DNA from: Lentibacter sp. XHP0401
GTDB taxonomy: Bacteria > Pseudomonadota > Alphaproteobacteria > Rhodobacterales > Rhodobacteraceae
Assembly (NCBI RefSeq): GCF_025751535.1
Contig: NZ_JAOWLC010000012.1
Coordinates: 62,001 to 126,000, forward strand
DNA length: 64,000 bases
Direction: 5' to 3'
Shown: positions 1 to 64,000 of the stretch, in pieces
Layout: the number at the start of each line of letters is the position of its first letter
Numbering within the stretch: the first letter of the stretch is position 1
Notes under the pieces: model-generated
The model's input: only the letters and a program-made list of their open reading frames with translations
Databases searched by the model: none
Told to the model about the DNA's origin: nothing
Position numbers and translations under genes: made by a program

Positions 1-789
1 GGGGCAGGCGGCATGATGCTCCCCAACCACGCGCCGCTCGTTGTCGCCGAGCACTTCGGCACGCTGGCCACATTCTTCCCCGGCAGAATCGACCTTGGCC
101 TTGGCCGCGCACCGGGAACCGATATGGAAACCGCCCGCGCCCTGCGCCGCCATATGGCCCCCGAAGACAGCTTCCCGACCGATGTGCAGGAGCTTATCGC
201 CTACTTTGGCGAGACGTCTTCGGCCCGTGTCCGTGCCATTCCGGGGGAAGGCACCCATGTTCCGGTCTGGATTCTCGGCTCCTCGCTCTACGGCGCACAG
301 CTCGCCGCCATGCTCGGGCTGCCATATGCTTTCGCCTCTCATTTCGCCCCCGCGATGTTGGAGGAAGCGCTCTATATATACCGCCGCAGCTTCCGCCCCT
401 CGGTCCACCTTGAGGCGCCCTACACCATGGTCGCCGCAGGTGCCTGCGCCGCTGATACCGATGAAGAGGCGGCGTATCTTCGCACGTCACAGCTGCTCGC
501 CTTTGCCCGCCTGCGCACAGGCAAGCCCGGCAAGCTGCCGCTTCCCGTTGAAAATGTTGAGGCCGAAATCCCGCCGCAAATTCTCGCGGGCGTGCATCAG
601 GCGCTTGGTTGCTCGGCCACGGGCGCGCCCGAAGCGGTCAAATCACAACTTGCTGCGATCATGGATCAGCACAAACCCGATGAACTTATGGTCACAGGTA
701 TGATCCACGATCACGCTGCGCGGGTTAAATCCTTCCAGATCGTTGCGAAAGCGCTCAAATCTCTCCAAGACGACCGCGCGCTGGCTTAA
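1..789 (+). CDS. LLM-class flavin-dependent oxidoreductase, N-terminus cut off
   Basis: The open frame runs in from the left edge, so the true start lies upstream; about 262 residues are visible. The segment [20 protein letters not shown] followed by [15 protein letters not shown] is typical of the luciferase-like monooxygenase family (MsnO8-type subgroup), which uses reduced flavin on small organic substrates. Family members are roughly 330-340 residues, so about 70-75 N-terminal residues are probably missing. The substrate cannot be read from the sequence. It converges on the polyprenyl synthase gene across a 180-bp gap that holds the GTGCAC repeat element. Confidence 0.85.
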
Positions 790-851
790 CCGTTCCGTAT
801 GGGGCGGGCGAGCCCACCAGCCACAGCCAACCTCCGCGCGCTCCGTTATCT

Positions 852-954
852 TAATTTATCTTAACTTTTAGTGATTCACGCGGTGCACGCAGGGTGCACG
901 GGGTGTGCACGCATATCACCCCCCTGGAATCAGCCCCGGATAGCGGCGTTAACC
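852..954 (-). repeat. GTGCAC-triplet intergenic element, copy 1
   Basis: Read on the minus strand from 954: GGTTAA, then GCTGATTCCA (934-925), then three GTGCAC hexamers at 910-905, 899-894 and 888-883 (exactly 11 bp apart), then GTTAAG and AAATTA. It aligns with copy 2 at 31827-31932. The 55-bp core 934-880 matches 31848-31902 at 47 of 55 positions with no gap. It lies in the convergent gap between the flavin oxidoreductase and the polyprenyl synthase. Function unknown. Confidence 0.75.
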
Positions 955-969
955 ATGGCTTACGCTCCG

Positions 970-1989
970 TTAATTGATCCGCGAAACCACGAATTCTGCG
1001 ATTTCGTCGAGCATCTCCCGAACAGGGTGTGCAGGCATCACGGTAAGCGCCGCACGCGCCTTGGCGGCATAGCTCAAAGCATCGTGCCGCGCAGCTTCCA
1101 AAGCGCCATGTTTTTCAAGCAATTCAATGGCTTGCTCAAGGTCTCCGTCGCGCTGGTCACCTTTCTCTATGGTGCGGCTCCAAAAGGCGCGCTCCTCGGC
1201 ATTGGCCAAAGCGACCGCCTTGATAACAGGCAGGGTCAGCTTACGCTCGCGGAAATCATCGCCCACATTTTTACCTGTCGCGCCGGAAAACCCTTTGTAA
1301 TCAAGTAGATCATCCACAATCTGAAAGGCAATCCCAAGCGCGTCCCCATAATCAAACAGCGCTTGCACTTGCGCTTCGGGAGCGCCTGCAATCACTCCGC
1401 CAACCTCTGTCGCCGCCGAGAACAGCGCCGCCGTTTTGCCCCGCACTACCTGCAAATAGATCGCTTCTGTGGTGGCCAGATCTTGCGCCGCCGTCAGCTG
1501 CAAAACCTCGCCTTCCGCAATCGTCGCAGAGGCATTCGCAAGGATATCAAGTACCCGCAAAGAGCCTGTTTCCACCATCAACTGAAACGAGCGTGAAAAC
1601 AGGTAGTCGCCCACAAGGACAGAACTTTTATTGTCCCACAATAGGTTAGCTGTGGGGCGTCCACGCCGTTTCTCGCTTTCGTCCACCACATCGTCATGCA
1701 AAAGCGTGGCTGTATGGATAAACTCCACAGTCGCCGCCAGATGCACATGATAGGGGCCGCCGTAGCCGCAGAGCTCTGCTGCCGCGAGCGTCAGCATGGG
1801 GCGCAAACGCTTGCCGCCGGCCTCGACCAGATGCTGCGTTACCTCAGGAATTCGAGGTGCATGTTCCGAGGCCATCCGCTCGCGGATCAAGACGTTCACC
1901 GCCTCCATGCTTGCAGCCAAATGGGAGGCGAGTTTTTCGTGCGGTTTGTTTGTTGTCTCGTTCAAGCTCTTCACGCTCCCGTCAGACAC
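970..1989 (-). CDS. ispB: Polyprenyl diphosphate synthase (ubiquinone side chain)
   Basis: Class I trans-prenyltransferase that condenses isopentenyl diphosphate units into the long isoprenoid tail of ubiquinone in the cytosol. Both aspartate-rich Mg-binding motifs are present: DDVVD at residues 99-103, followed by the RRGRPTAN stretch, and DDLLD at 226-230. The 339-residue length is normal. Alphaproteobacteria usually make Q10, so decaprenyl synthase (ddsA) is a likely activity, but chain length cannot be read here. The assigned start is GTG with no well-spaced ribosome site, and a second GTG five codons in is equally possible. It is divergent from the DUF2007 gene with only 35 bp between them. 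Confidence 0.9.
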   Translation of the reverse strand: MSDGSVKSLNETTNKPHEKLASHLAASMEAVNVLIRERMASEHAPRIPEVTQHLVEAGGKRLRPMLTLAAAELCGYGGPYHVHLAATVEFIHTATLLHDDVVDESEKRRGRPTANLLWDNKSSVLVGDYLFSRSFQLMVETGSLRVLDILANASATIAEGEVLQLTAAQDLATTEAIYLQVVRGKTAALFSAATEVGGVIAGAPEAQVQALFDYGDALGIAFQIVDDLLDYKGFSGATGKNVGDDFRERKLTLPVIKAVALANAEERAFWSRTIEKGDQRDGDLEQAIELLEKHGALEAARHDALSYAAKARAALTVMPAHPVREMLDEIAEFVVSRIN

Positions 1990-2024
1990 CTCGACATTCG
2001 CCGCCGAATGGTCATATTCACTTT

Positions 2025-2246
2025 ATGAAACAGCTTCTTAGCACAAACAATCTTGCCGATCTGGCCTTCGCCCAAGCTCTGCTTCAGGGCGAGGGTATAG
2101 CCGTGTTTGAAATGGACGTAAATATGAGCGTGCTCGAAGGCAGCATCGGAATTTTCCCGCGCCGTCTGATGGTTGCGGATGATGAGTATGACGACGCCGC
2201 TCAAACCCTGCGCGACAACGGGCTTGAGCCGTATGAGCACGTCTGA
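2025..2246 (+). CDS. DUF2007 family small protein
   Basis: A 73-residue protein. The pattern of an opening segment followed by ALLQGEGIAVFEMD and a closing segment rich in acidic residues (VADDEYDDAAQTLRD) fits DUF2007, a small alpha/beta domain seen in many proteobacteria with no assigned reaction. Its last 14 bases overlap the start of the downstream methyltransferase, which suggests translational coupling. The longer in-frame extension upstream overlaps the divergent ispB gene and is not credible. Confidence 0.75.
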   Translation: MKQLLSTNNLADLAFAQALLQGEGIAVFEMDVNMSVLEGSIGIFPRRLMVADDEYDDAAQTLRDNGLEPYEHV

Positions 2247-2991
2247 GCTCACCCACGATGCCTTTCTGGGCGGGCGCTTAAAGCTTTGGCAACCAAAGCA
2301 GGGCTACCGTGCAGGCGTCGATCCCGTTCTGCTGGCCGCCACTATCTCCGCCAAAGCAGGTGAAAGCGTGCTTGATCTGGGCTGCGGAGCAGGGGCCGCG
2401 GCGCTCTGCCTCGGCACCCGAATTGAAGGCCTGGACCTGCACGGTTTGGAAATTCAACCGTTTTACGCGGATTTGGCGCTGAAAAACGCCTCGGAGAACA
2501 GAATCGCATTAACGGTTCATCGAGGCAACGTTAATGAAATGCCGGCAAGTTTGAAGGAACGGCGCTTTAATCACGTGTTAACCAACCCGCCATATTTTGA
2601 TCGTGGGACAGGTTCCAAGGCGCCCGACGAAGGCCGCGAAACCGCTCTCGGTGGGGCGTCTCTCCCCCTTTGGCTTGAAGCTGCCGCCCGCCGGCTTGCG
2701 CCCAAAGGCTACCTTACGCTGATTTGTCGCACCGAACGTGTGCCAGAGCTTCTGACGGCGCTGCCAGACTATCTCGGCTCAATCGAGCTTTGGCCCATCT
2801 TGCCCCGCACGGAGCAAGCTTCACAACTGGTGCTTTTACGGGCCCGTCATAGCGGAAAAGCCGCTTTTCGCCTTCATGCAGGGCTCGTAATGCACGAAGG
2901 CACGCGGCATATGAGAGACGCTGAAAGCTATGCTCCGAATGTCAGCGCAGTGCTCAGAAATGCAGCCGCATTGCCATTTCCGAAGATTTGA
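2233..2991 (+). CDS. TrmN6-type tRNA/protein N6-adenine methyltransferase family
   Basis: SAM-dependent class I methyltransferase of 252 residues. Motif I is ESVLDLGCGAGAAAL (about residues 44-58) and the amino-methylating NPPYF motif is at 118-122, the signature of N6-adenine or glutamine methylases. The N-terminal GGRLKLWQPKQGYRAGVDPVLLAA is typical of the group that modifies A37 of tRNA1(Val) (YfiC/TrmN6), the most likely target. The ATG at 2233 is chosen because the homologous region begins immediately after it; it overlaps the DUF2007 stop by 14 bases. Substrate assignment is by family only. Confidence 0.8.
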   Translation: MSTSELTHDAFLGGRLKLWQPKQGYRAGVDPVLLAATISAKAGESVLDLGCGAGAAALCLGTRIEGLDLHGLEIQPFYADLALKNASENRIALTVHRGNVNEMPASLKERRFNHVLTNPPYFDRGTGSKAPDEGRETALGGASLPLWLEAAARRLAPKGYLTLICRTERVPELLTALPDYLGSIELWPILPRTEQASQLVLLRARHSGKAAFRLHAGLVMHEGTRHMRDAESYAPNVSAVLRNAAALPFPKI

Positions 2992-3085
2992 CAGCATTTT
3001 ATTGCTCATCCTCTCGCAACTGCGGCGTGACTTATTATGTTTGATATGCTCGACTGAGAACGCAACATATTGAGAGGAGATTGCA

Positions 3086-3259
3086 ATGAGCTTGAACGGA
3101 CACGTAGAAGAACTGAAAAGAAAGCACCAAACCCTCTCCGACCGTGTGGAACTCCTTCAACGCACACCAAGCGCAACAGATTCAGAGATTGCTGAACTGA
3201 AGAAGCAAAAGCTGAAAATTAAAGAACAAATTTCCCGTTTTGAAGCCACGGCTGGCTGA
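3086..3259 (+). CDS. YdcH-like (DUF465) small coiled protein
   Basis: A 57-residue, highly charged protein beginning MSLNGHVEELKRKHQTLSDR and ending in a Lys/Glu-rich stretch, predicted to be alpha-helical or coiled. The HVEELKRKH pattern with a later EIAELKKQKLKIKEQI fits the YdcH/DUF465 family of small proteins of unknown role. A GAGAGGAG ribosome site lies 7 nt before the ATG, and a strong terminator follows at 3282. Confidence 0.8.
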   Translation: MSLNGHVEELKRKHQTLSDRVELLQRTPSATDSEIAELKKQKLKIKEQISRFEATAG

Positions 3260-3281
3260 AACAGGTAATATCTGGCCCACA

Positions 3282-3312
3282 ACGCGCCCCTGAAATTCGG
3301 GGCGCGTTTTTT
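3282..3312 (+). terminator. Rho-independent terminator after the YdcH-like gene
   Basis: Stem ACGCGCCCC (3282-3290) pairs with GGGGCGCGT (3299-3307) around an 8-nt loop, followed by a T run. Confidence 0.9.
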
Positions 3313-3325
3313 AGTTAGACTCACA

Positions 3326-3356
3326 TGAAAAGGCCGCCCCTTTCGGCGCGGCCTTA
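3326..3356 (-). terminator. Terminator of the phaAB unit
   Basis: On the minus strand a GGCCGC...GCGGCC hairpin is followed by TTTTC, about 20 bases after the phaB stop. It lies back to back with the opposite-strand terminator at 3282. Confidence 0.75.
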
Positions 3357-3377
3357 AAGCTCTCTCTTGAAAATGTC

Positions 3378-4100
3378 TTAGACGAAAAACTGCCCGCCAT
3401 TCGCAGAGATTGTGGACCCGTTGATAAAGCCCGCATCATCGGAGGCAAGGAAGGCCACGCAGCGCGCGATTTCTTCGGGCTCACCAAGACGACCTGCCGG
3501 AATCTGGCCAATAATGGATTCCCGGACTTTTTCAGGAACTGCCATAACCATTTCAGTCGCAATATAACCCGGGCAAATCGCATTTGCCGTGATGCCCGCG
3601 CGCGCGCCCTCTTGGGCGAGTGACTTCACGATACCAAGATCACCTGCTTTGGTCGCTGCATAGTTGACTTGAGCAAACTGCCCCTTCTGACCGTTGATGG
3701 AACTGATAACAATTACGCGGCCAAACTTGCGCTCGCGCATACCGTTCCAGACAGGGTGCACTGTGTTAAAAACGCCAGTCAGGTTGGTGTCGATCACCTC
3801 GTGCCATTGCTGTGGTGTCATCTTGTGAAACGGCGCATCACGGGTGATGCCCGCATTGGCGACGACCACATCGACAGGCCCGACTTCGGCTTCGACCTTG
3901 GCGATACCCGCAACAGATTCGTCATAGTCTGCTACGTTCCACTTGTAGGTTTTGATGCCGGTTTCAGCAGTAAACGCCGCTGCCGCTTCATCGTTGCCAG
4001 CATAGGTTGCAGCCACATTGTAGCCTTCCGCCTTAAGCGCTTTTGAAATTGCCGCGCCAATTCCGCGTGAGCCGCCCGTGACCAGTGCCGTTCGTGCCAT
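3378..4100 (-). CDS. phaB: Acetoacetyl-CoA reductase
   Basis: NADPH-dependent short-chain dehydrogenase of 240 residues that makes (R)-3-hydroxybutyryl-CoA for polyhydroxyalkanoate synthesis. It shows the TGGSRGIG cofactor loop (residues 8-15), the NAG motif (82-84), the catalytic serine pair in VISSINGQKG (133-134) and the Y147/K151 pair in VNYAATKAG. The start ATG at 4100 is preceded by GGAGG; an in-frame ATG five codons earlier would bury that ribosome site and is rejected. It lies 160 bp downstream of phaA on the same strand. No PHA synthase (phaC) is in the window. Confidence 0.93.
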   Translation of the reverse strand: MARTALVTGGSRGIGAAISKALKAEGYNVAATYAGNDEAAAAFTAETGIKTYKWNVADYDESVAGIAKVEAEVGPVDVVVANAGITRDAPFHKMTPQQWHEVIDTNLTGVFNTVHPVWNGMRERKFGRVIVISSINGQKGQFAQVNYAATKAGDLGIVKSLAQEGARAGITANAICPGYIATEMVMAVPEKVRESIIGQIPAGRLGEPEEIARCVAFLASDDAGFINGSTISANGGQFFV

Positions 4101-4201
4101 GATGTTTTCCTCCAAGTTTTTGCCAGCGTAATCCTGTTACCCAATTAGTCTATTTTAGGCAATATTATTGCGCAAGCAGATAGGTGGGCATTATGAAATT
4201 G

Positions 4202-4224
4202 GAGCGCCCCCTAAAGAGCGCCCC
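4202..4224 (-). repeat. Short tandem repeat between phaA and phaB
   Basis: The 9-mer GAGCGCCCC occurs at 4202-4210 and again at 4216-4224, separated by CTAAA. It is a direct repeat and not a hairpin, so it does not look like a terminator. Confidence 0.6.
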
Positions 4225-4260
4225 AACTTAGAAAACCAGAATAGTAAACGTGTTGGCCGG

Positions 4261-5436
4261 TTACGGGCGCTCAACACAGAGAGCAACGCCCATGCCGCCA
4301 CCGATGCAGAGGGTCGCAAGACCTTTTTTCGCGCCCCGGCGCTGCATTTCAAACAACAGCGTGTTGAGAACACGGCAGCCCGAGGCTCCGATCGGATGGC
4401 CAATGGCAATCGCCCCGCCGTTGACGTTTACGATCTCGGGGTCCCAGCCCATCTCTTTGTTTACGGCACATGCTTGAGCAGCGAAGGCCTCGTTGGCTTC
4501 GACAAGGTCCAGATCACTCACGCTCCAGCCGGCTTTGTCGAGTGCTTTACGGCTTGCATAAACTGGGCCGACACCCATGATGGACGGGTCGAGACCGACG
4601 GTTGCGTAAGACGCAATGCGCGCGAGTGGCTCAATGCCGCGTTTTTCGGCATTGTTAGCGCTCATCAAAAGAACACCAGCTGCACCATCATTGAGGCCCG
4701 AAGCGTTGGCCGCTGTTACTGAACCGTCTTTGGTAAAGGCGGGGCGCAATTTTTGCATGGCCTCCATTGTTGCGCCGTGGCGGATGTATTCGTCCGCATC
4801 GACAACGATGTCACCTTTTCGTGTCTTAACCGTAAATGCCGCGATCTCGTCAGCAAATTTGCCAGCTTTTTGGGCCGCTTCGGCCTTGTTTTGTGAGGCG
4901 ACAGCAAATCTGTCTTGCTCATCGCGGCTGATTTGCCATTTCTCAGCAACGTTTTCGGCTGTCTGGCCCATGTGGTAGCCGTTAAAGGCATCCCAAAGAC
5001 CGTCACGGATCATGCTGTCAATATAGCTGACATCGCCCATTTTCGTTCCGTTGCGCAGATGTGCGACGTGGGGGCTGAGCGACATGCTTTCTTGCCCGCC
5101 AGCCGCCACGATATCGGCATCGCCCAGTTGAATATGTTGTGCGCCGAGAGCCACGGCGCGAAGCCCCGAGCCGCAGACCTGATTGATGCTCCAGGCAGAG
5201 CTCTCGATCGGAAGGCCAGCGTTGACATGGGCTTGGCGAGCAGGGTTTTGCCCTTGTCCGGCGGTGAGAACCTGCCCGAGAATAGTTTCGGAGACTTCAT
5301 CCTTTTCAATGCCTGCGCGCTCGACGATGGCTTGCAAGACAGCTGCGCCAAGGTCATGCGCGGGGGTATTGGCAAACGAGCCAGTGAAAGAGCCAACCGC
5401 GGTGCGGGCGGCAGAGGCGATTACGACGTTGGTCAT
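4261..5436 (-). CDS. phaA: Acetyl-CoA C-acetyltransferase (beta-ketothiolase)
   Basis: Thiolase of 391 residues that condenses two acetyl-CoA to acetoacetyl-CoA, the first step toward PHB, and can also run in reverse. The nucleophilic Cys is C88 in [11 protein letters not shown]. The second catalytic pair is H347 in GHPIGASG and C377 in LCIGGGMG. The start at [12 protein letters not shown] is chosen by family alignment; the open frame continues 26 codons upstream into non-conserved sequence. It is transcribed toward phaB. Confidence 0.94.
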
Positions 5437-5551
5437 GACGTTCCTTTCCCATGAAAAAGCCCAGTCGCACCTGCGGCCAGAGCTGTTGGGCAAGGCATAT
5501 CTTATTTGTTTCAACGCGACAACATACCAGGGCAGGCGAAGCGACGCAGGG

Positions 5552-6391
5552 TCAGGCGCGCCGCGATTCTGGTTCGGGGCGCTCCCATACCGGTCTTACC
5601 GTGGGTGCGGCGAAGTAGTAGCCTTGCAGGCAGTTGATGCCCATTTCAGCAAGGAAAGCAGCATCTTCGCGGTTTTCTACGAACTCGGCGACTGTAAGCA
5701 TATCGAACTGCTCGGCAATTGCTTGTAGCGCACCGGTAAGCACCTGATTGTCGTGGTTCTGGCTGATTCCGCGAATGAACTGCCCGTCAATTTTGAGTAT
5801 GTCGAAGTAGAAATCGCGTAAGTAGCGGAAGGATGTATAGCCAGCGCCAAAGTCATCAAGCGCGAAACTAACCCCCTTGGATTGCAGATCGCTCATGAAA
5901 GTGACCACCAGCTCAGGCACGGTCATGGCCGAACTTTCTGTGATTTCGAGAATCAGGCGCTCGCCCACTGTGGCGTTGCGCTGCAGACCTTGTCGCAAAG
6001 TGCGCATCCAGCGCGGATAGCCGATGGAGCGCGCGGACATGTTGATGGAGAGGCGCAACTCGTGTTGGTGGGCGAGGGTGCGCAGGCCCTTCTCCAGAGC
6101 GATGCAATCCATGATGCGGCCGAGCTCTGTTGTCTCGATTTCGGTGATGAACTCTTTGGCTGGAATGATCCGCCCAGTCTCGTCCGTCAGGCGCAGAAGG
6201 GCTTCATAAAAAGCTATCTTATCAGGTGCTTTTGCCTGAACGATTGGTTGGTAGGCGAGCAAAACCTGCTTGTTGCGGAGGGCGATTTCGACCATTTGCA
6301 TGACTGATTTGTCGCGGGCTGCGACCGCGTAACCAAGCGGATTGATGGCTTCGTTGGCAGTAGCCTTGTAAAGCTTGTTTCTGTTGTTCAT
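5552..6391 (-). CDS. EAL-domain cyclic-di-GMP phosphodiesterase, single domain
   Basis: A 279-residue protein that is almost entirely one EAL domain and would hydrolyse cyclic di-GMP to pGpG. Metal and substrate residues are intact: E63-A64-L65 in FYEALLRL, N117 in INMSAR, LEITES (148-153), DDFGAGYTS (179-187), K200, and E236 in VAEFVEN. It has no GGDEF, PAS, receiver or transmembrane segment, so it looks cytosolic and its sensory input is not evident. The usual AEGVE motif reads AEFVE here, a conservative variant. It is alone between phaA and tag. Confidence 0.9.
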
Positions 6392-6510
6392 CGTAGCGCT
6401 CCCACGTGATGCCTGGTGAGCGGGAAGGTTTGCAGCCTATTTGCTAACAAGCGTTTAAGTGGCAGGATCGTCTAAAATTGAGCAGAGCTTTGAAACCGAG
6501 GGAGAAACAC

Positions 6511-7074
6511 GTGGAAAGATGTGGCTGGCACGGGGATGATCCCGAGTATGTGAGGTATCATGACGAGGAGTGGGGCGTGCCCGAACGGGACAGCCGCGCG
6601 CTTTGGGAAAAGCTCGTGCTTGACGGCTTTCAGGCGGGGCTGAGCTGGCTTACGATCCTGCGCAAACGTGATAATTTCCGTGAGGCTTTTCATGAGTTTA
6701 ACCCAGAAATAATTGCCGAGTGGGGCGAGGATGATGTGCTGCGATTGCTGGCGAACGAGGGCATCATTCGCCATCGTGGCAAGATCGAGGCGACGATCAC
6801 AAATGCCCGTGCTTATCTTGAAATCGAAGCCACTGAAGGCTTCTCGACCTACTGCTGGAGCTTTGTTGGCGGGGAGCCTTTGCACAACGTCTGGGGGCGT
6901 TTGGGAGAGGTTCCGCCGCAGACGGAAATCTCGCAAAAATTTTCCAAAGATTTGAAGAAACGTGGGTTTAAATTTTGTGGGCCGACTATTGTTTATGCAT
7001 GGATGGAGGCTTGCGGGCTTGTGAATGATCACCTCACAACCTGTTTTCGGCATGACGAGGTCAAACGTCTTTAG
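6511..7074 (+). CDS. tag: DNA-3-methyladenine glycosylase I
   Basis: Constitutive base-excision repair enzyme that removes 3-methyladenine from alkylated DNA; 187 residues. The zinc-binding set C4, H17, H174 and C178 matches the family pattern. The GTG at 6511 is chosen because it yields the conserved MERCGW opening and is preceded by GGGAG; a TTG at 6478 is in frame but weaker. Position 38, Glu in the E. coli enzyme, is Asp here (LDGFQAGLSW). Confidence 0.92.
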   Translation: MERCGWHGDDPEYVRYHDEEWGVPERDSRALWEKLVLDGFQAGLSWLTILRKRDNFREAFHEFNPEIIAEWGEDDVLRLLANEGIIRHRGKIEATITNARAYLEIEATEGFSTYCWSFVGGEPLHNVWGRLGEVPPQTEISQKFSKDLKKRGFKFCGPTIVYAWMEACGLVNDHLTTCFRHDEVKRL

Positions 7075-7106
7075 GCGGCGACGCGACCGTGTGGCAAGCA
7101 GTATGG

Positions 7107-7125
7107 CAACCTGTAGGGCAGGTTG
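7107..7125. other. Hairpin between tag and the threonine aldolase gene
   Basis: CAACCTG (7107-7113) and CAGGTTG (7119-7125) form a perfect 7-bp stem with a TAGGG loop in the convergent gap. Neither strand has a T run, so it is at best a weak terminator. Confidence 0.45.
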
Positions 7126-7171
7126 TATGGACAGTGGAAGACGTTTTGAGCGCTAAGATATGCTCTGCGCT

Positions 7172-8218
7172 TCAGCCTTTGGCAGTGCCCACAAATGCAT
7201 CAATTAGCTCTTCGGTGATCGACCAGTCGCAGACCAGACGGCAGGGCAAAGGCTCATCCGCATCTCCGATGTCTACATCACCCGCGAGCACATAGTAGCG
7301 CGCCCCGGCTGCGGCGAGGCGTTGATGTGCGGCGCGAGGCAATTCGGCGAAGATGATGTTGGCATCGGGCCGGTTGGTGATCCGCGCACCTGCAACTTCA
7401 TTGAGACCCGCAGCCAGCCGTGCGCAGTTGGCGTTGGCCTGTTTGGCGGAAGTGAGCCAGAGATCATTGATCAGATAGGCCAGCATCTGCGCCGAGAGGT
7501 AGCGGTGTTTGGAGAACAGATGCGCCCCCCGTTTGCGGCGCAATTCGAATTCCCATGCTTTGGCCGGGTCAAAGAAGATAACCGCTTCAACGCCCATGCA
7601 GCCATTCTTAGTGCCGCCGAAGGACACAACATCAACGCCGGATTTCCATGTCATCTCGGCGGCTGTGCAGCCGAGAGCCGCTTGCGCATTGGCAAAGCGC
7701 GCGCCGTCAAGATGCACGCCAAGGCCGTAGGATTTTGCCACATCAGCCAGAGCCTTGATTTCGGCAAGGGTGTGCACCGCGCCGCGCTCGGTCACCTGGG
7801 TGATCGAGACGGGGCCGCGCTGCGGGCCGTGAACGCCGCGGGTTTGTTCTGATTCGATGCTGGCGCGCAGGGCGTCAGGTGTCATCTGGTCGCTCGTGCC
7901 GACAATCGTAAGCTTCGCCCCGCCCGAGTAGAACTCGGGCGCGTTGCATTCGTCTTCGTGGATGTGGGCTGTAGGTGAGCAAAACACCGTCTCGTAAGGC
8001 GCGCACATGGTGGCCAGCGCCAGCGAGTTTGCCGCTGTGCCCGTGGCGACAAGGTAGACAGCCGCGTCCGGTGCTTCAAAGAGAGTGCGGATGCGGGCGC
8101 GGACCTCGTCCATGATCGTGTCGGCGCCATATGGCATGGCGTAACCCTCGTTGGCGGCCGATATGGCTGCCATCACTTCGGGGTGGGCGGGGCCGGAATT
8201 GTCGGAGGCAAAAAACAT
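7172..8218 (-). CDS. ltaE: Low-specificity L-threonine aldolase
   Basis: PLP enzyme of 348 residues that cleaves threonine or allo-threonine to glycine and acetaldehyde. The Schiff-base lysine is K204 in VSFGGTKNGCMG, and the PLP-nitrogen aspartate is D171 in HLDGARFANA. It is the third gene of a tight unit ribF-ycgN-ltaE: its ATG shares one base with the ycgN stop (TGATG). The functional link to its neighbours is not obvious beyond cofactor and amino-acid housekeeping. Confidence 0.88.
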   Translation of the reverse strand: MFFASDNSGPAHPEVMAAISAANEGYAMPYGADTIMDEVRARIRTLFEAPDAAVYLVATGTAANSLALATMCAPYETVFCSPTAHIHEDECNAPEFYSGGAKLTIVGTSDQMTPDALRASIESEQTRGVHGPQRGPVSITQVTERGAVHTLAEIKALADVAKSYGLGVHLDGARFANAQAALGCTAAEMTWKSGVDVVSFGGTKNGCMGVEAVIFFDPAKAWEFELRRKRGAHLFSKHRYLSAQMLAYLINDLWLTSAKQANANCARLAAGLNEVAGARITNRPDANIIFAELPRAAHQRLAAAGARYYVLAGDVDIGDADEPLPCRLVCDWSITEELIDAFVGTAKG

Positions 8219-8697
8219 CAGCGCGGTTCCTCTATTATGTGGTCTTCCCAGTCGTCTTCGGAGATTTCAAATTCGGGCACGGTGCGGTGCAGCATGGAAA
8301 CTCCTGCCGCATGTACGCTTTCGGCAGTGCCGCTTATGAGCGGATGCCAGTCAAAGAGCGGCTTGCCTTGCCACAGGAGCTTGTAGGCGCAGGTTTCGGG
8401 CATCCAGTAGATATGCCCCTCGAGGTTTTCGGCCGTAAGGCTGATGCACTCGGGCACGAACTGGTGGCGCGTTTCATATTGGGCGCAGCGGCAGGTTGTG
8501 TCATCAAACAGGCGGCAAGCAACGCGGGTGAGGGCAACGTCGCCAGTATCTTCATCTTCAAGCTTGTTGAGGCAGCATTTGCCGCAACCATCGCAAAGGG
8601 CTTCCCATTCTTTGGCACTCAACTCGGCGAGCTTTTTGCGCTCCCAGAATTTGGGGGCGAGGCCGTCGCGGGCGATCGGGTCTTTGGGCTCGTTCAT
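8218..8697 (-). CDS. YcgN family cysteine-cluster protein
   Basis: A 159-residue protein with the cysteine pattern CDGCGKCC near residue 36, then single cysteines and a CRCAQY segment, typical of the UPF0260/YcgN family; the cysteines may bind a metal or Fe-S cluster. The biochemical role is unknown. The chosen ATG overlaps the ribF stop as ATGA, and an in-frame ATG 11 codons upstream lies inside ribF. It is translationally coupled to both neighbours. Confidence 0.85.
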   Translation of the reverse strand: MNEPKDPIARDGLAPKFWERKKLAELSAKEWEALCDGCGKCCLNKLEDEDTGDVALTRVACRLFDDTTCRCAQYETRHQFVPECISLTAENLEGHIYWMPETCAYKLLWQGKPLFDWHPLISGTAESVHAAGVSMLHRTVPEFEISEDDWEDHIIEEPR

Positions 8698-9632
8698 AGC
8701 TTGCTCAGGATGCTGCGGGCGAGATCGCAATCGGCATGCATCTGGGCGATGAAGGCCTCAAGGCTCTCGAATGTTTCTTCGGGGCGCAGATACTCGACCA
8801 GCGCCACAGAGAGCGTTTCGCCGTAGAGATCGCCTTTGAAATCAAAAATGTAAGTTTCAAGATTGGGGGTGTTCTCGCCAAACATCGGCCGTGTGCCAAG
8901 CGAGGCTGCGCCAGTATAGCTGCCTTTGTGGGGGCCAGACAGAACATCAACTTCCACAGCGTAAACGCCGAATTTGGGCAAGTGCAGGTTGGTGAGGTGC
9001 ATATTGGCTGTCGGGAAGCCGAGTTCACGGCCACGCTTTGCGCCATGCTGCACCGCGCCTTCAAATCTGTGCCAATGGCCGAGCATGGCGGCTGCATCGC
9101 GCGGTCGACCCTCGGACAGGGCCGTGCGGATGGCTGTGGAGGAGACCTGAGCATCTTGCGCGGCGACAAGTTTGGCGACGGTGACGCCAAAGCCCATCTC
9201 TGCGCCAAAGCGTGTGAGGTCTTCCGCTGTGCCAGCGCGGGCTTTGCCAAAGCGGAAGTCTTCCCCGATGACGACATGGGCAAGGCCCAACCCTTTGCCG
9301 ATCACGTCACGGGCGAAGGATTCCGGCGTGAGGGCTGCCAGCTCGGCATTAAAGGGCAGTTCATAGAGCATTTTGACGCCCAATTTGGCGAGCCTGTTCT
9401 GCCGTGCTTCTGGGCTCATCAGGCGGAAGGCGGGGGCATCGGGCGCAAAAAAGGCGCGCGGGTGCGGCTCGAATGTGAGCACACCGAGAGGTGCATCTGT
9501 GGCCTCGCCTGCACCGCGAGCGATGTTGATCACCGACTGGTGGCCAAGGTGCACACCGTCAAAGTTGCCGATGGCAACGGAAGCGCCACGGTCTTTTGCC
9601 GCGACGTTTTGATATGAGCGGATCACTCGCAT
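8694..9632 (-). CDS. ribF: Bifunctional riboflavin kinase / FAD synthetase
   Basis: Makes FMN and then FAD from riboflavin. The 312-residue length and two-domain order are standard: an N-terminal nucleotidyltransferase with IGNFDGVHLGHQ (residues about 22-33) and IGEDFRFG, then a C-terminal riboflavin kinase beginning near GAVQHGAKRGRELGFPTANM and ending with LRPEETFESLEAF. It is the first gene of the ribF-ycgN-ltaE unit. Confidence 0.95.
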   Translation of the reverse strand: MRVIRSYQNVAAKDRGASVAIGNFDGVHLGHQSVINIARGAGEATDAPLGVLTFEPHPRAFFAPDAPAFRLMSPEARQNRLAKLGVKMLYELPFNAELAALTPESFARDVIGKGLGLAHVVIGEDFRFGKARAGTAEDLTRFGAEMGFGVTVAKLVAAQDAQVSSTAIRTALSEGRPRDAAAMLGHWHRFEGAVQHGAKRGRELGFPTANMHLTNLHLPKFGVYAVEVDVLSGPHKGSYTGAASLGTRPMFGENTPNLETYIFDFKGDLYGETLSVALVEYLRPEETFESLEAFIAQMHADCDLARSILSKL

Positions 9633-9687
9633 AGCGCTTGGGTAGCCTTAGGCGGGGCGGGGCGCAAGAGGGCAGGGCATTGCGGCA

Positions 9688-11376
9688 CTAACCGTTTTTG
9701 CAAAGGTTTGGCAGGAGGCGTTCGAATTGTTGCCAGCGTCCGATAGAGCTTGTGTTTACGGGGCGGCGGGCCTGCGCGTAGCTTGCTGTGCGAATAGCGC
9801 CTTTGGCTTGGCTGAGATCGGCAACATCAAGTGGCGGCAGACCGCAATAGGCGGTGATTCTGTCGAGTTCGCTTTGTGGCTCGCGCACGAGGTTTTCATA
9901 GGACACGCGCAGGAACGGCACACCGCGGCTTTCCCATCCCGCAATCTGGGCTTCAAACAAGTCAAGCTTTTGCATGAGCCAGTCCTCGCGGAAAGTGAAG
10001 TTCATCGGCCCTGCGTTGAAATATGAGGTGAAGGCGGAGGCTGCCACATCGCGGCGGTCACGCTCCATCACGATGAGTTTGGCATTTGGGAAAGCGCGCA
10101 TGATCCATCCGAGATAGAGTGCGTTGACGGGCATTTTATCAAGCGTGAAGGCCGCATCAGGGACAAGCGACTGAAGCGCAGAGTAAGCACTGCGCAAGGT
10201 TGCGAGTTCGGTTGTGCCATGGGGGAGAGTGGTGCGGAAATGGCGGCTGACGGTGGCTGCTTCGCCGAGGCTGCTGACCTCAGGAGAGGCGGAGAGCAGG
10301 CGATCAAGCAAGGTTGTGCCGGAGCGGATCATGCCTGTGATGAAGATCGGCGTGGGTGTGTGAGGCGCGGTTTCGGCTTCCGGCAGGGTATCGAACGCCT
10401 CAAACACCTGAGCTTGGGCCTTGGCATCGGCCGCGTGATCATAGAGGCGGTCTTTGGCATAAAACGCATTGGCTGCTCCGAGGGCCGCGAGAAAAGCGGC
10501 TGTGTCACCGCGCTTTTCTGCCAGATGCGCTTGAGCCATGGCGACATGGCCTTTCTCCGTGGGGCTGCGCGCCGCTTTTTCGAGAGTTTTGGCGGTGTTT
10601 TCCAAACCAGCGGCGTCTGCGCCTTTGACTGTTGGCAGGCTTGCCAGCGCGCTGAAGGCTTCAAAACGCTGTTCCTGTGCTGTGAGCAAGGCGTGAAAGC
10701 CCTGCGCGGCCTCGTCAAACGCGCCGCTTTCGAGCTGTCGCCACGCCAGATTGAACCGCTGCGCAGGGTCTTGCGGAGCGAGGGCGAGGCCCGCTTTGGC
10801 CGCCTTGAGCGCAGCGGCTTCCTGATTGGTGAAGGCATAGCACTGGCTGAGCGCAGCCTTCGCCAAGGGTGTTTCTCCGGCTTGCTCATACGCCACGATG
10901 GCTTGCGGCAGATTGCCCTGCGCTTCATAAACGCGGCCAGCGAGGAAGTGTAACTCTTCCGTTAGCCCTGCCTCACTTGCGGCTTTTATGCGGGCTTGGG
11001 CGAGATCAAGCTCTTGGGTTTGCAGGCAAAGCTTGATTGCGGTTGTTTCAAACTGGCGGTCGTCAGGGAAGCGGGTACTGGCACGGTCGAGCATTTCAAG
11101 CGCGCGGGGAAATTGGCCAATGTCGGCCTCAACCAAGGCTGCATTCAAGTGGGCGGCGGCGGGTGCATTGCCGGTGTTGATCGCGCGGATAAAGCTGTTG
11201 CGCGCGTCTTTCGGCTTTTTCTGCTGAAGCGCGATGAGGCCAGCTGCGAAATGCAGATGCGCACTTTTAGGATGGGTCTTGAGCGCGAGCTTGACTTCTT
11301 TTTCAGCACGGCGGGGCGAGGCGGCGGCGCTTTGCAGGATGCGCGCACTCAGCGCATAGGCGGGATCGTTTTGCAA
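9688..11376 (-). CDS. TPR-repeat sulfotransferase family protein
   Basis: A 562-residue protein. Residues about 1-320 form tandem helical TPR-like repeats (for example HFAAGLIALQQKKPKDARNS and RFNLAWRQLESGAFDEAAQG). Residues about 340-560 form a sulfotransferase domain with the 5'-phosphosulfate loop ITGMIRSGTTLLDRLL (loop at 348-355) and a later SYENLVREP. Such proteins would move a sulfonate group from PAPS to an unknown acceptor, with the TPR part likely binding a partner. There is no signal peptide, so it is probably cytosolic. The acceptor cannot be inferred from its neighbours. Confidence 0.85.
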   Translation of the reverse strand: MQNDPAYALSARILQSAAASPRRAEKEVKLALKTHPKSAHLHFAAGLIALQQKKPKDARNSFIRAINTGNAPAAAHLNAALVEADIGQFPRALEMLDRASTRFPDDRQFETTAIKLCLQTQELDLAQARIKAASEAGLTEELHFLAGRVYEAQGNLPQAIVAYEQAGETPLAKAALSQCYAFTNQEAAALKAAKAGLALAPQDPAQRFNLAWRQLESGAFDEAAQGFHALLTAQEQRFEAFSALASLPTVKGADAAGLENTAKTLEKAARSPTEKGHVAMAQAHLAEKRGDTAAFLAALGAANAFYAKDRLYDHAADAKAQAQVFEAFDTLPEAETAPHTPTPIFITGMIRSGTTLLDRLLSASPEVSSLGEAATVSRHFRTTLPHGTTELATLRSAYSALQSLVPDAAFTLDKMPVNALYLGWIMRAFPNAKLIVMERDRRDVAASAFTSYFNAGPMNFTFREDWLMQKLDLFEAQIAGWESRGVPFLRVSYENLVREPQSELDRITAYCGLPPLDVADLSQAKGAIRTASYAQARRPVNTSSIGRWQQFERLLPNLCKNG

Positions 11377-11461
11377 AGTGGCCTCGCGGATTTAGGGAGC
11401 TGAAACTGCGCCCTCTTGTGGCGCGAATTGGCCGCTCTGTCCACCTTGGCTTAGGGAAGGG

Positions 11462-11905
11462 TCAGTCGAACTTGCCTGAGGGAGCGAGCACGGTTGCCTC
11501 GCCGATGAGGACTTTCTTGCCGTTCACAAGGCAGCGGGTTTCAAGCTGCACGCGGCGCTTTGCCACGTCGATTCCGATCACTTCGACTTCGGCCAGAACG
11601 GTGTCGCCGGGGCGGACGGGGCCGAGGAACTTGAGTGTCTGGCCCATGTAAACCGTGCCGTGGCCCGGGAGCTGCTCGCCGATCACAGCCGAGATAAGGC
11701 CCGCTGTGAGCATACCATGGGCGATGCGGCCCTCAAAAATAGTGTCTTGGGCATAGGCATCATCAAGGTGAACCGGGTTTCTATCGGTCGAGACTTGCGC
11801 GAACATCTCGATGTCTTCATCGGTGACTGTTTTGCGCAGATGGCGCGTCATGCCCATCTCGATTTCTTCGATTGTGATGGTCCCGCGGGGCAGATTATCC
11901 AACAT
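11462..11905 (-). CDS. MaoC family (R)-hydratase
   Basis: Hot-dog-fold enzyme of 147 residues. The hydratase-2 catalytic pair is visible as D41 and H46 in STDRNPVHLDDAYA, followed by FEGRIAHGML. Members hydrate enoyl-CoA to (R)-3-hydroxyacyl-CoA and can feed PHA synthesis or fatty-acid metabolism. It stands alone between the sulfotransferase and the GntR gene. Substrate chain length is not readable. Confidence 0.85.
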   Translation of the reverse strand: MLDNLPRGTITIEEIEMGMTRHLRKTVTDEDIEMFAQVSTDRNPVHLDDAYAQDTIFEGRIAHGMLTAGLISAVIGEQLPGHGTVYMGQTLKFLGPVRPGDTVLAEVEVIGIDVAKRRVQLETRCLVNGKKVLIGEATVLAPSGKFD

Positions 11906-12031
11906 TGTGCCCTTCCTTTACGTGATATGGCTTGGTAACATTCGGGCGCTAAGCGGCCTTTGATTGAAACTTTATTACTTCGCAGTTGCAGAAAGATCAA
12001 GTGGAAACTCTGCTTCGGTCACTCAGTGGCG

Positions 12032-12688
12032 TCAACTTTGAACGCCCCACCAACCGAGTGTGTTGCGCAGGTGAGTGCGGATCGCGTCATGTGCCGCAGA
12101 GACGTCACGGGCCTCCAGTGCAGCAATGATATCAAGGTGTTCCCGCATGGCCGAGACGATACGGGCGGGCAAAAAGGGACGTGAATTCTGGATGATGGCG
12201 ATTCTGTCACGATTTTCGGCATAAAGACGCGCCGCTAGTTGGGAGCCAATACCGGCAGCGAGCGTGTCGTGCAGCAATAGATCCGTTGAGATGGCGCGGG
12301 GGGACAGATCGGGGAAAGCTTCCTGTTCGGCTTCTTTCAAGAGCGACTCGTGGCTTTGCCGTAATGCACCGAGTGGCATCTCCGAGCCCCTTTCGATCAG
12401 GCAGCGTGCGCCCTCGCAATCAAACATGGCGCGCAGCTCGAGACAGTCGCGGGTTGTTTCCGGACCTGCGTCCATAACCATGATGCCGCGTTTTGGCAGG
12501 ATGGTCAGAAGCCCTGTGGCTTCGGCTCGTTTTACGGCCTCGCGCACAGAAGAGATTGGCATATCGAGGCTTTCCACGAGCATCGGCATGGACAGGAATG
12601 TGCCACCTGCAAGCTCACCGCTGCGCAGCTGTTGAAGCAATGCAGACAAAGCTCGTTCGGTCTGAAGATCGGGTTTTTCTTTTGGCAT
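12032..12688 (-). CDS. GntR family transcriptional regulator (FCD type)
   Basis: A 218-residue DNA-binding regulator. The N-terminal winged helix shows the GntR pattern ERALSALLQQLRSGELAGGT then SVREAVKRAEATGLLTILPKRG. The C-terminal helical FCD ligand domain (about 75-210) carries RAMFDCEGARCL and the later HLDIIAALEARDVSAA. It is divergent from the NCS1 permease across 246 bp with three adjacent palindromes, so it likely regulates itself and the permease. The ligand is unknown, probably the transported nucleobase-like compound or a catabolite. Confidence 0.85.
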   Translation of the reverse strand: MPKEKPDLQTERALSALLQQLRSGELAGGTFLSMPMLVESLDMPISSVREAVKRAEATGLLTILPKRGIMVMDAGPETTRDCLELRAMFDCEGARCLIERGSEMPLGALRQSHESLLKEAEQEAFPDLSPRAISTDLLLHDTLAAGIGSQLAARLYAENRDRIAIIQNSRPFLPARIVSAMREHLDIIAALEARDVSAAHDAIRTHLRNTLGWWGVQS

Positions 12689-12803
12689 TACGCCCCCTTG
12701 CAGGTTTTTTGAGTGCGGTAAAAATGGGCGGATGGCCTGCCTTATTGGCCTTGATTTGCAGGCAATTCAATAAACACTTACTTGGTTTCCCGATATATCT
12801 GCC

Positions 12804-12819
12804 AGAAGAAATTTCTTCT
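12804..12819. promoter_or_regulatory. Perfect 16-bp palindrome upstream of the NCS1 permease
   Basis: AGAAGAAATTTCTTCT is a perfect inverted repeat in the divergent GntR/permease gap. It abuts the next palindrome at 12818. Confidence 0.55.
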
Positions 12820-12829
12820 AACATGTTAG
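12818..12829. promoter_or_regulatory. Palindrome CTAACATGTTAG
   Basis: A perfect 12-bp dyad in the GntR/permease gap. Its TAACATGTTA core is the same as the centre of the hpa operon operator at 31754-31777. Confidence 0.55.
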
Positions 12830-12837
12830 GTGCAATT

Positions 12838-12861
12838 TTTGATGATGTCGACATCAACAAA
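12838..12861. promoter_or_regulatory. 24-bp near-perfect palindrome, candidate GntR operator
   Basis: Half-sites TTTGATGATGTC and GACATCAACAAA match at 11 of 12 positions, with a perfect GATGTCGACATC centre. It lies 73 bp before the permease start. A GTCGAC-centred dyad is plausible for an FCD-type GntR regulator. Confidence 0.6.
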
Positions 12862-12934
12862 GCACCTGACTCAAGGGAGCCGCAAAACAGGTATCTCGGA
12901 GCGGGATCAACAGGGACAGAAACTGGAGAACAAC

Positions 12935-14353
12935 ATGGACAACTCAGGAGCGCATGGCGCGCAAGGGGACCACGACACGCTCAACCCCGTGAGCAAGGAC
13001 CAAAAGACTTGGGGCTGGTTTGCTATTTTCAACATTTGGGCGAATGATGTTCAGTCGCTTTTTGGCTACACGCTTGTGGCATCTCTTTTCATATCATTTG
13101 GTGTGAGCGGCTGGACAGCCTTCACGGCGCTGATTGCTGCAGGATTGTTTGTGATGTTTCTTGTGAACCTCTCCGGCGCGGCAGGTGAAAAATACGGTAT
13201 CCCTTATCCCGTTTTCGCGCGCGCCAGTATGGGCACGCAGGGTGCCAAGCTGCCCGCTATATTGCGGGCCATCACGGCTGTCTTCTGGTATGGTGTTCAG
13301 GTCTATTTCGCCTCGACTGCCATTTCCCTGCTCATCCGCTCGGTCACGGGCCTTGAGCCTGGAGCTCAGATGCTTGGCTTGGACGGGGTCGATTGGGTTG
13401 CGTTCCTGATCGTCTGGGCCTTTCACATCGTGATTTTCTGGCGCGGGATGGACTGGGTTGAAGGCTTCCTCAACTTTGCGGGACCGTTTGTTTATGCGGT
13501 TATGATCGGGCTTGTGATTGTGCTTTGGGTCAAATCGGACGGAATGCTTCTGAGTGAGGCGCGCACAATCTTTGCCAACCCGGAAGGCACATGGGGCACG
13601 GAGATTGCCGGTTTTGTGGCGATTGTCGGCACGATGGTGGCTTATTTTGCTGCTGTGATGATCAACTTCTCGGACTTCTCACGCTATGCCAAAGACAAGA
13701 GCGCGATGAAGAAGGGCAACCTTGCGGGCTTGCCTTTCAACATGATCCTGTTTTCGGCGCTGGCGCTTCTGACGACGGCTGGTGCGGCTGTGGTTTATGG
13801 TGAAAAGCTTATCAATCCGACCGATATTGTGGCGCGCACCGACTCGGTGTTGCTGGGTGTGATTGCGGCGATTACCTTTTTTGCAGCAACGGTTGGCATT
13901 AACCTTGTGGCCAACTTCATTCCTGCGGTGAACGGGATTGCCAACCTTGCGCCGAAGTCGATCAGCTTTCGCATGGCGGGGCTTATCACCTCGGGCTTTG
14001 CCCTGGTGATTGGCGGACTATGGACTGCGTTTATCAGTGAAGTCGGCATTGGCGGGTTTGTGAACACGCTGGGGGCCGTGCTTGCGCCTCTCTATGGCAT
14101 CATGATTGTCGATTACTATCTCTTGCGCCGTGAAGAGCTGAACCGTGATGACCTCTACAACATGGAAGGTGGCGAGTATCACTATACAAACGGATGGAAC
14201 AACACCGCGCTTGTCGCCATGGCGATTGCGGCGGTTTTCTCGATCGCGGCGGTTTGGGTTCCGGCGCTGGCTGTGTTGAGTGGTTATGCCTGGGTGATCG
14301 GCGCGCTGCTTGGCGGGATCGTTTTCTACATTATGAGCAACGGCAAGCGCTAA
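12935..14353 (+). CDS. NCS1 family nucleobase/hydantoin-type permease
   Basis: A 472-residue inner-membrane transporter with about 12 hydrophobic segments. The NCS1 features are the N-terminal WGWFAIFNIWANDVQSLFGY, the middle FVAIVGTMVAYFAAVMINFSDFSRYAK, and the C-terminal LAPLYGIMIVDYYLLRREEL. It probably carries a purine, pyrimidine, allantoin or hydantoin with a cation. The ATG at 12935 has GGAG 8 nt upstream. It is divergent from the GntR regulator, and a terminator follows. No adjacent catabolic genes reveal the substrate. Confidence 0.88.
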   Translation: MDNSGAHGAQGDHDTLNPVSKDQKTWGWFAIFNIWANDVQSLFGYTLVASLFISFGVSGWTAFTALIAAGLFVMFLVNLSGAAGEKYGIPYPVFARASMGTQGAKLPAILRAITAVFWYGVQVYFASTAISLLIRSVTGLEPGAQMLGLDGVDWVAFLIVWAFHIVIFWRGMDWVEGFLNFAGPFVYAVMIGLVIVLWVKSDGMLLSEARTIFANPEGTWGTEIAGFVAIVGTMVAYFAAVMINFSDFSRYAKDKSAMKKGNLAGLPFNMILFSALALLTTAGAAVVYGEKLINPTDIVARTDSVLLGVIAAITFFAATVGINLVANFIPAVNGIANLAPKSISFRMAGLITSGFALVIGGLWTAFISEVGIGGFVNTLGAVLAPLYGIMIVDYYLLRREELNRDDLYNMEGGEYHYTNGWNNTALVAMAIAAVFSIAAVWVPALAVLSGYAWVIGALLGGIVFYIMSNGKR

Positions 14354-14379
14354 GCCCGAGAGCTTGGATGCTTCAGGAG

Positions 14380-14411
14380 CGGCCCGCCTTGTGCGGGCCG
14401 TTTCTATTTTT
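14380..14411 (+). terminator. Terminator after the NCS1 permease
   Basis: CGGCCCGC (14380-14387), loop CTTGT, GCGGGCCG (14393-14400), then TTTCTATTTTT. Confidence 0.9.
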
Positions 14412-14413
14412 GC

Positions 14414-15289
14414 TCAGCGCAGGCGGCCTATGGCGAAGGTCGGTGTAACCATTGCTTTGGTTACAAAGGCGTCGAGGGCTTCTGCATCGGGCTGGTTGCC
14501 GGTTTTGGTTTCTGAAGCGGCGAGGCCACCTGTGATGAAGAGAGAGTCGATATCTTCGCCTTGCGCGCCCTGAATGTCGGTGTGGATGCCATCGCCGATG
14601 GCGAGGATGCGGCTGGTGTCGGCCTTGCTTCCGAGCGCTGCGAGGCGGCGGCGGGCCAGATCGTAGATTGGGGGATGGGGTTTGCCGAAGTAGAGGCTTT
14701 CGCCGCCCATCTCGGTGTAAAGCGCGGCCAAGGCTCCCGCGCACCATTCGCGCACCTCGCCACGGTCGACAACGATATCGGGGTTGGCGCAGAGTAGTTT
14801 CATGCCCTTTTGCTTGGCATAGAGAAAATCGGGGCGGTTCACAGCGGGATCTGCCATCGGGTCAAACGGGCCGCAGCAGACGATGCCTTCGGCCTCCGGC
14901 AAGGGGACCCGGGTGATATTCACAGGCTCATGGATGATCTCCATCGGCTCAAAGAAGCCTGCGTCGCGTTCCCATTCACCCATGAAATAGACCTTTTCCC
15001 CAACCATTCCGCGGAACATGGCGGCGCGCGCAGAATCACCCGAGCTTGCGATGCTGTCATAGGCATCGTCAGACACACCGAACTGGACAAGCTGGCTGGC
15101 GACGCCCTCACGAGGTTTGGGGGAGTTCGTGACAAGGATCACAATCCCGCCGCTGGCGCGATAGGCCTGAAGTGCGGCCACGGCCTCGGGGAATGCTTTG
15201 ACGCCGTCATGGACGCAGCCCCATAGATCGACGAAGAGAGCGTCATATTGGGCAGAGATTTCGCTGAGAGCGGGGATGATACGGGTCAT
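14414..15289 (-). CDS. HAD superfamily hydrolase, TIGR01459/NagD-like
   Basis: A 291-residue phosphatase-like protein. HAD motif I is ALFVDLWGCVHDG (nucleophile D21), motif II is VTNSPKP, and the C-terminal motif is LAIGDGIHTDIQGAQGEDID. The subfamily IIA cap (between motifs II and III) and the LWGCVHDG variant point to the TIGR01459 group of alphaproteobacteria. The substrate is unknown. The ATG at 15289 follows AAGGAGCC; the longer frame upstream runs through repeat sequence. Confidence 0.85.
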   Translation of the reverse strand: MTRIIPALSEISAQYDALFVDLWGCVHDGVKAFPEAVAALQAYRASGGIVILVTNSPKPREGVASQLVQFGVSDDAYDSIASSGDSARAAMFRGMVGEKVYFMGEWERDAGFFEPMEIIHEPVNITRVPLPEAEGIVCCGPFDPMADPAVNRPDFLYAKQKGMKLLCANPDIVVDRGEVREWCAGALAALYTEMGGESLYFGKPHPPIYDLARRRLAALGSKADTSRILAIGDGIHTDIQGAQGEDIDSLFITGGLAASETKTGNQPDAEALDAFVTKAMVTPTFAIGRLR

Positions 15290-15358
15290 GGGGCAGGCTC
15301 CTTTAAGGCTTGAGAGTGTTATGGCAGGAGGGCGGGGGGTTGAAAAGAGGGGTTGCGC

Positions 15359-15405
15359 CGCAGCTTTGCTGCGTCGCGGTGGGCGGATTTTCTGCGAAAA
15401 TCCGC
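15359..15405. repeat. Paired intergenic hairpins (REP-like), copy A
   Basis: CGCAGC-TTT-GCTGCG (15359-15373) is followed by GCGGATTTTC-TGC-GAAAATCCGC (15383-15405, perfect 10-bp stem). The second hairpin resembles those at 33754-33778 and 22372-22397. Confidence 0.6.
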
Positions 15406-15462
15406 AACAGAACTGCGAGAGTGGGGAAGCCTCTCCCAAGGGCGCGCCTATGGATAGCGCGG

Positions 15463-15498
15463 AGCCTCCGGCGGGGATATTTGGAGCAAGAAAAAGAG
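15463..15498 (-). repeat. T-rich 3'-end element, copy A
   Basis: Read from the stop of the SGNH gene: CTTTTTCTTGCTCCAAATAT followed by CCCCGCCGGAGGC. It resembles the sequence just after the EcsC stop (37161-37200) and, more loosely, after the MFS stop (33803-33839). Confidence 0.55.
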
Positions 15499-16203
15499 TT
15501 AGGGGGTTTTGAGGAAATGGGGTGTGAGCAATTCAGCCCATCGGGCATAGGCTGCCTCGGAAGGGTGAAAACCGTCTTCGGCGAGATATTCGGAGGCGAA
15601 GGGCAGGTCGAGCGGGATATGGGTGAGTGCCGTGCTGGCAGCGCAAAGCTGCGCGAGGGCATGATCAAGTCGTGCCGCATCGGCTCCGAGAATACGGCGC
15701 AGGGGCTGGGGCAGCAGCGAAAAATGCGCCATCGGTGGCAGACCCGAGCGATAGATGTGCTGTATTTCGAATTTGTGCTGCAGAAGGCTGTGCAGGGTTT
15801 GTTGTTGCTCAAGCCAGACCTTCGGGCGCACAAGGCGGGTGACATCGTTGACGCCGAGCACAACGAGGGCGGCATCAAACGCCTGAGCTGGCAGGGCATT
15901 TAGATGTGCGATGGTCAAGGCTGTGGTCGCGCCGGTTTTCGCCTCAAGCTGCCACGAGAAGTTATGTTGCACGCTTAGGCGTTCGCTGAGTTGGCCCGTA
16001 AGCGCACGCGTTTGGTGTGATGCGCCGACACCTGCTGCAGAGCTATCGCCAACAATGAGCAGGCGCAGGGGCGCACCCTGTCCCGCTTGGCCTGTGCGTG
16101 TGCCGTCGGGCTCGGGCAGTTGCAGCGCGCGGGCGCGCACTTGCAGCGCTTGAACGGCGAGGAGGGGAGATAGGGCAATTTTTGCGAGCATGAGAACGGC
16201 CAT
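15499..16203 (-). CDS. SGNH/GDSL family hydrolase, membrane-anchored or exported
   Basis: A 234-residue esterase/lipase-type protein. Residues 1-20 form a hydrophobic N-terminal segment. The catalytic serine block is LLIVGDSSAAGVG (GDS at 52-54), the oxyanion block is LGVNDVTR (GVND at 117-120), and the acid/base block is DGFHPSE (D210, H213). These are the SGNH blocks I, III and V. The substrate is unknown. It follows the ppaC terminator on the same strand. Confidence 0.85.
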   Translation of the reverse strand: MAVLMLAKIALSPLLAVQALQVRARALQLPEPDGTRTGQAGQGAPLRLLIVGDSSAAGVGASHQTRALTGQLSERLSVQHNFSWQLEAKTGATTALTIAHLNALPAQAFDAALVVLGVNDVTRLVRPKVWLEQQQTLHSLLQHKFEIQHIYRSGLPPMAHFSLLPQPLRRILGADAARLDHALAQLCAASTALTHIPLDLPFASEYLAEDGFHPSEAAYARWAELLTPHFLKTP

Positions 16204-16209
16204 AAAGAG

Positions 16210-16238
16210 AAAAGGCGCCCCTGAATGGAGCGCCTTTT
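16210..16238. terminator. Bidirectional-looking terminator downstream of ppaC
   Basis: AAAAGGCGC (16210-16218) pairs with GCGCCTTTT (16230-16238). The A-tract and T-tract make it functional in either direction; it ends ppaC transcription. Confidence 0.8.
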
Positions 16239-16255
16239 GATTGATTGGCAGCAGA

Positions 16256-17176
16256 TCAGAGTTTGAGGCTTGGGATGATCTGTTTTTTGCGGCTCATGAT
16301 ACCTGGCAGAACGACCGCATCGCCAGAAACCGTTGCGCCGAAGCTTTTCTCGGCGAGTGTTTTGACCAGTTCGTTTGGCACAAGCAGCGTGGCTTCTTCG
16401 TTCAGGATATCGACCACAAAGAGCAGCACCTGATCCACGCCATCTTCTTTTGCAACGGATGCCAAGCTGTCGATCAGGCTTGCCTTGCGGCTGAGCACTG
16501 TCTCGGGCGCTGTGGTTTCGAGCACGGAGACGCGGAATTTCGTGCCGGCGACTTCGTATTCCTTGCTGTCCATGCGCAGAAGCTCGGCATCGGAGAAGGC
16601 GGAAACATCAGACTTGGCGGCAAACATTTCTGCGGCGTAGGCGGGGATATCGACACCCAGATCGCGTGCGAGCTGTTCGGCCACGGCCTTGTCGTGCGGT
16701 GTGGTTGTGGGTGAGCGGAACTCGAGCGTATCCGAGAGAATGCAGGTGAGAGCTGCGCCTTTGGCCCAGTCGGGCATTTTGACGGCGTCATCGCCCATGA
16801 GGTCGATCATCAAGGTGGCGGTGCAAGCGAGTGGGCGAATGGTGATCTCGATCGGGCCTTTTGTTTCAAGGCCGCCAACGAGCTTGTGGTGATCAATGAT
16901 GGCCTGCACATCGGCGTTGTTCACACCTGCGGGCAGCTCGGCGGGGTTGTTTGTATCGACGATCACGCAGGGCTGGTCTTCATCCAGATCGGCGATAATG
17001 CGGGGCTTGGGGAGATCCCATTTTGCGAGCATGAAGGCAGCCTCGGTGTTGGGCTCGCCCAGAAGCACGGCTTCGGCGCTTTGGCCTTTGACTTCGTTGA
17101 GATACCACGCCCAGAGGATGGGCGAGCCTGTGCTGTCGGTGTCGGGGGATTTGTGGCCCAGAACGAGGGTTGTCAT
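16256..17176 (-). CDS. ppaC: Manganese-dependent inorganic pyrophosphatase (family II)
   Basis: A DHH-superfamily enzyme of 306 residues that hydrolyses pyrophosphate to phosphate. Metal ligands are in LGHKSPDTDS (H8, D12, D14), VDTNN (D74) and IIDHHKLVG (D95-H96-H97). The C-terminal substrate-binding motif is SRKKQIIPSL. The ATG at 17176 follows GCAGGAGC. Family II enzymes are less common in proteobacteria than family I. It is divergent from the DUF2161 gene with a 94-bp gap. Confidence 0.93.
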   Translation of the reverse strand: MTTLVLGHKSPDTDSTGSPILWAWYLNEVKGQSAEAVLLGEPNTEAAFMLAKWDLPKPRIIADLDEDQPCVIVDTNNPAELPAGVNNADVQAIIDHHKLVGGLETKGPIEITIRPLACTATLMIDLMGDDAVKMPDWAKGAALTCILSDTLEFRSPTTTPHDKAVAEQLARDLGVDIPAYAAEMFAAKSDVSAFSDAELLRMDSKEYEVAGTKFRVSVLETTAPETVLSRKASLIDSLASVAKEDGVDQVLLFVVDILNEEATLLVPNELVKTLAEKSFGATVSGDAVVLPGIMSRKKQIIPSLKL

Positions 17177-17270
17177 TACGGCTGCTCCTGCAAGATTAGA
17201 CTGATTTGCGCGCCTTATAGGCTTATGATGCGGGCTTGTCACGAGGCCTTGCTCGGGGCAGATTACCTCC

Positions 17271-17933
17271 ATGACAAAGTTGAAAGAAACCGAGCTCTAC
17301 GCTCCTGTGAAAGCCTATCTTGAAGCCTTGGGCTATGATGTGAAAGGCGAGGTGGGTGCAGCCGATGTTGTGGCGCGGCGCGCGGGCGAGGAGCCGGTGA
17401 TTGTGGAACTCAAGACCGGGTTCTCGCTTCAGCTTATGCATCAGGCCATTGCACGGCAAAGGCTGACGGACAGTGTGTATGTGGCTGTGCCGCGTTGGAA
17501 GGGGCGGGCAGGCTGGAAGGCGTTCAAAGCCAATGTCGGCTTGTGCAAGCGGCTTGCTTTGGGGGTTCTATCGGTAAACCTTGAAGACGGGACAGTGCAG
17601 GCACACAGCGACCCTGCGGCTTTTCAGCCGCGTAAGTCAAAGCCGAAGAAGGCCGCGTTGATGCGCGAGTTCGAGGCCCGCGAAGGTGATCCGAACGCTG
17701 GCGGCATGAGCCGCGAAACGATTATGACCGCTTATAGGCAGGGGGCTGAGAAATGCGCCCGCCATCTGGCTAAGCACGGGCCATGCCGCGGGCGCGATGT
17801 GAAGGCCGCAACCGGCGTTGAGCGGGCGACGATAATGATGCGCGCCAATTACTACGGTTGGTTTGAAAAAGCGGATAAAGGCGTTTATGCGCTGAGCTCT
17901 GTGGGGCGTGCGGCGATGAAGCCCTCAAGGTGA
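17271..17933 (+). CDS. DUF2161 protein, PD-(D/E)XK nuclease-like
   Basis: A 220-residue protein. The N-terminal domain has the restriction-like core GEVGAADVVARR...PVIVELKTG, giving D32, E46 and K48 as the PD-(D/E)XK catalytic set. The C-terminal part (about 130-215) is basic and ends in a winged-helix-like segment (CRGRDVKAATGVERATIMMRANYYGWFEKADKGVYALS). It is probably a DNA-acting enzyme of unknown role. There is no modification methylase nearby, so it is not an obvious restriction system. Confidence 0.8.
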   Translation: MTKLKETELYAPVKAYLEALGYDVKGEVGAADVVARRAGEEPVIVELKTGFSLQLMHQAIARQRLTDSVYVAVPRWKGRAGWKAFKANVGLCKRLALGVLSVNLEDGTVQAHSDPAAFQPRKSKPKKAALMREFEAREGDPNAGGMSRETIMTAYRQGAEKCARHLAKHGPCRGRDVKAATGVERATIMMRANYYGWFEKADKGVYALSSVGRAAMKPSR

Positions 17934-17999
17934 TCTTGCGCTTGTGATTTCGTCAGACATGGTTAAAACTGGAGTGGATAACTTTTTGGAGCTGCCCCA

Positions 18000-18197
18000 A
18001 TGACACGTAAATCCTTTTTCCTTTCTGCTGCTTCCCTTGCCATGGTTGCCAGCCTTTCTGCATGTGGCTCGCGCAACGCGGGTGAAAACCTTGTTCAGGT
18101 TCAAATGAGCGAAGCTTCTTATCAGAACCTTTACGGCGCACAAGCCAGAGGTTGCGACGATGTTGCAGGCGAAGGCTGTAACCCGGTAGCTTACTAA
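18000..18197 (+). CDS. Small predicted lipoprotein, unknown function
   Basis: A 65-residue protein. A short basic start and hydrophobic core end in the lipobox LSAC with the acceptor C22. The mature part is about 43 residues with two cysteines in CDDVAGEGC that could form a disulfide. I do not recognise a family. It is 66 bp after the DUF2161 gene, and a terminator follows at 18251. Confidence 0.7.
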   Translation: MTRKSFFLSAASLAMVASLSACGSRNAGENLVQVQMSEASYQNLYGAQARGCDDVAGEGCNPVAY

Positions 18198-18250
18198 GCA
18201 TAAGCAGGGAAGGCAGGGCTGAGCTCTTGTCAACATACCGAGCCTTGAGA

Positions 18251-18276
18251 AGCCTCCTAGCGGGGGCTTTTTGTTT
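18251..18276 (+). terminator. Terminator after the small lipoprotein gene
   Basis: AGCCTCC-TAGC-GGGGGCT followed by TTTTGTTTTT. It overlaps the 3' end of the convergent alpha/beta hydrolase gene. Confidence 0.85.
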
Positions 18277-19150
18277 TTATGAACGTGGCGACAAGTCTTA
18301 CAATTTCGGGCGATAGGAGCGGGGTGATGATATGCCCCATGCCTTTGATCGGGTGGTATTCGCTGCCTTTGATGTGTTCGGCAATCTCGGCGCCAAGTTC
18401 GGGCGGGATGAGGGTGTCGTCCAGCCCGTGAATAACACAGCAGGGCATTTCGATTTTGTTCAAGGCGGGCCGCCTGTCGGGGGCGTTCATCGTGGCGAGA
18501 AGCTGGCGGTTGATACCAGCGGCCTTTGGGCCTCCTCGCAGGTAGGCGGCTCGGGCCTGCGCGCGAATGTAGGCTTCATCGGCAGGGTAACCGGGGCTGC
18601 CCCAGATACCGTATTCCGCCATCAGTGCATCTTCGGCCGCTTCAAGCGAGGCGTCATCACGCGCCACGAGCTGAGGCAAAAGCTCGGCTACAGCGCCGCG
18701 TTCGACGAGCGGGCGACAGGTTGTCATCACGATCGTATCTGTCAGGAGGCGCTCGGGATGGTGGAGAGCGAGAAGCTGGGCGATGGCTCCGCCCATGGAG
18801 ATGCCGAAGATATGCGCGCGCTTGATGCCGAGCGCGTCCATGATTCCGATCACATCGGCTGCCATATCGGTAAGGGCGTAGGCCTCTTCGATGGCTTCGC
18901 CGCGCATGGCAGCTGCGATGATATCGTCGGCCTGCGAGAGCGCAGGGGCATCGTCAAAGCGTTGTGAAAGGCCGACATCGCGGTTGTCGAAAACGATGGT
19001 GCGAAAGCCTGCGGCGACAAAGCCGTTGATCAGGTTGTCGGGCCAGTGAACCAGCTGTGTGCCAAGCCCGCGAATAAGGATGAGGGCTGGGTTGGCTGCC
19101 TCGCCATGATCCTGCACTTCTAGGGTAATACCGTTGGCTTTGAGTTGCAT
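18257..19150 (-). CDS. Alpha/beta hydrolase
   Basis: A 297-residue cytosolic hydrolase. The nucleophile elbow is FGISMGGAI, the acid is in IHGLDDTLIPP, and the histidine is in KGMGHII. The VFDNRDVGLSQ segment is common in the aclacinomycin methylesterase and haloperoxidase-like groups. The substrate is unknown. It is followed three bases later, on the side of its start, by the TraB-like gene, so the two are probably co-transcribed. Confidence 0.85.
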   Translation of the reverse strand: MQLKANGITLEVQDHGEAANPALILIRGLGTQLVHWPDNLINGFVAAGFRTIVFDNRDVGLSQRFDDAPALSQADDIIAAAMRGEAIEEAYALTDMAADVIGIMDALGIKRAHIFGISMGGAIAQLLALHHPERLLTDTIVMTTCRPLVERGAVAELLPQLVARDDASLEAAEDALMAEYGIWGSPGYPADEAYIRAQARAAYLRGGPKAAGINRQLLATMNAPDRRPALNKIEMPCCVIHGLDDTLIPPELGAEIAEHIKGSEYHPIKGMGHIITPLLSPEIVRLVATFIKTKSPR

Positions 19151-19153
19151 GGA

Positions 19154-20143
19154 TTATTCCTGATTGAGTTTGAGGCGGGTGATGGCGTAGCCCTCATTTG
19201 CAAGCAGGTTCAGCACACCGTTTTCACCGGGGAAATGCGCGGCGCCAACCACGACGAGGATATCTTTTTCAGGAGCGGCGAGCAGCTCGGAGCGCCATGC
19301 TGTGTTGCGGTTGGTGAGCAGAAGTTGCTCGAAGAGAGCAAAATCTTCGGCGGCATTTTCTCCGCCTGTTTCAAGGGAAAGTGCCTCGGTGTATTCCCAG
19401 ATTAACGCGATTTCTTCGGCTATGTAACTTTGATAGAGTGTTTCGACCATATCGTCAGGATTGACCAGCTCAAGTAGCGAGAGCCGCAGAAATTCGATCT
19501 GCTTTTCGGAGGAGAAAGCATCAAAAAGCGTGGCGACGGTGCGGTAGTCTTCAATCGAGCGGGTGGGTAGCCCCTCTTCGGCGAGTGCCTCGGCGAGGGC
19601 GCGGTCAATGCCCAAATCGCCTTGCTGCATAAGGCGCATTTTGCAGGGGCTCATGCCGAGCATCATCGAGACGAAAAACGGCTTCATCTTGGCTGTCATG
19701 AAAGCCGGAAAGCCGCGTGCCTGCATCTTGACCTGAACAGAGGCCCATTCCTCGGGCGTGAGAAGGCTGGGAAGGGTCGGCCCCGAGGTGACAAACATCA
19801 TGTCGGGTTTTTGCGCCATCTCACGTTCGAAGCGCTTTGTATCGGCGGCGTTCATCTCGAAGTAGGTGACATCAGCAGTGCTGGCGAGGGGCAGAAGGCG
19901 CTCAAGGTGCGCTTCGGTGAACTCGTGGGGCAGATGATAGCTGCCAAAAAGCGTGATGGTGCGCGCACCTTTGGTGGCCTGCCAGAGCAGTCCTTCGGCA
20001 TAGGGCTGTGTCGCGGCTTTGGCATTTAGGCTGGCAATCTCGGGCGGAGGCATGGTTGTGAACAGGTTTCGACCTGTGCAAGCGTCGGCATGGGCCGTGA
20101 CGGGCAGGACGAGAAGAGCTGTGAGAAGAAGGGTGCGCAGCAT
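19154..20143 (-). CDS. TraB/GumN family protein, exported
   Basis: A 329-residue protein with an N-terminal signal peptide (LLLTALLVLPVTAHADA). Both family GxxH motifs are present: LFGSYHLP near residue 70 and VVVGAAHFPGENGV near the C-terminus. TraB/GumN proteins resemble Tiki-type metalloproteases, but no bacterial substrate is established. The start at MLRTLLL is chosen because it gives a clean signal sequence. It lies upstream of and close to the alpha/beta hydrolase gene. Confidence 0.85.
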   Translation of the reverse strand: MLRTLLLTALLVLPVTAHADACTGRNLFTTMPPPEIASLNAKAATQPYAEGLLWQATKGARTITLFGSYHLPHEFTEAHLERLLPLASTADVTYFEMNAADTKRFEREMAQKPDMMFVTSGPTLPSLLTPEEWASVQVKMQARGFPAFMTAKMKPFFVSMMLGMSPCKMRLMQQGDLGIDRALAEALAEEGLPTRSIEDYRTVATLFDAFSSEKQIEFLRLSLLELVNPDDMVETLYQSYIAEEIALIWEYTEALSLETGGENAAEDFALFEQLLLTNRNTAWRSELLAAPEKDILVVVGAAHFPGENGVLNLLANEGYAITRLKLNQE

Positions 20144-20243
20144 TGGGGCCTCTGAAGTGTTTGATGTGAGGCTATGATGCAGGGATCGGTGACGCAAGCT
20201 GCGGATGAAGAAACAGATAGTCACAAATTTTTTGCTACCTTTC

Positions 20244-20272
20244 TTGACTCATTCCTGAACGCGCCCTAGCTA
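20244..20272 (+). promoter_or_regulatory. Sigma-70 type promoter of groESL
   Basis: -35 TTGACT (20244-20249), 17-bp spacer, -10 TAGCTA (20267-20272). The predicted start falls at the left arm of the CIRCE element. Confidence 0.75.
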
Positions 20273-20279
20273 TGCGCCG

Positions 20280-20306
20280 TTAGCACTCCTATGTAGTGAG
20301 TGCTAA
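20280..20306 (+). promoter_or_regulatory. CIRCE element (HrcA operator)
   Basis: TTAGCACTC (20280-20288), 9-base spacer, GAGTGCTAA (20298-20306): a perfect CIRCE inverted repeat. HrcA represses groESL through it until heat shock. No hrcA gene is in the window. Confidence 0.97.
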
Positions 20307-20361
20307 ACCTGGTTAGAAGCCGGGTTGGATATTGAAACTCAAGCGTAAGGAGCCTCGAGAG

Positions 20362-20649
20362 ATGGCATTTACACCGCTTCACGACCGCGTAGTCGTTCGC
20401 CGCGTAGAAGGCGAAGAAAAAACAGCTGGCGGATTGATCATCCCCGAAAGCGCAAAAGAAAAGCCCGCCGAAGGCGTGATCGTTTCTGTTGGTGCGGGTG
20501 CACGCGACGAAGACGGCGATCGCATTGCAATGGACGTAAAAGCGGGCGACCGCATTATGTTTGGCAAATGGTCCGGCACAGAAGTCACGATTGACGGCGA
20601 AGAGCTTTTGATCATGAAAGAATCCGACATCATGGGCATCATTGCCTAA
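20362..20649 (+). CDS. groES: Co-chaperonin GroES
   Basis: A 95-residue subunit of the heptameric lid of the GroEL folding chamber. It begins [14 protein letters not shown] and has the mobile loop [16 protein letters not shown] that docks on GroEL, then the beta-barrel signature [15 protein letters not shown] ribosome site precedes the ATG at 20362. It is 37 bp before groEL and controlled by CIRCE. Confidence 0.98.
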
Positions 20650-20677
20650 CTGTCCCCCCGAAATTCAAATAAATTAG

Positions 20678-22336
<1,659 letters not shown>

Positions 22337-22339
22337 GAC

Positions 22340-22397
22340 GAATTCGCGTAGCGAATTCTGTCTGCCCGACAGGTGGTTTTCTGGAAGAAAACCCACC
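22340..22397 (+). repeat. Two hairpins between groEL and its terminator
   Basis: GAATTCGC-GTA-GCGAATTC (22340-22358) and GGTGGTTTTCT...AGAAAACCCACC (22372-22397, one bulge). The second resembles the intergenic hairpins at 15383 and 33754. Confidence 0.6.
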
Positions 22398-22423
22398 GAG
22401 AGGGTGACGCCTGAAACAAAGAG

Positions 22424-22449
22424 GGGCGCTCCATATGGGGCGCCCTTTT
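22424..22449 (+). terminator. groESL terminator
   Basis: GGGCGC (22424-22429) pairs with GCGCCC (22440-22445), followed by TTTTC. Confidence 0.85.
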
Positions 22450-22479
22450 CTTATCTGTGCAATCCTTTAAGGTTGCGCC

Positions 22480-22971
22480 ATGACCACTCCTCTTTTCCCC
22501 TCTTTCGTGCGCCCGATGAAGCCTGATGAAACTGCGCAGGTCGATGCGGTGTTGCGCGAGGCGTTCGGTGGCCCCGATGAGGCCGAGCTTGTGGGGAAAC
22601 TGCGCAAGAGCGGCGCGATGGCGGGGGAGATGGTTTTGCCTTTGGGCGAAGATATCATCGGATACTATGCACTCTCGCAGATGGTTGCGCCGAAAGGCTG
22701 GCTCTGCCTTGCGCCTGTGGCGATCCGGCCTGATTGGCAAGGGAAGAACCACGGCAAGCGGATGATTGGGCAGCTGGTAGCCTGGGCGGAGGGTGCGGGG
22801 CAGCCTGTTGTTGTGTTAGGGCAGCCCGAATTTTACGAGCGCACCGGGTTTTCACATGCGCGGGCGGCGAAATTGCAGAGCCCATATCCGGTTGAGCACA
22901 CTTTACTTGCTGGAGTGGATAGCACACCTGAGGCAAAGCTTGTCTATCCCAAAGCATTTGACGGGCAGTAG
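22480..22971 (+). CDS. GNAT family N-acetyltransferase (YhbS-like)
   Basis: A 163-residue acetyltransferase. The acetyl-CoA loop reads LAPVAIRPDWQGKNHGKRMI (about residues 78-97), and the C-terminal VVLGQPEFYERTGFSHA is the YhbS-type motif. The acceptor is unknown. It is a single gene after groESL with a usable ATG at 22480. Confidence 0.85.
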   Translation: MTTPLFPSFVRPMKPDETAQVDAVLREAFGGPDEAELVGKLRKSGAMAGEMVLPLGEDIIGYYALSQMVAPKGWLCLAPVAIRPDWQGKNHGKRMIGQLVAWAEGAGQPVVVLGQPEFYERTGFSHARAAKLQSPYPVEHTLLAGVDSTPEAKLVYPKAFDGQ

Positions 22972-23004
22972 ACGGGCCACGCCTTGAGGCGCAGCCCGAA
23001 GGTG

Positions 23005-23436
23005 TTAAATGTCCAGCACCATATGAGGCTGACCATCGGAGGTCTTCTCAACCGTGCGACCATCGCGGCCGACTGTTACGCTCACACGTTTGCGCATGTT
23101 TGACATGCTCTCGAAGGTGATCACATCAACAGGCGTGTCAAAGTCGAGCGTGAGGCGGAAATACTGACCGCCACCTTGGTTGTTGAGCGCAATGATGGTG
23201 CCTTTGAACGGTTGCTTCAGGTAATGTCCGCTAACGCGCTGGCCGACCGCGAAGGGCTGGGCAGGTTGATTGCCGATTTGGGCGTGCAATGTGTTCCAGT
23301 CACGGTGGCCAAGCTGCTGCGCCAAAAGCTCAAGCGACTGGCTATGCGTGATAGGATTGCCTTGGTGATCAAGCGCGCGGCGCAGGGCTTTTGCCTGAGC
23401 TTTGAGGGCATCAAGGGAGGGGAGTAGATGTGTCAT
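23005..23436 (-). CDS. Glyoxalase-related N-terminal-domain protein
   Basis: A 143-residue protein. The N-terminal half (LKAQAKALRRALDHQGNPIT then SLELLAQQLGHRDWNTLHA) matches the short helical domain often found next to glyoxalase/bleomycin-resistance domains. The C-terminal half is a beta-rich segment with VGQRVSGHYLKQPFKGTI and no metal ligands typical of glyoxalases. No reaction is assigned. The ATG at 23436 is preceded by GAGG; the longer frame upstream lacks support. Confidence 0.65.
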   Translation of the reverse strand: MTHLLPSLDALKAQAKALRRALDHQGNPITHSQSLELLAQQLGHRDWNTLHAQIGNQPAQPFAVGQRVSGHYLKQPFKGTIIALNNQGGGQYFRLTLDFDTPVDVITFESMSNMRKRVSVTVGRDGRTVEKTSDGQPHMVLDI

Positions 23437-23684
23437 GTTAACCTCATTCAGCAGTCTTGCGGAGATGGGCTGGGCGCTCGCGTTGCCAACGAACCGCTTG
23501 GGCTGACGTCGGTTTTTCATGTTGTTTTCGGACTTCACCATGGCTTGCGCCTGCGAGCGGCAGGGGTCCGAACCCTGAGGGGCAGATAAGGGCGAGATGT
23601 GCGGCTGTCAAGGGAGGGCTTTTCTTGTGCCTCCCAGCGGCTTCGCGCAAACTGCCAGCATCCATCATGGAGACAGCAAACCCA

Positions 23685-24524
23685 ATGCGACTGATTATGC
23701 TTGTTGCACTTACGATGGTCGCTTTTGCGGCGAACTCGGTTCTGAACCGTATGGCATTGAGCGGCGGCGAGGCGGGGGCGGCGGGCTTTGCGGCGCTGCG
23801 CCTTCTTTCGGGTGCGTTGGTGCTTGCGCTTCTGGTGCAGATCCGTGGGCGAGCGAGCTGGCGGCTGACAAGCGTTGTGGGGCCTTTTTCGCTCCTCGCC
23901 TATGTGCTTGGATTCTCGTTTGCCTACATCAGCCTTGATGCGGGCCTTGGGGCGCTGATCCTGTTTGGCGGTGTGCAGGTGACGATGTTTGCCGGTGCGC
24001 TTTTGCGGCAGGAACATGTGCCGCCGATGCGATGGGCGGGCGTGTCTCTTGCTTTTGCGGGTCTTGCTTTCTTGATGTGGCCAAACAGTGCCACGCCTGT
24101 TCCTGTGGGCGGCGCTGCGCTAATGCTCATCGCCGCTCTCGGCTGGGGTATTTACTCGCTTGTCGGCGCAAAGGCAGATGATCCGCTGGCTGCAACGGCG
24201 CGTAATTTTGTTTGGGCGACCCCCTTGGGGCTTCTGCCCGCGTTTTTTCTTTGGGATGGGATGAGTGGAACTGGCGCACTTCTGGCGGCTCTTTCTGGTG
24301 CTGTCACTTCGGGTCTGGGCTATGCGCTCTGGTACCGGGTGTTGCCTGAACTGCCCTCAAGCGTGGCGGCTGTGGCGCAGCTCACTGTGCCTATCATAGC
24401 ACTTGCAGGCGGGGTCCTCTTTCTGGGAGAGCCGCCAAGCTGGCGTTTTGCTGTGGCTGCAAGCATGGTCTTGGGCGGTGTGGTGCTTTCGCTTTATCGT
24501 ACCAAGGGCTCCAAGGCATCGTAG
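23685..24524 (+). CDS. EamA/DMT family inner-membrane transporter
   Basis: A 279-residue protein with about ten hydrophobic segments in two EamA repeats. The second repeat ends LPSSVAAVAQLTVPIIALAG then GEPPSWRFAVAASMVLGG, the usual export-carrier signature. The substrate is unknown (amino acid or metabolite efflux by family). The start is uncertain: the ATG at 23685 begins the first membrane segment, and an ATG at 23667 is in frame. The last 31 bases overlap the convergent Nudix gene. Confidence 0.85.
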   Translation: MRLIMLVALTMVAFAANSVLNRMALSGGEAGAAGFAALRLLSGALVLALLVQIRGRASWRLTSVVGPFSLLAYVLGFSFAYISLDAGLGALILFGGVQVTMFAGALLRQEHVPPMRWAGVSLAFAGLAFLMWPNSATPVPVGGAALMLIAALGWGIYSLVGAKADDPLAATARNFVWATPLGLLPAFFLWDGMSGTGALLAALSGAVTSGLGYALWYRVLPELPSSVAAVAQLTVPIIALAGGVLFLGEPPSWRFAVAASMVLGGVVLSLYRTKGSKAS

Positions 24525-24940
24525 AAGGCGCCATCGCCCCAAGCGATATCTGGCAGGCTGTCGGGCTTGTAGCGGATGCTCTCAAGCTCTTGGCGGCTGA
24601 AAAATTGCCACTTGGTGACGATATTTTCAGGGTCTTGCCAGTCCTCTGTCAAAGCGCCTGAAATGATCTTGCAGCGAAAGTAGAGGTCAACCTGATGAAA
24701 GCTATGCGAGGGCGCGTGAAATTCGTTGACCAGACAAGGCGCACCAACCGAGATGTGCAGCCCCGTTTCTTCGTAGACTTCGCGCGCCAGATTGTCGGGC
24801 AGGCTTTGATGCGGCTCGGCCCCGCCGCCGGGGGCGCACCACAGATCGGAGGTATCCCCCGCGAAGGCATTGACCATCAGGAGCCTGTTGTCGTGCAGGA
24901 TGATCGCGCGGGTGGCGAGACGAATGGGGCGCTGGGGCAT
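24494..24940 (-). CDS. Nudix hydrolase
   Basis: A 148-residue pyrophosphohydrolase. The Nudix box reads GGAEPHQSLPDNLAREVYEE followed by TGL; the glutamate normally at the first internal position is Gln here, while the metal-binding REVYEETG core is intact. The substrate is unknown (nucleoside diphosphate derivative by family). It overlaps tail-to-tail with the EamA gene by 31 bases. Confidence 0.85.
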   Translation of the reverse strand: MPQRPIRLATRAIILHDNRLLMVNAFAGDTSDLWCAPGGGAEPHQSLPDNLAREVYEETGLHISVGAPCLVNEFHAPSHSFHQVDLYFRCKIISGALTEDWQDPENIVTKWQFFSRQELESIRYKPDSLPDIAWGDGAFYDALEPLVR

Positions 24941-24994
24941 GGTTGTGCTCCTTTGTCTCTTTCATAGGCCAGCTATAATGGCTATCTCAAGCGC

Positions 24995-25729
24995 ATGCGT
25001 TATGGATTAGCCCTTTTCTTGTGTTTATTGCCTGCCCTCGTGCGGGCGGATTGCGTTGTTCTGTTGCACGGGCTGGCGCGCAGTGATGCTTCGCTTTTTC
25101 TGATGGAAGAGGTGCTCGAGGAGCAGGGCTACACCGTGATCCGCCCGAATTACCCTTCGACGAAGGAAACCGTGGCGTCGCTTGCTACGGCTGTTCTGCC
25201 CGAGGCGACCAAGGCCTGTGGTGACGATACGGTGCACTATGTTACGCATTCTATGGGCGGGATTTTGCTGCGCTACTGGTTTGCGGGAGTGAAGCCCGAG
25301 AACCTTGGGCGCGTAGTGATGCTGGCCCCGCCCAATCAGGGCTCGGAGGTTGTGGACGAGTTTGGCGATTGGGAGGCGTTTGGCTGGTTCAACGGACCTG
25401 CGGGAAAGCAGCTTGGCACGGGGCCCGACGGTATTGCCGCGCATTTGCCGGATGTTGATTTCGATCTGGGCGTGATTGCGGGCAATCGCTCGCTCAGCCC
25501 TGCGTTTTCGGTGCTGCTGAAGGGCGCTGACGACGGTAAGGTTTCGGTTGCGTCAACCAAGGTGACAGGCATGAAAGACCATATCGTGCTGCCCGTGACT
25601 CATACGTTTCTGATGAACAATCCGCTTGTTGTGGCTCAGGTGTTAGAGTTTTTGCGCAACGGAAAGTTCAACCACGATCTCACCATGCTCAACATGTTTT
25701 CAGAGGAAGGGCCGCTGCGAGATGAGTGA
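24995..25729 (+). CDS. Exported alpha/beta hydrolase, lipase-like
   Basis: A 244-residue protein. A signal peptide ([17 protein letters not shown]) is followed by a compact lipase-type fold: [10 protein letters not shown] (oxyanion segment), [13 protein letters not shown] (nucleophile serine), LAPPNQGSE and a late H in LPVTHTFLM. It is similar in plan to periplasmic triacylglycerol-lipase-like and acetyltransferase-like proteins. The substrate is unknown. The last 8 bases overlap the phnM-like gene, so they are translated together. Confidence 0.8.
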
Positions 25730-26876
25730 GCTTTCGTTGCGTTTGGTCGGTGCGGATGTGCTTGGCCCCGAGGGTTTGGTGCGTGAACCGCTTTCGTTTT
25801 CGGACGGGTTGATTTGTGAGGCGGGTGGCCGCGAGGTGAATCTTGCGGGCTATCTTGTTCTGCCCGGGCTTGTGGACATTCATGGCGACGGGTTCGAGCG
25901 CCATCTGGCGATGCGTCGTGGTGCGATGAAAGACCTTGGCGCCGGACTGCGCGCGGCAGAGGCCGAGCTTGCCGCCAACGGAATTACCACGGCTGTTATG
26001 GCGCAGTTTTTCAGCTGGGAAGGCGGCTATCGGGGCCCCGATTTTGCAGCGCAGTTTCTTGAGGCTCTGGGCCACATGGCGGGAGATACGGTGACGGATC
26101 TGCGCAGACAGCTGCGCTTTGAAACCCATATGCTTGAGGACTACGACCGCTTTGAAGCGCTCGTGGCGGAACATGGTGTCGAGTATGTGGTGTTTAACGA
26201 TCATATCCCGCATGAGCGCCTTGCCAAAGGACTTGTGCCGCGCCGTTTGAACGGGATGGCACTGAAAAGCCGCCGTAGCCCCGAGACGCTACACAAACAG
26301 CTGCAAAAGATGCACGACGAGCGCGGGTTGGTGCCAGAGGCCGTCCGCGGGCTGGCCGAGAGGCTGTTGGCGCGTGGTGTGACGCTTGGAAGCCATGATG
26401 ACCGTTCGCGTGATGACTGTGCCTTTTGGCAAGAGCGAGGCGTAACGCTATCTGAATTCCCCGAGACTTTGGAGGCAGGAGAGGCTGCGTGTGGGCTGGG
26501 TGCGGGGGTCATTCTCGGGGCGCCCAATGTGGTGCGCGGCGGCAGCCACAATGGCAATGTGAGCGCAGTGGATATGATCGCGATGGGGCATTGTGATGCG
26601 CTTGCTTCGGATTATCATTATCCTTCGCTAAGGCGCGCGGCGTTCTTTGTTGAGGAGGCCGGGATGCTCGATCTGGCAGGCGCTTGGGCGCTTGTGTCTA
26701 GCGGGCCAGCGCGGCTTCTGGGCTTTGAGGACCGCGGCTCTCTGGCGGCGGGCAAGCGCGCGGATTTTATGATCGTAGACGGCGAAAGCCGCCGCATGGC
26801 CGCGACCATTGCTGGCGGACGGGTGAGCTATATGTCTGGCGATATCGCCAAACGCTTTATTCAAAACGGCAGCTGA
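25722..26876 (+). CDS. phnM: Alpha-D-ribose 1-methylphosphonate 5-triphosphate diphosphatase
   Basis: Amidohydrolase-superfamily enzyme of 384 residues. In the C-P lyase pathway it removes diphosphate from the triphosphorylated phosphonate-ribose intermediate. Visible features are [14 protein letters not shown] (metal-binding HxD-type motif near residue 53), [39 protein letters not shown] and the final [10 protein letters not shown]. No other phn genes are nearby, so it is either a detached pathway member or a paralogue with another substrate. It converges on hpaH with a 20-base overlap. Confidence 0.82.
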
Positions 26877-27651
26877 CCACGCCCCATGGGCCAAAGTCGG
26901 CCTCAATCAGGGTGTCGGCAGGGCACTCCAAGGGCCGTATGAACGAGCCTGAAAGAATGACTTGCCCCGCCTCGATGCTTTGCCCGTAAAGCTCCATGCG
27001 CGCGGCGAGCCAGACGATGCCTTCGACGGGGTCATTGAGAACACCTGCACCGAGGCCTGTTTCCTCAACCTGCCCGTTCGCGGAGACGATAGCGCCGATC
27101 CAGCGCAGGTCTGATGCGGGGTCAAACCGCCCATCCCCCATGACGATGCCGGCGTTGGCAGCGTTGTCGGAGATGGTGTCAAAGATCTTGCGGCTCTGGC
27201 CTGTGGCAGGGTCGGCGCGCAGGATGCGGGTGTCGAGAATTTCGATACTTGGCGCGACATAATCTGTGGCGGCAATCACCTGTGCTCGGGTTACTTTTCC
27301 CTTGAGGGGGGCCTTCATCACAAAGGCGATTTCGGCCTCGATGCGGGGCTGGATGAAACGGCCCGCAGGGATTACCGCGCCATTTTTGAAGGCCATATCT
27401 TCAAGCAACACGCCGCTGTCGGGGATGTCGATATTGAGCGCCATCTGCATTGCGCGCGAAGTGAGGCCGATTTTCCAGCCGATGGTTTTGAGCCCTGCGG
27501 CCTTCTTTTGAGCGACAAGCTCGGCCTGGATCGCATAGGCATCATCCATGTTGATCTGCGGATAAGCGACAGAAAGCAGTCCCGTTTGAACGCCCGTTTT
27601 CTCGGCTTCAAAAAGTACAGTTGCAGCGGATTTGATCTCGTCAGGTGTCAT
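26857..27651 (-). CDS. hpaH: 2-oxo-hept-4-ene-1,7-dioate hydratase
   Basis: A 264-residue enzyme of the 4-hydroxyphenylacetate/homoprotocatechuate meta-cleavage pathway. It hydrates 2-oxohept-3/4-ene-1,7-dioate to the hydroxylated product that an aldolase would split. The MhpD-like fold shows IGWKIGLTSRAMQ, EAEIAFVMKAPLKG and VNDP-type GVLNDPVEGIVWLA. It is the last gene of the hpa operon, and its ATG overlaps the hpaG stop (ATGA). Confidence 0.9.
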   Translation of the reverse strand: MTPDEIKSAATVLFEAEKTGVQTGLLSVAYPQINMDDAYAIQAELVAQKKAAGLKTIGWKIGLTSRAMQMALNIDIPDSGVLLEDMAFKNGAVIPAGRFIQPRIEAEIAFVMKAPLKGKVTRAQVIAATDYVAPSIEILDTRILRADPATGQSRKIFDTISDNAANAGIVMGDGRFDPASDLRWIGAIVSANGQVEETGLGAGVLNDPVEGIVWLAARMELYGQSIEAGQVILSGSFIRPLECPADTLIEADFGPWGVVSCRFE

Positions 27652-28502
27652 TCGTCGCGCACCGTGTTTCTGAGCTCGCCGATACCTTCGGCGGCGATGA
27701 TGATCTCGTCACCCGGCACGAGAAAGCGGGGCGGATCAAAGCGCGCGCCAGCACCTGTGGGGGTGCCTGTGATGATGATATCACCCGGAACCAGAGTGGT
27801 GAAGGTCGAGATGTATTCGATCTGTCGACGGATCGGAAAGAGCATTCGCGAGGTGCGGTCATCTTGCCTGAGTTCGCCGTTTACATGGGTTGTGAGGCGG
27901 ATGTCATCAAGCTGTTCGGCGCGTTCGAAGGGCACAAGCCAAGGGCCGATTGCGCCTGAGTTGTCCCAGTTTTTGCCTTGGGTGACGTTGAATTTTGCGT
28001 GGCGCACCCAATCGCGTAAAGTGCCTTCATTACAGAGGCTTATGGCGGCTATATGATCAAATGCATTAGCTTGGGCTATGCGCCTCCCTCCCTTGCCGAT
28101 GATGACGGCGATTTCGCCTTCATAGTCGAGCTGGGGTGTTTCGGGCGGGCGCACCAGCGCCTCGTCGTGGCCCGTGAAGCTGCGCGCAAAGCGCGGAAAG
28201 AGCGACATGTTGGGCGGGGCATCCTGCCCATCTTTATACTCGGCGTTACGGTCAGGAAAGTTGACGCCGACGCAGATTATTTTTTCGGGGTCGGGCACGG
28301 GAACTGCGTAGGTGAAGCTGTCGTTGGGGTGGGTTACAGCACGGCCCTCGGCGGCCTTGGCAAGCGCTGGCAAGCCACCTGCCTCGATGACATCACGCAT
28401 CGTGCTCCATTCGGAGAAATCGGGCGAGAGGGCGATAAAGCCGCCCTCGACGACCGCCCCGTAGAGCTGGCCTGTTTCGGTGTTTACTGTCGCAAAGCGC
28501 AT
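27648..28502 (-). CDS. hpaG: Fumarylacetoacetate hydrolase-fold isomerase/decarboxylase
   Basis: A 284-residue FAH-family protein with the metal-binding core LDYEGEIAVIIGKGGRRI, the central NVTQGKNWDNSGAIGPWLVP and a C-terminal GDIIITGTPTGAGARFDPPR. In this operon it should act as 5-carboxymethyl-2-oxo-hex-3-ene-1,7-dioate decarboxylase and/or isomerase. E. coli HpaG/HpcE is a tandem two-domain protein; this one has a single catalytic domain with an N-terminal extension, so a partner domain or homodimer is expected. It overlaps hpaH by four bases. Confidence 0.85.
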   Translation of the reverse strand: MRFATVNTETGQLYGAVVEGGFIALSPDFSEWSTMRDVIEAGGLPALAKAAEGRAVTHPNDSFTYAVPVPDPEKIICVGVNFPDRNAEYKDGQDAPPNMSLFPRFARSFTGHDEALVRPPETPQLDYEGEIAVIIGKGGRRIAQANAFDHIAAISLCNEGTLRDWVRHAKFNVTQGKNWDNSGAIGPWLVPFERAEQLDDIRLTTHVNGELRQDDRTSRMLFPIRRQIEYISTFTTLVPGDIIITGTPTGAGARFDPPRFLVPGDEIIIAAEGIGELRNTVRDE

Positions 28503-28505
28503 GGC

Positions 28506-28817
28506 TCAGCCTTTCTTGTCGAGAAGTTCAATTTCAATAAACGCGCAGGGGAAGTTATTGCCGCTGATCACATCGTGCTCGACGCCGATTTCGCGATAGT
28601 ATGGCACGCCGGTTTGCAACGTGGCTGTCATATGCTTTCCCCCGGGCTGCGCAATTTCGAGTGTTCCATCAAACTGCGGGACAACGACATAGTCGTGCTC
28701 ATGCCTGTGCCAGCCTGTGTTGTCGCCCTTGTTGGCAAAAGACCAGCGGGTGACACGCACGCGGCCATTGTTGATGAGCACTTCGCCCTTAGCTGTTCCT
28801 TCAGATGAGTTGCACAT
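28506..28817 (-). CDS. Cupin-domain protein in the hpa operon
   Basis: A 103-residue single cupin. Motif 1 is GWHRHEHDYVVVPQFDGTLE (H-H-E-type metal set near residues 38-46), and motif 2 is around GVPYYREIGVEHDVI. It sits between hpaD and hpaG with gaps of 9 and 3 bases, so it is made with the pathway enzymes. Small cupins can be tautomerases, isomerases or dioxygenases. The exact step is not known; it may assist the unstable ring-cleavage products. Confidence 0.75.
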   Translation of the reverse strand: MCNSSEGTAKGEVLINNGRVRVTRWSFANKGDNTGWHRHEHDYVVVPQFDGTLEIAQPGGKHMTATLQTGVPYYREIGVEHDVISGNNFPCAFIEIELLDKKG

Positions 28818-28826
28818 GTGGCCTCC

Positions 28827-29807
28827 TTACGGCGCGATAATCGGCTGCGCCTTGAGTTCACTTTCACGGGTTTCGGCCCCCTCAAAAACACTGCCATGCT
28901 CAAACCAAGAACGTGGCGCAGGCGCGCCCCAGAGGGTTTGGCGTTGTGGGTCTTTGAGGTCCCATTTGATTGGCTCAAGGTCCGGATCAACTGTCTGGTA
29001 GTCAGAGCAATAAATTTCGATGCGGTGGCCGTCGGGATCATGGATATAGAGAAAGAACGCGTTGGAAATTCCGTGGCGGCCCGGGCCGCGCTCGATGTTG
29101 GAAACCCAGCCTGTGGTGGCCATGACATCAAGCAGATCAATGATCGCCAGAGGCGTTGGAACCCAGAAGGCCGTGTGATGCAGGCGCGGGCCTGTGCCGT
29201 TGGTGAAAGCCACGTCATGCACGCCGCCTTTGCGGTGCATCCATGCGGCCCAGACTTTGCCGCTGTCGGCATCTTCGGTGTATTCTGTCGTGCGGAAACC
29301 CATCTCGTTGTAGAAGGCCACTGAGGCGTCGACATCAGACGAGAACATGTTGAAATGGTCGATACGCAGGGGGCGCACGCCGTGGTAGCGCTTGTACTCC
29401 TGATGGATCGGCGCGAGGCGGTCCATGCGCACATAAAACTCAAGCGGGATGCCCCAGGGATCACGGGTGCGCAGGGTCTTACCCATGTGCGGGCGTGTGA
29501 CCCATTCTGTGGGCAAGCCTTTGGCTTTGAACCATTCTTCAGCTTTCTCAAGGTCGGGTTCATCATAGAGCTTGAAGCCCAAAACGCCCACATCGGCTGC
29601 GTCGGCTTTGACCAGAGCGATGCAGTGATGGCCACGCTCTTCAAGGGCGCGCAGGTAGATGCGGCTTTCGTCTTCATGGGTGACTTGCAGGCCGAGGGTG
29701 TCGACGTAGAACGCCCGCGATTTGGCGAGGTCTTTCACGCGGTATTCAACATGAGAGAGCCGCACGATGTTGAAATCGGGGTAAAGGTTCGGGGCGGGAA
29801 CGGGCAT
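28827..29807 (-). CDS. hpaD: 3,4-dihydroxyphenylacetate 2,3-dioxygenase
   Basis: Extradiol ring-cleavage dioxygenase of 326 residues from the vicinal-oxygen-chelate family. It opens homoprotocatechuate to 5-carboxymethyl-2-hydroxymuconate semialdehyde. Two glyoxalase-like repeats are visible: residues about 12-130 (LSHVEYRVKDLAKSRAFYVD) and 145-280 (RIDHFNMFSSDVDASVAFYN, LHHTAFWVPTPLA, then IEIYCSDY with the metal Glu). This is the Fe/Mn VOC type, not the LigB-type HpaD of E. coli. Confidence 0.9.
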   Translation of the reverse strand: MPVPAPNLYPDFNIVRLSHVEYRVKDLAKSRAFYVDTLGLQVTHEDESRIYLRALEERGHHCIALVKADAADVGVLGFKLYDEPDLEKAEEWFKAKGLPTEWVTRPHMGKTLRTRDPWGIPLEFYVRMDRLAPIHQEYKRYHGVRPLRIDHFNMFSSDVDASVAFYNEMGFRTTEYTEDADSGKVWAAWMHRKGGVHDVAFTNGTGPRLHHTAFWVPTPLAIIDLLDVMATTGWVSNIERGPGRHGISNAFFLYIHDPDGHRIEIYCSDYQTVDPDLEPIKWDLKDPQRQTLWGAPAPRSWFEHGSVFEGAETRESELKAQPIIAP

Positions 29808-29834
29808 GGTGTGTCTCCGGGCTACGAGTGAAGA

Positions 29835-31346
29835 TCAGGCGCCGAGGCGCGGGATGGTGTGCTCGCCGATGGCGAAGCCGATGTGTTTTTGTTCCATGTA
29901 GAACTCGAACGACCAGTCGCCGCCGTCGCGGCCTATGCCCGAGGCTTTGACGCCGCCGAAGGGAGTGGGCAGGTGGCGGACATTCTCAGAATTCACCCAG
30001 ATCATGCCAGCTTCGAGCTTGTCGGTAAAGCGCATGGCGCGGGTGATATCCTGCGTCCAGACGTAGCCTGTGAGGCCATAATCAACGCTGTTGGCGATTT
30101 CTAGCGCTTCTTCCTCGGTTTCAAAGGTGAGGGTTGTCAGGACGGGGCCGAAAATTTCCTCCTGAGCGATGCGCATATCGGGGGTGGCATCTGTGAAGAG
30201 GGTGGGGGAAACATAGTGACCTTTGCCTGAAGGGGCCTTGCCGCCCGCAGCGATTGTGGCGCCGTCTTTTTTGGCGATATCGAAGTAGGAGCAGACTTTG
30301 TCATAGTGGACCTTGTGAATGAGCGGGCCAATTTCTGTATTGGGATCAAGGGGATGACCCACTTTTATGTTGTTCACCCGCTTGACGAGCTTGTCGATAA
30401 ATTCGCCTGCGATGCTCTTTTGCAAAAGCAGGCGGGAGGAGGATGTGCAGCGTTCTCCGTTGAGGGAGTAAATCATGAAGATCGCGGCATCGAGGGCACG
30501 GTCCTGATCAGCATCGTCGAAAACGATTACGGGATTCTTACCACCGAGTTCGAAGTGCACGCGCTTCAGCGATTCGGAGCCTTGGCGCATGATCATGGAG
30601 CCTGTTTTGCTCTCGCCGACGAAGGCTATGGCCTTGATCAGTTTGTGCTCGGTGAGTGCCTTTCCTGCGTCTTCGCCAAAGCCGTTCACGAGGTTCCAGA
30701 CGCCATCGGGCAGGCCCGCTTCATGGGCGATTTCGCAGAGGATACTGGCGGTGACAGGGCTGAACTCGGCGGGTTTGTGAACCACGGTACAACCAGCGGC
30801 CAGCGCGGGCGCGATTTTCCATGTGGAGAGCATGAACGGCGTGTTCCATGGCGTGATGACACCGACGGGGCCGATGGGCACGCGGGTTGTCACATTCATC
30901 AGCGTGGGTGAGGGCAGCGACTGGCCGTCACGTGCGGCGGGCGCACGGTCGGCAAAGAAGCGGAAGTTCTCTGCGCCGCGCAGGGCGGCCTTGGACATAA
31001 AGCGGAGCGGCTGGCCCGTATCAAGACACTCGGCGAAGGCGATTTCTTCGGCGCGGGCTTCAATGCCGTCTGCGATTTTATGCAGTATTTTCTTTCGGTT
31101 AACGGCAGGAAGGTCGCGCCATTCAGCGAAGGCGGCGTGGGCGGCGCGGGCGGCAGCGTCGATATCGGCCGCACCGGACTTGGCCACGTTGCAGAGGAAG
31201 TCTTCATCGACCGGCGAGTGGTTTTTGAAGGTCTCGCCAGAGAGCGCTGGCAGGGATTTGCCGTTGATGCGGTTCATGACACCAACCTCTTTGAAGCGGG
31301 TGAGGTAAGCCTGAGCCTTGGAGATATTTGCGGTTAAATCGCTCAT
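29835..31346 (-). CDS. hpaE: 5-carboxymethyl-2-hydroxymuconate semialdehyde dehydrogenase
   Basis: NAD-dependent aldehyde dehydrogenase of 503 residues that oxidises the ring-cleavage product. It has GVITPWNTPFMLSTWK (cofactor entry), the general base E266 in FELGGKNP and the nucleophile C300 in NGERCTSSSR. It is encoded one base after hpaF and 27 bases before hpaD, clearly one operon. Confidence 0.93.
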   Translation of the reverse strand: MSDLTANISKAQAYLTRFKEVGVMNRINGKSLPALSGETFKNHSPVDEDFLCNVAKSGAADIDAAARAAHAAFAEWRDLPAVNRKKILHKIADGIEARAEEIAFAECLDTGQPLRFMSKAALRGAENFRFFADRAPAARDGQSLPSPTLMNVTTRVPIGPVGVITPWNTPFMLSTWKIAPALAAGCTVVHKPAEFSPVTASILCEIAHEAGLPDGVWNLVNGFGEDAGKALTEHKLIKAIAFVGESKTGSMIMRQGSESLKRVHFELGGKNPVIVFDDADQDRALDAAIFMIYSLNGERCTSSSRLLLQKSIAGEFIDKLVKRVNNIKVGHPLDPNTEIGPLIHKVHYDKVCSYFDIAKKDGATIAAGGKAPSGKGHYVSPTLFTDATPDMRIAQEEIFGPVLTTLTFETEEEALEIANSVDYGLTGYVWTQDITRAMRFTDKLEAGMIWVNSENVRHLPTPFGGVKASGIGRDGGDWSFEFYMEQKHIGFAIGEHTIPRLGA

Positions 31347-31347
31347 G

Positions 31348-31737
31348 TCAGTTGTCTTTCTTCAGGTGGTCACGGATGGAGCCGGCCTTGGGGCTTAGGC
31401 TGGCGTCGATGTCGCGCATTTCCATGGAAAGGGCGATGGAATGTTGGGCCATGGCAGGGGCGAGAAAGCCCTCTAGGGTCTTGAAAATATGAGATACTGC
31501 GGCTTCTTTGGCATCTTGAGGGCGGCCTTCACGCAGGCGGATGCCGAGATCGAGGAAGGCGTGCCGGGGGTCGCCATCGGCGATGCTCACGTGATTGGCT
31601 TTGAAGGCTCGGATGCGGATGCCTGCGAGGGGGAAAAGGCCTGTTTCGATGGCCGCGAGGCGGAGCACATCAAGCAGCGCCGGCATATCAACGTGCTCTT
31701 CAAGGTTTGCCGAATATTCTATGGAAAAGTGCGGCAT
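31348..31737 (-). CDS. hpaF: 5-carboxymethyl-2-hydroxymuconate delta-isomerase
   Basis: A 129-residue tautomerase-superfamily enzyme; after removal of Met the catalytic Pro is exposed (MPHFSIEYSANLE). It converts the hydroxymuconate to 5-oxo-pent-3-ene-1,2,5-tricarboxylate. First gene of the operon hpaF-E-D-cupin-G-H. Its promoter and a 24-bp operator lie 17-60 bases upstream of the start. The pathway's aldolase (hpaI), monooxygenase (hpaBC) and regulator are not in the window. Confidence 0.9.
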   Translation of the reverse strand: MPHFSIEYSANLEEHVDMPALLDVLRLAAIETGLFPLAGIRIRAFKANHVSIADGDPRHAFLDLGIRLREGRPQDAKEAAVSHIFKTLEGFLAPAMAQHSIALSMEMRDIDASLSPKAGSIRDHLKKDN

Positions 31738-31753
31738 CGGTTATGTCCCTCTT

Positions 31754-31777
31754 ATCTAATTAACATGTTAAGTAGAT
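31754..31777. promoter_or_regulatory. 24-bp palindromic operator of the hpa operon
   Basis: Half-sites ATCTAATTAACA and TGTTAAGTAGAT match at 11 of 12 positions. It covers the -10 box (31765-31770), a classic repressor position. A MarR-type HpaR is the expected ligand-responsive regulator, but none is encoded here. Confidence 0.75.
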
Positions 31778-31793
31778 GGGGCGCATGAGTCAA
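31765..31793 (-). promoter_or_regulatory. Promoter of the hpa operon
   Basis: On the minus strand: -35 TTGACT (31793-31788), 17-bp spacer, -10 TAACAT (31770-31765). The predicted start is near 31758, about 20 bases before the hpaF ATG. Confidence 0.7.
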
Positions 31794-31826
31794 GTCTGAA
31801 GTGAATATTACGGCTGCGCACCGCTT

Positions 31827-31932
31827 GGTTAAGAGCGGGGGAAGGCCGCTGATTCCACGGGGGCGATAAGCGTGCACAGGGCGTGCACCCCCCGTGCACC
31901 GCTAAAACCCCGTAGCTGTTAAGGGAAAATTA
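31827..31932 (+). repeat. GTGCAC-triplet intergenic element, copy 2
   Basis: GGTTAA (31827), GCTGATTCCA (31848-31857), GTGCAC at 31872, 31883 and 31894 (11-bp steps), then CTAAAA, GTTAAG and AAATTA. It matches copy 1 (852-954, opposite strand) at 47 of 55 core positions. It lies between the hpa promoter and the 3' end of metG. Confidence 0.75.
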
Positions 31933-31973
31933 GCTAATGCGGCGCACGGTGGGGACGTGAAATAGAGAAGGAG

Positions 31974-33686
31974 TTATGTGCGGATGCCCGAAAATTTGGC
32001 GGCCCAGGTTTCACGCTCTTCATCGGTGATTTTGGCAAAGAGGTTGTCCGGAACGGAGAACTCGTGGCCCGCTTCCAGGCTGCCGAGGCTTGCGCGCAGA
32101 TCATCGGGCCAGCTTGTATCAAGTGTGTTCATCGCGGTGAAAAGCTTTGCCGAGGCTGTCGGAATGAAGGGAGCAGACAGAACCGCATAAAGGCGGATGA
32201 GATTGAGCGCGAGACGGATTTGTGCGGCGGCCTTGTCCTCGTCTGTTTTGAAGACGCTCCACGGAGCGGCCTCTTGCAGATATTCATTGCCGGCGGCCCA
32301 GATGGCGCGCAGTTCGGCAGCTGATTTGCGCACGTCCATCGCCTCCATGTGTTGCTCGTAAGCACGGATGCGAACCTCGATGTCGGCGATGAGCGCGTCT
32401 TCAGTCGGGCCGTATTCACCGGCGCTCGGGACAGTTTCGCCGAACTTGGAGCGGCAGAACTTGGTGACGCGGGAGACGAAATTGCCCAGCACATCGGAGA
32501 GGTCTTTGTTCACCGAGGCTTGGAAGTTTTCCCATGTGAACTCGGCGTCCGAGCTTTCGGGCGCGTGAGACAGGAGCCACCAGCGCCAGACATCGGCGGG
32601 CAGGATATCGAGCGCCTGATCCTGAAATACGCCACGGCCACGGGAGGTGCTGAACTGACCGCCTTCGTAATTGAGGTAGTTGAAGGATTTGATGTAATCG
32701 ACAAGCTTCCAAGGTTCGCCCGAGCCCAGAATGGTGGCGGGGAAAGAGAGCGTATGGAAAGGGACGTTATCCTTGCCCATGAACTGGGTGTAGGTGACAT
32801 CATCGGCGCCTTTGTCGGTGCGCCACCAGCGCTCCCAGTCGCGGCCCTGTCCTGCATCGGCCCATTCCTGCGCGCAGGCGATATACTCGATGGGGGCGTC
32901 AAACCAGACGTAGAAGACCTTGCCTTCCATGCCGGGCCAATCCTCGGTTCCGCGCTTGACGGGGATGCCCCAGTTGAGATCGCGGGTGATGCCACGGTCT
33001 TGCAGGCCGTCGCCGTCATTGAGCCATTTGTTGGCGATGGAGGTTGTGAGGACGGGCCAGTCTGTTTTGCTGTTGATCCAGTCTTGCAACTGCTCGCGCA
33101 TGTTTGATTGCTTGAGGTAGAGGTGCTTGGTTTCGCGTTCTTCCAGATCGGTGGCGCCCGAGACGGAGGAGCGCGGATTGATCAGATCGGTCGGGTCGAG
33201 TTGTTTGGTGCAGTTGTCGCATTGATCGCCGCGGGCATCTTCAAAGCCGCAGTTGGGGCAGGTGCCTTCAATGTAGCGATCCGGCAGGAAGCGGCCATCG
33301 GCCGGGGAGTAGATCTGTTTTTCTGTGACCTCTTCGATGAGGCCCGCTTTATAGAGCGCGCCTGCGAAGTGTTGTGTGAGCGCGTGGTTTTGCGCACTGG
33401 ACGAGCGGCCGAAGTGATCAAACGAGAGCCCGAAGCCTTTGGCGATATTGGCCTGGACCTCGTGCATTTCGGCGCAGAAGTCGGCGACGGGTTTGCCGGC
33501 TTTGGCGGCGGCGAGTTCGGCGGGCGTTCCGTGTTCATCGGTGGCGCAGAGGAAGAGCACCTCATGGCCGCGCTGGCGCAGGTAGCGGGCGTAAAGATCG
33601 GCTGGGAGCTGGGAGCCGACGAGGTTGCCCAGATGTTTGATCCCGTTGATGTAGGGGATTGCCGAGGTGATGAGGTGACGTGCCAT
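31974..33686 (-). CDS. metG: Methionyl-tRNA synthetase
   Basis: Class I synthetase of 570 residues. The HIGH-like motif is [13 protein letters not shown] (residues 13-25). A single zinc knuckle [17 protein letters not shown] lies near residue 140. The KMSKS loop reads [11 protein letters not shown]. The anticodon-binding helical domain follows and there is no C-terminal tRNA-binding extension. The ATG is followed by [13 protein letters not shown], a standard opening. Confidence 0.95.
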
Positions 33687-33753
33687 CTGGAGAGCCTTTG
33701 TTTTGCGCTTTGGCGGGTGTGTAACGGATGATTTGCGTAGGTTCTACAGGTTT

Positions 33754-33802
33754 CGGATTTTCGCTTCGCGAAAACCCGACCCGCCGGGGGCTTTGCCCCC
33801 GG
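33754..33802. repeat. Paired intergenic hairpins (REP-like), copy B
   Basis: CGGATTTTCGC-TTC-GCGAAAACCCG (33754-33778, one mismatch) and CCGGGGGC-TTT-GCCCCCGG (33784-33802). It has the same two-hairpin make-up as copy A at 15359-15405, with a TTT-loop hairpin adjacent to a GGATTTTC hairpin. Confidence 0.6.
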
Positions 33803-33839
33803 ACCCCCAAGGTATTTTGAACAGAATAAGCCGGGGGAG
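33803..33839 (-). repeat. T-rich 3'-end element, copy B (divergent)
   Basis: Read from the MFS stop: CCGGCTTATTCTGTTCAAAA then TACCTTGGGGG. It is a looser match to the elements after the SGNH and EcsC genes. Confidence 0.4.
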
Positions 33840-35063
33840 TCAGGGTTTGTCGCGGCTCCGGCCCAGGAGGCGGCCAATGGTGAAGGACGTGCGGGGTGCA
33901 TAGATGTAGGGCGTGCGCTGGGCGGGGCTGGCGCGTTTGCGCATGCGGGCAAGGCCGAATACGGCGAGGCCCGCGTGGCCCACGGCAATCATGATGAAGA
34001 GAGCCGGCGGGCCGAAGGCTTCCATGAGGTATGAGGCGACGAGCGGCGCGGCGATGGCACCTGTGGCGAACCAGAACATGAGCGCGGCGGAGAGCTCGAC
34101 GCGTTCTTCGGAGCTTGCGAAATCATGGGCATGAGCGGCGGCGACAGAGTAGATCGGGAAGGTGGTGAGGCCGAAGAAAGCGGCGTTGAGGAGGATACCT
34201 GTTGTGCTGAGGTTTTGCAGCAGGGCTGTGGACGCGCAACTCATGATGGCGGCGACGGAGAGCCAGATCAGCACCCACCGACGATCGTATTTATCGGCGA
34301 GCCAGCCGACCGGGTATTGTGCGAGAGCGCCGCCGAGGACGAAAGCGGCGAGAAAGGTTGCGATCTGGGTCACTTGCAGGCCGACTTCCTGGCCATAGAC
34401 CGGGCCGACCATGCGGAACGAGGCCGAACTGAGGGCGGCGACCACAACGCCTACGGCGGCGAGCGGAGAGCGCGCGACAGCCAGCATCGGACGCAGGCGC
34501 GGGGCGCTCGGAGTTTCGGGCTGGCTGGCCGAAGTGAGTGTGAGTGGCAGGATCGCGGCGCAGCACAGGATGGCGAGGATCGAGTAGGAAACATAGTGCG
34601 CGGGGGCGAGAAAGCCGATGAGCAGTTGGCTGAACAGCGAGCCGCTCATATCGACAAGGCGGTAGACACCCATGGTGCGGCCGCGGGTTTCATTTGTGAC
34701 TTTTGCTTGCAGCCAGGCTTCGATGACGGTGTAACAGCCCGCCACGCAGAGGCCGGAAGCGATCCGCATCAGCGCCCAGGCATAGGGGCCGATCACGATG
34801 TAATGCGCCAGAAGGGCGATGGCCCCGAGCGATGTGAAGGCGGCAAAAGCGCGGGAGTGACCGACGGATCCCATGAGGCGCGGTGCCCACCAGCACCCAA
34901 TGAAAAAGCCGAGGAAATGTGCGGAGCCGAGCAGACCGATCTCGGCGCGGGAAAAACCCAGAGCGATGCCTGAAAGCGCATCAAGCGGGCCGACCCCACC
35001 TGTCGAGAGTTGCAAGAGCGCCACTGACATAAACAGGGCGGCGAAGGAGATCAGGAGGCGCAT
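33840..35063 (-). CDS. MFS transporter (YcaD-like)
   Basis: A 407-residue inner-membrane carrier with about 12 hydrophobic segments. Visible MFS features are GFSRAEIGLLGSAHFLGFFIG in the first helices, the ETRGRTMGVYRLVDMSGSL loop, and the central repeat junction WLADKYDRRWVL. It resembles the YcaD group of poorly characterised transporters. The substrate is unknown. It is preceded by a flavin reductase gene on the same strand. Confidence 0.85.
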   Translation of the reverse strand: MRLLISFAALFMSVALLQLSTGGVGPLDALSGIALGFSRAEIGLLGSAHFLGFFIGCWWAPRLMGSVGHSRAFAAFTSLGAIALLAHYIVIGPYAWALMRIASGLCVAGCYTVIEAWLQAKVTNETRGRTMGVYRLVDMSGSLFSQLLIGFLAPAHYVSYSILAILCCAAILPLTLTSASQPETPSAPRLRPMLAVARSPLAAVGVVVAALSSASFRMVGPVYGQEVGLQVTQIATFLAAFVLGGALAQYPVGWLADKYDRRWVLIWLSVAAIMSCASTALLQNLSTTGILLNAAFFGLTTFPIYSVAAAHAHDFASSEERVELSAALMFWFATGAIAAPLVASYLMEAFGPPALFIMIAVGHAGLAVFGLARMRKRASPAQRTPYIYAPRTSFTIGRLLGRSRDKP

Positions 35064-35150
35064 ATCAGAGCCAGCATGGCAGCGGGTCAGGTATTAGCAA
35101 GCATGTTTTCGACTTTCGGGTGTCGTATTTGCCTGCTGTGGCCCTGCTGT

Positions 35151-35756
35151 TCAGTCATCCGGGCGTGACAGTTCGAACACTTCGCGCACAACGCTATATT
35201 CGCGGTAGCCCATGCGGGCGAGCGGGTTAAAGCGGGTAGCGTCAAACTGGCCGTTGACCATGCAATCATCGCGCAGGTGGATGCCCGTGACCTCGCCGAT
35301 GACAACGTAGTTGGATGCGCCACGGCTTTTGTGGATATCGACCAGTTTGCACTCCATCGAGGCGGGTGCGCCTTCAAGCCTTGCGCAGGGGATGGTTTCG
35401 CACGCCGTGCGGGTGAGCCCCGCGTGATCAAACTCCGAGATCCCGGCAGGCAAAGTCTGCGAACTCGCGTTCATTGCATCGGTCGCCGCTTCCTCGACGA
35501 GGTTCACGCAGAAGACGCCGCTTTCGCGGATATTGGCGAGGGTATCTTTTGTGCCGTCGCGGTCTTCTTTTGTACCCGTTGAAGCAAACATCACCTGCGG
35601 AGGCACATAGGCTGCACCCGAAAAGAAGGAATAGGGCGCAAGATTGTCGATACCTGCGCTGCCGCGGGTTGATATCCATGCGATCGGGCGGGGGACAATG
35701 AGGGCATTGAACGGGTTGTGCGGAAGGCCGTGGCCCTCCTCCGGGCGGAAAAACAT
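35151..35756 (-). CDS. Flavin reductase family (FMN-binding) protein
   Basis: A 201-residue split-barrel flavoprotein. The family core is NALIVPRPIAWISTRGSAGI then NLAPYSFFSGAAYVPPQVMF, with the later VNLVEEAATDAMNASS. Members bind FMN and reduce flavin or act on small aromatics. It may serve a two-component oxygenase, but no such oxygenase is next to it. Confidence 0.85.
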   Translation of the reverse strand: MFFRPEEGHGLPHNPFNALIVPRPIAWISTRGSAGIDNLAPYSFFSGAAYVPPQVMFASTGTKEDRDGTKDTLANIRESGVFCVNLVEEAATDAMNASSQTLPAGISEFDHAGLTRTACETIPCARLEGAPASMECKLVDIHKSRGASNYVVIGEVTGIHLRDDCMVNGQFDATRFNPLARMGYREYSVVREVFELSRPDD

Positions 35757-35836
35757 GGCGCGGGCTCCTTCGTGGCGTTTGCCCCGTGCATAGCGCCGTG
35801 CTAGGGGCGTTTCCAGTGCAAAGGAGGTTTTGCCGC

Positions 35837-36322
35837 GTGATCAAGCTGAGCCCCGAGCAGCCTGAGGAGGGCTGGGAGGTTGAGACACTTTATGATTTGT
35901 GCTTCGCGCCCGGGCGTGAGGGGCTTTCTTCCTATCGTTTGCGCGATGGCGTTGCACCGGCCGAGGGGCTGAGCCATGTGGCGCGCGACGAGTTTGGCGA
36001 GCTGGCAGGGGCAATCCGTTACTGGCCCGTCAGGATCGGGCCTGCGCGTGCCTTGCTGCTGGGGCCTGTGGCCGTGCATCCGACACGTCAGGGCGAGGGG
36101 GTGGGCGGGTTGCTCATCCGCGAAAGCCTGGCGGCGGCCAGCGCGGGCGGCTGGGCGCGGGTGATGCTTGTGGGCGATGCGCCCTATTATGTGCGCTTTG
36201 GTTTTACGCCGCTGGCGAATGTGGAAATGCCGCCGCCGACCAACCCTGCACGGGTGCTGGGATTTGAGCTTCAAGACGGGGCTTGGAACGGCATTACGGG
36301 GAAAGTCACGAAAGACGCTTGA
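35837..36322 (+). CDS. GNAT family N-acetyltransferase
   Basis: A 161-residue acetyltransferase starting at GTG 35837, which has a perfect AAGGAGG site 9 nt upstream; the open frame extends to an ATG at 35786 without a ribosome site. The acetyl-CoA loop is LGPVAVHPTRQGEGVGGLLI, and the C-terminal DAPYYVRFGFTPL is the YhbS-like motif. The acceptor is unknown. It is 31 bp before the EcsC gene, likely co-transcribed. Confidence 0.85.
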   Translation: MIKLSPEQPEEGWEVETLYDLCFAPGREGLSSYRLRDGVAPAEGLSHVARDEFGELAGAIRYWPVRIGPARALLLGPVAVHPTRQGEGVGGLLIRESLAAASAGGWARVMLVGDAPYYVRFGFTPLANVEMPPPTNPARVLGFELQDGAWNGITGKVTKDA

Positions 36323-36353
36323 AAACCAAAGCGCTGCGCACGATCTTTAAGGC

Positions 36354-37154
36354 ATGACACAGAGCATGGATATACGCGGTATGGAGATACTGGGCGCGCC
36401 GATTTCCGAAGCCGAAGTCGAGGCCGAGCTTACCGCGCTGGCGCGGCGTTACGGGCGCGCAGGCGGTTTGGTGATTGATCTGCTCAACCAGATCGGCGGT
36501 CAGGCCGACAGCCTGCTGGAGCGCTTGCCAAGGCCTGTGCGCGAAGGGCTGGAAAGCCAGACCGAACGCGCTTTGCGCCTGGCCCTTGATGCGGCGACAC
36601 GCTCGCGCAGCACTATGGCGGGCGAGCCAAGCTGGATGACCCGCGCCTTGACAACGGCCATGGGCGCGGCGGGCGGCTTTGGCGGGCTGCCCTCGGCTTT
36701 GGCCGAACTGCCGGTGACAACAACAGTGCTCTTGCGGGCCATCCAGACGATTGCCGAGGAGCACGGGTTTGACACCTCTGAAGAGGCCGTGAAATACGAT
36801 TGTATCACTGTTTTTGCCGTGGCAGGGCCGCTGGATGGCGATGACGGTGCGGATCTTGCGTTTCTCTCCACGCGGATCATGGTTAACGGAGCCGCCTTGA
36901 GCGGGTTGATTGCGCGGATTGCACCGCGCCTCTCCGTTGTTTTGGGCCAGAAACTTGCGGCTCAGACCGTGCCTGTTTTGGGCGCGGCGGCGGGGGCTGC
37001 GACGAATTACGCCTACACGAGCTATTATCAGGACATGGCGCATGTGCATTTCGGCCTACGTCGCCTCGCGATCAATTCGGACCTTTCGCATGATGATCTG
37101 CTGGCACGATTCAAAACAAAGATACGCAAAACCAAGATCAACCGCACCAGCTAG
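36354..37154 (+). CDS. EcsC family protein
   Basis: A 266-residue protein of the EcsC family. Typical segments are ALRLALDAATRS, a glycine/alanine-rich GAAGGFGGLPSALAELPVTT and the C-terminal AAGAATNYAYTSYYQDMAHVHFGLRRL. In Bacillus, ecsC sits with an ABC transporter but its role is unknown; no transporter is adjacent here. Weakly hydrophobic middle segments suggest membrane association. A T-rich element follows the stop. Confidence 0.82.
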   Translation: MTQSMDIRGMEILGAPISEAEVEAELTALARRYGRAGGLVIDLLNQIGGQADSLLERLPRPVREGLESQTERALRLALDAATRSRSTMAGEPSWMTRALTTAMGAAGGFGGLPSALAELPVTTTVLLRAIQTIAEEHGFDTSEEAVKYDCITVFAVAGPLDGDDGADLAFLSTRIMVNGAALSGLIARIAPRLSVVLGQKLAAQTVPVLGAAAGAATNYAYTSYYQDMAHVHFGLRRLAINSDLSHDDLLARFKTKIRKTKINRTS

Positions 37155-37160
37155 GCGCTC

Positions 37161-37200
37161 CTTGTCTTTTTCTTGCTAAAAATATCCTCGCCGAAGGCAT
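37161..37200 (+). repeat. T-rich 3'-end element, copy C
   Basis: Right after the EcsC stop: CTTGTCTTTTTCTTGCTAAA then AATATCCTCGCCGAAGGC. It is the same plan as copy A at 15463-15498. A GGGGCC...GGCCCC hairpin lies just beyond it (about 37208-37230). Confidence 0.55.
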
Positions 37201-37261
37201 AAAAGTCGGGGCCGAGCGAAGCGAGGCCCCCGCCGCGATGCGCGTAGCGCAGCGCAAAACC

Positions 37262-39514
37262 TCAGTTGAGGGAGCGGATATACTCGACAACCGCTGGCCG
37301 AACCGATTGATCGCCGCGTTCGGCGGCGGCGTCAATGAGGGCTTTGACCTCGCCCAAGTCCACGCGGCGCAGCAGGCTTTTGACGGGACCGATGGAGGCG
37401 GGCCGCATTGACAGTGTGCGCAGGCCGATGGCTGCGAGGCAGACCGCTTCGAGCGGGCGGCCCGCGTCTTCACCGCAAAAGCTGAGCGGGGTGTTCGAGC
37501 CGGCGCAGCGTTTCACGATGCCTTCCAGAAACGTCAGAAAGCTCACGTTGAGGCTGTCATAGCGGCGGCGGACGCGTTCGTTTTCTCTATCGGCGGCGAA
37601 GAAGAATTGTTTCAGGTCGTTGCCGCCGATAGAGAGAAAATCAACCTCGTCAAAGAATTTGTCAGGGGCAAAGGCCAGTGAGGGCGTTTCCAGCATCGCG
37701 CCGATTTCGAGAGTGTCGGGCAGGGAGTGGCCGAGCACTTTTTCGCGTGCGATGGCTTTGTCCATCTCGTCGCGGGCGGCGCGGAACTCTTCGGACTGGG
37801 CCACAAAAGGGAACATCACCGTCAGGGGGCGGCCGTTTGCGGCGCGCAGAAGCGCTTGAAGTTGCATGCGCATGATGCCGGGTTTGTCGAGACCCACACG
37901 GATGGCGCGCCAGCCAAGCGCGGGGTTCGGCTCGTCGTGGGGCTTCATGTAGGGGAGCACCTTGTCAGAGCCGATATCGAGCGTGCGAAACACCACACGT
38001 TTGCCCTGTGCCGCATCAAGAACACGCGCATAAAGCGCGGAGAGTTCGGAGCGCCGTGGCATCTGGTTACGCACCAGAAATTGCAATTCGGTGCGGAACA
38101 GGCCGACGCCATCGGCACCTGATCCGTCAAGCGAGGGCAGATCGGCCATGAGGCCTGCATTCATGTGCAGGTTGATTGTCTGGGCATCGCGCGTTTCGGC
38201 GGGCTTGTCGCGAATTGAGGCGTAGCGCTCCTGGGCATCCGCCTGCATTGCGATTTTGTCACGAAAGGCGGCGACGACGCTGTCATCCGGGCGCAGGTGT
38301 GTGACACCCTGATCGCCATCAACCATGATGTGATCGCCGTTAAGCGCCTCTGTGGTGATGCGGGTGGCATGCACGACAAGCGGAATTGCCAATGCGCGGG
38401 CAACGATGGCGGCGTGGGAGCCGACAGAGCCTTCTTCGAGCACGATGCCTTTGAGCGAGCGGCCATAATCGAGCAGTTCGGCGGGGCCGATATTGCGCGC
38501 AATCAGCACGGGATCGGACGGCATTTCGGCCCCGGTGTTGAGCCCCTGTCCCGTGAGGATGCGCAAAAGGCGGTTGGAGAGATCATCGAGATCATGCAGG
38601 CGCTCGCGCAGGTAGGCATCTTTTACCTGCTGCATACGGGCGCGGGCGGTGGATTGTTCTTTTTCGACAGCGGCTTCGGCGGAGAGGCCGCGGCCGATGT
38701 CTTGCTCCATGCGGCTCATCCAGCCTTTGGAATTGGCGAACATGCGGTAGGCTTCGAGCACGTCGAGCTGTTCTTTGCCGCCGCCGCGCGCGCCTGCGAG
38801 CATTTTGTCAACGCCCACGCGCAACTCCTCGACCGCTTCGTTGAGGCGTTCCAATTCGCGGTGCGGGTCTTCGGCGAAGGGGTTTGTCACCACCACGCGG
38901 GGTTCGTGCAGCCAGACGTGGCCTTCGGCCGCGCCTTCCTGTCCTGTTGTGCCGCGCACAAGGACGGGTTGGGTGTGGCGCGCCGAAAGGGCCGCTCCCT
39001 CTCCGATAAAGGCGCCAAGCTCGGCCATTTCGGCGAGCACCATGGCGACAACTTCGAGGGCATCGACCTCTTCATCGGCAAATTCGCGGGCGTCTTTGGT
39101 CTGGACAACAAGCACGCCGAGCTTTTCGCCCAAGCGCTGGATCGGCACGCCGAGGAAGCTGGAGTAAATTTCTTCGCCTGTTTCGGGCATGAAGCGGAAA
39201 CCGCGTTCGGAAGGGGCATCGGGGGTGTTGATCCGCTGGCCCTTGCGCGCGACGCGCCCAACGAGGCCTTCGCCTATTCTGAGACGGGTCTGGTGGACAG
39301 ATTCGGCCTTGAGGCCTTCGGTGGCGCAGAGTTCGAGTGTGTCATCGTCGCGAAAGAGGTAGACCGAGCAAACCTCTGAGTGCATTTCTTCGGCGATAAG
39401 CTTGGTGATGGTATCAAGCCGCGCCTGACCGGCACTGTCCTCGGCCATAACCTCGCGCAGACGGGCCAGCATATGCCGGCTGTCTGTTTTGATTGGGACG
39501 CTTGGCTCTGTCAT
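37262..39514 (-). CDS. ptsP: PTS enzyme I-Ntr (phosphoenolpyruvate-protein phosphotransferase)
   Basis: A 750-residue protein starting the nitrogen-related phosphotransfer chain (PEP to NPr to EIIA-Ntr). Domain order: an N-terminal GAF domain (about 1-170, with SVYLFRDDDTLELCATEGLK), the HPr-interacting helical region, the phosphohistidine domain (H367 in EEGSVGSHAAIVARA), then the PEP-binding barrel with VGLFRTELQFLVRN and LSFCGEDAGRP. It is 39 bp downstream of lysC on the same strand, an arrangement I recall as common in this order. Confidence 0.93.
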   Translation of the reverse strand: MTEPSVPIKTDSRHMLARLREVMAEDSAGQARLDTITKLIAEEMHSEVCSVYLFRDDDTLELCATEGLKAESVHQTRLRIGEGLVGRVARKGQRINTPDAPSERGFRFMPETGEEIYSSFLGVPIQRLGEKLGVLVVQTKDAREFADEEVDALEVVAMVLAEMAELGAFIGEGAALSARHTQPVLVRGTTGQEGAAEGHVWLHEPRVVVTNPFAEDPHRELERLNEAVEELRVGVDKMLAGARGGGKEQLDVLEAYRMFANSKGWMSRMEQDIGRGLSAEAAVEKEQSTARARMQQVKDAYLRERLHDLDDLSNRLLRILTGQGLNTGAEMPSDPVLIARNIGPAELLDYGRSLKGIVLEEGSVGSHAAIVARALAIPLVVHATRITTEALNGDHIMVDGDQGVTHLRPDDSVVAAFRDKIAMQADAQERYASIRDKPAETRDAQTINLHMNAGLMADLPSLDGSGADGVGLFRTELQFLVRNQMPRRSELSALYARVLDAAQGKRVVFRTLDIGSDKVLPYMKPHDEPNPALGWRAIRVGLDKPGIMRMQLQALLRAANGRPLTVMFPFVAQSEEFRAARDEMDKAIAREKVLGHSLPDTLEIGAMLETPSLAFAPDKFFDEVDFLSIGGNDLKQFFFAADRENERVRRRYDSLNVSFLTFLEGIVKRCAGSNTPLSFCGEDAGRPLEAVCLAAIGLRTLSMRPASIGPVKSLLRRVDLGEVKALIDAAAERGDQSVRPAVVEYIRSLN

Positions 39515-39553
39515 TTTATTGCGGGCCTTGTGTGGTCTGACCCAAGGAAAACC

Positions 39554-40792
39554 TCAGGCCTGTTTCTCAAGCTCAAACGCATCATGCAGCGCTTGGACGG
39601 CGAGTTCCATGTATTTCCTGTCGATCAGCACGGAAATCTTGATTTCCGATGTCGCAATAACCTTAATGTTTATTCCTTCATCAGATAGCGTTTTGAACAT
39701 GGTCGCGGCCACGCCGGATTGGCTGCGCATACCGATTCCCACGGCCGAAACCTTGGCTACATCGGTGTCGGCAACGAGGTTGTGATAGTTGATTTCGCCG
39801 CTTTCTTTGGCGTTTTCCATGGCTTTCTCGGCGCGCTTCACCTGATCGACGGGGCAGGAGAAAGTCATGTCGGTGCGGCCGTCTTCGGCGATGTTCTGGA
39901 TGATCATATCGACGTTGATGCCGGCCTCGGAGAGCGGGCCGAAGATTGCTGCGGCAATGCCGGGGCGGTCGGCCACGGAGAGCAGCGTCATTTTGGCTTC
40001 ATCGCGGGAATAGGCGATGCCTGATACGGGGCGGTTTTCCATAACTTCCTCCTCATCGCAAACGAGCGTGCCCGCATCGTCGGATTGTTCTTCAAAAGAG
40101 CTTAGCACTCTGAGTTTGACTTTGTAGCGCATGGCCAGTTCGACCGAGCGGGTTTGCAGGACTTTTGCACCAAGCGAGGCCAGCTCAAGCATTTCCTCGA
40201 AGGCGATTTTATCAAGCTTGCGGGCCTTGGACGAGATGCGCGGATCGGTGGTGTAGACGCCGTCGACATCGGTGTAGATATCGCAGCGCTCGGCCTTGAA
40301 CGCCGCCGCAAAGGCGACAGCCGTTGTATCGGAGCCGCCGCGGCCCAGTGTTGTGATGCGCCCTTCGGGGCTGATGCCTTGAAAGCCTGCCACAACGGCC
40401 ACGCGCATACCTTCGGCAAACTTTGCTTCGATATTGGCGGGGGGGATATCTTCAATCCGTGCAGAGGCATGGGCCGAAGTGGTTTTCACAGGCACTTGCC
40501 AGCCCTGCCAAGAGCGTGCGGGGATGTCCATTTCCTGCAATGTCAGCGCCATGAGGCCCGCTGTCACATTTTCACCCGAGGAAACGACCGCGTCGTATTC
40601 GCGCGCGTCATAGAGCGGGGAGGTTTCATTGACCCAGCCGACAAGCTCGTTTGTCTTGCCGGACATAGCCGAGACAATCACGATCACATCATAGCCCTTG
40701 GCCACTTCAACGCCCACGCGCTTGGCTGCGCGGCGGATGCGGTCGGGGTTGGCGACGGATGTGCCGCCGAATTTCATCACCAGAACGGGCAT
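39554..40792 (-). CDS. lysC: Aspartate kinase
   Basis: A 412-residue monofunctional kinase that phosphorylates aspartate, the entry to lysine, threonine, methionine and diaminopimelate. It has the N-terminal VMKFGGTSVANPDRI (KFGGTS), the TLGRGGSDTTA motif, TDVDGVYTTDPR, and two C-terminal ACT regulatory repeats (from about residue 265) for feedback inhibition. It is transcribed toward ptsP. hom, a later step of the threonine/methionine branch, is 7 kb away in this window. Confidence 0.95.
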   Translation of the reverse strand: MPVLVMKFGGTSVANPDRIRRAAKRVGVEVAKGYDVIVIVSAMSGKTNELVGWVNETSPLYDAREYDAVVSSGENVTAGLMALTLQEMDIPARSWQGWQVPVKTTSAHASARIEDIPPANIEAKFAEGMRVAVVAGFQGISPEGRITTLGRGGSDTTAVAFAAAFKAERCDIYTDVDGVYTTDPRISSKARKLDKIAFEEMLELASLGAKVLQTRSVELAMRYKVKLRVLSSFEEQSDDAGTLVCDEEEVMENRPVSGIAYSRDEAKMTLLSVADRPGIAAAIFGPLSEAGINVDMIIQNIAEDGRTDMTFSCPVDQVKRAEKAMENAKESGEINYHNLVADTDVAKVSAVGIGMRSQSGVAATMFKTLSDEGINIKVIATSEIKISVLIDRKYMELAVQALHDAFELEKQA

Positions 40793-40877
40793 GGGAGGCC
40801 TCTTTATTACGTGAAGCGCGGTTTAGTCTCTCTGAGACGTGAGAGCAAGAGCGTGATGCCGCGTCAAAATGAGCGAC

Positions 40878-41525
40878 TCAATAGGGGTGATCGCGGCCAT
40901 CCCATGTGCGAAAGCAGCCTGTTGTCTCGAGGCTGAGGGCGTCGAACTCCTTGATCAGGCCTTCAGCGGACTGGGCCACGTCTATATCGCCACCTTCACC
41001 GCCCATTTCGGTGCGGACCCAACCCGGGTGATAGCAGCCCACGGCGATGCCTTCAGGTTTCAGATCGGTTGCGAGATTGCGCGCGAGGTTGAGCGCGGCG
41101 GCTTTGGAACTGCGGTAGATATAACTGCCGCCCGGCGCGCGGGTGTCGCTGCCCATTTGCGAAGAAATGATCGCGATTTTGGGCGCTTCGGAGCGCAGGA
41201 GATGCGGCAGGAAGGCCTGAACGGTGAGAAAGACGCCTGTTACATTGGTGGCGAACGTATCAGCCCACATTTGCGCGGGGTAGCCATCTTCCAGAATCTG
41301 GCCCTTGTCCTGATAGATGCCTGCGTTGCAGACGAGCAGATCGACTGTCTCGGTTGACATGGCATTGGCCAGCGCCTTGACGCTGGCGGGATTGGTCACA
41401 TCGAGGGCGGCGTAGCCATCACCGCTGCGGGCGGTGGCTGTGACAGTGTCGCCCGTGACAGTGTAAAGCTCGGAGAGACGTGCGCCAATGCCACGATTGG
41501 CCCCGGTGATGAGAATATGGCTCAA
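40878..41525 (-). CDS. Short-chain dehydrogenase/reductase
   Basis: A 215-residue SDR. The cofactor loop is ITGANRGIGARL (residues 6-17), the NAG motif is VCNAGIY, the catalytic serine is in AIISSQMGS, and the Y-K pair is in SYIYRSSKAAALN. It resembles the C-factor/short SDR group. The substrate is unknown. Its ATG overlaps the DUF1178 stop (ATGA), so it is translated with that gene. Confidence 0.85.
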   Translation of the reverse strand: MSHILITGANRGIGARLSELYTVTGDTVTATARSGDGYAALDVTNPASVKALANAMSTETVDLLVCNAGIYQDKGQILEDGYPAQMWADTFATNVTGVFLTVQAFLPHLLRSEAPKIAIISSQMGSDTRAPGGSYIYRSSKAAALNLARNLATDLKPEGIAVGCYHPGWVRTEMGGEGGDIDVAQSAEGLIKEFDALSLETTGCFRTWDGRDHPY

Positions 41526-41941
41526 TTTGATCTCCTGTTCGGCTTGAAGGGCAGGGGCATGACAGGCACACCATCCTCGATGAGCTTTTTGGCCTCTTCC
41601 ACCTTGGCTTCGCCATAGATTGCACGCTCCGGCGCATCGCCCAAGTGCATTTTGCGGGCCTCGGCGGCGAATTTGGGGCCGACATATTCGGAATTGGCCT
41701 CAATTTTGCGGCGCATCTCGGACAATGCCTGTTCGGCGGGGTGCGCGGGCTGGCTGAGTGCGCCTTTTGACGTATCGCGCGTGCTGACCCGCGGCGCCAT
41801 GAGGGATTTTTCAACCTCGGGCGAGCCGCAGACGGCGCATTCTATTTTGCCGGACGCGCGCAGACTCTCGAAGGCTTCAGAGGACTGAAACCAGCTGTCA
41901 AAGCTGTGGCCATGTGCGCATTTGAGCGAAAAACTGATCAT
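41522..41941 (-). CDS. DUF1178 family protein
   Basis: A 139-residue protein opening with MISFSLKCAHGHSFDSWFQS and a CAVCGSPEVEKSLMAP segment. C8/H10/H12 and the CxxC at about 36-39 look like a small zinc ribbon, the hallmark of DUF1178, a family largely confined to proteobacteria with unknown function. It is coupled to the downstream SDR. Confidence 0.85.
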   Translation of the reverse strand: MISFSLKCAHGHSFDSWFQSSEAFESLRASGKIECAVCGSPEVEKSLMAPRVSTRDTSKGALSQPAHPAEQALSEMRRKIEANSEYVGPKFAAEARKMHLGDAPERAIYGEAKVEEAKKLIEDGVPVMPLPFKPNRRSN

Positions 41942-42011
41942 CGCGTGCCTTTAAGGTATCGTTAGTAAATAGATAAGCTTTGTGGCGCGTCGTGCAAGCC
42001 TTGTGCGGGCC

Positions 42012-42509
42012 TCAGGCTTCGAGCAGGCGGGGATCGAAAGTCTTGAGGATTTTCTTCAGTTCCGGTTCCGAGACTTTACCTGCCGCCTTTTTCGGGCTGA
42101 ACCACTTGCGGCGGCGCTGGCCTTTTTCGGGGAAGTTCTTTTCAAGCGAGGTGACGTGCACAGGGTAGACCAATGCGATGCAAGGCAAGCTTTCTTTCGG
42201 GCTGAGTTCTTTGGTGTAGGAAAACAGCCCCAAGCAGCGATCATAGGCCTTTCCCTTCACGCCCGCTTCTTCCCATGCTTCTTGCAGCGCGGCTTCTGCG
42301 GGGGTTTTCTCGGCCATTGGCCAGCCTTTGGGGATGATCCAGCGCTGGGAGCCGCGCGAGGTGATGAGCAAGACTTCGGGCTCACCTTTTCGCATCCGGT
42401 AGCAGAGCGCTGCGAACTGGCTGCGCACATCGGTTTTGCGCGCGCCTTTGAGCAGGATCGGGAGTTGTTTCGGGCCTTGAATGACCATGGCTTCGGGCTT
42501 CTCTTTCAT
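42012..42509 (-). CDS. Nudix hydrolase (diphosphoinositol polyphosphate-like)
   Basis: A 165-residue hydrolase. The Nudix box is GWPMAEKTPAEAALQEAWEE followed by AGV, with the preceding WIIPKG typical of the Ap4A/diphosphoinositol polyphosphate subfamily. The C-terminal half carries KKAAGKVSEPELKKIL. A GCAGGA site precedes the ATG at 42509. The substrate is not established. Confidence 0.85.
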   Translation of the reverse strand: MKEKPEAMVIQGPKQLPILLKGARKTDVRSQFAALCYRMRKGEPEVLLITSRGSQRWIIPKGWPMAEKTPAEAALQEAWEEAGVKGKAYDRCLGLFSYTKELSPKESLPCIALVYPVHVTSLEKNFPEKGQRRRKWFSPKKAAGKVSEPELKKILKTFDPRLLEA

Positions 42510-42570
42510 TGTCCTGCGCTCGTTTTAAGCAGAAAGTTTGAATCAAAACTGAAGCCTTGGCCAGCCCTTC

Positions 42571-42600
42571 CTTGGGGGGCGCGCGATTTTGCCCCCCAAG
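42571..42600 (-). terminator. Hairpin downstream of the PhyH gene
   Basis: CTTGGGGGGC (42571-42580) pairs perfectly with GCCCCCCAAG (42591-42600). It lies 32 bases past the dioxygenase stop. There is no clear T run, so termination is likely but not certain. Confidence 0.55.
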
Positions 42601-42631
42601 ATGTTGTAATTTGTGCCCGATTTACGCCGGA

Positions 42632-43429
42632 TTAGCGCGTGTAGATGACGGGGAACCAATCGTCGCGCAAGCGCTCGCCTGCTTTCATGCCGTGATCGGG
42701 GAAGGGTGGCGAGGTCGGGCCGGGGCGCTCGACATAGCGGGCATCATCGCCGACAAGGCGCAGGCTGAAGGCGCGACGGCGGGTTTGGGAGGTGTTGCCG
42801 CGTGCGCCGTGCAGGATGGCGTAGTTGAAGGCGACGGCATCGCCCGGCTCCATCTCCCATTCGCGAATGTCCATGCCTTCGGCTTCGGGGTCGGGGACGG
42901 GCATATAATCTTCCTTATTGGGGAAATAGCTCTCGCCTGCGACCCAACGCATTGGCATCACTGGCTTTTCCCAAGCGTGGCTGCCTGCGACACAGCGCAG
43001 GGCGGCGTCTTTCACGGGGTCGAGCGGTGACCAGAAGCTGACATTTTGCACGCCATCGACGAAGTAGTAAGGCCCGTCAGTGTGCCAAGGGGTCGCCATC
43101 GAGGTGCCCGGCTCCTTGACGAGGACATGGTCGTGGAACATTTGTGTCGTTTGGCTGCCCATCAGGTCGGCGGCAACTTCGGCGGCGGGGGAGTGTGCGA
43201 TGACCTCGGCGAACTCCGGAATGCGCTGCCAGTTGCAATAATCATCAAAGAAGCGGCCTTTTTCGCCGTCTTTTTTATTTTCGGACGCGAAAGGGCCTGG
43301 CTCGGTCATGTTGCGTTCAACACCTGCGCGCAAGGTTTCGACATGGTCATTGAAGAGGCCTCGAATGACGATGACACCGTCGCGCTGGTAGGTCTCGATC
43401 TGGTCTTGGGTGAGAAGCGGATGAGGCAT
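42632..43429 (-). CDS. Phytanoyl-CoA dioxygenase family protein
   Basis: A 265-residue Fe(II)/2-oxoglutarate oxygenase. The double-stranded beta-helix shows HTDGPYYFVD (HxD iron ligands near residue 117), the distal VAFNYAILHGARGN with the second His, and R in RRRAFSLRLVGDD. The substrate is unknown; relatives act on ectoine, phosphonates or small acyl compounds. It is 15 bp after the GntR/UTRA regulator on the same strand, so the two form a small regulated unit. Confidence 0.85.
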   Translation of the reverse strand: MPHPLLTQDQIETYQRDGVIVIRGLFNDHVETLRAGVERNMTEPGPFASENKKDGEKGRFFDDYCNWQRIPEFAEVIAHSPAAEVAADLMGSQTTQMFHDHVLVKEPGTSMATPWHTDGPYYFVDGVQNVSFWSPLDPVKDAALRCVAGSHAWEKPVMPMRWVAGESYFPNKEDYMPVPDPEAEGMDIREWEMEPGDAVAFNYAILHGARGNTSQTRRRAFSLRLVGDDARYVERPGPTSPPFPDHGMKAGERLRDDWFPVIYTR

Positions 43430-43444
43430 GTTGGGCTCCTTTGG

Positions 43445-44146
43445 TTAAAGCTTCATGGTGAGGTGATAATCGGGGGCGTAGGCCATGCGAACCCAAGTGA
43501 TAGCGGCCTCGGGGCCGTGGGTGACGCGGTCGAGCACAAGTGTGGGTGTTTGGGGCGCGCAGCCGAGGGCTTCTGCAGCCTCCGCTTCAGCGGGCCGGGC
43601 GGAGTAATCAAGTGTGCCGTGGTTGAACGGCGCGTGGCGCAAAAGCCATTCGTTGGCGGAAACGCTCGCAAAGTCGGCCTCCCTGGCAGCGGGCACGCTT
43701 TGCGGATTGATAAAGCGGGTTTCAAAGGCAAAGGGGCGGGCATCGGCGAGATGCAGTGTTTCGACATAAATGAGCGGCGCGGCAACGGGCAGCGACATAG
43801 CCGCCGCGATATGGCTTGGCAGCGGGCGGCTGTCTTGCAGGATGCAGAGATGGGACGGGCTTGCCCCACGGGCGCGAATCTCTTCGGCGACCAGAGAGAT
43901 ATTGAGCTTGGCCGCGCGCTGGGGCAGCTCGGCGACACGGGTGCCGGCGCGGCGCTTGCGGATAAGCAGCCCCTCTTCAGCGAGGCTGCGCAGGGCGCGG
44001 TTGACCGTGGTGCGTGCGCAAGAAAGCTCGCGGGCGAACTCTTCTTCGGAGGGAATCAGCGCGCCGGGCGCCCATGCGCGCGACTGAATGCGGCGCAACG
44101 CTTCGGCGCGCACGTCTTCCCATCCTGAATATTCTTCGTTGCGCAT
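43445..44146 (-). CDS. GntR family transcriptional regulator (UTRA/HutC type)
   Basis: A 233-residue regulator. The winged helix shows GALIPSEEEFARELSCARTT then VNRALRSLAEEGLLIRKRRA. The C-terminal UTRA ligand domain begins near residue 80 with IRARGASPSH and includes LIYVETLHLADARPFAFETR and LDRVTHGPEAAITWVRMAY. It is the first gene of the unit with the PhyH dioxygenase and probably senses that enzyme's substrate or a related compound. Confidence 0.87.
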   Translation of the reverse strand: MRNEEYSGWEDVRAEALRRIQSRAWAPGALIPSEEEFARELSCARTTVNRALRSLAEEGLLIRKRRAGTRVAELPQRAAKLNISLVAEEIRARGASPSHLCILQDSRPLPSHIAAAMSLPVAAPLIYVETLHLADARPFAFETRFINPQSVPAAREADFASVSANEWLLRHAPFNHGTLDYSARPAEAEAAEALGCAPQTPTLVLDRVTHGPEAAITWVRMAYAPDYHLTMKL

Positions 44147-44296
44147 GGCTTACCCTTGGTTTGCTTGGGTGAATTGATATGTATGCACAAATAAGAAGTA
44201 AAGAGGGTTTATCGGCGAGACTTGTGAAACCTGCAACATGAGGCTGTGGAAAAACTGAAAACTTCTTCTGTTTCAGAAGCTTGTCGCACAAAAGAA

Positions 44297-44328
44297 AACC
44301 TCCGCCTGAAGGGAAGCAGGCGGAGGTT
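44297..44328 (-). terminator. Terminator of msrB-msrA
   Basis: AACCTCCGCCTG and CAGGCGGAGGTT form a 12-bp stem with an 8-base loop. On the minus strand it is followed by TTTCTTTTG, about 30 bases after the msrA stop. Confidence 0.88.
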
Positions 44329-44356
44329 GAAAGATATACTGCCTTGAGTTTAGTGC

Positions 44357-44866
44357 TTACTCTGCAGCGGAGCGCTTGGGGAGAACCCAATCGGGGCGGA
44401 TGAAGTGACAAGTGTAACCATTTGGAATCCGTTCCAGATAGTCCTGATGCTCTGGCTCGGCTTCCCAAAAATCACCTGCGGGCTCAAGTTCTGTCACAAT
44501 GCGCGCGGGCCAGAGGCCAGAGGCATTTACATCGGCGATGGTGTCTTCCGCGACGGCTTTTTGCGCCTCGTCCATGTAGTAGATCGCGGAGCGGTATGAC
44601 ATGCCGCGATCATTGCCTTGGCGGTTCTCCGTGGTCGGATCATGAATCTGAAAGAAGAACTCCAAGAGCTTGCGGTAGCTTATTTTTTCGGGGTTATACA
44701 CAACCTCGATACCTTCGGCGTGGGTGCCGTGGTCACGGTAGGTGGCGTTGGGCACATCGCCGCCTGTGTAGCCGACACGGGTGCTGACCACGCCATCCAT
44801 TTTGCGGATCAGGTCTTGCATGCCCCAGAAGCAGCCGCCTGCGAGAATTGCGGTTTCGGTTGTCAT
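44357..44866 (-). CDS. msrA: Peptide-methionine (S)-S-oxide reductase
   Basis: A 169-residue repair enzyme that reduces the S-form of methionine sulfoxide. The catalytic cysteine is C12 in [10 protein letters not shown], followed by [20 protein letters not shown]. There is no signal peptide, so it is cytosolic. It is the second gene of msrB-msrA, and its ATG overlaps the msrB stop (ATGA). Confidence 0.95.
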
Positions 44867-45309
44867 GATGCGTCCTCCACTTGGTTTAGGTAGGCTCCGT
44901 AGCCTTCGGCTTCCATTTCATCTTTGGGAACAAAGCGCAGGCTTGCGGAGTTGATGCAGTAGCGTAGCCCGCCCATTTCAGGCGGACCGTCCGGAAAGAC
45001 ATGGCCAAGGTGGCTGTCGCCATGGGCAGAGCGCACTTCGGTGCGGACCATGCCGTGTGTCATGTCGCGCAGCTCGTTCACGTAGGCTTCCTCGACGGGC
45101 TTGGAGAAGCTCGGCCAGCCACAGCCTGATTCGAACTTGGAGCTGGAGGCAAAGAGCGGCTCGCCCGAGACGATATCCACATAAAGGCCAGCCTCGAAGT
45201 GACTGTTGTATTTGCCCGTAAAGGGCCGCTCTGTGCCGCTCTCTTGAGTGACGAAACGCTCTTCATCGGTGAGGGCGGCGAGGGATTCTGGTGTTTTCTG
45301 GTAATTCAT
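44863..45309 (-). CDS. msrB: Peptide-methionine (R)-S-oxide reductase
   Basis: A 148-residue enzyme that reduces the R-form of methionine sulfoxide. The catalytic cysteine is C118 in [10 protein letters not shown], with the HLGHVFPDG signature. A second cysteine in ESGCGWPSF can act as the resolving residue. The four zinc cysteines of the zinc-type MsrB (two CxxC pairs) are absent. The ATG at 45309 has AAGGGAG upstream. It is co-translated with msrA. Confidence 0.94.
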
Positions 45310-45418
45310 GGCGGAGGCTCCCTTAAAGTTCACGGGTAAAGGCAGAATGTGGGCATGTTGAAGCGATTTGCCAAGGGGGCAACGCTTTTGTGATGCTTGC
45401 TTTCAAGGGAGAAAGCTG

Positions 45419-45493
45419 TGGTACCCCGTAGGGGAGTCGAACCCCTCTTTTCAGGTTGAAAACCTGACGTCCTAACCGATAGACGAACGGGGC
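45419..45493 (-). tRNA. tRNA-Glu (anticodon TTC), with encoded CCA
   Basis: On the minus strand: acceptor GCCCCGT pairs with ACGGGGT (one G-T wobble), the D arm is TCGTCTATCGGTTAGGA, the anticodon stem TCAGG/CCTGA holds the loop TTTTCAA (anticodon TTC), and the T arm is GAGGGGTTCGACTCCCCT. Discriminator A and CCA follow. Confidence 0.95.
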
Positions 45494-45594
45494 ATACCCA
45501 GCCGTGAGGCGGTTTCTAGGGAAAGTGGCGCATCTGTGCAAGCCTAAATTTGCGCGGATTTTCACTTTTTTTTCCGTGAGGTGAAACGCGGGCG

Positions 45595-47337
45595 TCAGTG
45601 GGCGGGGGCGGCATCGTCAAGGCGCAGTTGAACACTGGTGCGCCCTTGCCATGTGTTGAGCTCAAGCCGCCCTGCGAGGTGAAAGCGTGCACCGCCGTGG
45701 TTCAAGAGTGTGGGGCCAAGCGCTGTGTCGAATGCGCCAAAGGCGATGGCTTCAAGGCGGGGGCCTGTGCCATCGGAGAAGGTGAGCTTGAGGTGGCCTG
45801 TCCCGATCTGTTTGGCGAAGTGGATGACGCAATCGGGAAAAGCAAAGCGCGGGCCGGCGGCGGAGGCACCGTAAGGGCCGGCGGCATCGAGTTGCTCGAT
45901 GAGCTGTTGGGAGGCGGCCCCCGGCATGAGCGCGCCATCGAGTTTGAGATCGGAGGGGCCGAGCGCGCCTGCGCCTTGTTTGTCGAGCAGTTCGGAGAGA
46001 CGGGCCATGGCGGGCTCAAGCTGTGCGCGCGAGAGCGAGAGGCCAGCGGCCATTTTGTGCCCGCCGCCCTTTTCGATGAGGCCGTCCATGGCGAGGCGCT
46101 GGATGGCTGCTCCAAGGTCGATCCCTGTGACAGAACGGCCGGAGCCTTTGCCCTCGTCGCCGTCAAAGCCGATGACGATTGCGGGGCGGTTTGTTGATTC
46201 TTTCAGGCGGGAGGCGACGATGCCGACCACACCTGCGTGCCAGCCCTCGCCTGCGGCCCAGACGAGGGGGGCCTCAAAGCCGCGCTCTTCGGCTTGGGTG
46301 AGGGCGGCGGCGCGCACTTCTTCTTCGATGCCGCGGCGCTCGGTGTTGAGCATGTCGAGCTTGTCGGCGAGCGCTTTTGCCTCGTGAGGGTCACGGCAGG
46401 AGAGCAGGCGCGCGCCAAGGTCGGCCTGCCCGATGCGGCCACCTGCGTTGATACGCGGGCCCAGGACGAAGCCGAGGTGATAGGCCTTTGGTGCGGTATC
46501 AAGGCGGCCCACATCGGAGAGTGCGACAAGGCCGGGGCGTGCGCGGCGCGACATGATCTTGAGGCCCTGCACGACAAAGGCGCGGTTGACGCCGATGAGC
46601 GGGGCGACATCGGCAACCGTGGCCAGCGCGACGAGATCGAGCATGGCGAGGAGATCAGGGGTTTTGCGACCTGCTTCGCGCAGGATGCGGCCTGCATCGA
46701 CCAGTGTGAGAAAGACCACGGCGGCAGCGCAGAGATGGGCGAGATCGCCTGTTTCATCCTGCCTGTTGGGGTTGACCACGGCCAGCGCGGGCGGAAGGGT
46801 TTCGCCGCCAAGGTGATGATCAAGCACGATAATATCGGTTCCTGACGCCGCTGCGAGCGCCTCATGGCTCAAAGTGCCGCAATCCACGCAGATGATGAGG
46901 GAATGATCGCGCGCGAGCATTTCCATTGCGGGGGCGTTGGGGCCGTAGCCTTCATCAATACGGTCGGGGACATAGAGCGTTGCATCATGGCCGAGGGCGC
47001 GGAACCAGTCGAGCAGGAGGGCAGCGGATGTGCCGCCATCGACATCATAGTCGGCGAAGATGGCCACGCGCTCGCGTTTATCCAATGCTGTGACGATGCG
47101 GGCGGAGGCTTTTTCCATGTCTTTGAGAGACCGCGGGTCTGGCATGAGGTCGCGCAACTGGGGGGCGAGGAAACCTTCGGCCTCCTGCGCAGAGACACCG
47201 CGGCGGGCAAGCACCTGCGCCAGCGCGCGGGGCAGGTCTGTTTCTTGCACGATGAGCTCGCTTGCGCGCTCGAGCTCGACGGTTGGGCCAAGCCACTTGC
47301 GCCCTGTGAGGGAAGTTTCAACGCCTAGAAATGCCAT
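45595..47337 (-). CDS. recJ: Single-stranded-DNA-specific exonuclease RecJ
   Basis: A 580-residue DHH-family 5'-3' exonuclease used in recombination and repair. It has motif I ADYDVDGGTSA (D96, D98, D100), DHH at 173-175 in IVLDHHLGG, the second-domain GGGHKMAAG and a C-terminal OB-like segment. The ATG at 47337 is chosen for the MAFLGVETSLTGRKW opening; the frame extends 36 codons upstream without conservation. It follows hom on the same strand. Confidence 0.94.
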   Translation of the reverse strand: MAFLGVETSLTGRKWLGPTVELERASELIVQETDLPRALAQVLARRGVSAQEAEGFLAPQLRDLMPDPRSLKDMEKASARIVTALDKRERVAIFADYDVDGGTSAALLLDWFRALGHDATLYVPDRIDEGYGPNAPAMEMLARDHSLIICVDCGTLSHEALAAASGTDIIVLDHHLGGETLPPALAVVNPNRQDETGDLAHLCAAAVVFLTLVDAGRILREAGRKTPDLLAMLDLVALATVADVAPLIGVNRAFVVQGLKIMSRRARPGLVALSDVGRLDTAPKAYHLGFVLGPRINAGGRIGQADLGARLLSCRDPHEAKALADKLDMLNTERRGIEEEVRAAALTQAEERGFEAPLVWAAGEGWHAGVVGIVASRLKESTNRPAIVIGFDGDEGKGSGRSVTGIDLGAAIQRLAMDGLIEKGGGHKMAAGLSLSRAQLEPAMARLSELLDKQGAGALGPSDLKLDGALMPGAASQQLIEQLDAAGPYGASAAGPRFAFPDCVIHFAKQIGTGHLKLTFSDGTGPRLEAIAFGAFDTALGPTLLNHGGARFHLAGRLELNTWQGRTSVQLRLDDAAPAH

Positions 47338-47395
47338 GCTCTGCCTGCTTGCTATCTGTTGCCGCCAGTGTGGCGCAAAGCGCGCGTGCGTGCAA

Positions 47396-48682
47396 TCAGA
47401 CGTCCTCGATCCGCAAGGCCACGGGCTTGCCGACGACCACATCAAGCGCCTCGATAGCGGCCAGTGCGGCGAGCAGGTCGGGGTGGGCCGATTTATGCGT
47501 GACGATCAGCACGGGGGCCGAGGTGTCAGCGTGGCCGTATTGGCGCATACGGTCGATAGAGACACCTGCGTTGCCCAAAGCTGTGGCGATTTTGGCGAGT
47601 GCGCCGGGTTTGTCGACGAGCGAGATGCGCAGATAGTAAGGCGCGGGGGCCGAAGCATTGGCAGGGGTCGCGGCGACAAGCTCGGACGCGGGACGACCGA
47701 AAATATAGGGACGGATGCCGCGGGCGAGATCCATTACATCGCCCATCACAGCGCTGGCTGTGGGGCCTTCGCCCGCTCCGGGGCCGCGCAGCACGACTTG
47801 CTCGACTTGGTCGCCCTCAAGCACAACCATGTTTGTTCCGCCTTCGAGCTGCCCGAGGGGGGAGGTGTCAGGCACGAGGCAAGGGGTCATGCGTTGCTCA
47901 AGGCCACGGCCTGTCATCTGGGCCACGCCAAGGAGCTTGATGCGATAGCCCATATCGGCAGCTTGGGTGATATCTTCCAGTGTGATCTCGCCGATGCCCT
48001 GAAGCTGCACGCCGTCAAAGTTGACCTGCGTGCCAAAGGCGATGGAGGAGAGGATCGCGAGCTTGTGGCCAGCGTCGATGCCGCCGACATCAAGGTTTGG
48101 GTCGGCCTCAAGATAGCCAAGGGCGTTCGCCTCTTCGAAGAGTGCGTTGTAGCCTTGGCCTGTGGCTTGCATCCGCGTGAGGATATAGTTGCAAGTGCCG
48201 TTCATAACACCCATGACGCGGGTCATCTCGTTGCCTGCGAGGCCTTCGAGCAGCGTTTTGATGACGGGGATGCCGCCTGCGACGGCGGCCTCATAGCGGA
48301 TGACGGCGCCTTTTGCTTCGGCTGCCAGAGCGAGCGCCTGACCGTGATGTGCGAGCAGGGCTTTGTTGGCTGTGACCACATCCTTGCCAAGGGCAAGTGC
48401 GGCTTCTGTTGCGGCTTTGGCCGGGCCTTCGGAGCCGCCCATCAGTTCGACGAAGACATCGACGTCCTCGCGTTTGGCGAGGGCGACGGGATCATCTTCC
48501 CATGCGTAGTCGGACAGGTTTACGCCACGGTCCTTGTCGCGCGAGCGGGCGGAGACGGCGACGATCTCGATCGGACGGCCTGCACGGGCGGCGAGAAGCT
48601 CTGACTTCTGACGGACGATCTTGACGACACCAGCGCCGACAGTTCCGAGGCCTGCGATGCCCAAACGGAGGGGGTTTGTCAT
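47396..48682 (-). CDS. hom: Homoserine dehydrogenase
   Basis: A 428-residue enzyme reducing aspartate semialdehyde to homoserine for threonine and methionine. It has the Rossmann start LGIAGLGTVGAGVVKI (residues 6-21), the catalytic core VGGIDAGHKLAILSSIAFG, and a C-terminal ACT domain (ISLVDKPGALAKIATALGNA) for feedback control. The 58-bp gap to recJ suggests a shared transcript. Confidence 0.95.
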   Translation of the reverse strand: MTNPLRLGIAGLGTVGAGVVKIVRQKSELLAARAGRPIEIVAVSARSRDKDRGVNLSDYAWEDDPVALAKREDVDVFVELMGGSEGPAKAATEAALALGKDVVTANKALLAHHGQALALAAEAKGAVIRYEAAVAGGIPVIKTLLEGLAGNEMTRVMGVMNGTCNYILTRMQATGQGYNALFEEANALGYLEADPNLDVGGIDAGHKLAILSSIAFGTQVNFDGVQLQGIGEITLEDITQAADMGYRIKLLGVAQMTGRGLEQRMTPCLVPDTSPLGQLEGGTNMVVLEGDQVEQVVLRGPGAGEGPTASAVMGDVMDLARGIRPYIFGRPASELVAATPANASAPAPYYLRISLVDKPGALAKIATALGNAGVSIDRMRQYGHADTSAPVLIVTHKSAHPDLLAALAAIEALDVVVGKPVALRIEDV

Positions 48683-49009
48683 GGGAATATCGCCTTTTAC
48701 CTGTGTCAGATGTGTTGAATAGCGATTTAGCCGCTAACGCGCGGGCTTGCAACGTGGGTTGTTGGAAAGGGGAGGGGAAAGGCGGATTGGATATGGTTGT
48801 TGTTGTGGGCCTGGGGACGATGAGCGCTTTTCAGAGAAAGAATGCCCTAACTGTGGCGGCCCAGTCTCATATGTGGCAGCAGTTCTTTGCCGTGGTAACG
48901 AGTGGTTCAGTTGGAGACTGTGTCGCTGCTAGGCTCTGTGGCCAGCATTAGATCAAGCAACGACCCACCCTGACGTGAAGTATGCTGAATCTAAAGAAAT
49001 TTTTAGCGC
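48683..49009. other. 327-bp stretch with no convincing gene
   Basis: It holds the hom upstream region. A TTG-started frame at 48747-48932 (+) encodes a 61-residue cysteine-rich peptide containing KECPNCGGPVSYV, which looks like a zinc-ribbon fragment but has no ATG or ribosome site. I list it as a possible decayed gene only. No terminator or tRNA is visible. Confidence 0.4.
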
Positions 49010-49651
49010 TTAATGAACCTTCAAACCCAAGCCGTGCAGCAGTTCGGTTGCTTGGGTTTTGGAGATGATCGCACCCTTAAAGCAGGTTGCGCTTGAGAAC
49101 GTGAGCGCACCGAGGTCTGCCAGCCGCAGATCGGAGCCTTCGAAGCGGGCGGTTGCCAAATGGGCGCCTCCCAAGCGGCAGTTGTCAAAGCTTGTGTCGC
49201 GGAAATCGCATCCGGCAAGGTCGGCATCTGTGAAGTCGATGTTTTCCAGATGGTATTTCCTGAAGTTCATTTTGCGCAAGAATGCGCCGGAGAGAACGCA
49301 GCCTCTGAAAGCTATTCCCAAGCTCCGCGCGTCTTTGAAATCGGCTCCTGTTAGCTTGGAGTCGTGAAAAGTTGCGCTGGAAACATCTGCTCCTGTCCAG
49401 TTGCTGAGAGACAGGTTGCAGTCTTCAAAACACGCATCAGACAGGCGGGCATGGCTGAAATCGGCTTTGAGGGCTTTGCATTTGGAAAACACGCATTCTT
49501 CCATGAGGGCGCTGGCGAAAGAGCAGTCTTGGAAGCTGCAATTATCAAAGCGATACCGGGAAATATCCATGCCGTCAAAATGTAGAGACTTGAATTCATG
49601 AAATGAAAAATCGGCTCCTTTGAGGGAGGAAATGTCGCTGATGACCTGCAC
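49010..49651 (-). CDS. Pentapeptide-repeat protein
   Basis: A 213-residue protein made of A(D/N)LXX-type repeats, for example SHARLSDACFEDCNLSLSNW and DADLAGCDFRDTSFDNCRLG, which fold into a right-handed quadrilateral beta-helix. Unusually many repeats carry Cys or Phe at the outward positions. No extra domain is present. Function unknown; some family members protect DNA gyrase, but nothing here supports that role specifically. Confidence 0.85.
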   Translation of the reverse strand: MQVISDISSLKGADFSFHEFKSLHFDGMDISRYRFDNCSFQDCSFASALMEECVFSKCKALKADFSHARLSDACFEDCNLSLSNWTGADVSSATFHDSKLTGADFKDARSLGIAFRGCVLSGAFLRKMNFRKYHLENIDFTDADLAGCDFRDTSFDNCRLGGAHLATARFEGSDLRLADLGALTFSSATCFKGAIISKTQATELLHGLGLKVH

Positions 49652-49657
49652 TTGAGT

Positions 49658-49960
49658 TTACTCGCCTGCTTCCACCGGCTCACTCACACCCGCCTGCATA
49701 CGCGCCTTGTCGGCGCTGCTGACGATGCTGCCACGCAAGCGGTATGCACGGGCGCGTAAGGATGCGACGCGGCCTGTTAGCTCGGAGGCGCTTGTCTCGG
49801 TCAGGCGGGGAGCGGCTTGGGACGCTGTCAGCTCGGAAGTGGGCGCGAGGGCGGGGTAATCGGCCGCTTTCATCTCGCTTGTCACGGTTGCGTCAAGCTC
49901 GGGGAAGTCCGCGCAAGCGGTGAGTGTGAGGGCGAGAAAAAGGGCGATAGGCGCGCGCAT
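49658..49960 (-). CDS. Small predicted lipoprotein, unknown function
   Basis: A 100-residue protein with a signal segment and lipobox LTAC near residue 16, then an alanine/serine-rich region and a charged helical stretch (LTGRVASLRARAYRLRGSIV). I recognise no family. It lies six bases upstream of the pentapeptide gene on the same strand and is divergent from the TetR gene. Confidence 0.7.
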   Translation of the reverse strand: MRAPIALFLALTLTACADFPELDATVTSEMKAADYPALAPTSELTASQAAPRLTETSASELTGRVASLRARAYRLRGSIVSSADKARMQAGVSEPVEAGE

Positions 49961-50033
49961 GGGGGGCTCCTGAGGCGGTGTCGGGTTTTGTGATGCCCTA
50001 GAGGAGCGAAAAGCGCAAGCAAAGGGTTTGATT

Positions 50034-50047
50034 TGAACGGGTGTTCA
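50034..50047. promoter_or_regulatory. TetR-type operator
   Basis: TGAAC-GGGT-GTTCA inverted repeat, 14 bases before the TetR start codon in the 101-bp divergent gap. Its position suggests autoregulation. Confidence 0.65.
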
Positions 50048-50061
50048 GTTAAGTCTAGCTT

Positions 50062-50652
50062 ATGGCACGCACTCAAGGATCACACTCTGATATCACGGGC
50101 CCGCGCATCCGCGCGGCTGCGCGCGCTTTGTTTGCGCGTCATGGCTATGCGGCCGTGTCGATGCGCCAGATTGCGGGTGAGGTGGGCGTGCAGGCGGGGG
50201 CTTTGTATAATTATACGAGCGACAAACAGAGCCTTCTGGCGGAGCTGATGCGCGAGCATATGGACGATTTGCTTGCCGCGCGCGCGGAAGTGAAGTCGGG
50301 CCAGCTTGCGCCTTTGGACGCGCTGGAAGGGTTCGTGCGCTTTCACATCGGGTTTCACATCGAGCGGCCCGACGAGGTTTTTATTGCCTATATGGAACTG
50401 CGTGCGCTGGAGCCTGCGAACTTTGCCGAGATCGAAGCCTTGCGGCGGCAATATGAAGACGAGCTTGAGGGCATTTTGCGGCGCGGGGCAGAGGCGGGTG
50501 TCTTCGAGATCGAGGATGCCAAGATTACCACACTGGCGGTGATTGCCATGCTCACTGGGGTGAACACCTGGTACCGCAAGGGCGGGCGGCTGAGCCTTGA
50601 GGAAGTTGAGGCGATTTACTGGGGCATGGTGCGCCGCGCTGTCGGGGCCTAG
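50062..50652 (+). CDS. TetR/AcrR family transcriptional regulator
   Basis: A 196-residue regulator. The N-terminal helix-turn-helix is IRAAARALFARHGYAAVSMR then QIAGEVGVQAGALYNYTSDK, a strong TetR signature. The C-terminal ligand domain carries IERPDEVFIAYMELRALEP. It is divergent from the small lipoprotein/pentapeptide unit and converges on ghrA with zero gap (stops adjacent at 50652/50653). The regulated genes may be its own and the divergent unit. Confidence 0.9.
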   Translation: MARTQGSHSDITGPRIRAAARALFARHGYAAVSMRQIAGEVGVQAGALYNYTSDKQSLLAELMREHMDDLLAARAEVKSGQLAPLDALEGFVRFHIGFHIERPDEVFIAYMELRALEPANFAEIEALRRQYEDELEGILRRGAEAGVFEIEDAKITTLAVIAMLTGVNTWYRKGGRLSLEEVEAIYWGMVRRAVGA

Positions 50653-51585
50653 TCAGTAGCCGGCGGAACGATCAACCAGATGTAGAAGCGGCTCGCCTGC
50701 CTCATTGCGACGGATGTTTTCAGCCACCACTTCAGCACAGGTTTCGGCGCGGGTTTCGGCGGCCATGTGGGGCGTGACCGTCACGTTGGGATGCGCCCAG
50801 AAGGGGTGATTCTGCGGGAGCGGCTCGATGCGGAAGACATCAAGCGTGGCGTGGGCGATTTGGCCTGAGTCAAGCGCTTCGAGAAGCGCCTCATCGTCAA
50901 TCAGCGGGCCGCGACCCGGGTTGATGATGAAGCTGCCGCGCGGCATGAGCGCAATGGTTTCGGCATTGAGGATGTTTTGCGTACCGGCTGTAGAGGGCAG
51001 AAGCAGGATGCAGATTTCGCCGTGGGCGAGGGCTTCTTTAAGCCCGTCATCGCCCGAGTAACAGGTGATGCGGTCGTGGGTTTTGGGCGAGCGTGACCAG
51101 CCTGCGACGTTGAAGCCGAGCTGCACCAGCGCTTCGGCGCAGGCCATGCCAAGCTCGCCGATTCCGAGGATTGTGACACCGCGATCACGCGAAAGCGGTG
51201 GTGAGGCGGGTTTCCATTCATGCGTGGGGTTCACGATCTGGGCGTCCATGCCAAGGTGATGGCGCAGGGTGTGGCCCGTGACCCATTCAAGCATGCCTTG
51301 CTGCAAGCCGAAATCAACCATGCGGGTGAGCGGAACCTTGAGCGTTTCGTTGCCTGTGATCTTCTCGACTCCGGCCCAGAGATTGAGCACGGCTTTTAGG
51401 CGGGTGAAGGGGGTGAAATCTTTCACATCGGAGTTGGGGGCATAGATGATGTAATCCACCTCTTCGGGTGGGATATCGAGCGCAAGGTGCACATCGAGCC
51501 CCGCCGCTTTGAAGGCCTCCGGCAAGACATCTTTGTATTGGTCCCAGCGTTCGGAGCGGGCGGCGAAGAGTGCATTGACTGTCAT
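50653..51585 (-). CDS. ghrA: Glyoxylate/hydroxypyruvate reductase A
   Basis: A 310-residue D-2-hydroxyacid dehydrogenase. It has the NAD(P) loop VTILGIGELGMACAEALVQL (about residues 140-160), RGPLIDDEALLEALDSG, and the catalytic His in PHMAAETRAE. It should reduce glyoxylate and hydroxypyruvate. It follows rodA by 14 bases on the same strand, so it may be transcribed at the end of the elongasome operon. Confidence 0.88.
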   Translation of the reverse strand: MTVNALFAARSERWDQYKDVLPEAFKAAGLDVHLALDIPPEEVDYIIYAPNSDVKDFTPFTRLKAVLNLWAGVEKITGNETLKVPLTRMVDFGLQQGMLEWVTGHTLRHHLGMDAQIVNPTHEWKPASPPLSRDRGVTILGIGELGMACAEALVQLGFNVAGWSRSPKTHDRITCYSGDDGLKEALAHGEICILLLPSTAGTQNILNAETIALMPRGSFIINPGRGPLIDDEALLEALDSGQIAHATLDVFRIEPLPQNHPFWAHPNVTVTPHMAAETRAETCAEVVAENIRRNEAGEPLLHLVDRSAGY

Positions 51586-51599
51586 TGGAACCTCAAGAT

Positions 51600-52739
51600 T
51601 TAGCGGGGTTTGTGGACGTGTGCGCTTTGCACGAGGCCGAAGGCGACCATGAGAACCAGCATCGCAGAGCCGCCGTAAGACACAAGCGGCAGTGGCACGC
51701 CGACGACGGGGATGAGGCCCATGACCATGGCCATGTTGACCGAGAAGAACAGGAAGAACGCCATTGCGATTCCGAGGGTGAGCAGGGAGCCGTAGCGGTT
51801 TGCGTTGTTCATGGCCGAGACAATGCAGAAGATGACGATGAGCGCATAGAGCACCAGAAGGGTGATGGCGCCGATGAAGCCGAACTCTTCAGACAGGGTT
51901 GTGAAGATAAAGTCGGTGTGTTTTTCGGGCAAAAAGTTGAGCCGGCTTTGCGTGCCTTGCATGAAGCCGCGCCCTGTCCAGCCGCCCGAGCCGAGGGCGA
52001 TTTTGGATTGGGTGATGTGATAGCCCGCATTGAGCGGATCGGCGGAGGGATCAAGGAAGGTGTCGATGCGTCTGTATTGGTAATCCTTGAGCATCTGCCA
52101 GCTTGTGCCACGCGATTGGAAGACCGCCGCGACAAGCCCGACGCCCGCAGCGATGACGGCGGCGAAATAGGCCCAGTGCACGCCTGCCATGAACATTAGC
52201 GCGCCCCCGCCTGTGAGCAGCAGAATGGCTGTGCCAAGATCGGGCTGGGAGAGCACGAGCACTGTTGGCAAGAGGATAAGCGCCACGGGGATGGCCACCC
52301 AGACGGGATGCGAGATTTTCTTCAGCGGCAGCCAGTCGTAATAGGCGGCGAGCAGCATCACCAGCGTGATTTTCATGAGCTCGGAGGGCTGTAGACGCAT
52401 GAAGCCAAGGTTGATCCAGCGCTGTGCGCCCATGCCCACCTCGCCGAAGAACTCGACGGACAGGAGCAGAATGAGCGAGATGCCATAGGCCACGGCAGAG
52501 ATGTTGCGCCAGAACCAAATCGGAACCATGGCCACGAAGATCATGGCGAAGAAGCCGAGGCCGAAGCGCTTCATCTGGGGTTCGGCCCAACGGCTCAAAT
52601 TGCCGTTTGCAACGGAGTAGAGCATGAGAAAGCCGATCGAGGCGACGGCGATCAGAAGCAGGGCCAGTGGCCAGTTGAGATAGAGCAGTTTGCGCGGCCC
52701 TGTCGGGACGTATTTGGCATTATACTCAAGATAACTCAT
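51600..52739 (-). CDS. rodA: Rod shape-determining protein RodA (SEDS glycosyltransferase)
   Basis: A 379-residue inner-membrane protein with about ten membrane segments. It polymerises lipid II into peptidoglycan with PBP2. SEDS landmarks are GAQRWINLGFMRLQPSELMK, LVLSQPDLGTAILLLTGG (catalytic Asp region), QSKIALGSGGWTGRGFMQGT and FLPEKHTDFIFTTLSEEFGF. Its ATG overlaps the mrdA stop (ATGA), so the partner proteins are coupled. Confidence 0.95.
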   Translation of the reverse strand: MSYLEYNAKYVPTGPRKLLYLNWPLALLLIAVASIGFLMLYSVANGNLSRWAEPQMKRFGLGFFAMIFVAMVPIWFWRNISAVAYGISLILLLSVEFFGEVGMGAQRWINLGFMRLQPSELMKITLVMLLAAYYDWLPLKKISHPVWVAIPVALILLPTVLVLSQPDLGTAILLLTGGGALMFMAGVHWAYFAAVIAAGVGLVAAVFQSRGTSWQMLKDYQYRRIDTFLDPSADPLNAGYHITQSKIALGSGGWTGRGFMQGTQSRLNFLPEKHTDFIFTTLSEEFGFIGAITLLVLYALIVIFCIVSAMNNANRYGSLLTLGIAMAFFLFFSVNMAMVMGLIPVVGVPLPLVSYGGSAMLVLMVAFGLVQSAHVHKPR

Positions 52740-54655
52740 GCGCGCTCGGGCTCCTCGCCTGAAACGGGCGGGCGCATTTCGCGCAGTTTGCGCTGTTGGG
52801 CTTTGATGCGGCCATGATCACGGGTGGGGTATTCGCTGAGGGGCGGATCATCGCCATAGAGCGCTTGCAAGGTTATGTCGCGCGCGATGGGGGCGGCTGT
52901 GGAGGAGCCTCCGCAGCCGTGCTCGACCACCACAGACACTGCGATGCGCGGGTTATCGTAGGGCGCGAAGTTGACGAAAAGCGCGTGATCGCGCTGGCGC
53001 CATGGCACTTCATCACATTTTACGCGGCGGCTGATAACCTGACTTGTGCCAGTTTTACCTGCCATCTGGTGCTCTTTGGACAGGATGCGGCTGCCCCGCG
53101 CCGTGCCCCGACTGTGATTGATGACCTCATACATGCCGCGTCTGATCTGGCGGAGGTGATTTTCGTTGAGCCCCATTGGGGCGCCTGCGCCGCTGGGCTG
53201 CTCGACACCGTCGATTGTCTTGATCAGGCGCGGCGTGACTTCGCGGCCCGTGGCGAGGCGGGCTGTCATCACCGCGAGTTGCAGGGGCGAGGCGAGCACA
53301 AAGCCCTGACCGATGGAGGCGTTGACAGAATCGCCGATGACCCAATCTTCGCCTTTGACTTCGCGCTTCCATTCTTTGGTGGGCGCGAGGCCCTGGGCGA
53401 CGGCTGACATGGGAATATCATGGCGCTCGCCGATGCCGAGGCGGCGGGCCATTTCGGAGATTTTTTCAATGCCTGTTTCGAGGGCGAGTTCATAAAAGTA
53501 GACATCGCAGCTTTCGCGCAGGGCTTGCACGAGGCTCACGTTGCCATGGCCCGAGCGCTTCCAGCAGCCGAATTTCTGGCTGTAGACCTCAAGGTGGCCT
53601 TTGCAGCGGAAGCTGTCTTCTGCGGTGACAATACCGGCTTCGAGCGCGGCCAGAGCGGTGACCATCTTGAAGGTGGAGCCGGGCGGGTATGTCCCTTGCA
53701 CCGATTTTGACACCAGCGGGCGGTGATCATCCTCAATGAGGCCGTTGTAATCGGATACGGAGATGCCGTTTACAAACAGGTTGGGATCAAATGCGGGCGA
53801 AGAACCGATGGCGAGCAGATCACCGCTTTCGCAATCAATTACCACGGCGGCGGCACTTTCGGAGCCGAGGCGCGCCTGCACGTAGTTTTGCAGCATGTGA
53901 TCAATGGTGAGCTGGATGTCGGCACCGGGCTTGCCCTCTTTGCGGCCAAGCTCGCGCACCTCGCGGCCAGAGGCATTGACCTCAAGGCGCATGGTTCCGG
54001 CGCTGCCGCGCAACTCTTCTTCTTCGCGCGCTTCAAGCCCGGTCTTGCCGATCTGGAAGCGTGGCAGGTTGAGCAGCGGATCGGGGTTTTCGATGCGCGA
54101 GAGATCGTAATCGGAGACGGGGCCGACATAGCCGATGACATGGGTGAAATCGGGGCCAAGCGGGTAGTGCCGCGAAAGGGCGACCTGTGGCTCTATCCCC
54201 GGCAGGGCGGGCGCGTTGGCCGCGACGCGGGTGAGTTCTTCCCACGTGATTTTCTCGGCAATCGTCACTTGTGTGTCACCACGGCGCTTTTCAAGCTCGA
54301 GGCGGGCCTCGGCGACCAGCGCAGGATCAAGCGTGATCAACTGGCCGAGGCGGGCGATTGTCTCTTCGATATCATCGGTGTCTTCGCGGGTTATGGTGAC
54401 GCGGTAGCTTTGCACGTTTTGCGCCAACGGGCGGCCTGTGCGATCAAATACCTGCCCGCGGGCGGGGGGAATAAGGCTGATCTTGATGCGGTTTTCTTCG
54501 GCGAGAAAGCGGAACTGATCGCTTTCCTGCACCTGAAGATAATGCATCCGCGCGCCGAGCACGCCGATAAGCCCCGCCTGAAGCCCGCCGACAAGCAGGG
54601 TGCGGCGGCTGACGATGGCCTGACTGGTGAGTTTTTCATTGTTGCTTTTGCGCAT
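52736..54655 (-). CDS. mrdA: Penicillin-binding protein 2 (elongasome transpeptidase)
   Basis: A 639-residue class B PBP that cross-links side-wall peptidoglycan. It has an N-terminal membrane anchor (about 17-38), the pedestal with RGQVFDRTGRPLAQN and QIGKTGLEA, then the transpeptidase domain: S327 in PGSTFKMV, SCD at 382-384 in the SxN position, and KTG at 534-536. The middle motif is SCD instead of SxN, which is common in PBP2. It lies between mreD and rodA. Confidence 0.95.
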   Translation of the reverse strand: MRKSNNEKLTSQAIVSRRTLLVGGLQAGLIGVLGARMHYLQVQESDQFRFLAEENRIKISLIPPARGQVFDRTGRPLAQNVQSYRVTITREDTDDIEETIARLGQLITLDPALVAEARLELEKRRGDTQVTIAEKITWEELTRVAANAPALPGIEPQVALSRHYPLGPDFTHVIGYVGPVSDYDLSRIENPDPLLNLPRFQIGKTGLEAREEEELRGSAGTMRLEVNASGREVRELGRKEGKPGADIQLTIDHMLQNYVQARLGSESAAAVVIDCESGDLLAIGSSPAFDPNLFVNGISVSDYNGLIEDDHRPLVSKSVQGTYPPGSTFKMVTALAALEAGIVTAEDSFRCKGHLEVYSQKFGCWKRSGHGNVSLVQALRESCDVYFYELALETGIEKISEMARRLGIGERHDIPMSAVAQGLAPTKEWKREVKGEDWVIGDSVNASIGQGFVLASPLQLAVMTARLATGREVTPRLIKTIDGVEQPSGAGAPMGLNENHLRQIRRGMYEVINHSRGTARGSRILSKEHQMAGKTGTSQVISRRVKCDEVPWRQRDHALFVNFAPYDNPRIAVSVVVEHGCGGSSTAAPIARDITLQALYGDDPPLSEYPTRDHGRIKAQQRKLREMRPPVSGEEPERA

Positions 54656-54664
54656 GACCTATCC

Positions 54665-55204
54665 TCAGAGCCGCTGGCCGAGGGCGTTGACCTCGCCGAG
54701 CGTTGGCTTCCTGAGACCAAAGAATAACCAAGAAACGCCGATGACAACAGGGTAGCACAAAATTGTGAGCGAAATCTGGATGAGCGCGGTTTTGAGCGCG
54801 AGCGCTTCGACCAGCAAAACCACCAATATGAGGCGGTAGGTCAGAATGACGCCTATGATGCTGACGGAGGCTGTGAACCACTCCACCGAGAAGGGCATAT
54901 CGCGCAGCCGCGCGGCGCGGGACTTGAGCATCTGGATTGCGATGAGCGCAATGGCGGCAAACAGGCCCGGCGGACGACTCAGCATGATGTCGGCAAAGAG
55001 CATGACCAGTGCAATGAGAACGGCCGGGACAAAATCGGGGCGCCGGAGCGCCCAGCAGATGCCGAGGGCGAGGATAATGTCAGGTGCGGCGAAAGTGCCC
55101 GGCGTTGTCTGGAGCGGCAAGAGGTGAAAAAACATCACAATAAAGCTGAGCGCGACGAACATGATGCGCATGAACCATAGACGGCTGATGGTGTTTTCAG
55201 TCAT
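54665..55204 (-). CDS. mreD: Rod shape-determining protein MreD
   Basis: A 179-residue membrane protein with five to six hydrophobic segments (for example FVALSFIVMFFHLLPL and GLFAAIALIAIQML). It is part of the elongasome linking MreC to the synthases. Its start overlaps the mreC stop by eight bases. The upstream in-frame extension lies inside mreC and is rejected. Confidence 0.88.
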   Translation of the reverse strand: MTENTISRLWFMRIMFVALSFIVMFFHLLPLQTTPGTFAAPDIILALGICWALRRPDFVPAVLIALVMLFADIMLSRPPGLFAAIALIAIQMLKSRAARLRDMPFSVEWFTASVSIIGVILTYRLILVVLLVEALALKTALIQISLTILCYPVVIGVSWLFFGLRKPTLGEVNALGQRL

Positions 55205-56120
55205 TGGCGGCGGCTTCGGCTTCTGGTGGGGGGGCTGGTTCTGTTGCAGGGGCTGCGCCGCCTTCGGGGAGGACCAGGCGGCCCGGATCGGCGATGCGCT
55301 CGGTTCCGTAGTTGCGCAGAACGCGCAGGAATTCGAGGCGCTCGTAATCGGCGGCGAGGCGCACGCGCATACGCCCGCCCGGGTCAACCGCGACATTGCC
55401 GATGAGCACACCATCGGGGAAGACATCGCCATCGCCCGAACTGATCACGCGGTCGCCCGGGCGGATGAGATCCCGGTTTTCGACAAAATCCACGGGGGGG
55501 GCGAGGGTGTTATCGCCGATGATGAGGCCGCTCTGGCCCGAGGGCTGGATTGTGACCGGCACGCGCGAGGCGACATCGGTGAGCAGGAGCACACGCGAGG
55601 AGCGTTCGCCCACCCCCGAGATACGCCCGACAAGGCCGATGCCGTCCATCGCGGCCCAGCCATCAAGGATGCCATCGCGCGCGCCGACGTTGAGCAGCAC
55701 GGACTGGCGATAGGGCGAGCCACTGTCGGCCAGCACGATCCCTGTGATCGAAGTGAGGCGCGGATCGAGGCGGACATTGTTCAGATCGAGCAGGCGGGCG
55801 TTTTCCTGCTCTAGCTGGAGTGCAGCTTCCTTCCAGCTGTTCATTTGCTGGAGTTCGCGGCGAAGCTCTTGATTTTGGTTGTAGATTTTCTGGTAACTCT
55901 GGAAATCCTTGACCAGATTGGCGGCCCCTGTGACAGGGGCAAAGGCCCAGTCGAAGTTGGGCACAACGCGGTCTATCACCGCGATGCGGAAGCGCTCGAC
56001 CCTTGGGCTGTCGATCCGCCAAAGAATAAAGACGCCAACTAGCAAAAGGACCAGAACAATCAGAACCAGCCGCTTGAGCGGGCCTGCGAAATCATCGGAT
56101 CTGAGCGGTTCTTGTGCCAA
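55197..56120 (-). CDS. mreC: Rod shape-determining protein MreC
   Basis: A 307-residue bitopic protein with a short N-terminal membrane helix (LVLIVLVLLLVGVFILW, about residues 18-34), a coiled coil (QKIYNQNQELRRELQQMNSW) and the paired beta-barrel periplasmic domain with LDGWAAMDGIGLVGRISGVG and PGDRVISSGDGDVFPDGVLI. It ends in a Pro/Glu/Ala-rich tail. It bridges MreB and PBP2. Confidence 0.94.
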   Translation of the reverse strand: MAQEPLRSDDFAGPLKRLVLIVLVLLLVGVFILWRIDSPRVERFRIAVIDRVVPNFDWAFAPVTGAANLVKDFQSYQKIYNQNQELRRELQQMNSWKEAALQLEQENARLLDLNNVRLDPRLTSITGIVLADSGSPYRQSVLLNVGARDGILDGWAAMDGIGLVGRISGVGERSSRVLLLTDVASRVPVTIQPSGQSGLIIGDNTLAPPVDFVENRDLIRPGDRVISSGDGDVFPDGVLIGNVAVDPGGRMRVRLAADYERLEFLRVLRNYGTERIADPGRLVLPEGGAAPATEPAPPPEAEAAAND

Positions 56121-56168
56121 TAGGGGCCTTTCGGAACAAGGCGTGTCACAGTGAAAAGGACGGGTGCT

Positions 56169-57837
<1,669 letters not shown>

Positions 57838-57908
57838 GGCCGGTTTGCAAGACCTGTTGTGACGGCGCGGAAGAAACAGTTTTTTGAACGAAACAGGGAG
57901 GGCCTGCG

Positions 57909-58634
57909 GTGAAACGGCTTAAGCTCATGTTTTCGCATTTCAGCGTGGTGTCCATGGGCCTTGTGGCTTTGCTCGGGCTTGTGATCATGATTGTCCATGC
58001 GCCTGGGTGGGCCTGGTTGTTGGTCCCCTTTGGTGTGCTGGCGCAAATGCTGAACGAGTATAACCTGCACAGGTTTGTCTTCCACTTGCCGCCGCCGAAG
58101 CAACAGTGGGCCTTCAACCTTCTTTATCAAGTCCATTACGGACATCACGATTTTCCGACCAACCACGGGTTGTTCTTTGTTCCGCCTTGGGTTGCCTTGC
58201 CTGTGCTTGGCTTCAATTTTGCCGCTGTATGGGCGATTGCGGCTCTTGTGGGGCTGCCGGCTGCTTTTGATATTGCCGTTGCTATTGTTCTTGTGGGCGG
58301 CGTGTTGACGTTCATGGCCTACGAGTGGTTTCACATGACCGCGCATTTGCCTGTGGCGAAAACCCGTGTCGAGCGCCATGTCACGACGCTGCACAACCAG
58401 CACCACTTTCGTGATTTCTCGAAGTGGTTTCATGTCTCGCCCGGGGGCGAGGTAATTGACCGTGCGATGCACACGGCGATTGACCGGGACGATTTGAAGA
58501 ACAAGCAGCGGGCCGAGTTTATCCGCACGCTGGGAATGCGGCCTGATGACGGGCGGCTTGTGCGGGCGCGGGCGCGGTTTGCGGGGAAATACGGGCTGAC
58601 GGAGGATGAGATCGCCCGCGCGGCGCGGGCTTGA
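57909..58634 (+). CDS. Fatty acid hydroxylase / sterol desaturase family protein
   Basis: A 241-residue integral-membrane diiron enzyme with four hydrophobic segments. The clustered histidines are HRFVFH (about 53-58), HYGHHD (about 76-81), EWFHMTAH (about 141-148) and HNQHHF, the eight-His iron set of the family. It would hydroxylate or desaturate a lipid. The substrate is unknown; a lipoprotein gene precedes it and nothing lipid-related is adjacent. Confidence 0.85.
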   Translation: MKRLKLMFSHFSVVSMGLVALLGLVIMIVHAPGWAWLLVPFGVLAQMLNEYNLHRFVFHLPPPKQQWAFNLLYQVHYGHHDFPTNHGLFFVPPWVALPVLGFNFAAVWAIAALVGLPAAFDIAVAIVLVGGVLTFMAYEWFHMTAHLPVAKTRVERHVTTLHNQHHFRDFSKWFHVSPGGEVIDRAMHTAIDRDDLKNKQRAEFIRTLGMRPDDGRLVRARARFAGKYGLTEDEIARAARA

Positions 58635-58699
58635 GGATGTGCGAAGGGCAAGACAAGGCAATGACCGACGGTTCCTTGTCAAAGCCAACGAATGGGGGC

Positions 58700-59041
58700 T
58701 TATAAAAGAAGGTCGCTCAAACCCAACTGCGCCCCGATCACCCCGATTGCAATTCCGGCGGGCAGACTCATCAGAAGCGCGAAGGGTTTACGCTTTTTTG
58801 CGAGGGTTTTGGACGAAGGTTTGACCCCGCTCGGGAAGACCCGATCAATCAGGCTGTCAAGCAAGACAACGCAAAGAAAAGCACCCCCGAACAAAACCGG
58901 AATGATGGTGATCAAGGGCCAGGACGCGGTGCCCGCCAAATCTGCCATGCTGTCGGCCGCCAATCCGAGAAAAACGCCCACCGCGAGAATTGCAGCCCCG
59001 TTGAACCAGTCACCCGCCTGCATTTTGCGTCGGCTGCTCAT
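58700..59041 (-). CDS. Small membrane protein, unknown function
   Basis: A 113-residue protein with three hydrophobic segments (AAILAVGVFLGLAADSMA, WPLITIIPVLFGGAFLCVVL, PAGIAIGVIGAQLGL) and a Lys-rich loop (SKTLAKKRKPF). No family recognised. The start is uncertain: a GTG five codons upstream (59056) is in frame, and I choose the ATG. Confidence 0.6.
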   Translation of the reverse strand: MSSRRKMQAGDWFNGAAILAVGVFLGLAADSMADLAGTASWPLITIIPVLFGGAFLCVVLLDSLIDRVFPSGVKPSSKTLAKKRKPFALLMSLPAGIAIGVIGAQLGLSDLLL

Positions 59042-59235
59042 ATGTTCGTGCCCCACACCACCAATAATCAGAGACTAGACAACACTCTTGATCCGCGCTT
59101 GGCAAGTGTCTTGTCTGGCCTAGAACGCCTGCCGATGTGCTTTGCGGAGAAATTACCTTTTGGTTTCATGTGTGTGTGACGCTTGGAAGGGGCGGTAGGT
59201 TTTTGCGGAGAACGCGCCACCAGGTGGGTGGAAAG

Positions 59236-59265
59236 CAAAAAGGCCGGATATGCTCCGGCCTTTTG
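59236..59265. terminator. Terminator between ldt and upstream sequence
   Basis: CAAAAGGCCGG and CCGGCCTTTTG form an 11-bp stem with a 7-base loop and T/A tracts on both sides. It terminates the L,D-transpeptidase gene on the minus strand. Confidence 0.88.
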
Positions 59266-59286
59266 TGACATATCTGCGGGCGCGTC

Positions 59287-59952
59287 TTAGCTGCTGGCTG
59301 TGATTGCGTCTTCGGCAGGGTGGAGGTGTGCTGTGGAGCCGACCTGCACCTGCTCGTAGAGGCCGTTGATATGCGCCATCACCATGCGCACGCAGCCCGA
59401 GCTTGCGCGTCCGCCGATGCTGCGCGGGCTGGGGGAGCCGTGAATGCGCAGGTAGGTGTCGCGGTTGCCCTCAAAGAGATAGAGCGCGCGTGAGCCGAGC
59501 GGGTTTTTCGGGCCTGCGTTCATGCCGTCGGCGTGTTGGGCGTAAAGATGCGGGTCACGTTTGATCATCGCGGGGGTAGGTGTCCATGTTGGCCACTTTT
59601 TCTTGACCTTGATGTTATAGACGCCCGCTTCGTAGAGGTTGCCACGGGCAATGGCGACGCCATAGCGCATCGCGGTGCCGTCATCGCGGACATGGTAGAG
59701 GTAGCGTGCCACGGCATCGACGTGAACATCACCCGGCGTCAGGCCTGCGTTGGCCTGAACCAGCTGTGGCAGGAAGCGCGGGTGAAATCCCCATGGGTTA
59801 GTTGTTGCCGGGTCAAAATTCGCCGGTGTGATCTGGGCATCCCATTTATCCCACATCGAGCGTGGCGAGGTGGGCGCGGCGCTGACCGCGCTGGCGATGG
59901 GTGCGGAAAAGAGAGCGGCTGAAGTTGCGATGAAATGACGGCGCGTGAGCAT
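59287..59952 (-). CDS. L,D-transpeptidase (YkuD family), exported
   Basis: A 221-residue enzyme that can make 3-3 cross-links or anchor proteins to peptidoglycan. The N-terminus is a Tat-like leader (TRRHFIATSAALFSAPIASA). The YkuD catalytic motif is IHGSPSPRSIG then SSGCVRMVM with C187. The start at MLTRRHF is chosen for the signal; upstream frame extension is non-conserved. It stands alone before leuA. Confidence 0.88.
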   Translation of the reverse strand: MLTRRHFIATSAALFSAPIASAVSAAPTSPRSMWDKWDAQITPANFDPATTNPWGFHPRFLPQLVQANAGLTPGDVHVDAVARYLYHVRDDGTAMRYGVAIARGNLYEAGVYNIKVKKKWPTWTPTPAMIKRDPHLYAQHADGMNAGPKNPLGSRALYLFEGNRDTYLRIHGSPSPRSIGGRASSGCVRMVMAHINGLYEQVQVGSTAHLHPAEDAITASS

Positions 59953-60106
59953 AGGACGAATGTCTCCGTAATCGGATTGAAGCAGAAAACTATGATACTT
60001 TGATGCGATAGGAAAAAGCAAATGGCCAATCACTTGGCTGTGATTCTTTCGTTAGAGTATGGCCCGAGTGCCGGAATAAACTGCACGGCACCCGGACTGT
60101 TTTCAT

Positions 60107-61675
60107 TCAGCTTTGGTCTTTGTAGCTGATTTCCTTGGTGTCTTCGCCCGTTTTGCTGCGCCGTGTGAGTAGACGGTTGAGCGCGTGGATATAGGCTTTG
60201 GCCGAGGCGACGACTGTGTCGGTGTCGGCTGACTGGCCTGTGGCGATGTTGCCGTCTTCCTCAAGGCGGACCGAAACCGTGGCTTGCGCATCGGTTCCTT
60301 CTGTCACGGCGTTGACTTGATAAAGTTCGAGGTGTGCCGTGTTGGGATAGACTTTGCGGATCGCCTTGAAGGCCGCATCGACAGGGCCGTCGCCCTTTTC
60401 GATTGCGGTTTTTTCCTCGCCATCAACCATCATCACCAAGGTCGCGTCAGCCGGGCCGCCCGTGCCGCAAACCACCCGCAGAGTGATGAGCTTGAGACGG
60501 TCGCTTTCGGCTGTTTCGCCCACGCGCATGAGGGCGACGATATCATCATCGAACACCTCTTTCTTGCGGTCGGCCAGGTCTTTGAAACGCACGAACACGT
60601 CTTTGAGCTGGTTGTCACCCACCTCAAAACCCAAATGCTCGAGCTTGTCGCGCAAAGCCGCGCGGCCGGAGTGTTTGCCCAAGGGCAGGGATGTGCCGGC
60701 GAGGCCGACATCTTCGGGGCGCATGATTTCGAAGTTTTCGCGGTTCTTCAGCATACCGTCTTGGTGGATGCCGCTCTCGTGCGCAAAGGCGTTTTTGCCG
60801 ACGATGGCCTTGTTGAATTGCACAGCAAAGCCCGAGACGGCGGCCACGCGACGGGAGATGTTCATGATTTTGGTGGTATCCACCCCTGTGGTCCATGGCA
60901 TGATATCGTGGCGCGTTTTGAGCGCCATGACGACTTCTTCCAGCGCCGTGTTACCTGCGCGCTCGCCAAGCCCGTTGATTGTGCATTCGATCTGGCGCGC
61001 GCCGCCAGCAACGGCGGCGAGGGCGTTGGCCGTGGCCATGCCCAGATCGTTGTGGCAATGCGTGGCGAAGATAACTTCATCCGCACCCGGCACAGTTTCG
61101 ATCAGGCGTTTGATCAGATCGGCGCTTTCCATGGGCGCGGTGTAGCCGACCGTGTCAGGCACGTTGATTGTGGTCGCGCCTGCCTTGATGGCAATTTCGA
61201 TCACGCGGCAGAGATAGTCCCATTCGGTGCGGGTGGCGTCCATGGGGGACCATTGCACATTGTCACAGAGGTTGCGCGCATGGGTCACTGTGTCGTGGAT
61301 GCGCTCGGCCATTTCGTCCATCGTGAGATTGGGGATGGCGCGGTGAAGCTCCGATGTGCCGATGAAGGTGTGAATGCGCGGTTGTGCGGCGTGTTTGACA
61401 GCCTCAAAGCAGCGGTCGATGTCTTTTGCGTTGGCGCGGGCCAAGCCGCAGATCACGGCGTTCTTGCTCCGCTTGGCGATCTCGGAAACGGCGTTGAAAT
61501 CGCCCTCGGAGGCGATGGGGAAGCCTGCTTCGATGATATCGACGCCCATATCGTCCAAGAGCTCGGCGATTTCGAGCTTCTCCTCATGGGTCATGGTCGC
61601 GCCGGGCGATTGCTCGCCATCGCGCAAAGTGGTGTCAAAAATATAGACGCGGTCAGATGCGTTTGCAGATGTCAT
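60107..61675 (-). CDS. leuA: 2-isopropylmalate synthase
   Basis: A 522-residue enzyme that condenses acetyl-CoA with 2-oxoisovalerate, the first committed step of leucine synthesis. It has the DRE-TIM catalytic start YIFDTTLRDGEQSPGA (R18, D19), the metal motif THCHNDLG (H206, H208, N209, D210), NGLGERAGNTALEE, and a C-terminal regulatory domain for leucine. It is preceded by a leucine-rich leader peptide and hairpin, so it is probably attenuated. Confidence 0.96.
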   Translation of the reverse strand: MTSANASDRVYIFDTTLRDGEQSPGATMTHEEKLEIAELLDDMGVDIIEAGFPIASEGDFNAVSEIAKRSKNAVICGLARANAKDIDRCFEAVKHAAQPRIHTFIGTSELHRAIPNLTMDEMAERIHDTVTHARNLCDNVQWSPMDATRTEWDYLCRVIEIAIKAGATTINVPDTVGYTAPMESADLIKRLIETVPGADEVIFATHCHNDLGMATANALAAVAGGARQIECTINGLGERAGNTALEEVVMALKTRHDIMPWTTGVDTTKIMNISRRVAAVSGFAVQFNKAIVGKNAFAHESGIHQDGMLKNRENFEIMRPEDVGLAGTSLPLGKHSGRAALRDKLEHLGFEVGDNQLKDVFVRFKDLADRKKEVFDDDIVALMRVGETAESDRLKLITLRVVCGTGGPADATLVMMVDGEEKTAIEKGDGPVDAAFKAIRKVYPNTAHLELYQVNAVTEGTDAQATVSVRLEEDGNIATGQSADTDTVVASAKAYIHALNRLLTRRSKTGEDTKEISYKDQS

Positions 61676-61728
61676 ATCGGTTCTCTGTGTTTTGTGAATA
61701 TCTAAGCTTGGGGGCGCGGGCCGTCACT

Positions 61729-61764
61729 CCTCTGAGCGCGTGCGCCATGAGGCACGCTCAGAGG
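61729..61764 (-). promoter_or_regulatory. Leader hairpin of leuA
   Basis: CCTCTGAG on the minus strand pairs with CTCAGAGG, extended by GCG/CGC and GTGC pairs. Its 5' arm includes the leader peptide's last Leu codon and stop. There is no downstream T run. A further 8-bp pairing (61701-61708 with 61766-61773) encloses it. Confidence 0.7.
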
Positions 61765-61850
61765 CAGCTTAGAAGCAGTAGGGCAGACGCAGTGCGCGCG
61801 GCGCGTGAAGCGCGGGGCGGCATAGGTGTGATATGTGTCTGCGTGTTCAT
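61758..61850 (-). CDS. leuL: Leucine leader peptide (attenuator)
   Basis: A 30-residue peptide starting MNTQTHITPMPPR and ending ALLLLSCL. Five of its last seven residues are Leu, encoded CTA CTG CTT CTA and then CTC, including two codons that look rare in this GC-rich DNA. The stop lies inside the 5' arm of the hairpin at 61729-61764, and leuA starts 82 bases after it. This is the layout of ribosome-stalling attenuation, known for leuA in enterobacteria; its operation here is inferred. There is no ribosome site because the promoter appears to start the RNA at the ATG. Confidence 0.8.
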   Translation of the reverse strand: MNTQTHITPMPPRASRAARTASALLLLSCL

Positions 61851-61857
61851 GAACGAA

Positions 61858-61863
61858 GTTATA
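61858..61863 (-). promoter_or_regulatory. -10 box of the leuL-leuA transcript
   Basis: TATAAC ends 7 bases before the leuL ATG, so transcription would begin at or next to the A of ATG and leave no 5' UTR. A weak -35 (TTTATC) sits 17 bp upstream. Confidence 0.6.
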
Positions 61864-61928
61864 GGAGCGGGATTTGCCGAGATAAACCCCCAATTTGCGA
61901 GAAAATGCGCTTGGGGCCTTTGTGGGGC

Positions 61929-61959
61929 TTGACCCTCCAGTTAGTGGAAGGCTTAGGTT
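61929..61959 (+). promoter_or_regulatory. MerR/CueR-type promoter of the copper ATPase
   Basis: -35 TTGACC (61929-61934), a 19-bp spacer and -10 TAGGTT (61954-61959). The spacer carries the dyad CCCTCCA-GTTAG-TGGAAGG. Overlong spacers with this dyad are the mark of copper-responsive MerR-family activators. No regulator gene is visible in the window. Confidence 0.75.
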
Positions 61960-61978
61960 CGGCTCAAAGAGGTGAAAC

Positions 61979-64000
61979 ATGAGCAAAATTGAACTGTCTA
62001 TTGAAGGTTTGAGCTGTGCGGGCTGTGTGCGCCGTGCGGAGGAGGCGATTGCGGGCGTTGAAGGTGCAAGCGAGGTGTCAGTGAACCTTGCAACCAGGCG
62101 CGCGAGCCTTGATCTGGGCGATGCAGGCTTGGAGGATGTGACGCAGGCTTTGACCAAGGCGGGTTACCCTGCGCGGGTCGAGAGCGCTGTTTTTGTGGTT
62201 GAAGGTATGAGCTGTGCCTCTTGTGTGGGCCGTGTCGAGGCGGCGGTGCGCGGGCTTGAGGGGGTAACCGAGGCCAATGTGAGCTTTGCGGCCGGCGAGT
62301 TGCGGGTGACATATCTGGAGCGCGTGGTGAGCGAGGCCGATATTATCGCTGCGGTAAAGAGTGCGGGGTATGCGGCAGTGCAAAAGGGCACGGGGCCGAG
62401 TGCTGCGGAGCGGCGGGCGGAAGAAGTCCACGGGCTGAAGCGTAGTTTCCTCATCGCGCTGGCTTTGGCTTTGCCTGTGTTCCTGCTGGAGATGGGCGGG
62501 CACATCTATCCGCCGTTTCACCACTGGGTCGCGGGAACATTCGGGCAGGTGAATTCCTGGATATTCCAGTTTGTGCTGACAAGCGCTGTGCTGATCTGGC
62601 CGGGGCGCAAGTTTTACACCGTAGGTCTGCCGCTCTTGATGAAGGGCGCGCCGGATATGAACTCGCTGGTCGCGGTTGGGACATTGGCGGCTTACTCTTA
62701 TTCGGTTGTGGCGACATTTGCCCCGGGCCTGCTGCCGAGCGGGGCGCGTGCAGTTTACTTTGAGGCGGCAGCCGTGATTGTCACGTTGATTTTGCTGGGT
62801 CGCTATCTGGAAGCGCGCGCGAAGGGGCGGGCGGGCGAGGCGATTGCCAAGCTGGTGGAGCTTGCTCCCACGCGGGTCGAGATCAAACGCGGTGACGCTT
62901 TTGAAGAGGCTGACGCAAGTGATGTGCGCGCGGGTGATGTTCTGCGTTTGCGCCCCGGTGTGCGTGTGCCTGTGGACGGGGCTGTCACGCGCGGCGAGAG
63001 CCATGTGGACGAGAGCATGCTGACGGGTGAGCCGATGGCCGTGCGCAAGAGCGAAGGCGATGCGTTGATCGCGGGAACCGTGAACGGCGCGGGGGCGCTG
63101 GAGATGATGGCCGAGAAAGTCGGCGCAGACACGGTGCTGGCCGGCATTGTGCGCACCGTAGAAGAAGCGCAGGTGGCGAAGCTGCCCATTCAGGCGTTGG
63201 TGGACCGCGTGACCATGTGGTTTGTGCCTGTGGTCATGGGGTTTGCTGTGCTCACGCTGCTGGCGTGGCTCGCCTTTGGCGCGGGGATTGCCAATGCGCT
63301 TGTCGCCGCTGTCTCGGTCCTGATCATCGCCTGCCCCTGTGCGATGGGCTTGGCGACACCCATGTCGATTATGGTTGGCACGGGGCGTGGAGCGGAGCTT
63401 GGAGTTTTCTTTCGCAAGGGGGATGCTTTGCAACGCTTGTCGGACGTGCGCACCGTGGCCTTTGACAAGACGGGAACGCTGACCGAAGGCAAGCCGAAGC
63501 TCACCGACTTTGAGGCGCTGGGCGGGTTTGAAAAGGCCGAGGCCTTGCGGTTTGTGGCGGCGGCGGAGCAGGGCAGCGAGCATCCTGTGGCGCGCGCAAT
63601 TGTGGCGGCACATGAGGGTGCAATGCCCGCGGCAGAGAGTTTCGAGGCGATTGCCGGGCAGGGAGTCGCGGCGCAGGTGGAAGGACGCGAAGTGCTGATC
63701 GGCACGGTGCGTTTGATGCGCGAGCAGGGCGTTGCGCTTGACGGGCGCGCGAGTGCGCTGGAGGCGGCGGGGAAATCGGTTTCCTACGCTGCAATCGACG
63801 GGCAGATCGCGGCGCTCTTTGCGGTGTCGGATGCTTTGAAGCCTGACGCAGTGGCCACCGTAAAGGCGCTGCACGAGATGGGCCTCAAAACGGTGATGAT
63901 CACGGGTGATAGCGCAGCGGCGGCAAGATTCATCGCCGATGAGGCGGGGATTGACGAGGTGATTGCCGAGGTCATGCCCGAGGGCAAACTTGACGCGATC
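61979..64000 (+). CDS. copA: Copper-type P1B ATPase, C-terminus cut off
   Basis: The first 674 residues of a heavy-metal exporter, open to the right edge. It has two N-terminal metal-binding domains (GLSCAGC with C13/C16, GMSCASC with C79/C82), the TGEP actuator loop, the transmembrane CPC at 452-454 (Cu(I) selectivity), the phosphorylation site D496 in DKTGT, SEHP and a TGDS hinge. It exports Cu(I) across the inner membrane. Full-length relatives are about 800 residues. The promoter is CueR-like. The reverse-strand open frame inside it is a shadow. Confidence 0.95.
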   Translation, partial: MSKIELSIEGLSCAGCVRRAEEAIAGVEGASEVSVNLATRRASLDLGDAGLEDVTQALTKAGYPARVESAVFVVEGMSCASCVGRVEAAVRGLEGVTEANVSFAAGELRVTYLERVVSEADIIAAVKSAGYAAVQKGTGPSAAERRAEEVHGLKRSFLIALALALPVFLLEMGGHIYPPFHHWVAGTFGQVNSWIFQFVLTSAVLIWPGRKFYTVGLPLLMKGAPDMNSLVAVGTLAAYSYSVVATFAPGLLPSGARAVYFEAAAVIVTLILLGRYLEARAKGRAGEAIAKLVELAPTRVEIKRGDAFEEADASDVRAGDVLRLRPGVRVPVDGAVTRGESHVDESMLTGEPMAVRKSEGDALIAGTVNGAGALEMMAEKVGADTVLAGIVRTVEEAQVAKLPIQALVDRVTMWFVPVVMGFAVLTLLAWLAFGAGIANALVAAVSVLIIACPCAMGLATPMSIMVGTGRGAELGVFFRKGDALQRLSDVRTVAFDKTGTLTEGKPKLTDFEALGGFEKAEALRFVAAAEQGSEHPVARAIVAAHEGAMPAAESFEAIAGQGVAAQVEGREVLIGTVRLMREQGVALDGRASALEAAGKSVSYAAIDGQIAALFAVSDALKPDAVATVKALHEMGLKTVMITGDSAAAARFIADEAGIDEVIAEVMPEGKLDAI

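Follow-up and report, generated by a model that had tools for sequence, protein, structure and literature searches.

A strand-polar intergenic array dispersed over Lentibacter chromosomes and spelled differently among relatives: a candidate chromosome-maintenance site of Rhodobacterales

The stretch of DNA analyzed here (the window, 64 kb of the Lentibacter sp. XHP0401 genome) contained two copies of an intergenic element with an exact GTGCAC-N5-GTGCAC-N5-GTGCAC core, located at 883-910 on the minus strand and at 31872-31899 on the plus strand. Copy 1 (827-956, minus strand, about 130 bp, delimited by an alignment of 83 copies and by the open reading frames) was found between convergent genes encoding a luciferase-like monooxygenase (13-789, plus strand) and a polyprenyl synthetase (970-1989, minus strand). 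Copy 2 (31826-31955, plus strand) was found between the 3' end of metG, encoding methionyl-tRNA ligase (31974-33686, minus strand), and the next gene, encoding 5-carboxymethyl-2-hydroxymuconate isomerase (CHMI; 31348-31737, minus strand). The monooxygenase, synthetase, and isomerase genes are given as context only, and metG served in the comparison of orthologous sites. Additionally, a tRNA gene (45422-45493, minus strand) was the sole Rfam match in the window.

The two copies are 31 kb apart in opposite orientation, and their counterparts in another genome of the genus, G001, are likewise opposite at a distance of 24 kb. Over about 130 bp, both copies have in common a left GGTTAA, TGATTC, a G-run followed by TGATATGC or CGATAAGC, then the box triplet, and finally a right arm of the form GTTAAG...AAATTA...GCG. 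The original prediction had described a repeat in opposite orientation with shared GGTTAA and GTTAAG...AAATTA flanks, which the alignment confirmed. Its alignment of about 105 bp held for both copies, but the true length is greater (about 130 bp). The repeat is real rather than a product of chance, because the exact triplet occurs twice in the window, versus 0.06 triplet matches expected from shuffled windows with three mismatches allowed; genome-wide, 63 matches with up to three mismatches were obtained, versus two for the reversed control.

Reading along its own strand, copy 1 begins with a left GGTTAACG motif (947-954) and a unit at 916-932 that holds GATTC (a GANTC site, 927-931), the G-run, and a degenerate box 0, GGGTGA (916-921), as assigned by the position matrix at register -21. 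Boxes 1, 2, and 3 (905-910, 894-899, and 883-888, all GTGCAC) follow in 11-bp steps, then a second GANTC (GAATC, 873-877) directly after the array, which only a minority of copies have, and the right arm GTTAAGATAAATTAAGATAACGGAGCGCGCGG.. (832-865). Copy 2 has the same order on the plus strand, with a unit at 31850-31866 containing GATTC (31851-31855), the G-run, and a degenerate box 0, GGGCGA (31861-31866), boxes 1 to 3 at 31872-31877, 31883-31888, and 31894-31899, and the right arm GTTAAGGGAAAATTAGCTAATGCGGCGCACGGTG (31918-31951).

The position matrix, built from 83 copies (51 from G001 and 32 from the genome of the window, hereafter the own genome), gave the core GGGGGGTGAWAWGC-GTGCAC-MMNSC-GTGCAC-MMNSC-GTGCACCGCC. 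Since the boxes are direct repeats of CGTGCACM, the array has a direction even though each box is palindromic. Because GGCAC or GTGCAC precedes box 1 in some copies of other genera, GGGTGA was interpreted as box 0 in degenerate form, TGATTC lying one step to its left. The right arm, with the consensus GTTAACGGAAAATTAGTTAATGCAGCGTGCGGTG, was detected above 15 bits beside 33 of the 51 G001 cores. In 1.19 Mb of G001 (60 stretches, mostly chosen around cores), all 33 right arms adjoin a core in the same orientation, no two GTGCAC words at an 11-bp step were found outside the elements, and single GTGCAC words numbered 176 versus 249 expected.

The proposed GANTC site, the target of CcrM methylation, proved to be enriched at a single register (-21), which holds it in 20 of the 32 own-genome copies and 27 of the 51 from G001, a fixed register being expected of a CcrM-regulated site. 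The 119 other offsets averaged about 0.1 copies, and their maxima (9 and 7) correspond to the right-hand GANTC at +33, while 16 of the 51 G001 copies lack any GANTC. The idea of exactly one GANTC per copy was rejected, since only G001 showed an anti-correlation, and a weak one (p = 0.016), whereas G000 showed none (p = 0.23). Immediately after the GATTC at -21, 24 of 26 G001 copies have T and 19 of 20 own-genome copies have C, and this difference indicates that some features of the core change as a genome-wide set. The consensus of CtrA sites is TTAA-N7-TTAA. The suggested CtrA half-sites found no backing, given that this arrangement occurs to the right of the array in only one of 83 copies, versus 17 copies for TTAA-N7-TTAG and 18 for TTAA-N6-TTAA. 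A structured RNA was also considered and discarded; RNAalifold returned no compensated pair, the consensus fold having eight weak pairs with no covariation, and Rfam gave only the tRNA in the window. GTAG is absent from the element consensus.

The own genome (3.7 Mb) harbored about 57 oriented copies according to a general pattern with one mismatch. The same pattern gave 51 copies in G001, 60 in G002, 50 in G004 (85% complete), four in G006, two in G003, and none in G005, with no reversed-control match in any of the seven members of the genus. By our own gene calls, every one of the 51 G001 copies is intergenic, with 19 in convergent, 27 in tandem, and five in divergent gaps. Compared with the 425 G001 gaps of at least 100 bp (66 convergent, 223 tandem, and 136 divergent), convergent gaps are enriched (p = 0.0004) and divergent gaps are depleted (p = 0.0006), the latter suggesting that promoters are avoided. 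In tandem settings, 13 arrays run along the genes and 14 against them, and the genes of the same stretches divide into 613 leading and 548 lagging; gene direction thus does not explain the polarity of the arrays. In this one genome, the spacing (mean of 64 kb) is more even than random (coefficient of variation of 0.67 versus 0.97, P = 0.0002). The density shows no gradient, with 7, 8, 8, 4, 6, 9, 5, and 4 copies in successive eighths from origin to terminus.

In G001, which is a single contig, the arrays run plus between 3.02 and 1.39 Mb (across zero) and minus between 1.53 and 2.94 Mb, apart from six exceptions. Because the GC skew switches at roughly these points, the origin was placed at about 2.98 Mb and the terminus at about 1.46 Mb by skew only. 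By replichore, 45 of the 51 copies lie on the leading strand with the G-run first, and 49 of 51 agree with the local 10-kb GC skew calculated with the element itself excluded, including two with skews of -0.001 and -0.002. Local skews at the six replichore exceptions are +0.03 and +0.06 (reversed), -0.001 and -0.002 (nil), -0.006, and -0.058 (a clear disagreement). The existence of these six copies means that reversed copies are tolerated, and one of them is the counterpart of copy 1 of the window. Within the window, the skew is near zero at 1-8000, around copy 1, about +0.12 over 24000-64000, and about +0.13 around copy 2. The near-zero skew at the left end, together with the opposite arrays, suggests that copy 1 may adjoin an old inversion border. 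No match to the parS consensus with up to one mismatch was found in the examined part of G001, and no origin marker was found among the 29 genes at 2.96-3.03 Mb, which include polysaccharide genes and others.

Agreement with the skew was also found elsewhere, counting copies of unambiguous direction: 32 of 32 in the own genome (mostly 3-kb loci), 14 of 14 in G002, 9 of 10 in G230, 9 of 10 in G017, and 6 of 7 in G024. Named loci, several of which come from one species, agreed in 60 of 71 cases, and in 54 of 55 where the absolute skew exceeded 0.03. Genomes with other spellings of the core gave 8 of 9 (G093), 7 of 9 (G363), 1 of 1 (G286), 4 of 4 (G161), 3 of 3 (G322), 4 of 4 (G291), and 2 of 3 (G216), and two small samples had the contrary orientation (1 of 3 in G121 and 0 of 2 in G114).

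Conservation in relatives could be followed locus by locus, with shared loci judged by the homology of neighboring genes. For 29 of the 32 examined own-genome copies and 13 of the 14 examined G002 copies, G001 has a copy at the same locus, with side and orientation matching; for G230, of another genus, this holds for 3 of 10 copies. The element is largely vertically kept. Between the own genome and G001, right flanks are more alike in orthologues than in non-orthologues (0.57 versus 0.38), and the likeness of the two spacers is 0.54 and 0.57 in orthologues versus 0.53 and 0.56 in non-orthologues. Spacers are homogenized within G001 (0.72 and 0.75, with AACCC in 28 of 51 first spacers) and not within the own genome (0.52 and 0.54). 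At the site after metG, G002 has an array, and G003, G005, and G015 have the same next gene and no array, which indicates that loci come and go. In G230, G017, and G024, the neighboring gene is another one and no array was found within 327 bases. Of the 12 genomes in this comparison, the other five (G001, G004, G006, G100, and G009) are excluded, an open frame other than metG being the longest there.

Loss of the element from G003 and G005 was considered and refuted, as both species carry other dialects. The G003 genome, despite the absence of a GTGCAC triplet at two mismatches, contained 13 copies of TGCCTACNNTATGCAGCNNNNTATGCATAACG... (three mismatches), a core found in none of the six other genus members. 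Seven of these 13 copies are at array loci of the own genome, G001, or G002 (the match at L380 being less tidy), and five have no counterpart in the compared set. Twelve agree with the skew, and the sole disagreeing copy, L386, adjoins a shared gene in inverted orientation. A right arm above 15 bits, by the matrix from G001 and the own genome, accompanies 6 of the 13 copies (reversed control 0), and only L383 and L390 join the right arm and a shared locus. For G005, a search with nothing but the right-arm matrix revealed three arrays of a third spelling in 378 kb (control 0), and nine copies were then counted in 458 kb (control 0), of which two to three are at shared loci and eight agree with the skew. 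Their composite is GTGCATACCGCA-GTGCATACCACA-GTGCATAATGC-GTGCATACG with steps of 12, 12, and 11 bp, and a right arm above 15 bits accompanies three of the nine. Thus, some copies of each of three dialects have the outer arm, and most G003 and G005 copies lack it. Since other cores exist in the same genus, the GTGCAC triplet represents one of several dialects. Two features that the original prediction had emphasized did not hold up: the GTGCAC palindrome is not the essence of the element, its core being spelled otherwise in related species and in part at the same loci, and strict 11-bp phasing is broken by the G005 steps.

Across the family, the free-spelling pattern CNTRCAYNNNNCNTRCAYNNNNCNTRCAY matched 38 of 394 genomes (one per genus), with at least three exact matches in 21 of 394, counting overlapping matches in longer arrays more than once; the reversed control gave five matches in four genomes. 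Another pattern count gave 125 of 394 but includes chance singletons, its controls matching too, which makes the free-spelling count the cleaner one, and a search with model R1 (11 candidates scored per genome) gave at least 24 of 295 genomes. Dialects missed by the pattern may explain part of this patchy distribution. The spellings are mostly genus-specific, namely GTGCAC, GTACAC (G286, G216, and G279), ATGCAC or ATACAY (G363, G093, and G291), GTACAT (G161), and GTGCAT (G121). In Paracoccus, loci L115, L125, and L151 seem to represent a further sub-form, in which a word rich in G and TGCA precedes at least four boxes, some GTGCAC and others GTACAC. On one chromosome (G356:C1), CGTGCACGTGTTGTGAACGGATCGTTCA occurs in four identical copies and is likely a repeat of another kind.

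Seven plasmid records from Sulfitobacter and Leisingera had one partial match each, covering up to 40% of the query. In the four inspected, the match was intergenic and inside ordinary gene blocks, and the plasmid copies may be chromosomal blocks that were moved to plasmids. The single copies at L309-L312 are on Sulfitobacter and Leisingera plasmids of 120-250 kb, for example between nqrF and a nitronate monooxygenase gene. No blastn match to the element was found in phage records. Twenty-five viral contig stretches (L160-L184) hold the exact triplet. In the contig scan, the matches listed were mostly from Rhodobacterales, named contigs of Leisingera and Tateyamaria among them, and the few scattered ones in Streptomyces, Pedobacter, and others look like chance. 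Among loci L046-L159 (records JAHBAM and JAHBAN), a metagenome-assembled genome labeled Flavobacteriia AQU-04 has contigs with the same names as those of Roseobacter AQU-03 (for example, L093 and L103); the Flavobacteriia label is probably wrong.

We tentatively favor reading the element as a chromosome-maintenance site, that is, a polar landmark or anchor for organizing and segregating new DNA with a fast-evolving putative binding protein, and we consider this quite possible. The array would comprise about five head-to-tail units, consisting of the degenerate left unit, the degenerate box 0, and the three full boxes, and a predicted sequence-specific protein would bind these units cooperatively, head to tail. 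The binding specificity of such a protein would drift quickly between species and drag the sites along. With an array roughly every 60 kb, placed between genes with a preference for gene ends and pointing along replication, a machine traveling from the origin toward the terminus (SMC complexes, a segregation translocase, or the fork) would mostly meet the arrays from the same side, and each array could then serve as a landmark or anchor for newly replicated DNA. Since most arrays of an arm face alike and ignore the genes, the partner should travel from origin to terminus. GANTC methylation may play a part as well. A cooperatively bound protein and a link with replication had both been proposed at the outset and are still the best readings, the latter in view of the strand polarity.

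The main deflationary alternative is a transposon fossil homogenized by gene conversion, in which remains of a family that moves in single-stranded form on the lagging-strand template, like IS200/IS605 or TnpA-REP elements, would owe their strand bias to insertion. Targeting of the lagging-strand template by single-strand elements is known from the available part of PMC6006769, some sites in relatives lack an array, and the G001 spacers are more alike within the genome than between orthologues, as gene conversion would give. Nevertheless, 29 of 32 examined loci are common to two species, other cores occupy some of the same loci, the spacing is more even than random, and the own genome shows no homogenization of its spacers. 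The consensus provides neither covarying pairs nor GTAG, and since 11-bp GTGCAC pairs are confined to the elements in 1.19 Mb of G001, there are no decaying partial copies of that kind. We regard this origin as rather unlikely, and note that gene conversion without function could be an alternative source of the genome-wide change of the core.

Polar fork barriers of the Tus-Ter kind, distributed along the whole arm so as to pass forks from the origin and stop those running the wrong way, would likewise produce an orientation that is mostly uniform per arm and switches with the GC skew, as expected for permissive barriers; the lack of any concentration near the terminus makes this decidedly unlikely. 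The same flat density bears on a role as loading or orienting sites for FtsK, perhaps through an adaptor protein. The polarity on the leading strand, its switch near the terminus, and the G-rich leading-strand word are as in KOPS, but the length of about 130 bp rather than 8 bp, the number of about 55 copies, and a density that stays flat toward the terminus, unlike that of AIMS/KOPS in the available part of PMC5993296, render this very unlikely. The intergenic position and the operator-like tandem array might also recall an ordinary regulatory element, whether an operator, a terminator, or a small RNA of the adjacent genes. The arrays favor convergent gaps and shun divergent ones, their orientation in G001 does not depend on the genes, Rfam found only the tRNA in the window, covariation is absent, and the monooxygenase, polyprenyl synthetase, metG, and CHMI genes have no common theme, so that local regulation appears extremely improbable.

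Returning to the chromosome-maintenance site, the data suggest an undescribed chromosome-scale system that may be read by a fast-changing DNA-binding protein. A broader proposal, which is possible although doubtful, is that Rhodobacterales have a distributed polar centromere-like system of 50-60 arrays at conserved loci with a co-evolving putative protein, in which the core would have been respelled genome-wide and in place within one genus (from an 11- to a 12-bp step) while the loci, the polarity, and partly the outer arm persisted. Such respelling within one genus would be a rare case in bacteria resembling the centromere-style co-evolution of protein and DNA. To our knowledge, bacteria of this kind seem to lack MatP and Tus, and the arrays touch on the question of how the direction and the domains of a chromosome are marked in such bacteria. 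With about 55 sites that are polar, evenly spaced, and conserved, the arrays provide a directly testable handle, and the list of dialects together with the right arm allows a search for arrays in sequenced marine bacteria.

The element belongs to none of the families for which defining features were tested, and the statement that no named element has this form still stands, in that no description was found in the literature searched, which was mostly without subscription journals. SlmA- and Noc-binding sites are single palindromes without polarity that are depleted near the terminus. The arrays resemble them as tens of dispersed sites for a specific, here putative, protein, and differ in being polar and in showing no depletion at the terminus in the flat G001 density. 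The matS sites are confined to the terminus domain, whereas the arrays, which would similarly be protein-binding sites organizing the chromosome, are spread over the whole G001 chromosome. DNA uptake sequences are about 10 bp long, occur in thousands of copies, and have dialects; a lineage-specific spelling altered genome-wide is common to both, but the present element is about 130 bp long with 50-60 copies. In the OmpR/PhoB family, head-to-tail boxes combine a 7-bp box and a 4-bp spacer into an 11-bp pitch. This pitch offers an analogy for a possible binding mode only, and one dialect differs in having 12-bp steps.

PhaR/AniA, a regulator of PHB, was considered and set aside, as its YGCRNYGCR motif in the available part of PMC12542648 differs from the element. 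REP sequences consist of GTAG plus a hairpin, with about six hundred in E. coli K12 (PMC8266576, available part). Like REPs and BIMEs with TnpA-REP, the present element is short, intergenic, multi-copy, and species-specific, but it has no GTAG hairpin, shares orthologous loci, and is strand-polar. With regard to the subterminal hairpins and the mobility of IS200/IS605-type MITEs, the element has no conserved hairpin and its loci are shared between species. Ter sites, according to the accessible text of PMC8707476, are a few 23-bp sites, six of them bound by Tus in E. coli, and a strong one could not be put in reverse. Both systems have polar sites that reverse their orientation at the terminus, with protein binding being predicted here, but the arrays cover the whole chromosome and have another sequence and an array architecture. 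AIMS/KOPS are 8-bp words of higher copy number, with a density rising toward the terminus (PMC5993296, available part), and the accessible portion of a paper on dif in D. shibae mentions KOPS in general terms only (PMC7901474). The present element differs from them in its arrays of about 130 bp, its 50-60 copies in four genus members, its flat density, and its dialects, and resembles them in its chromosome-wide polarity on the leading strand (in G001, 45 of 51 copies by replichore and 49 by local skew) and in that a moving machine presumably reads it.
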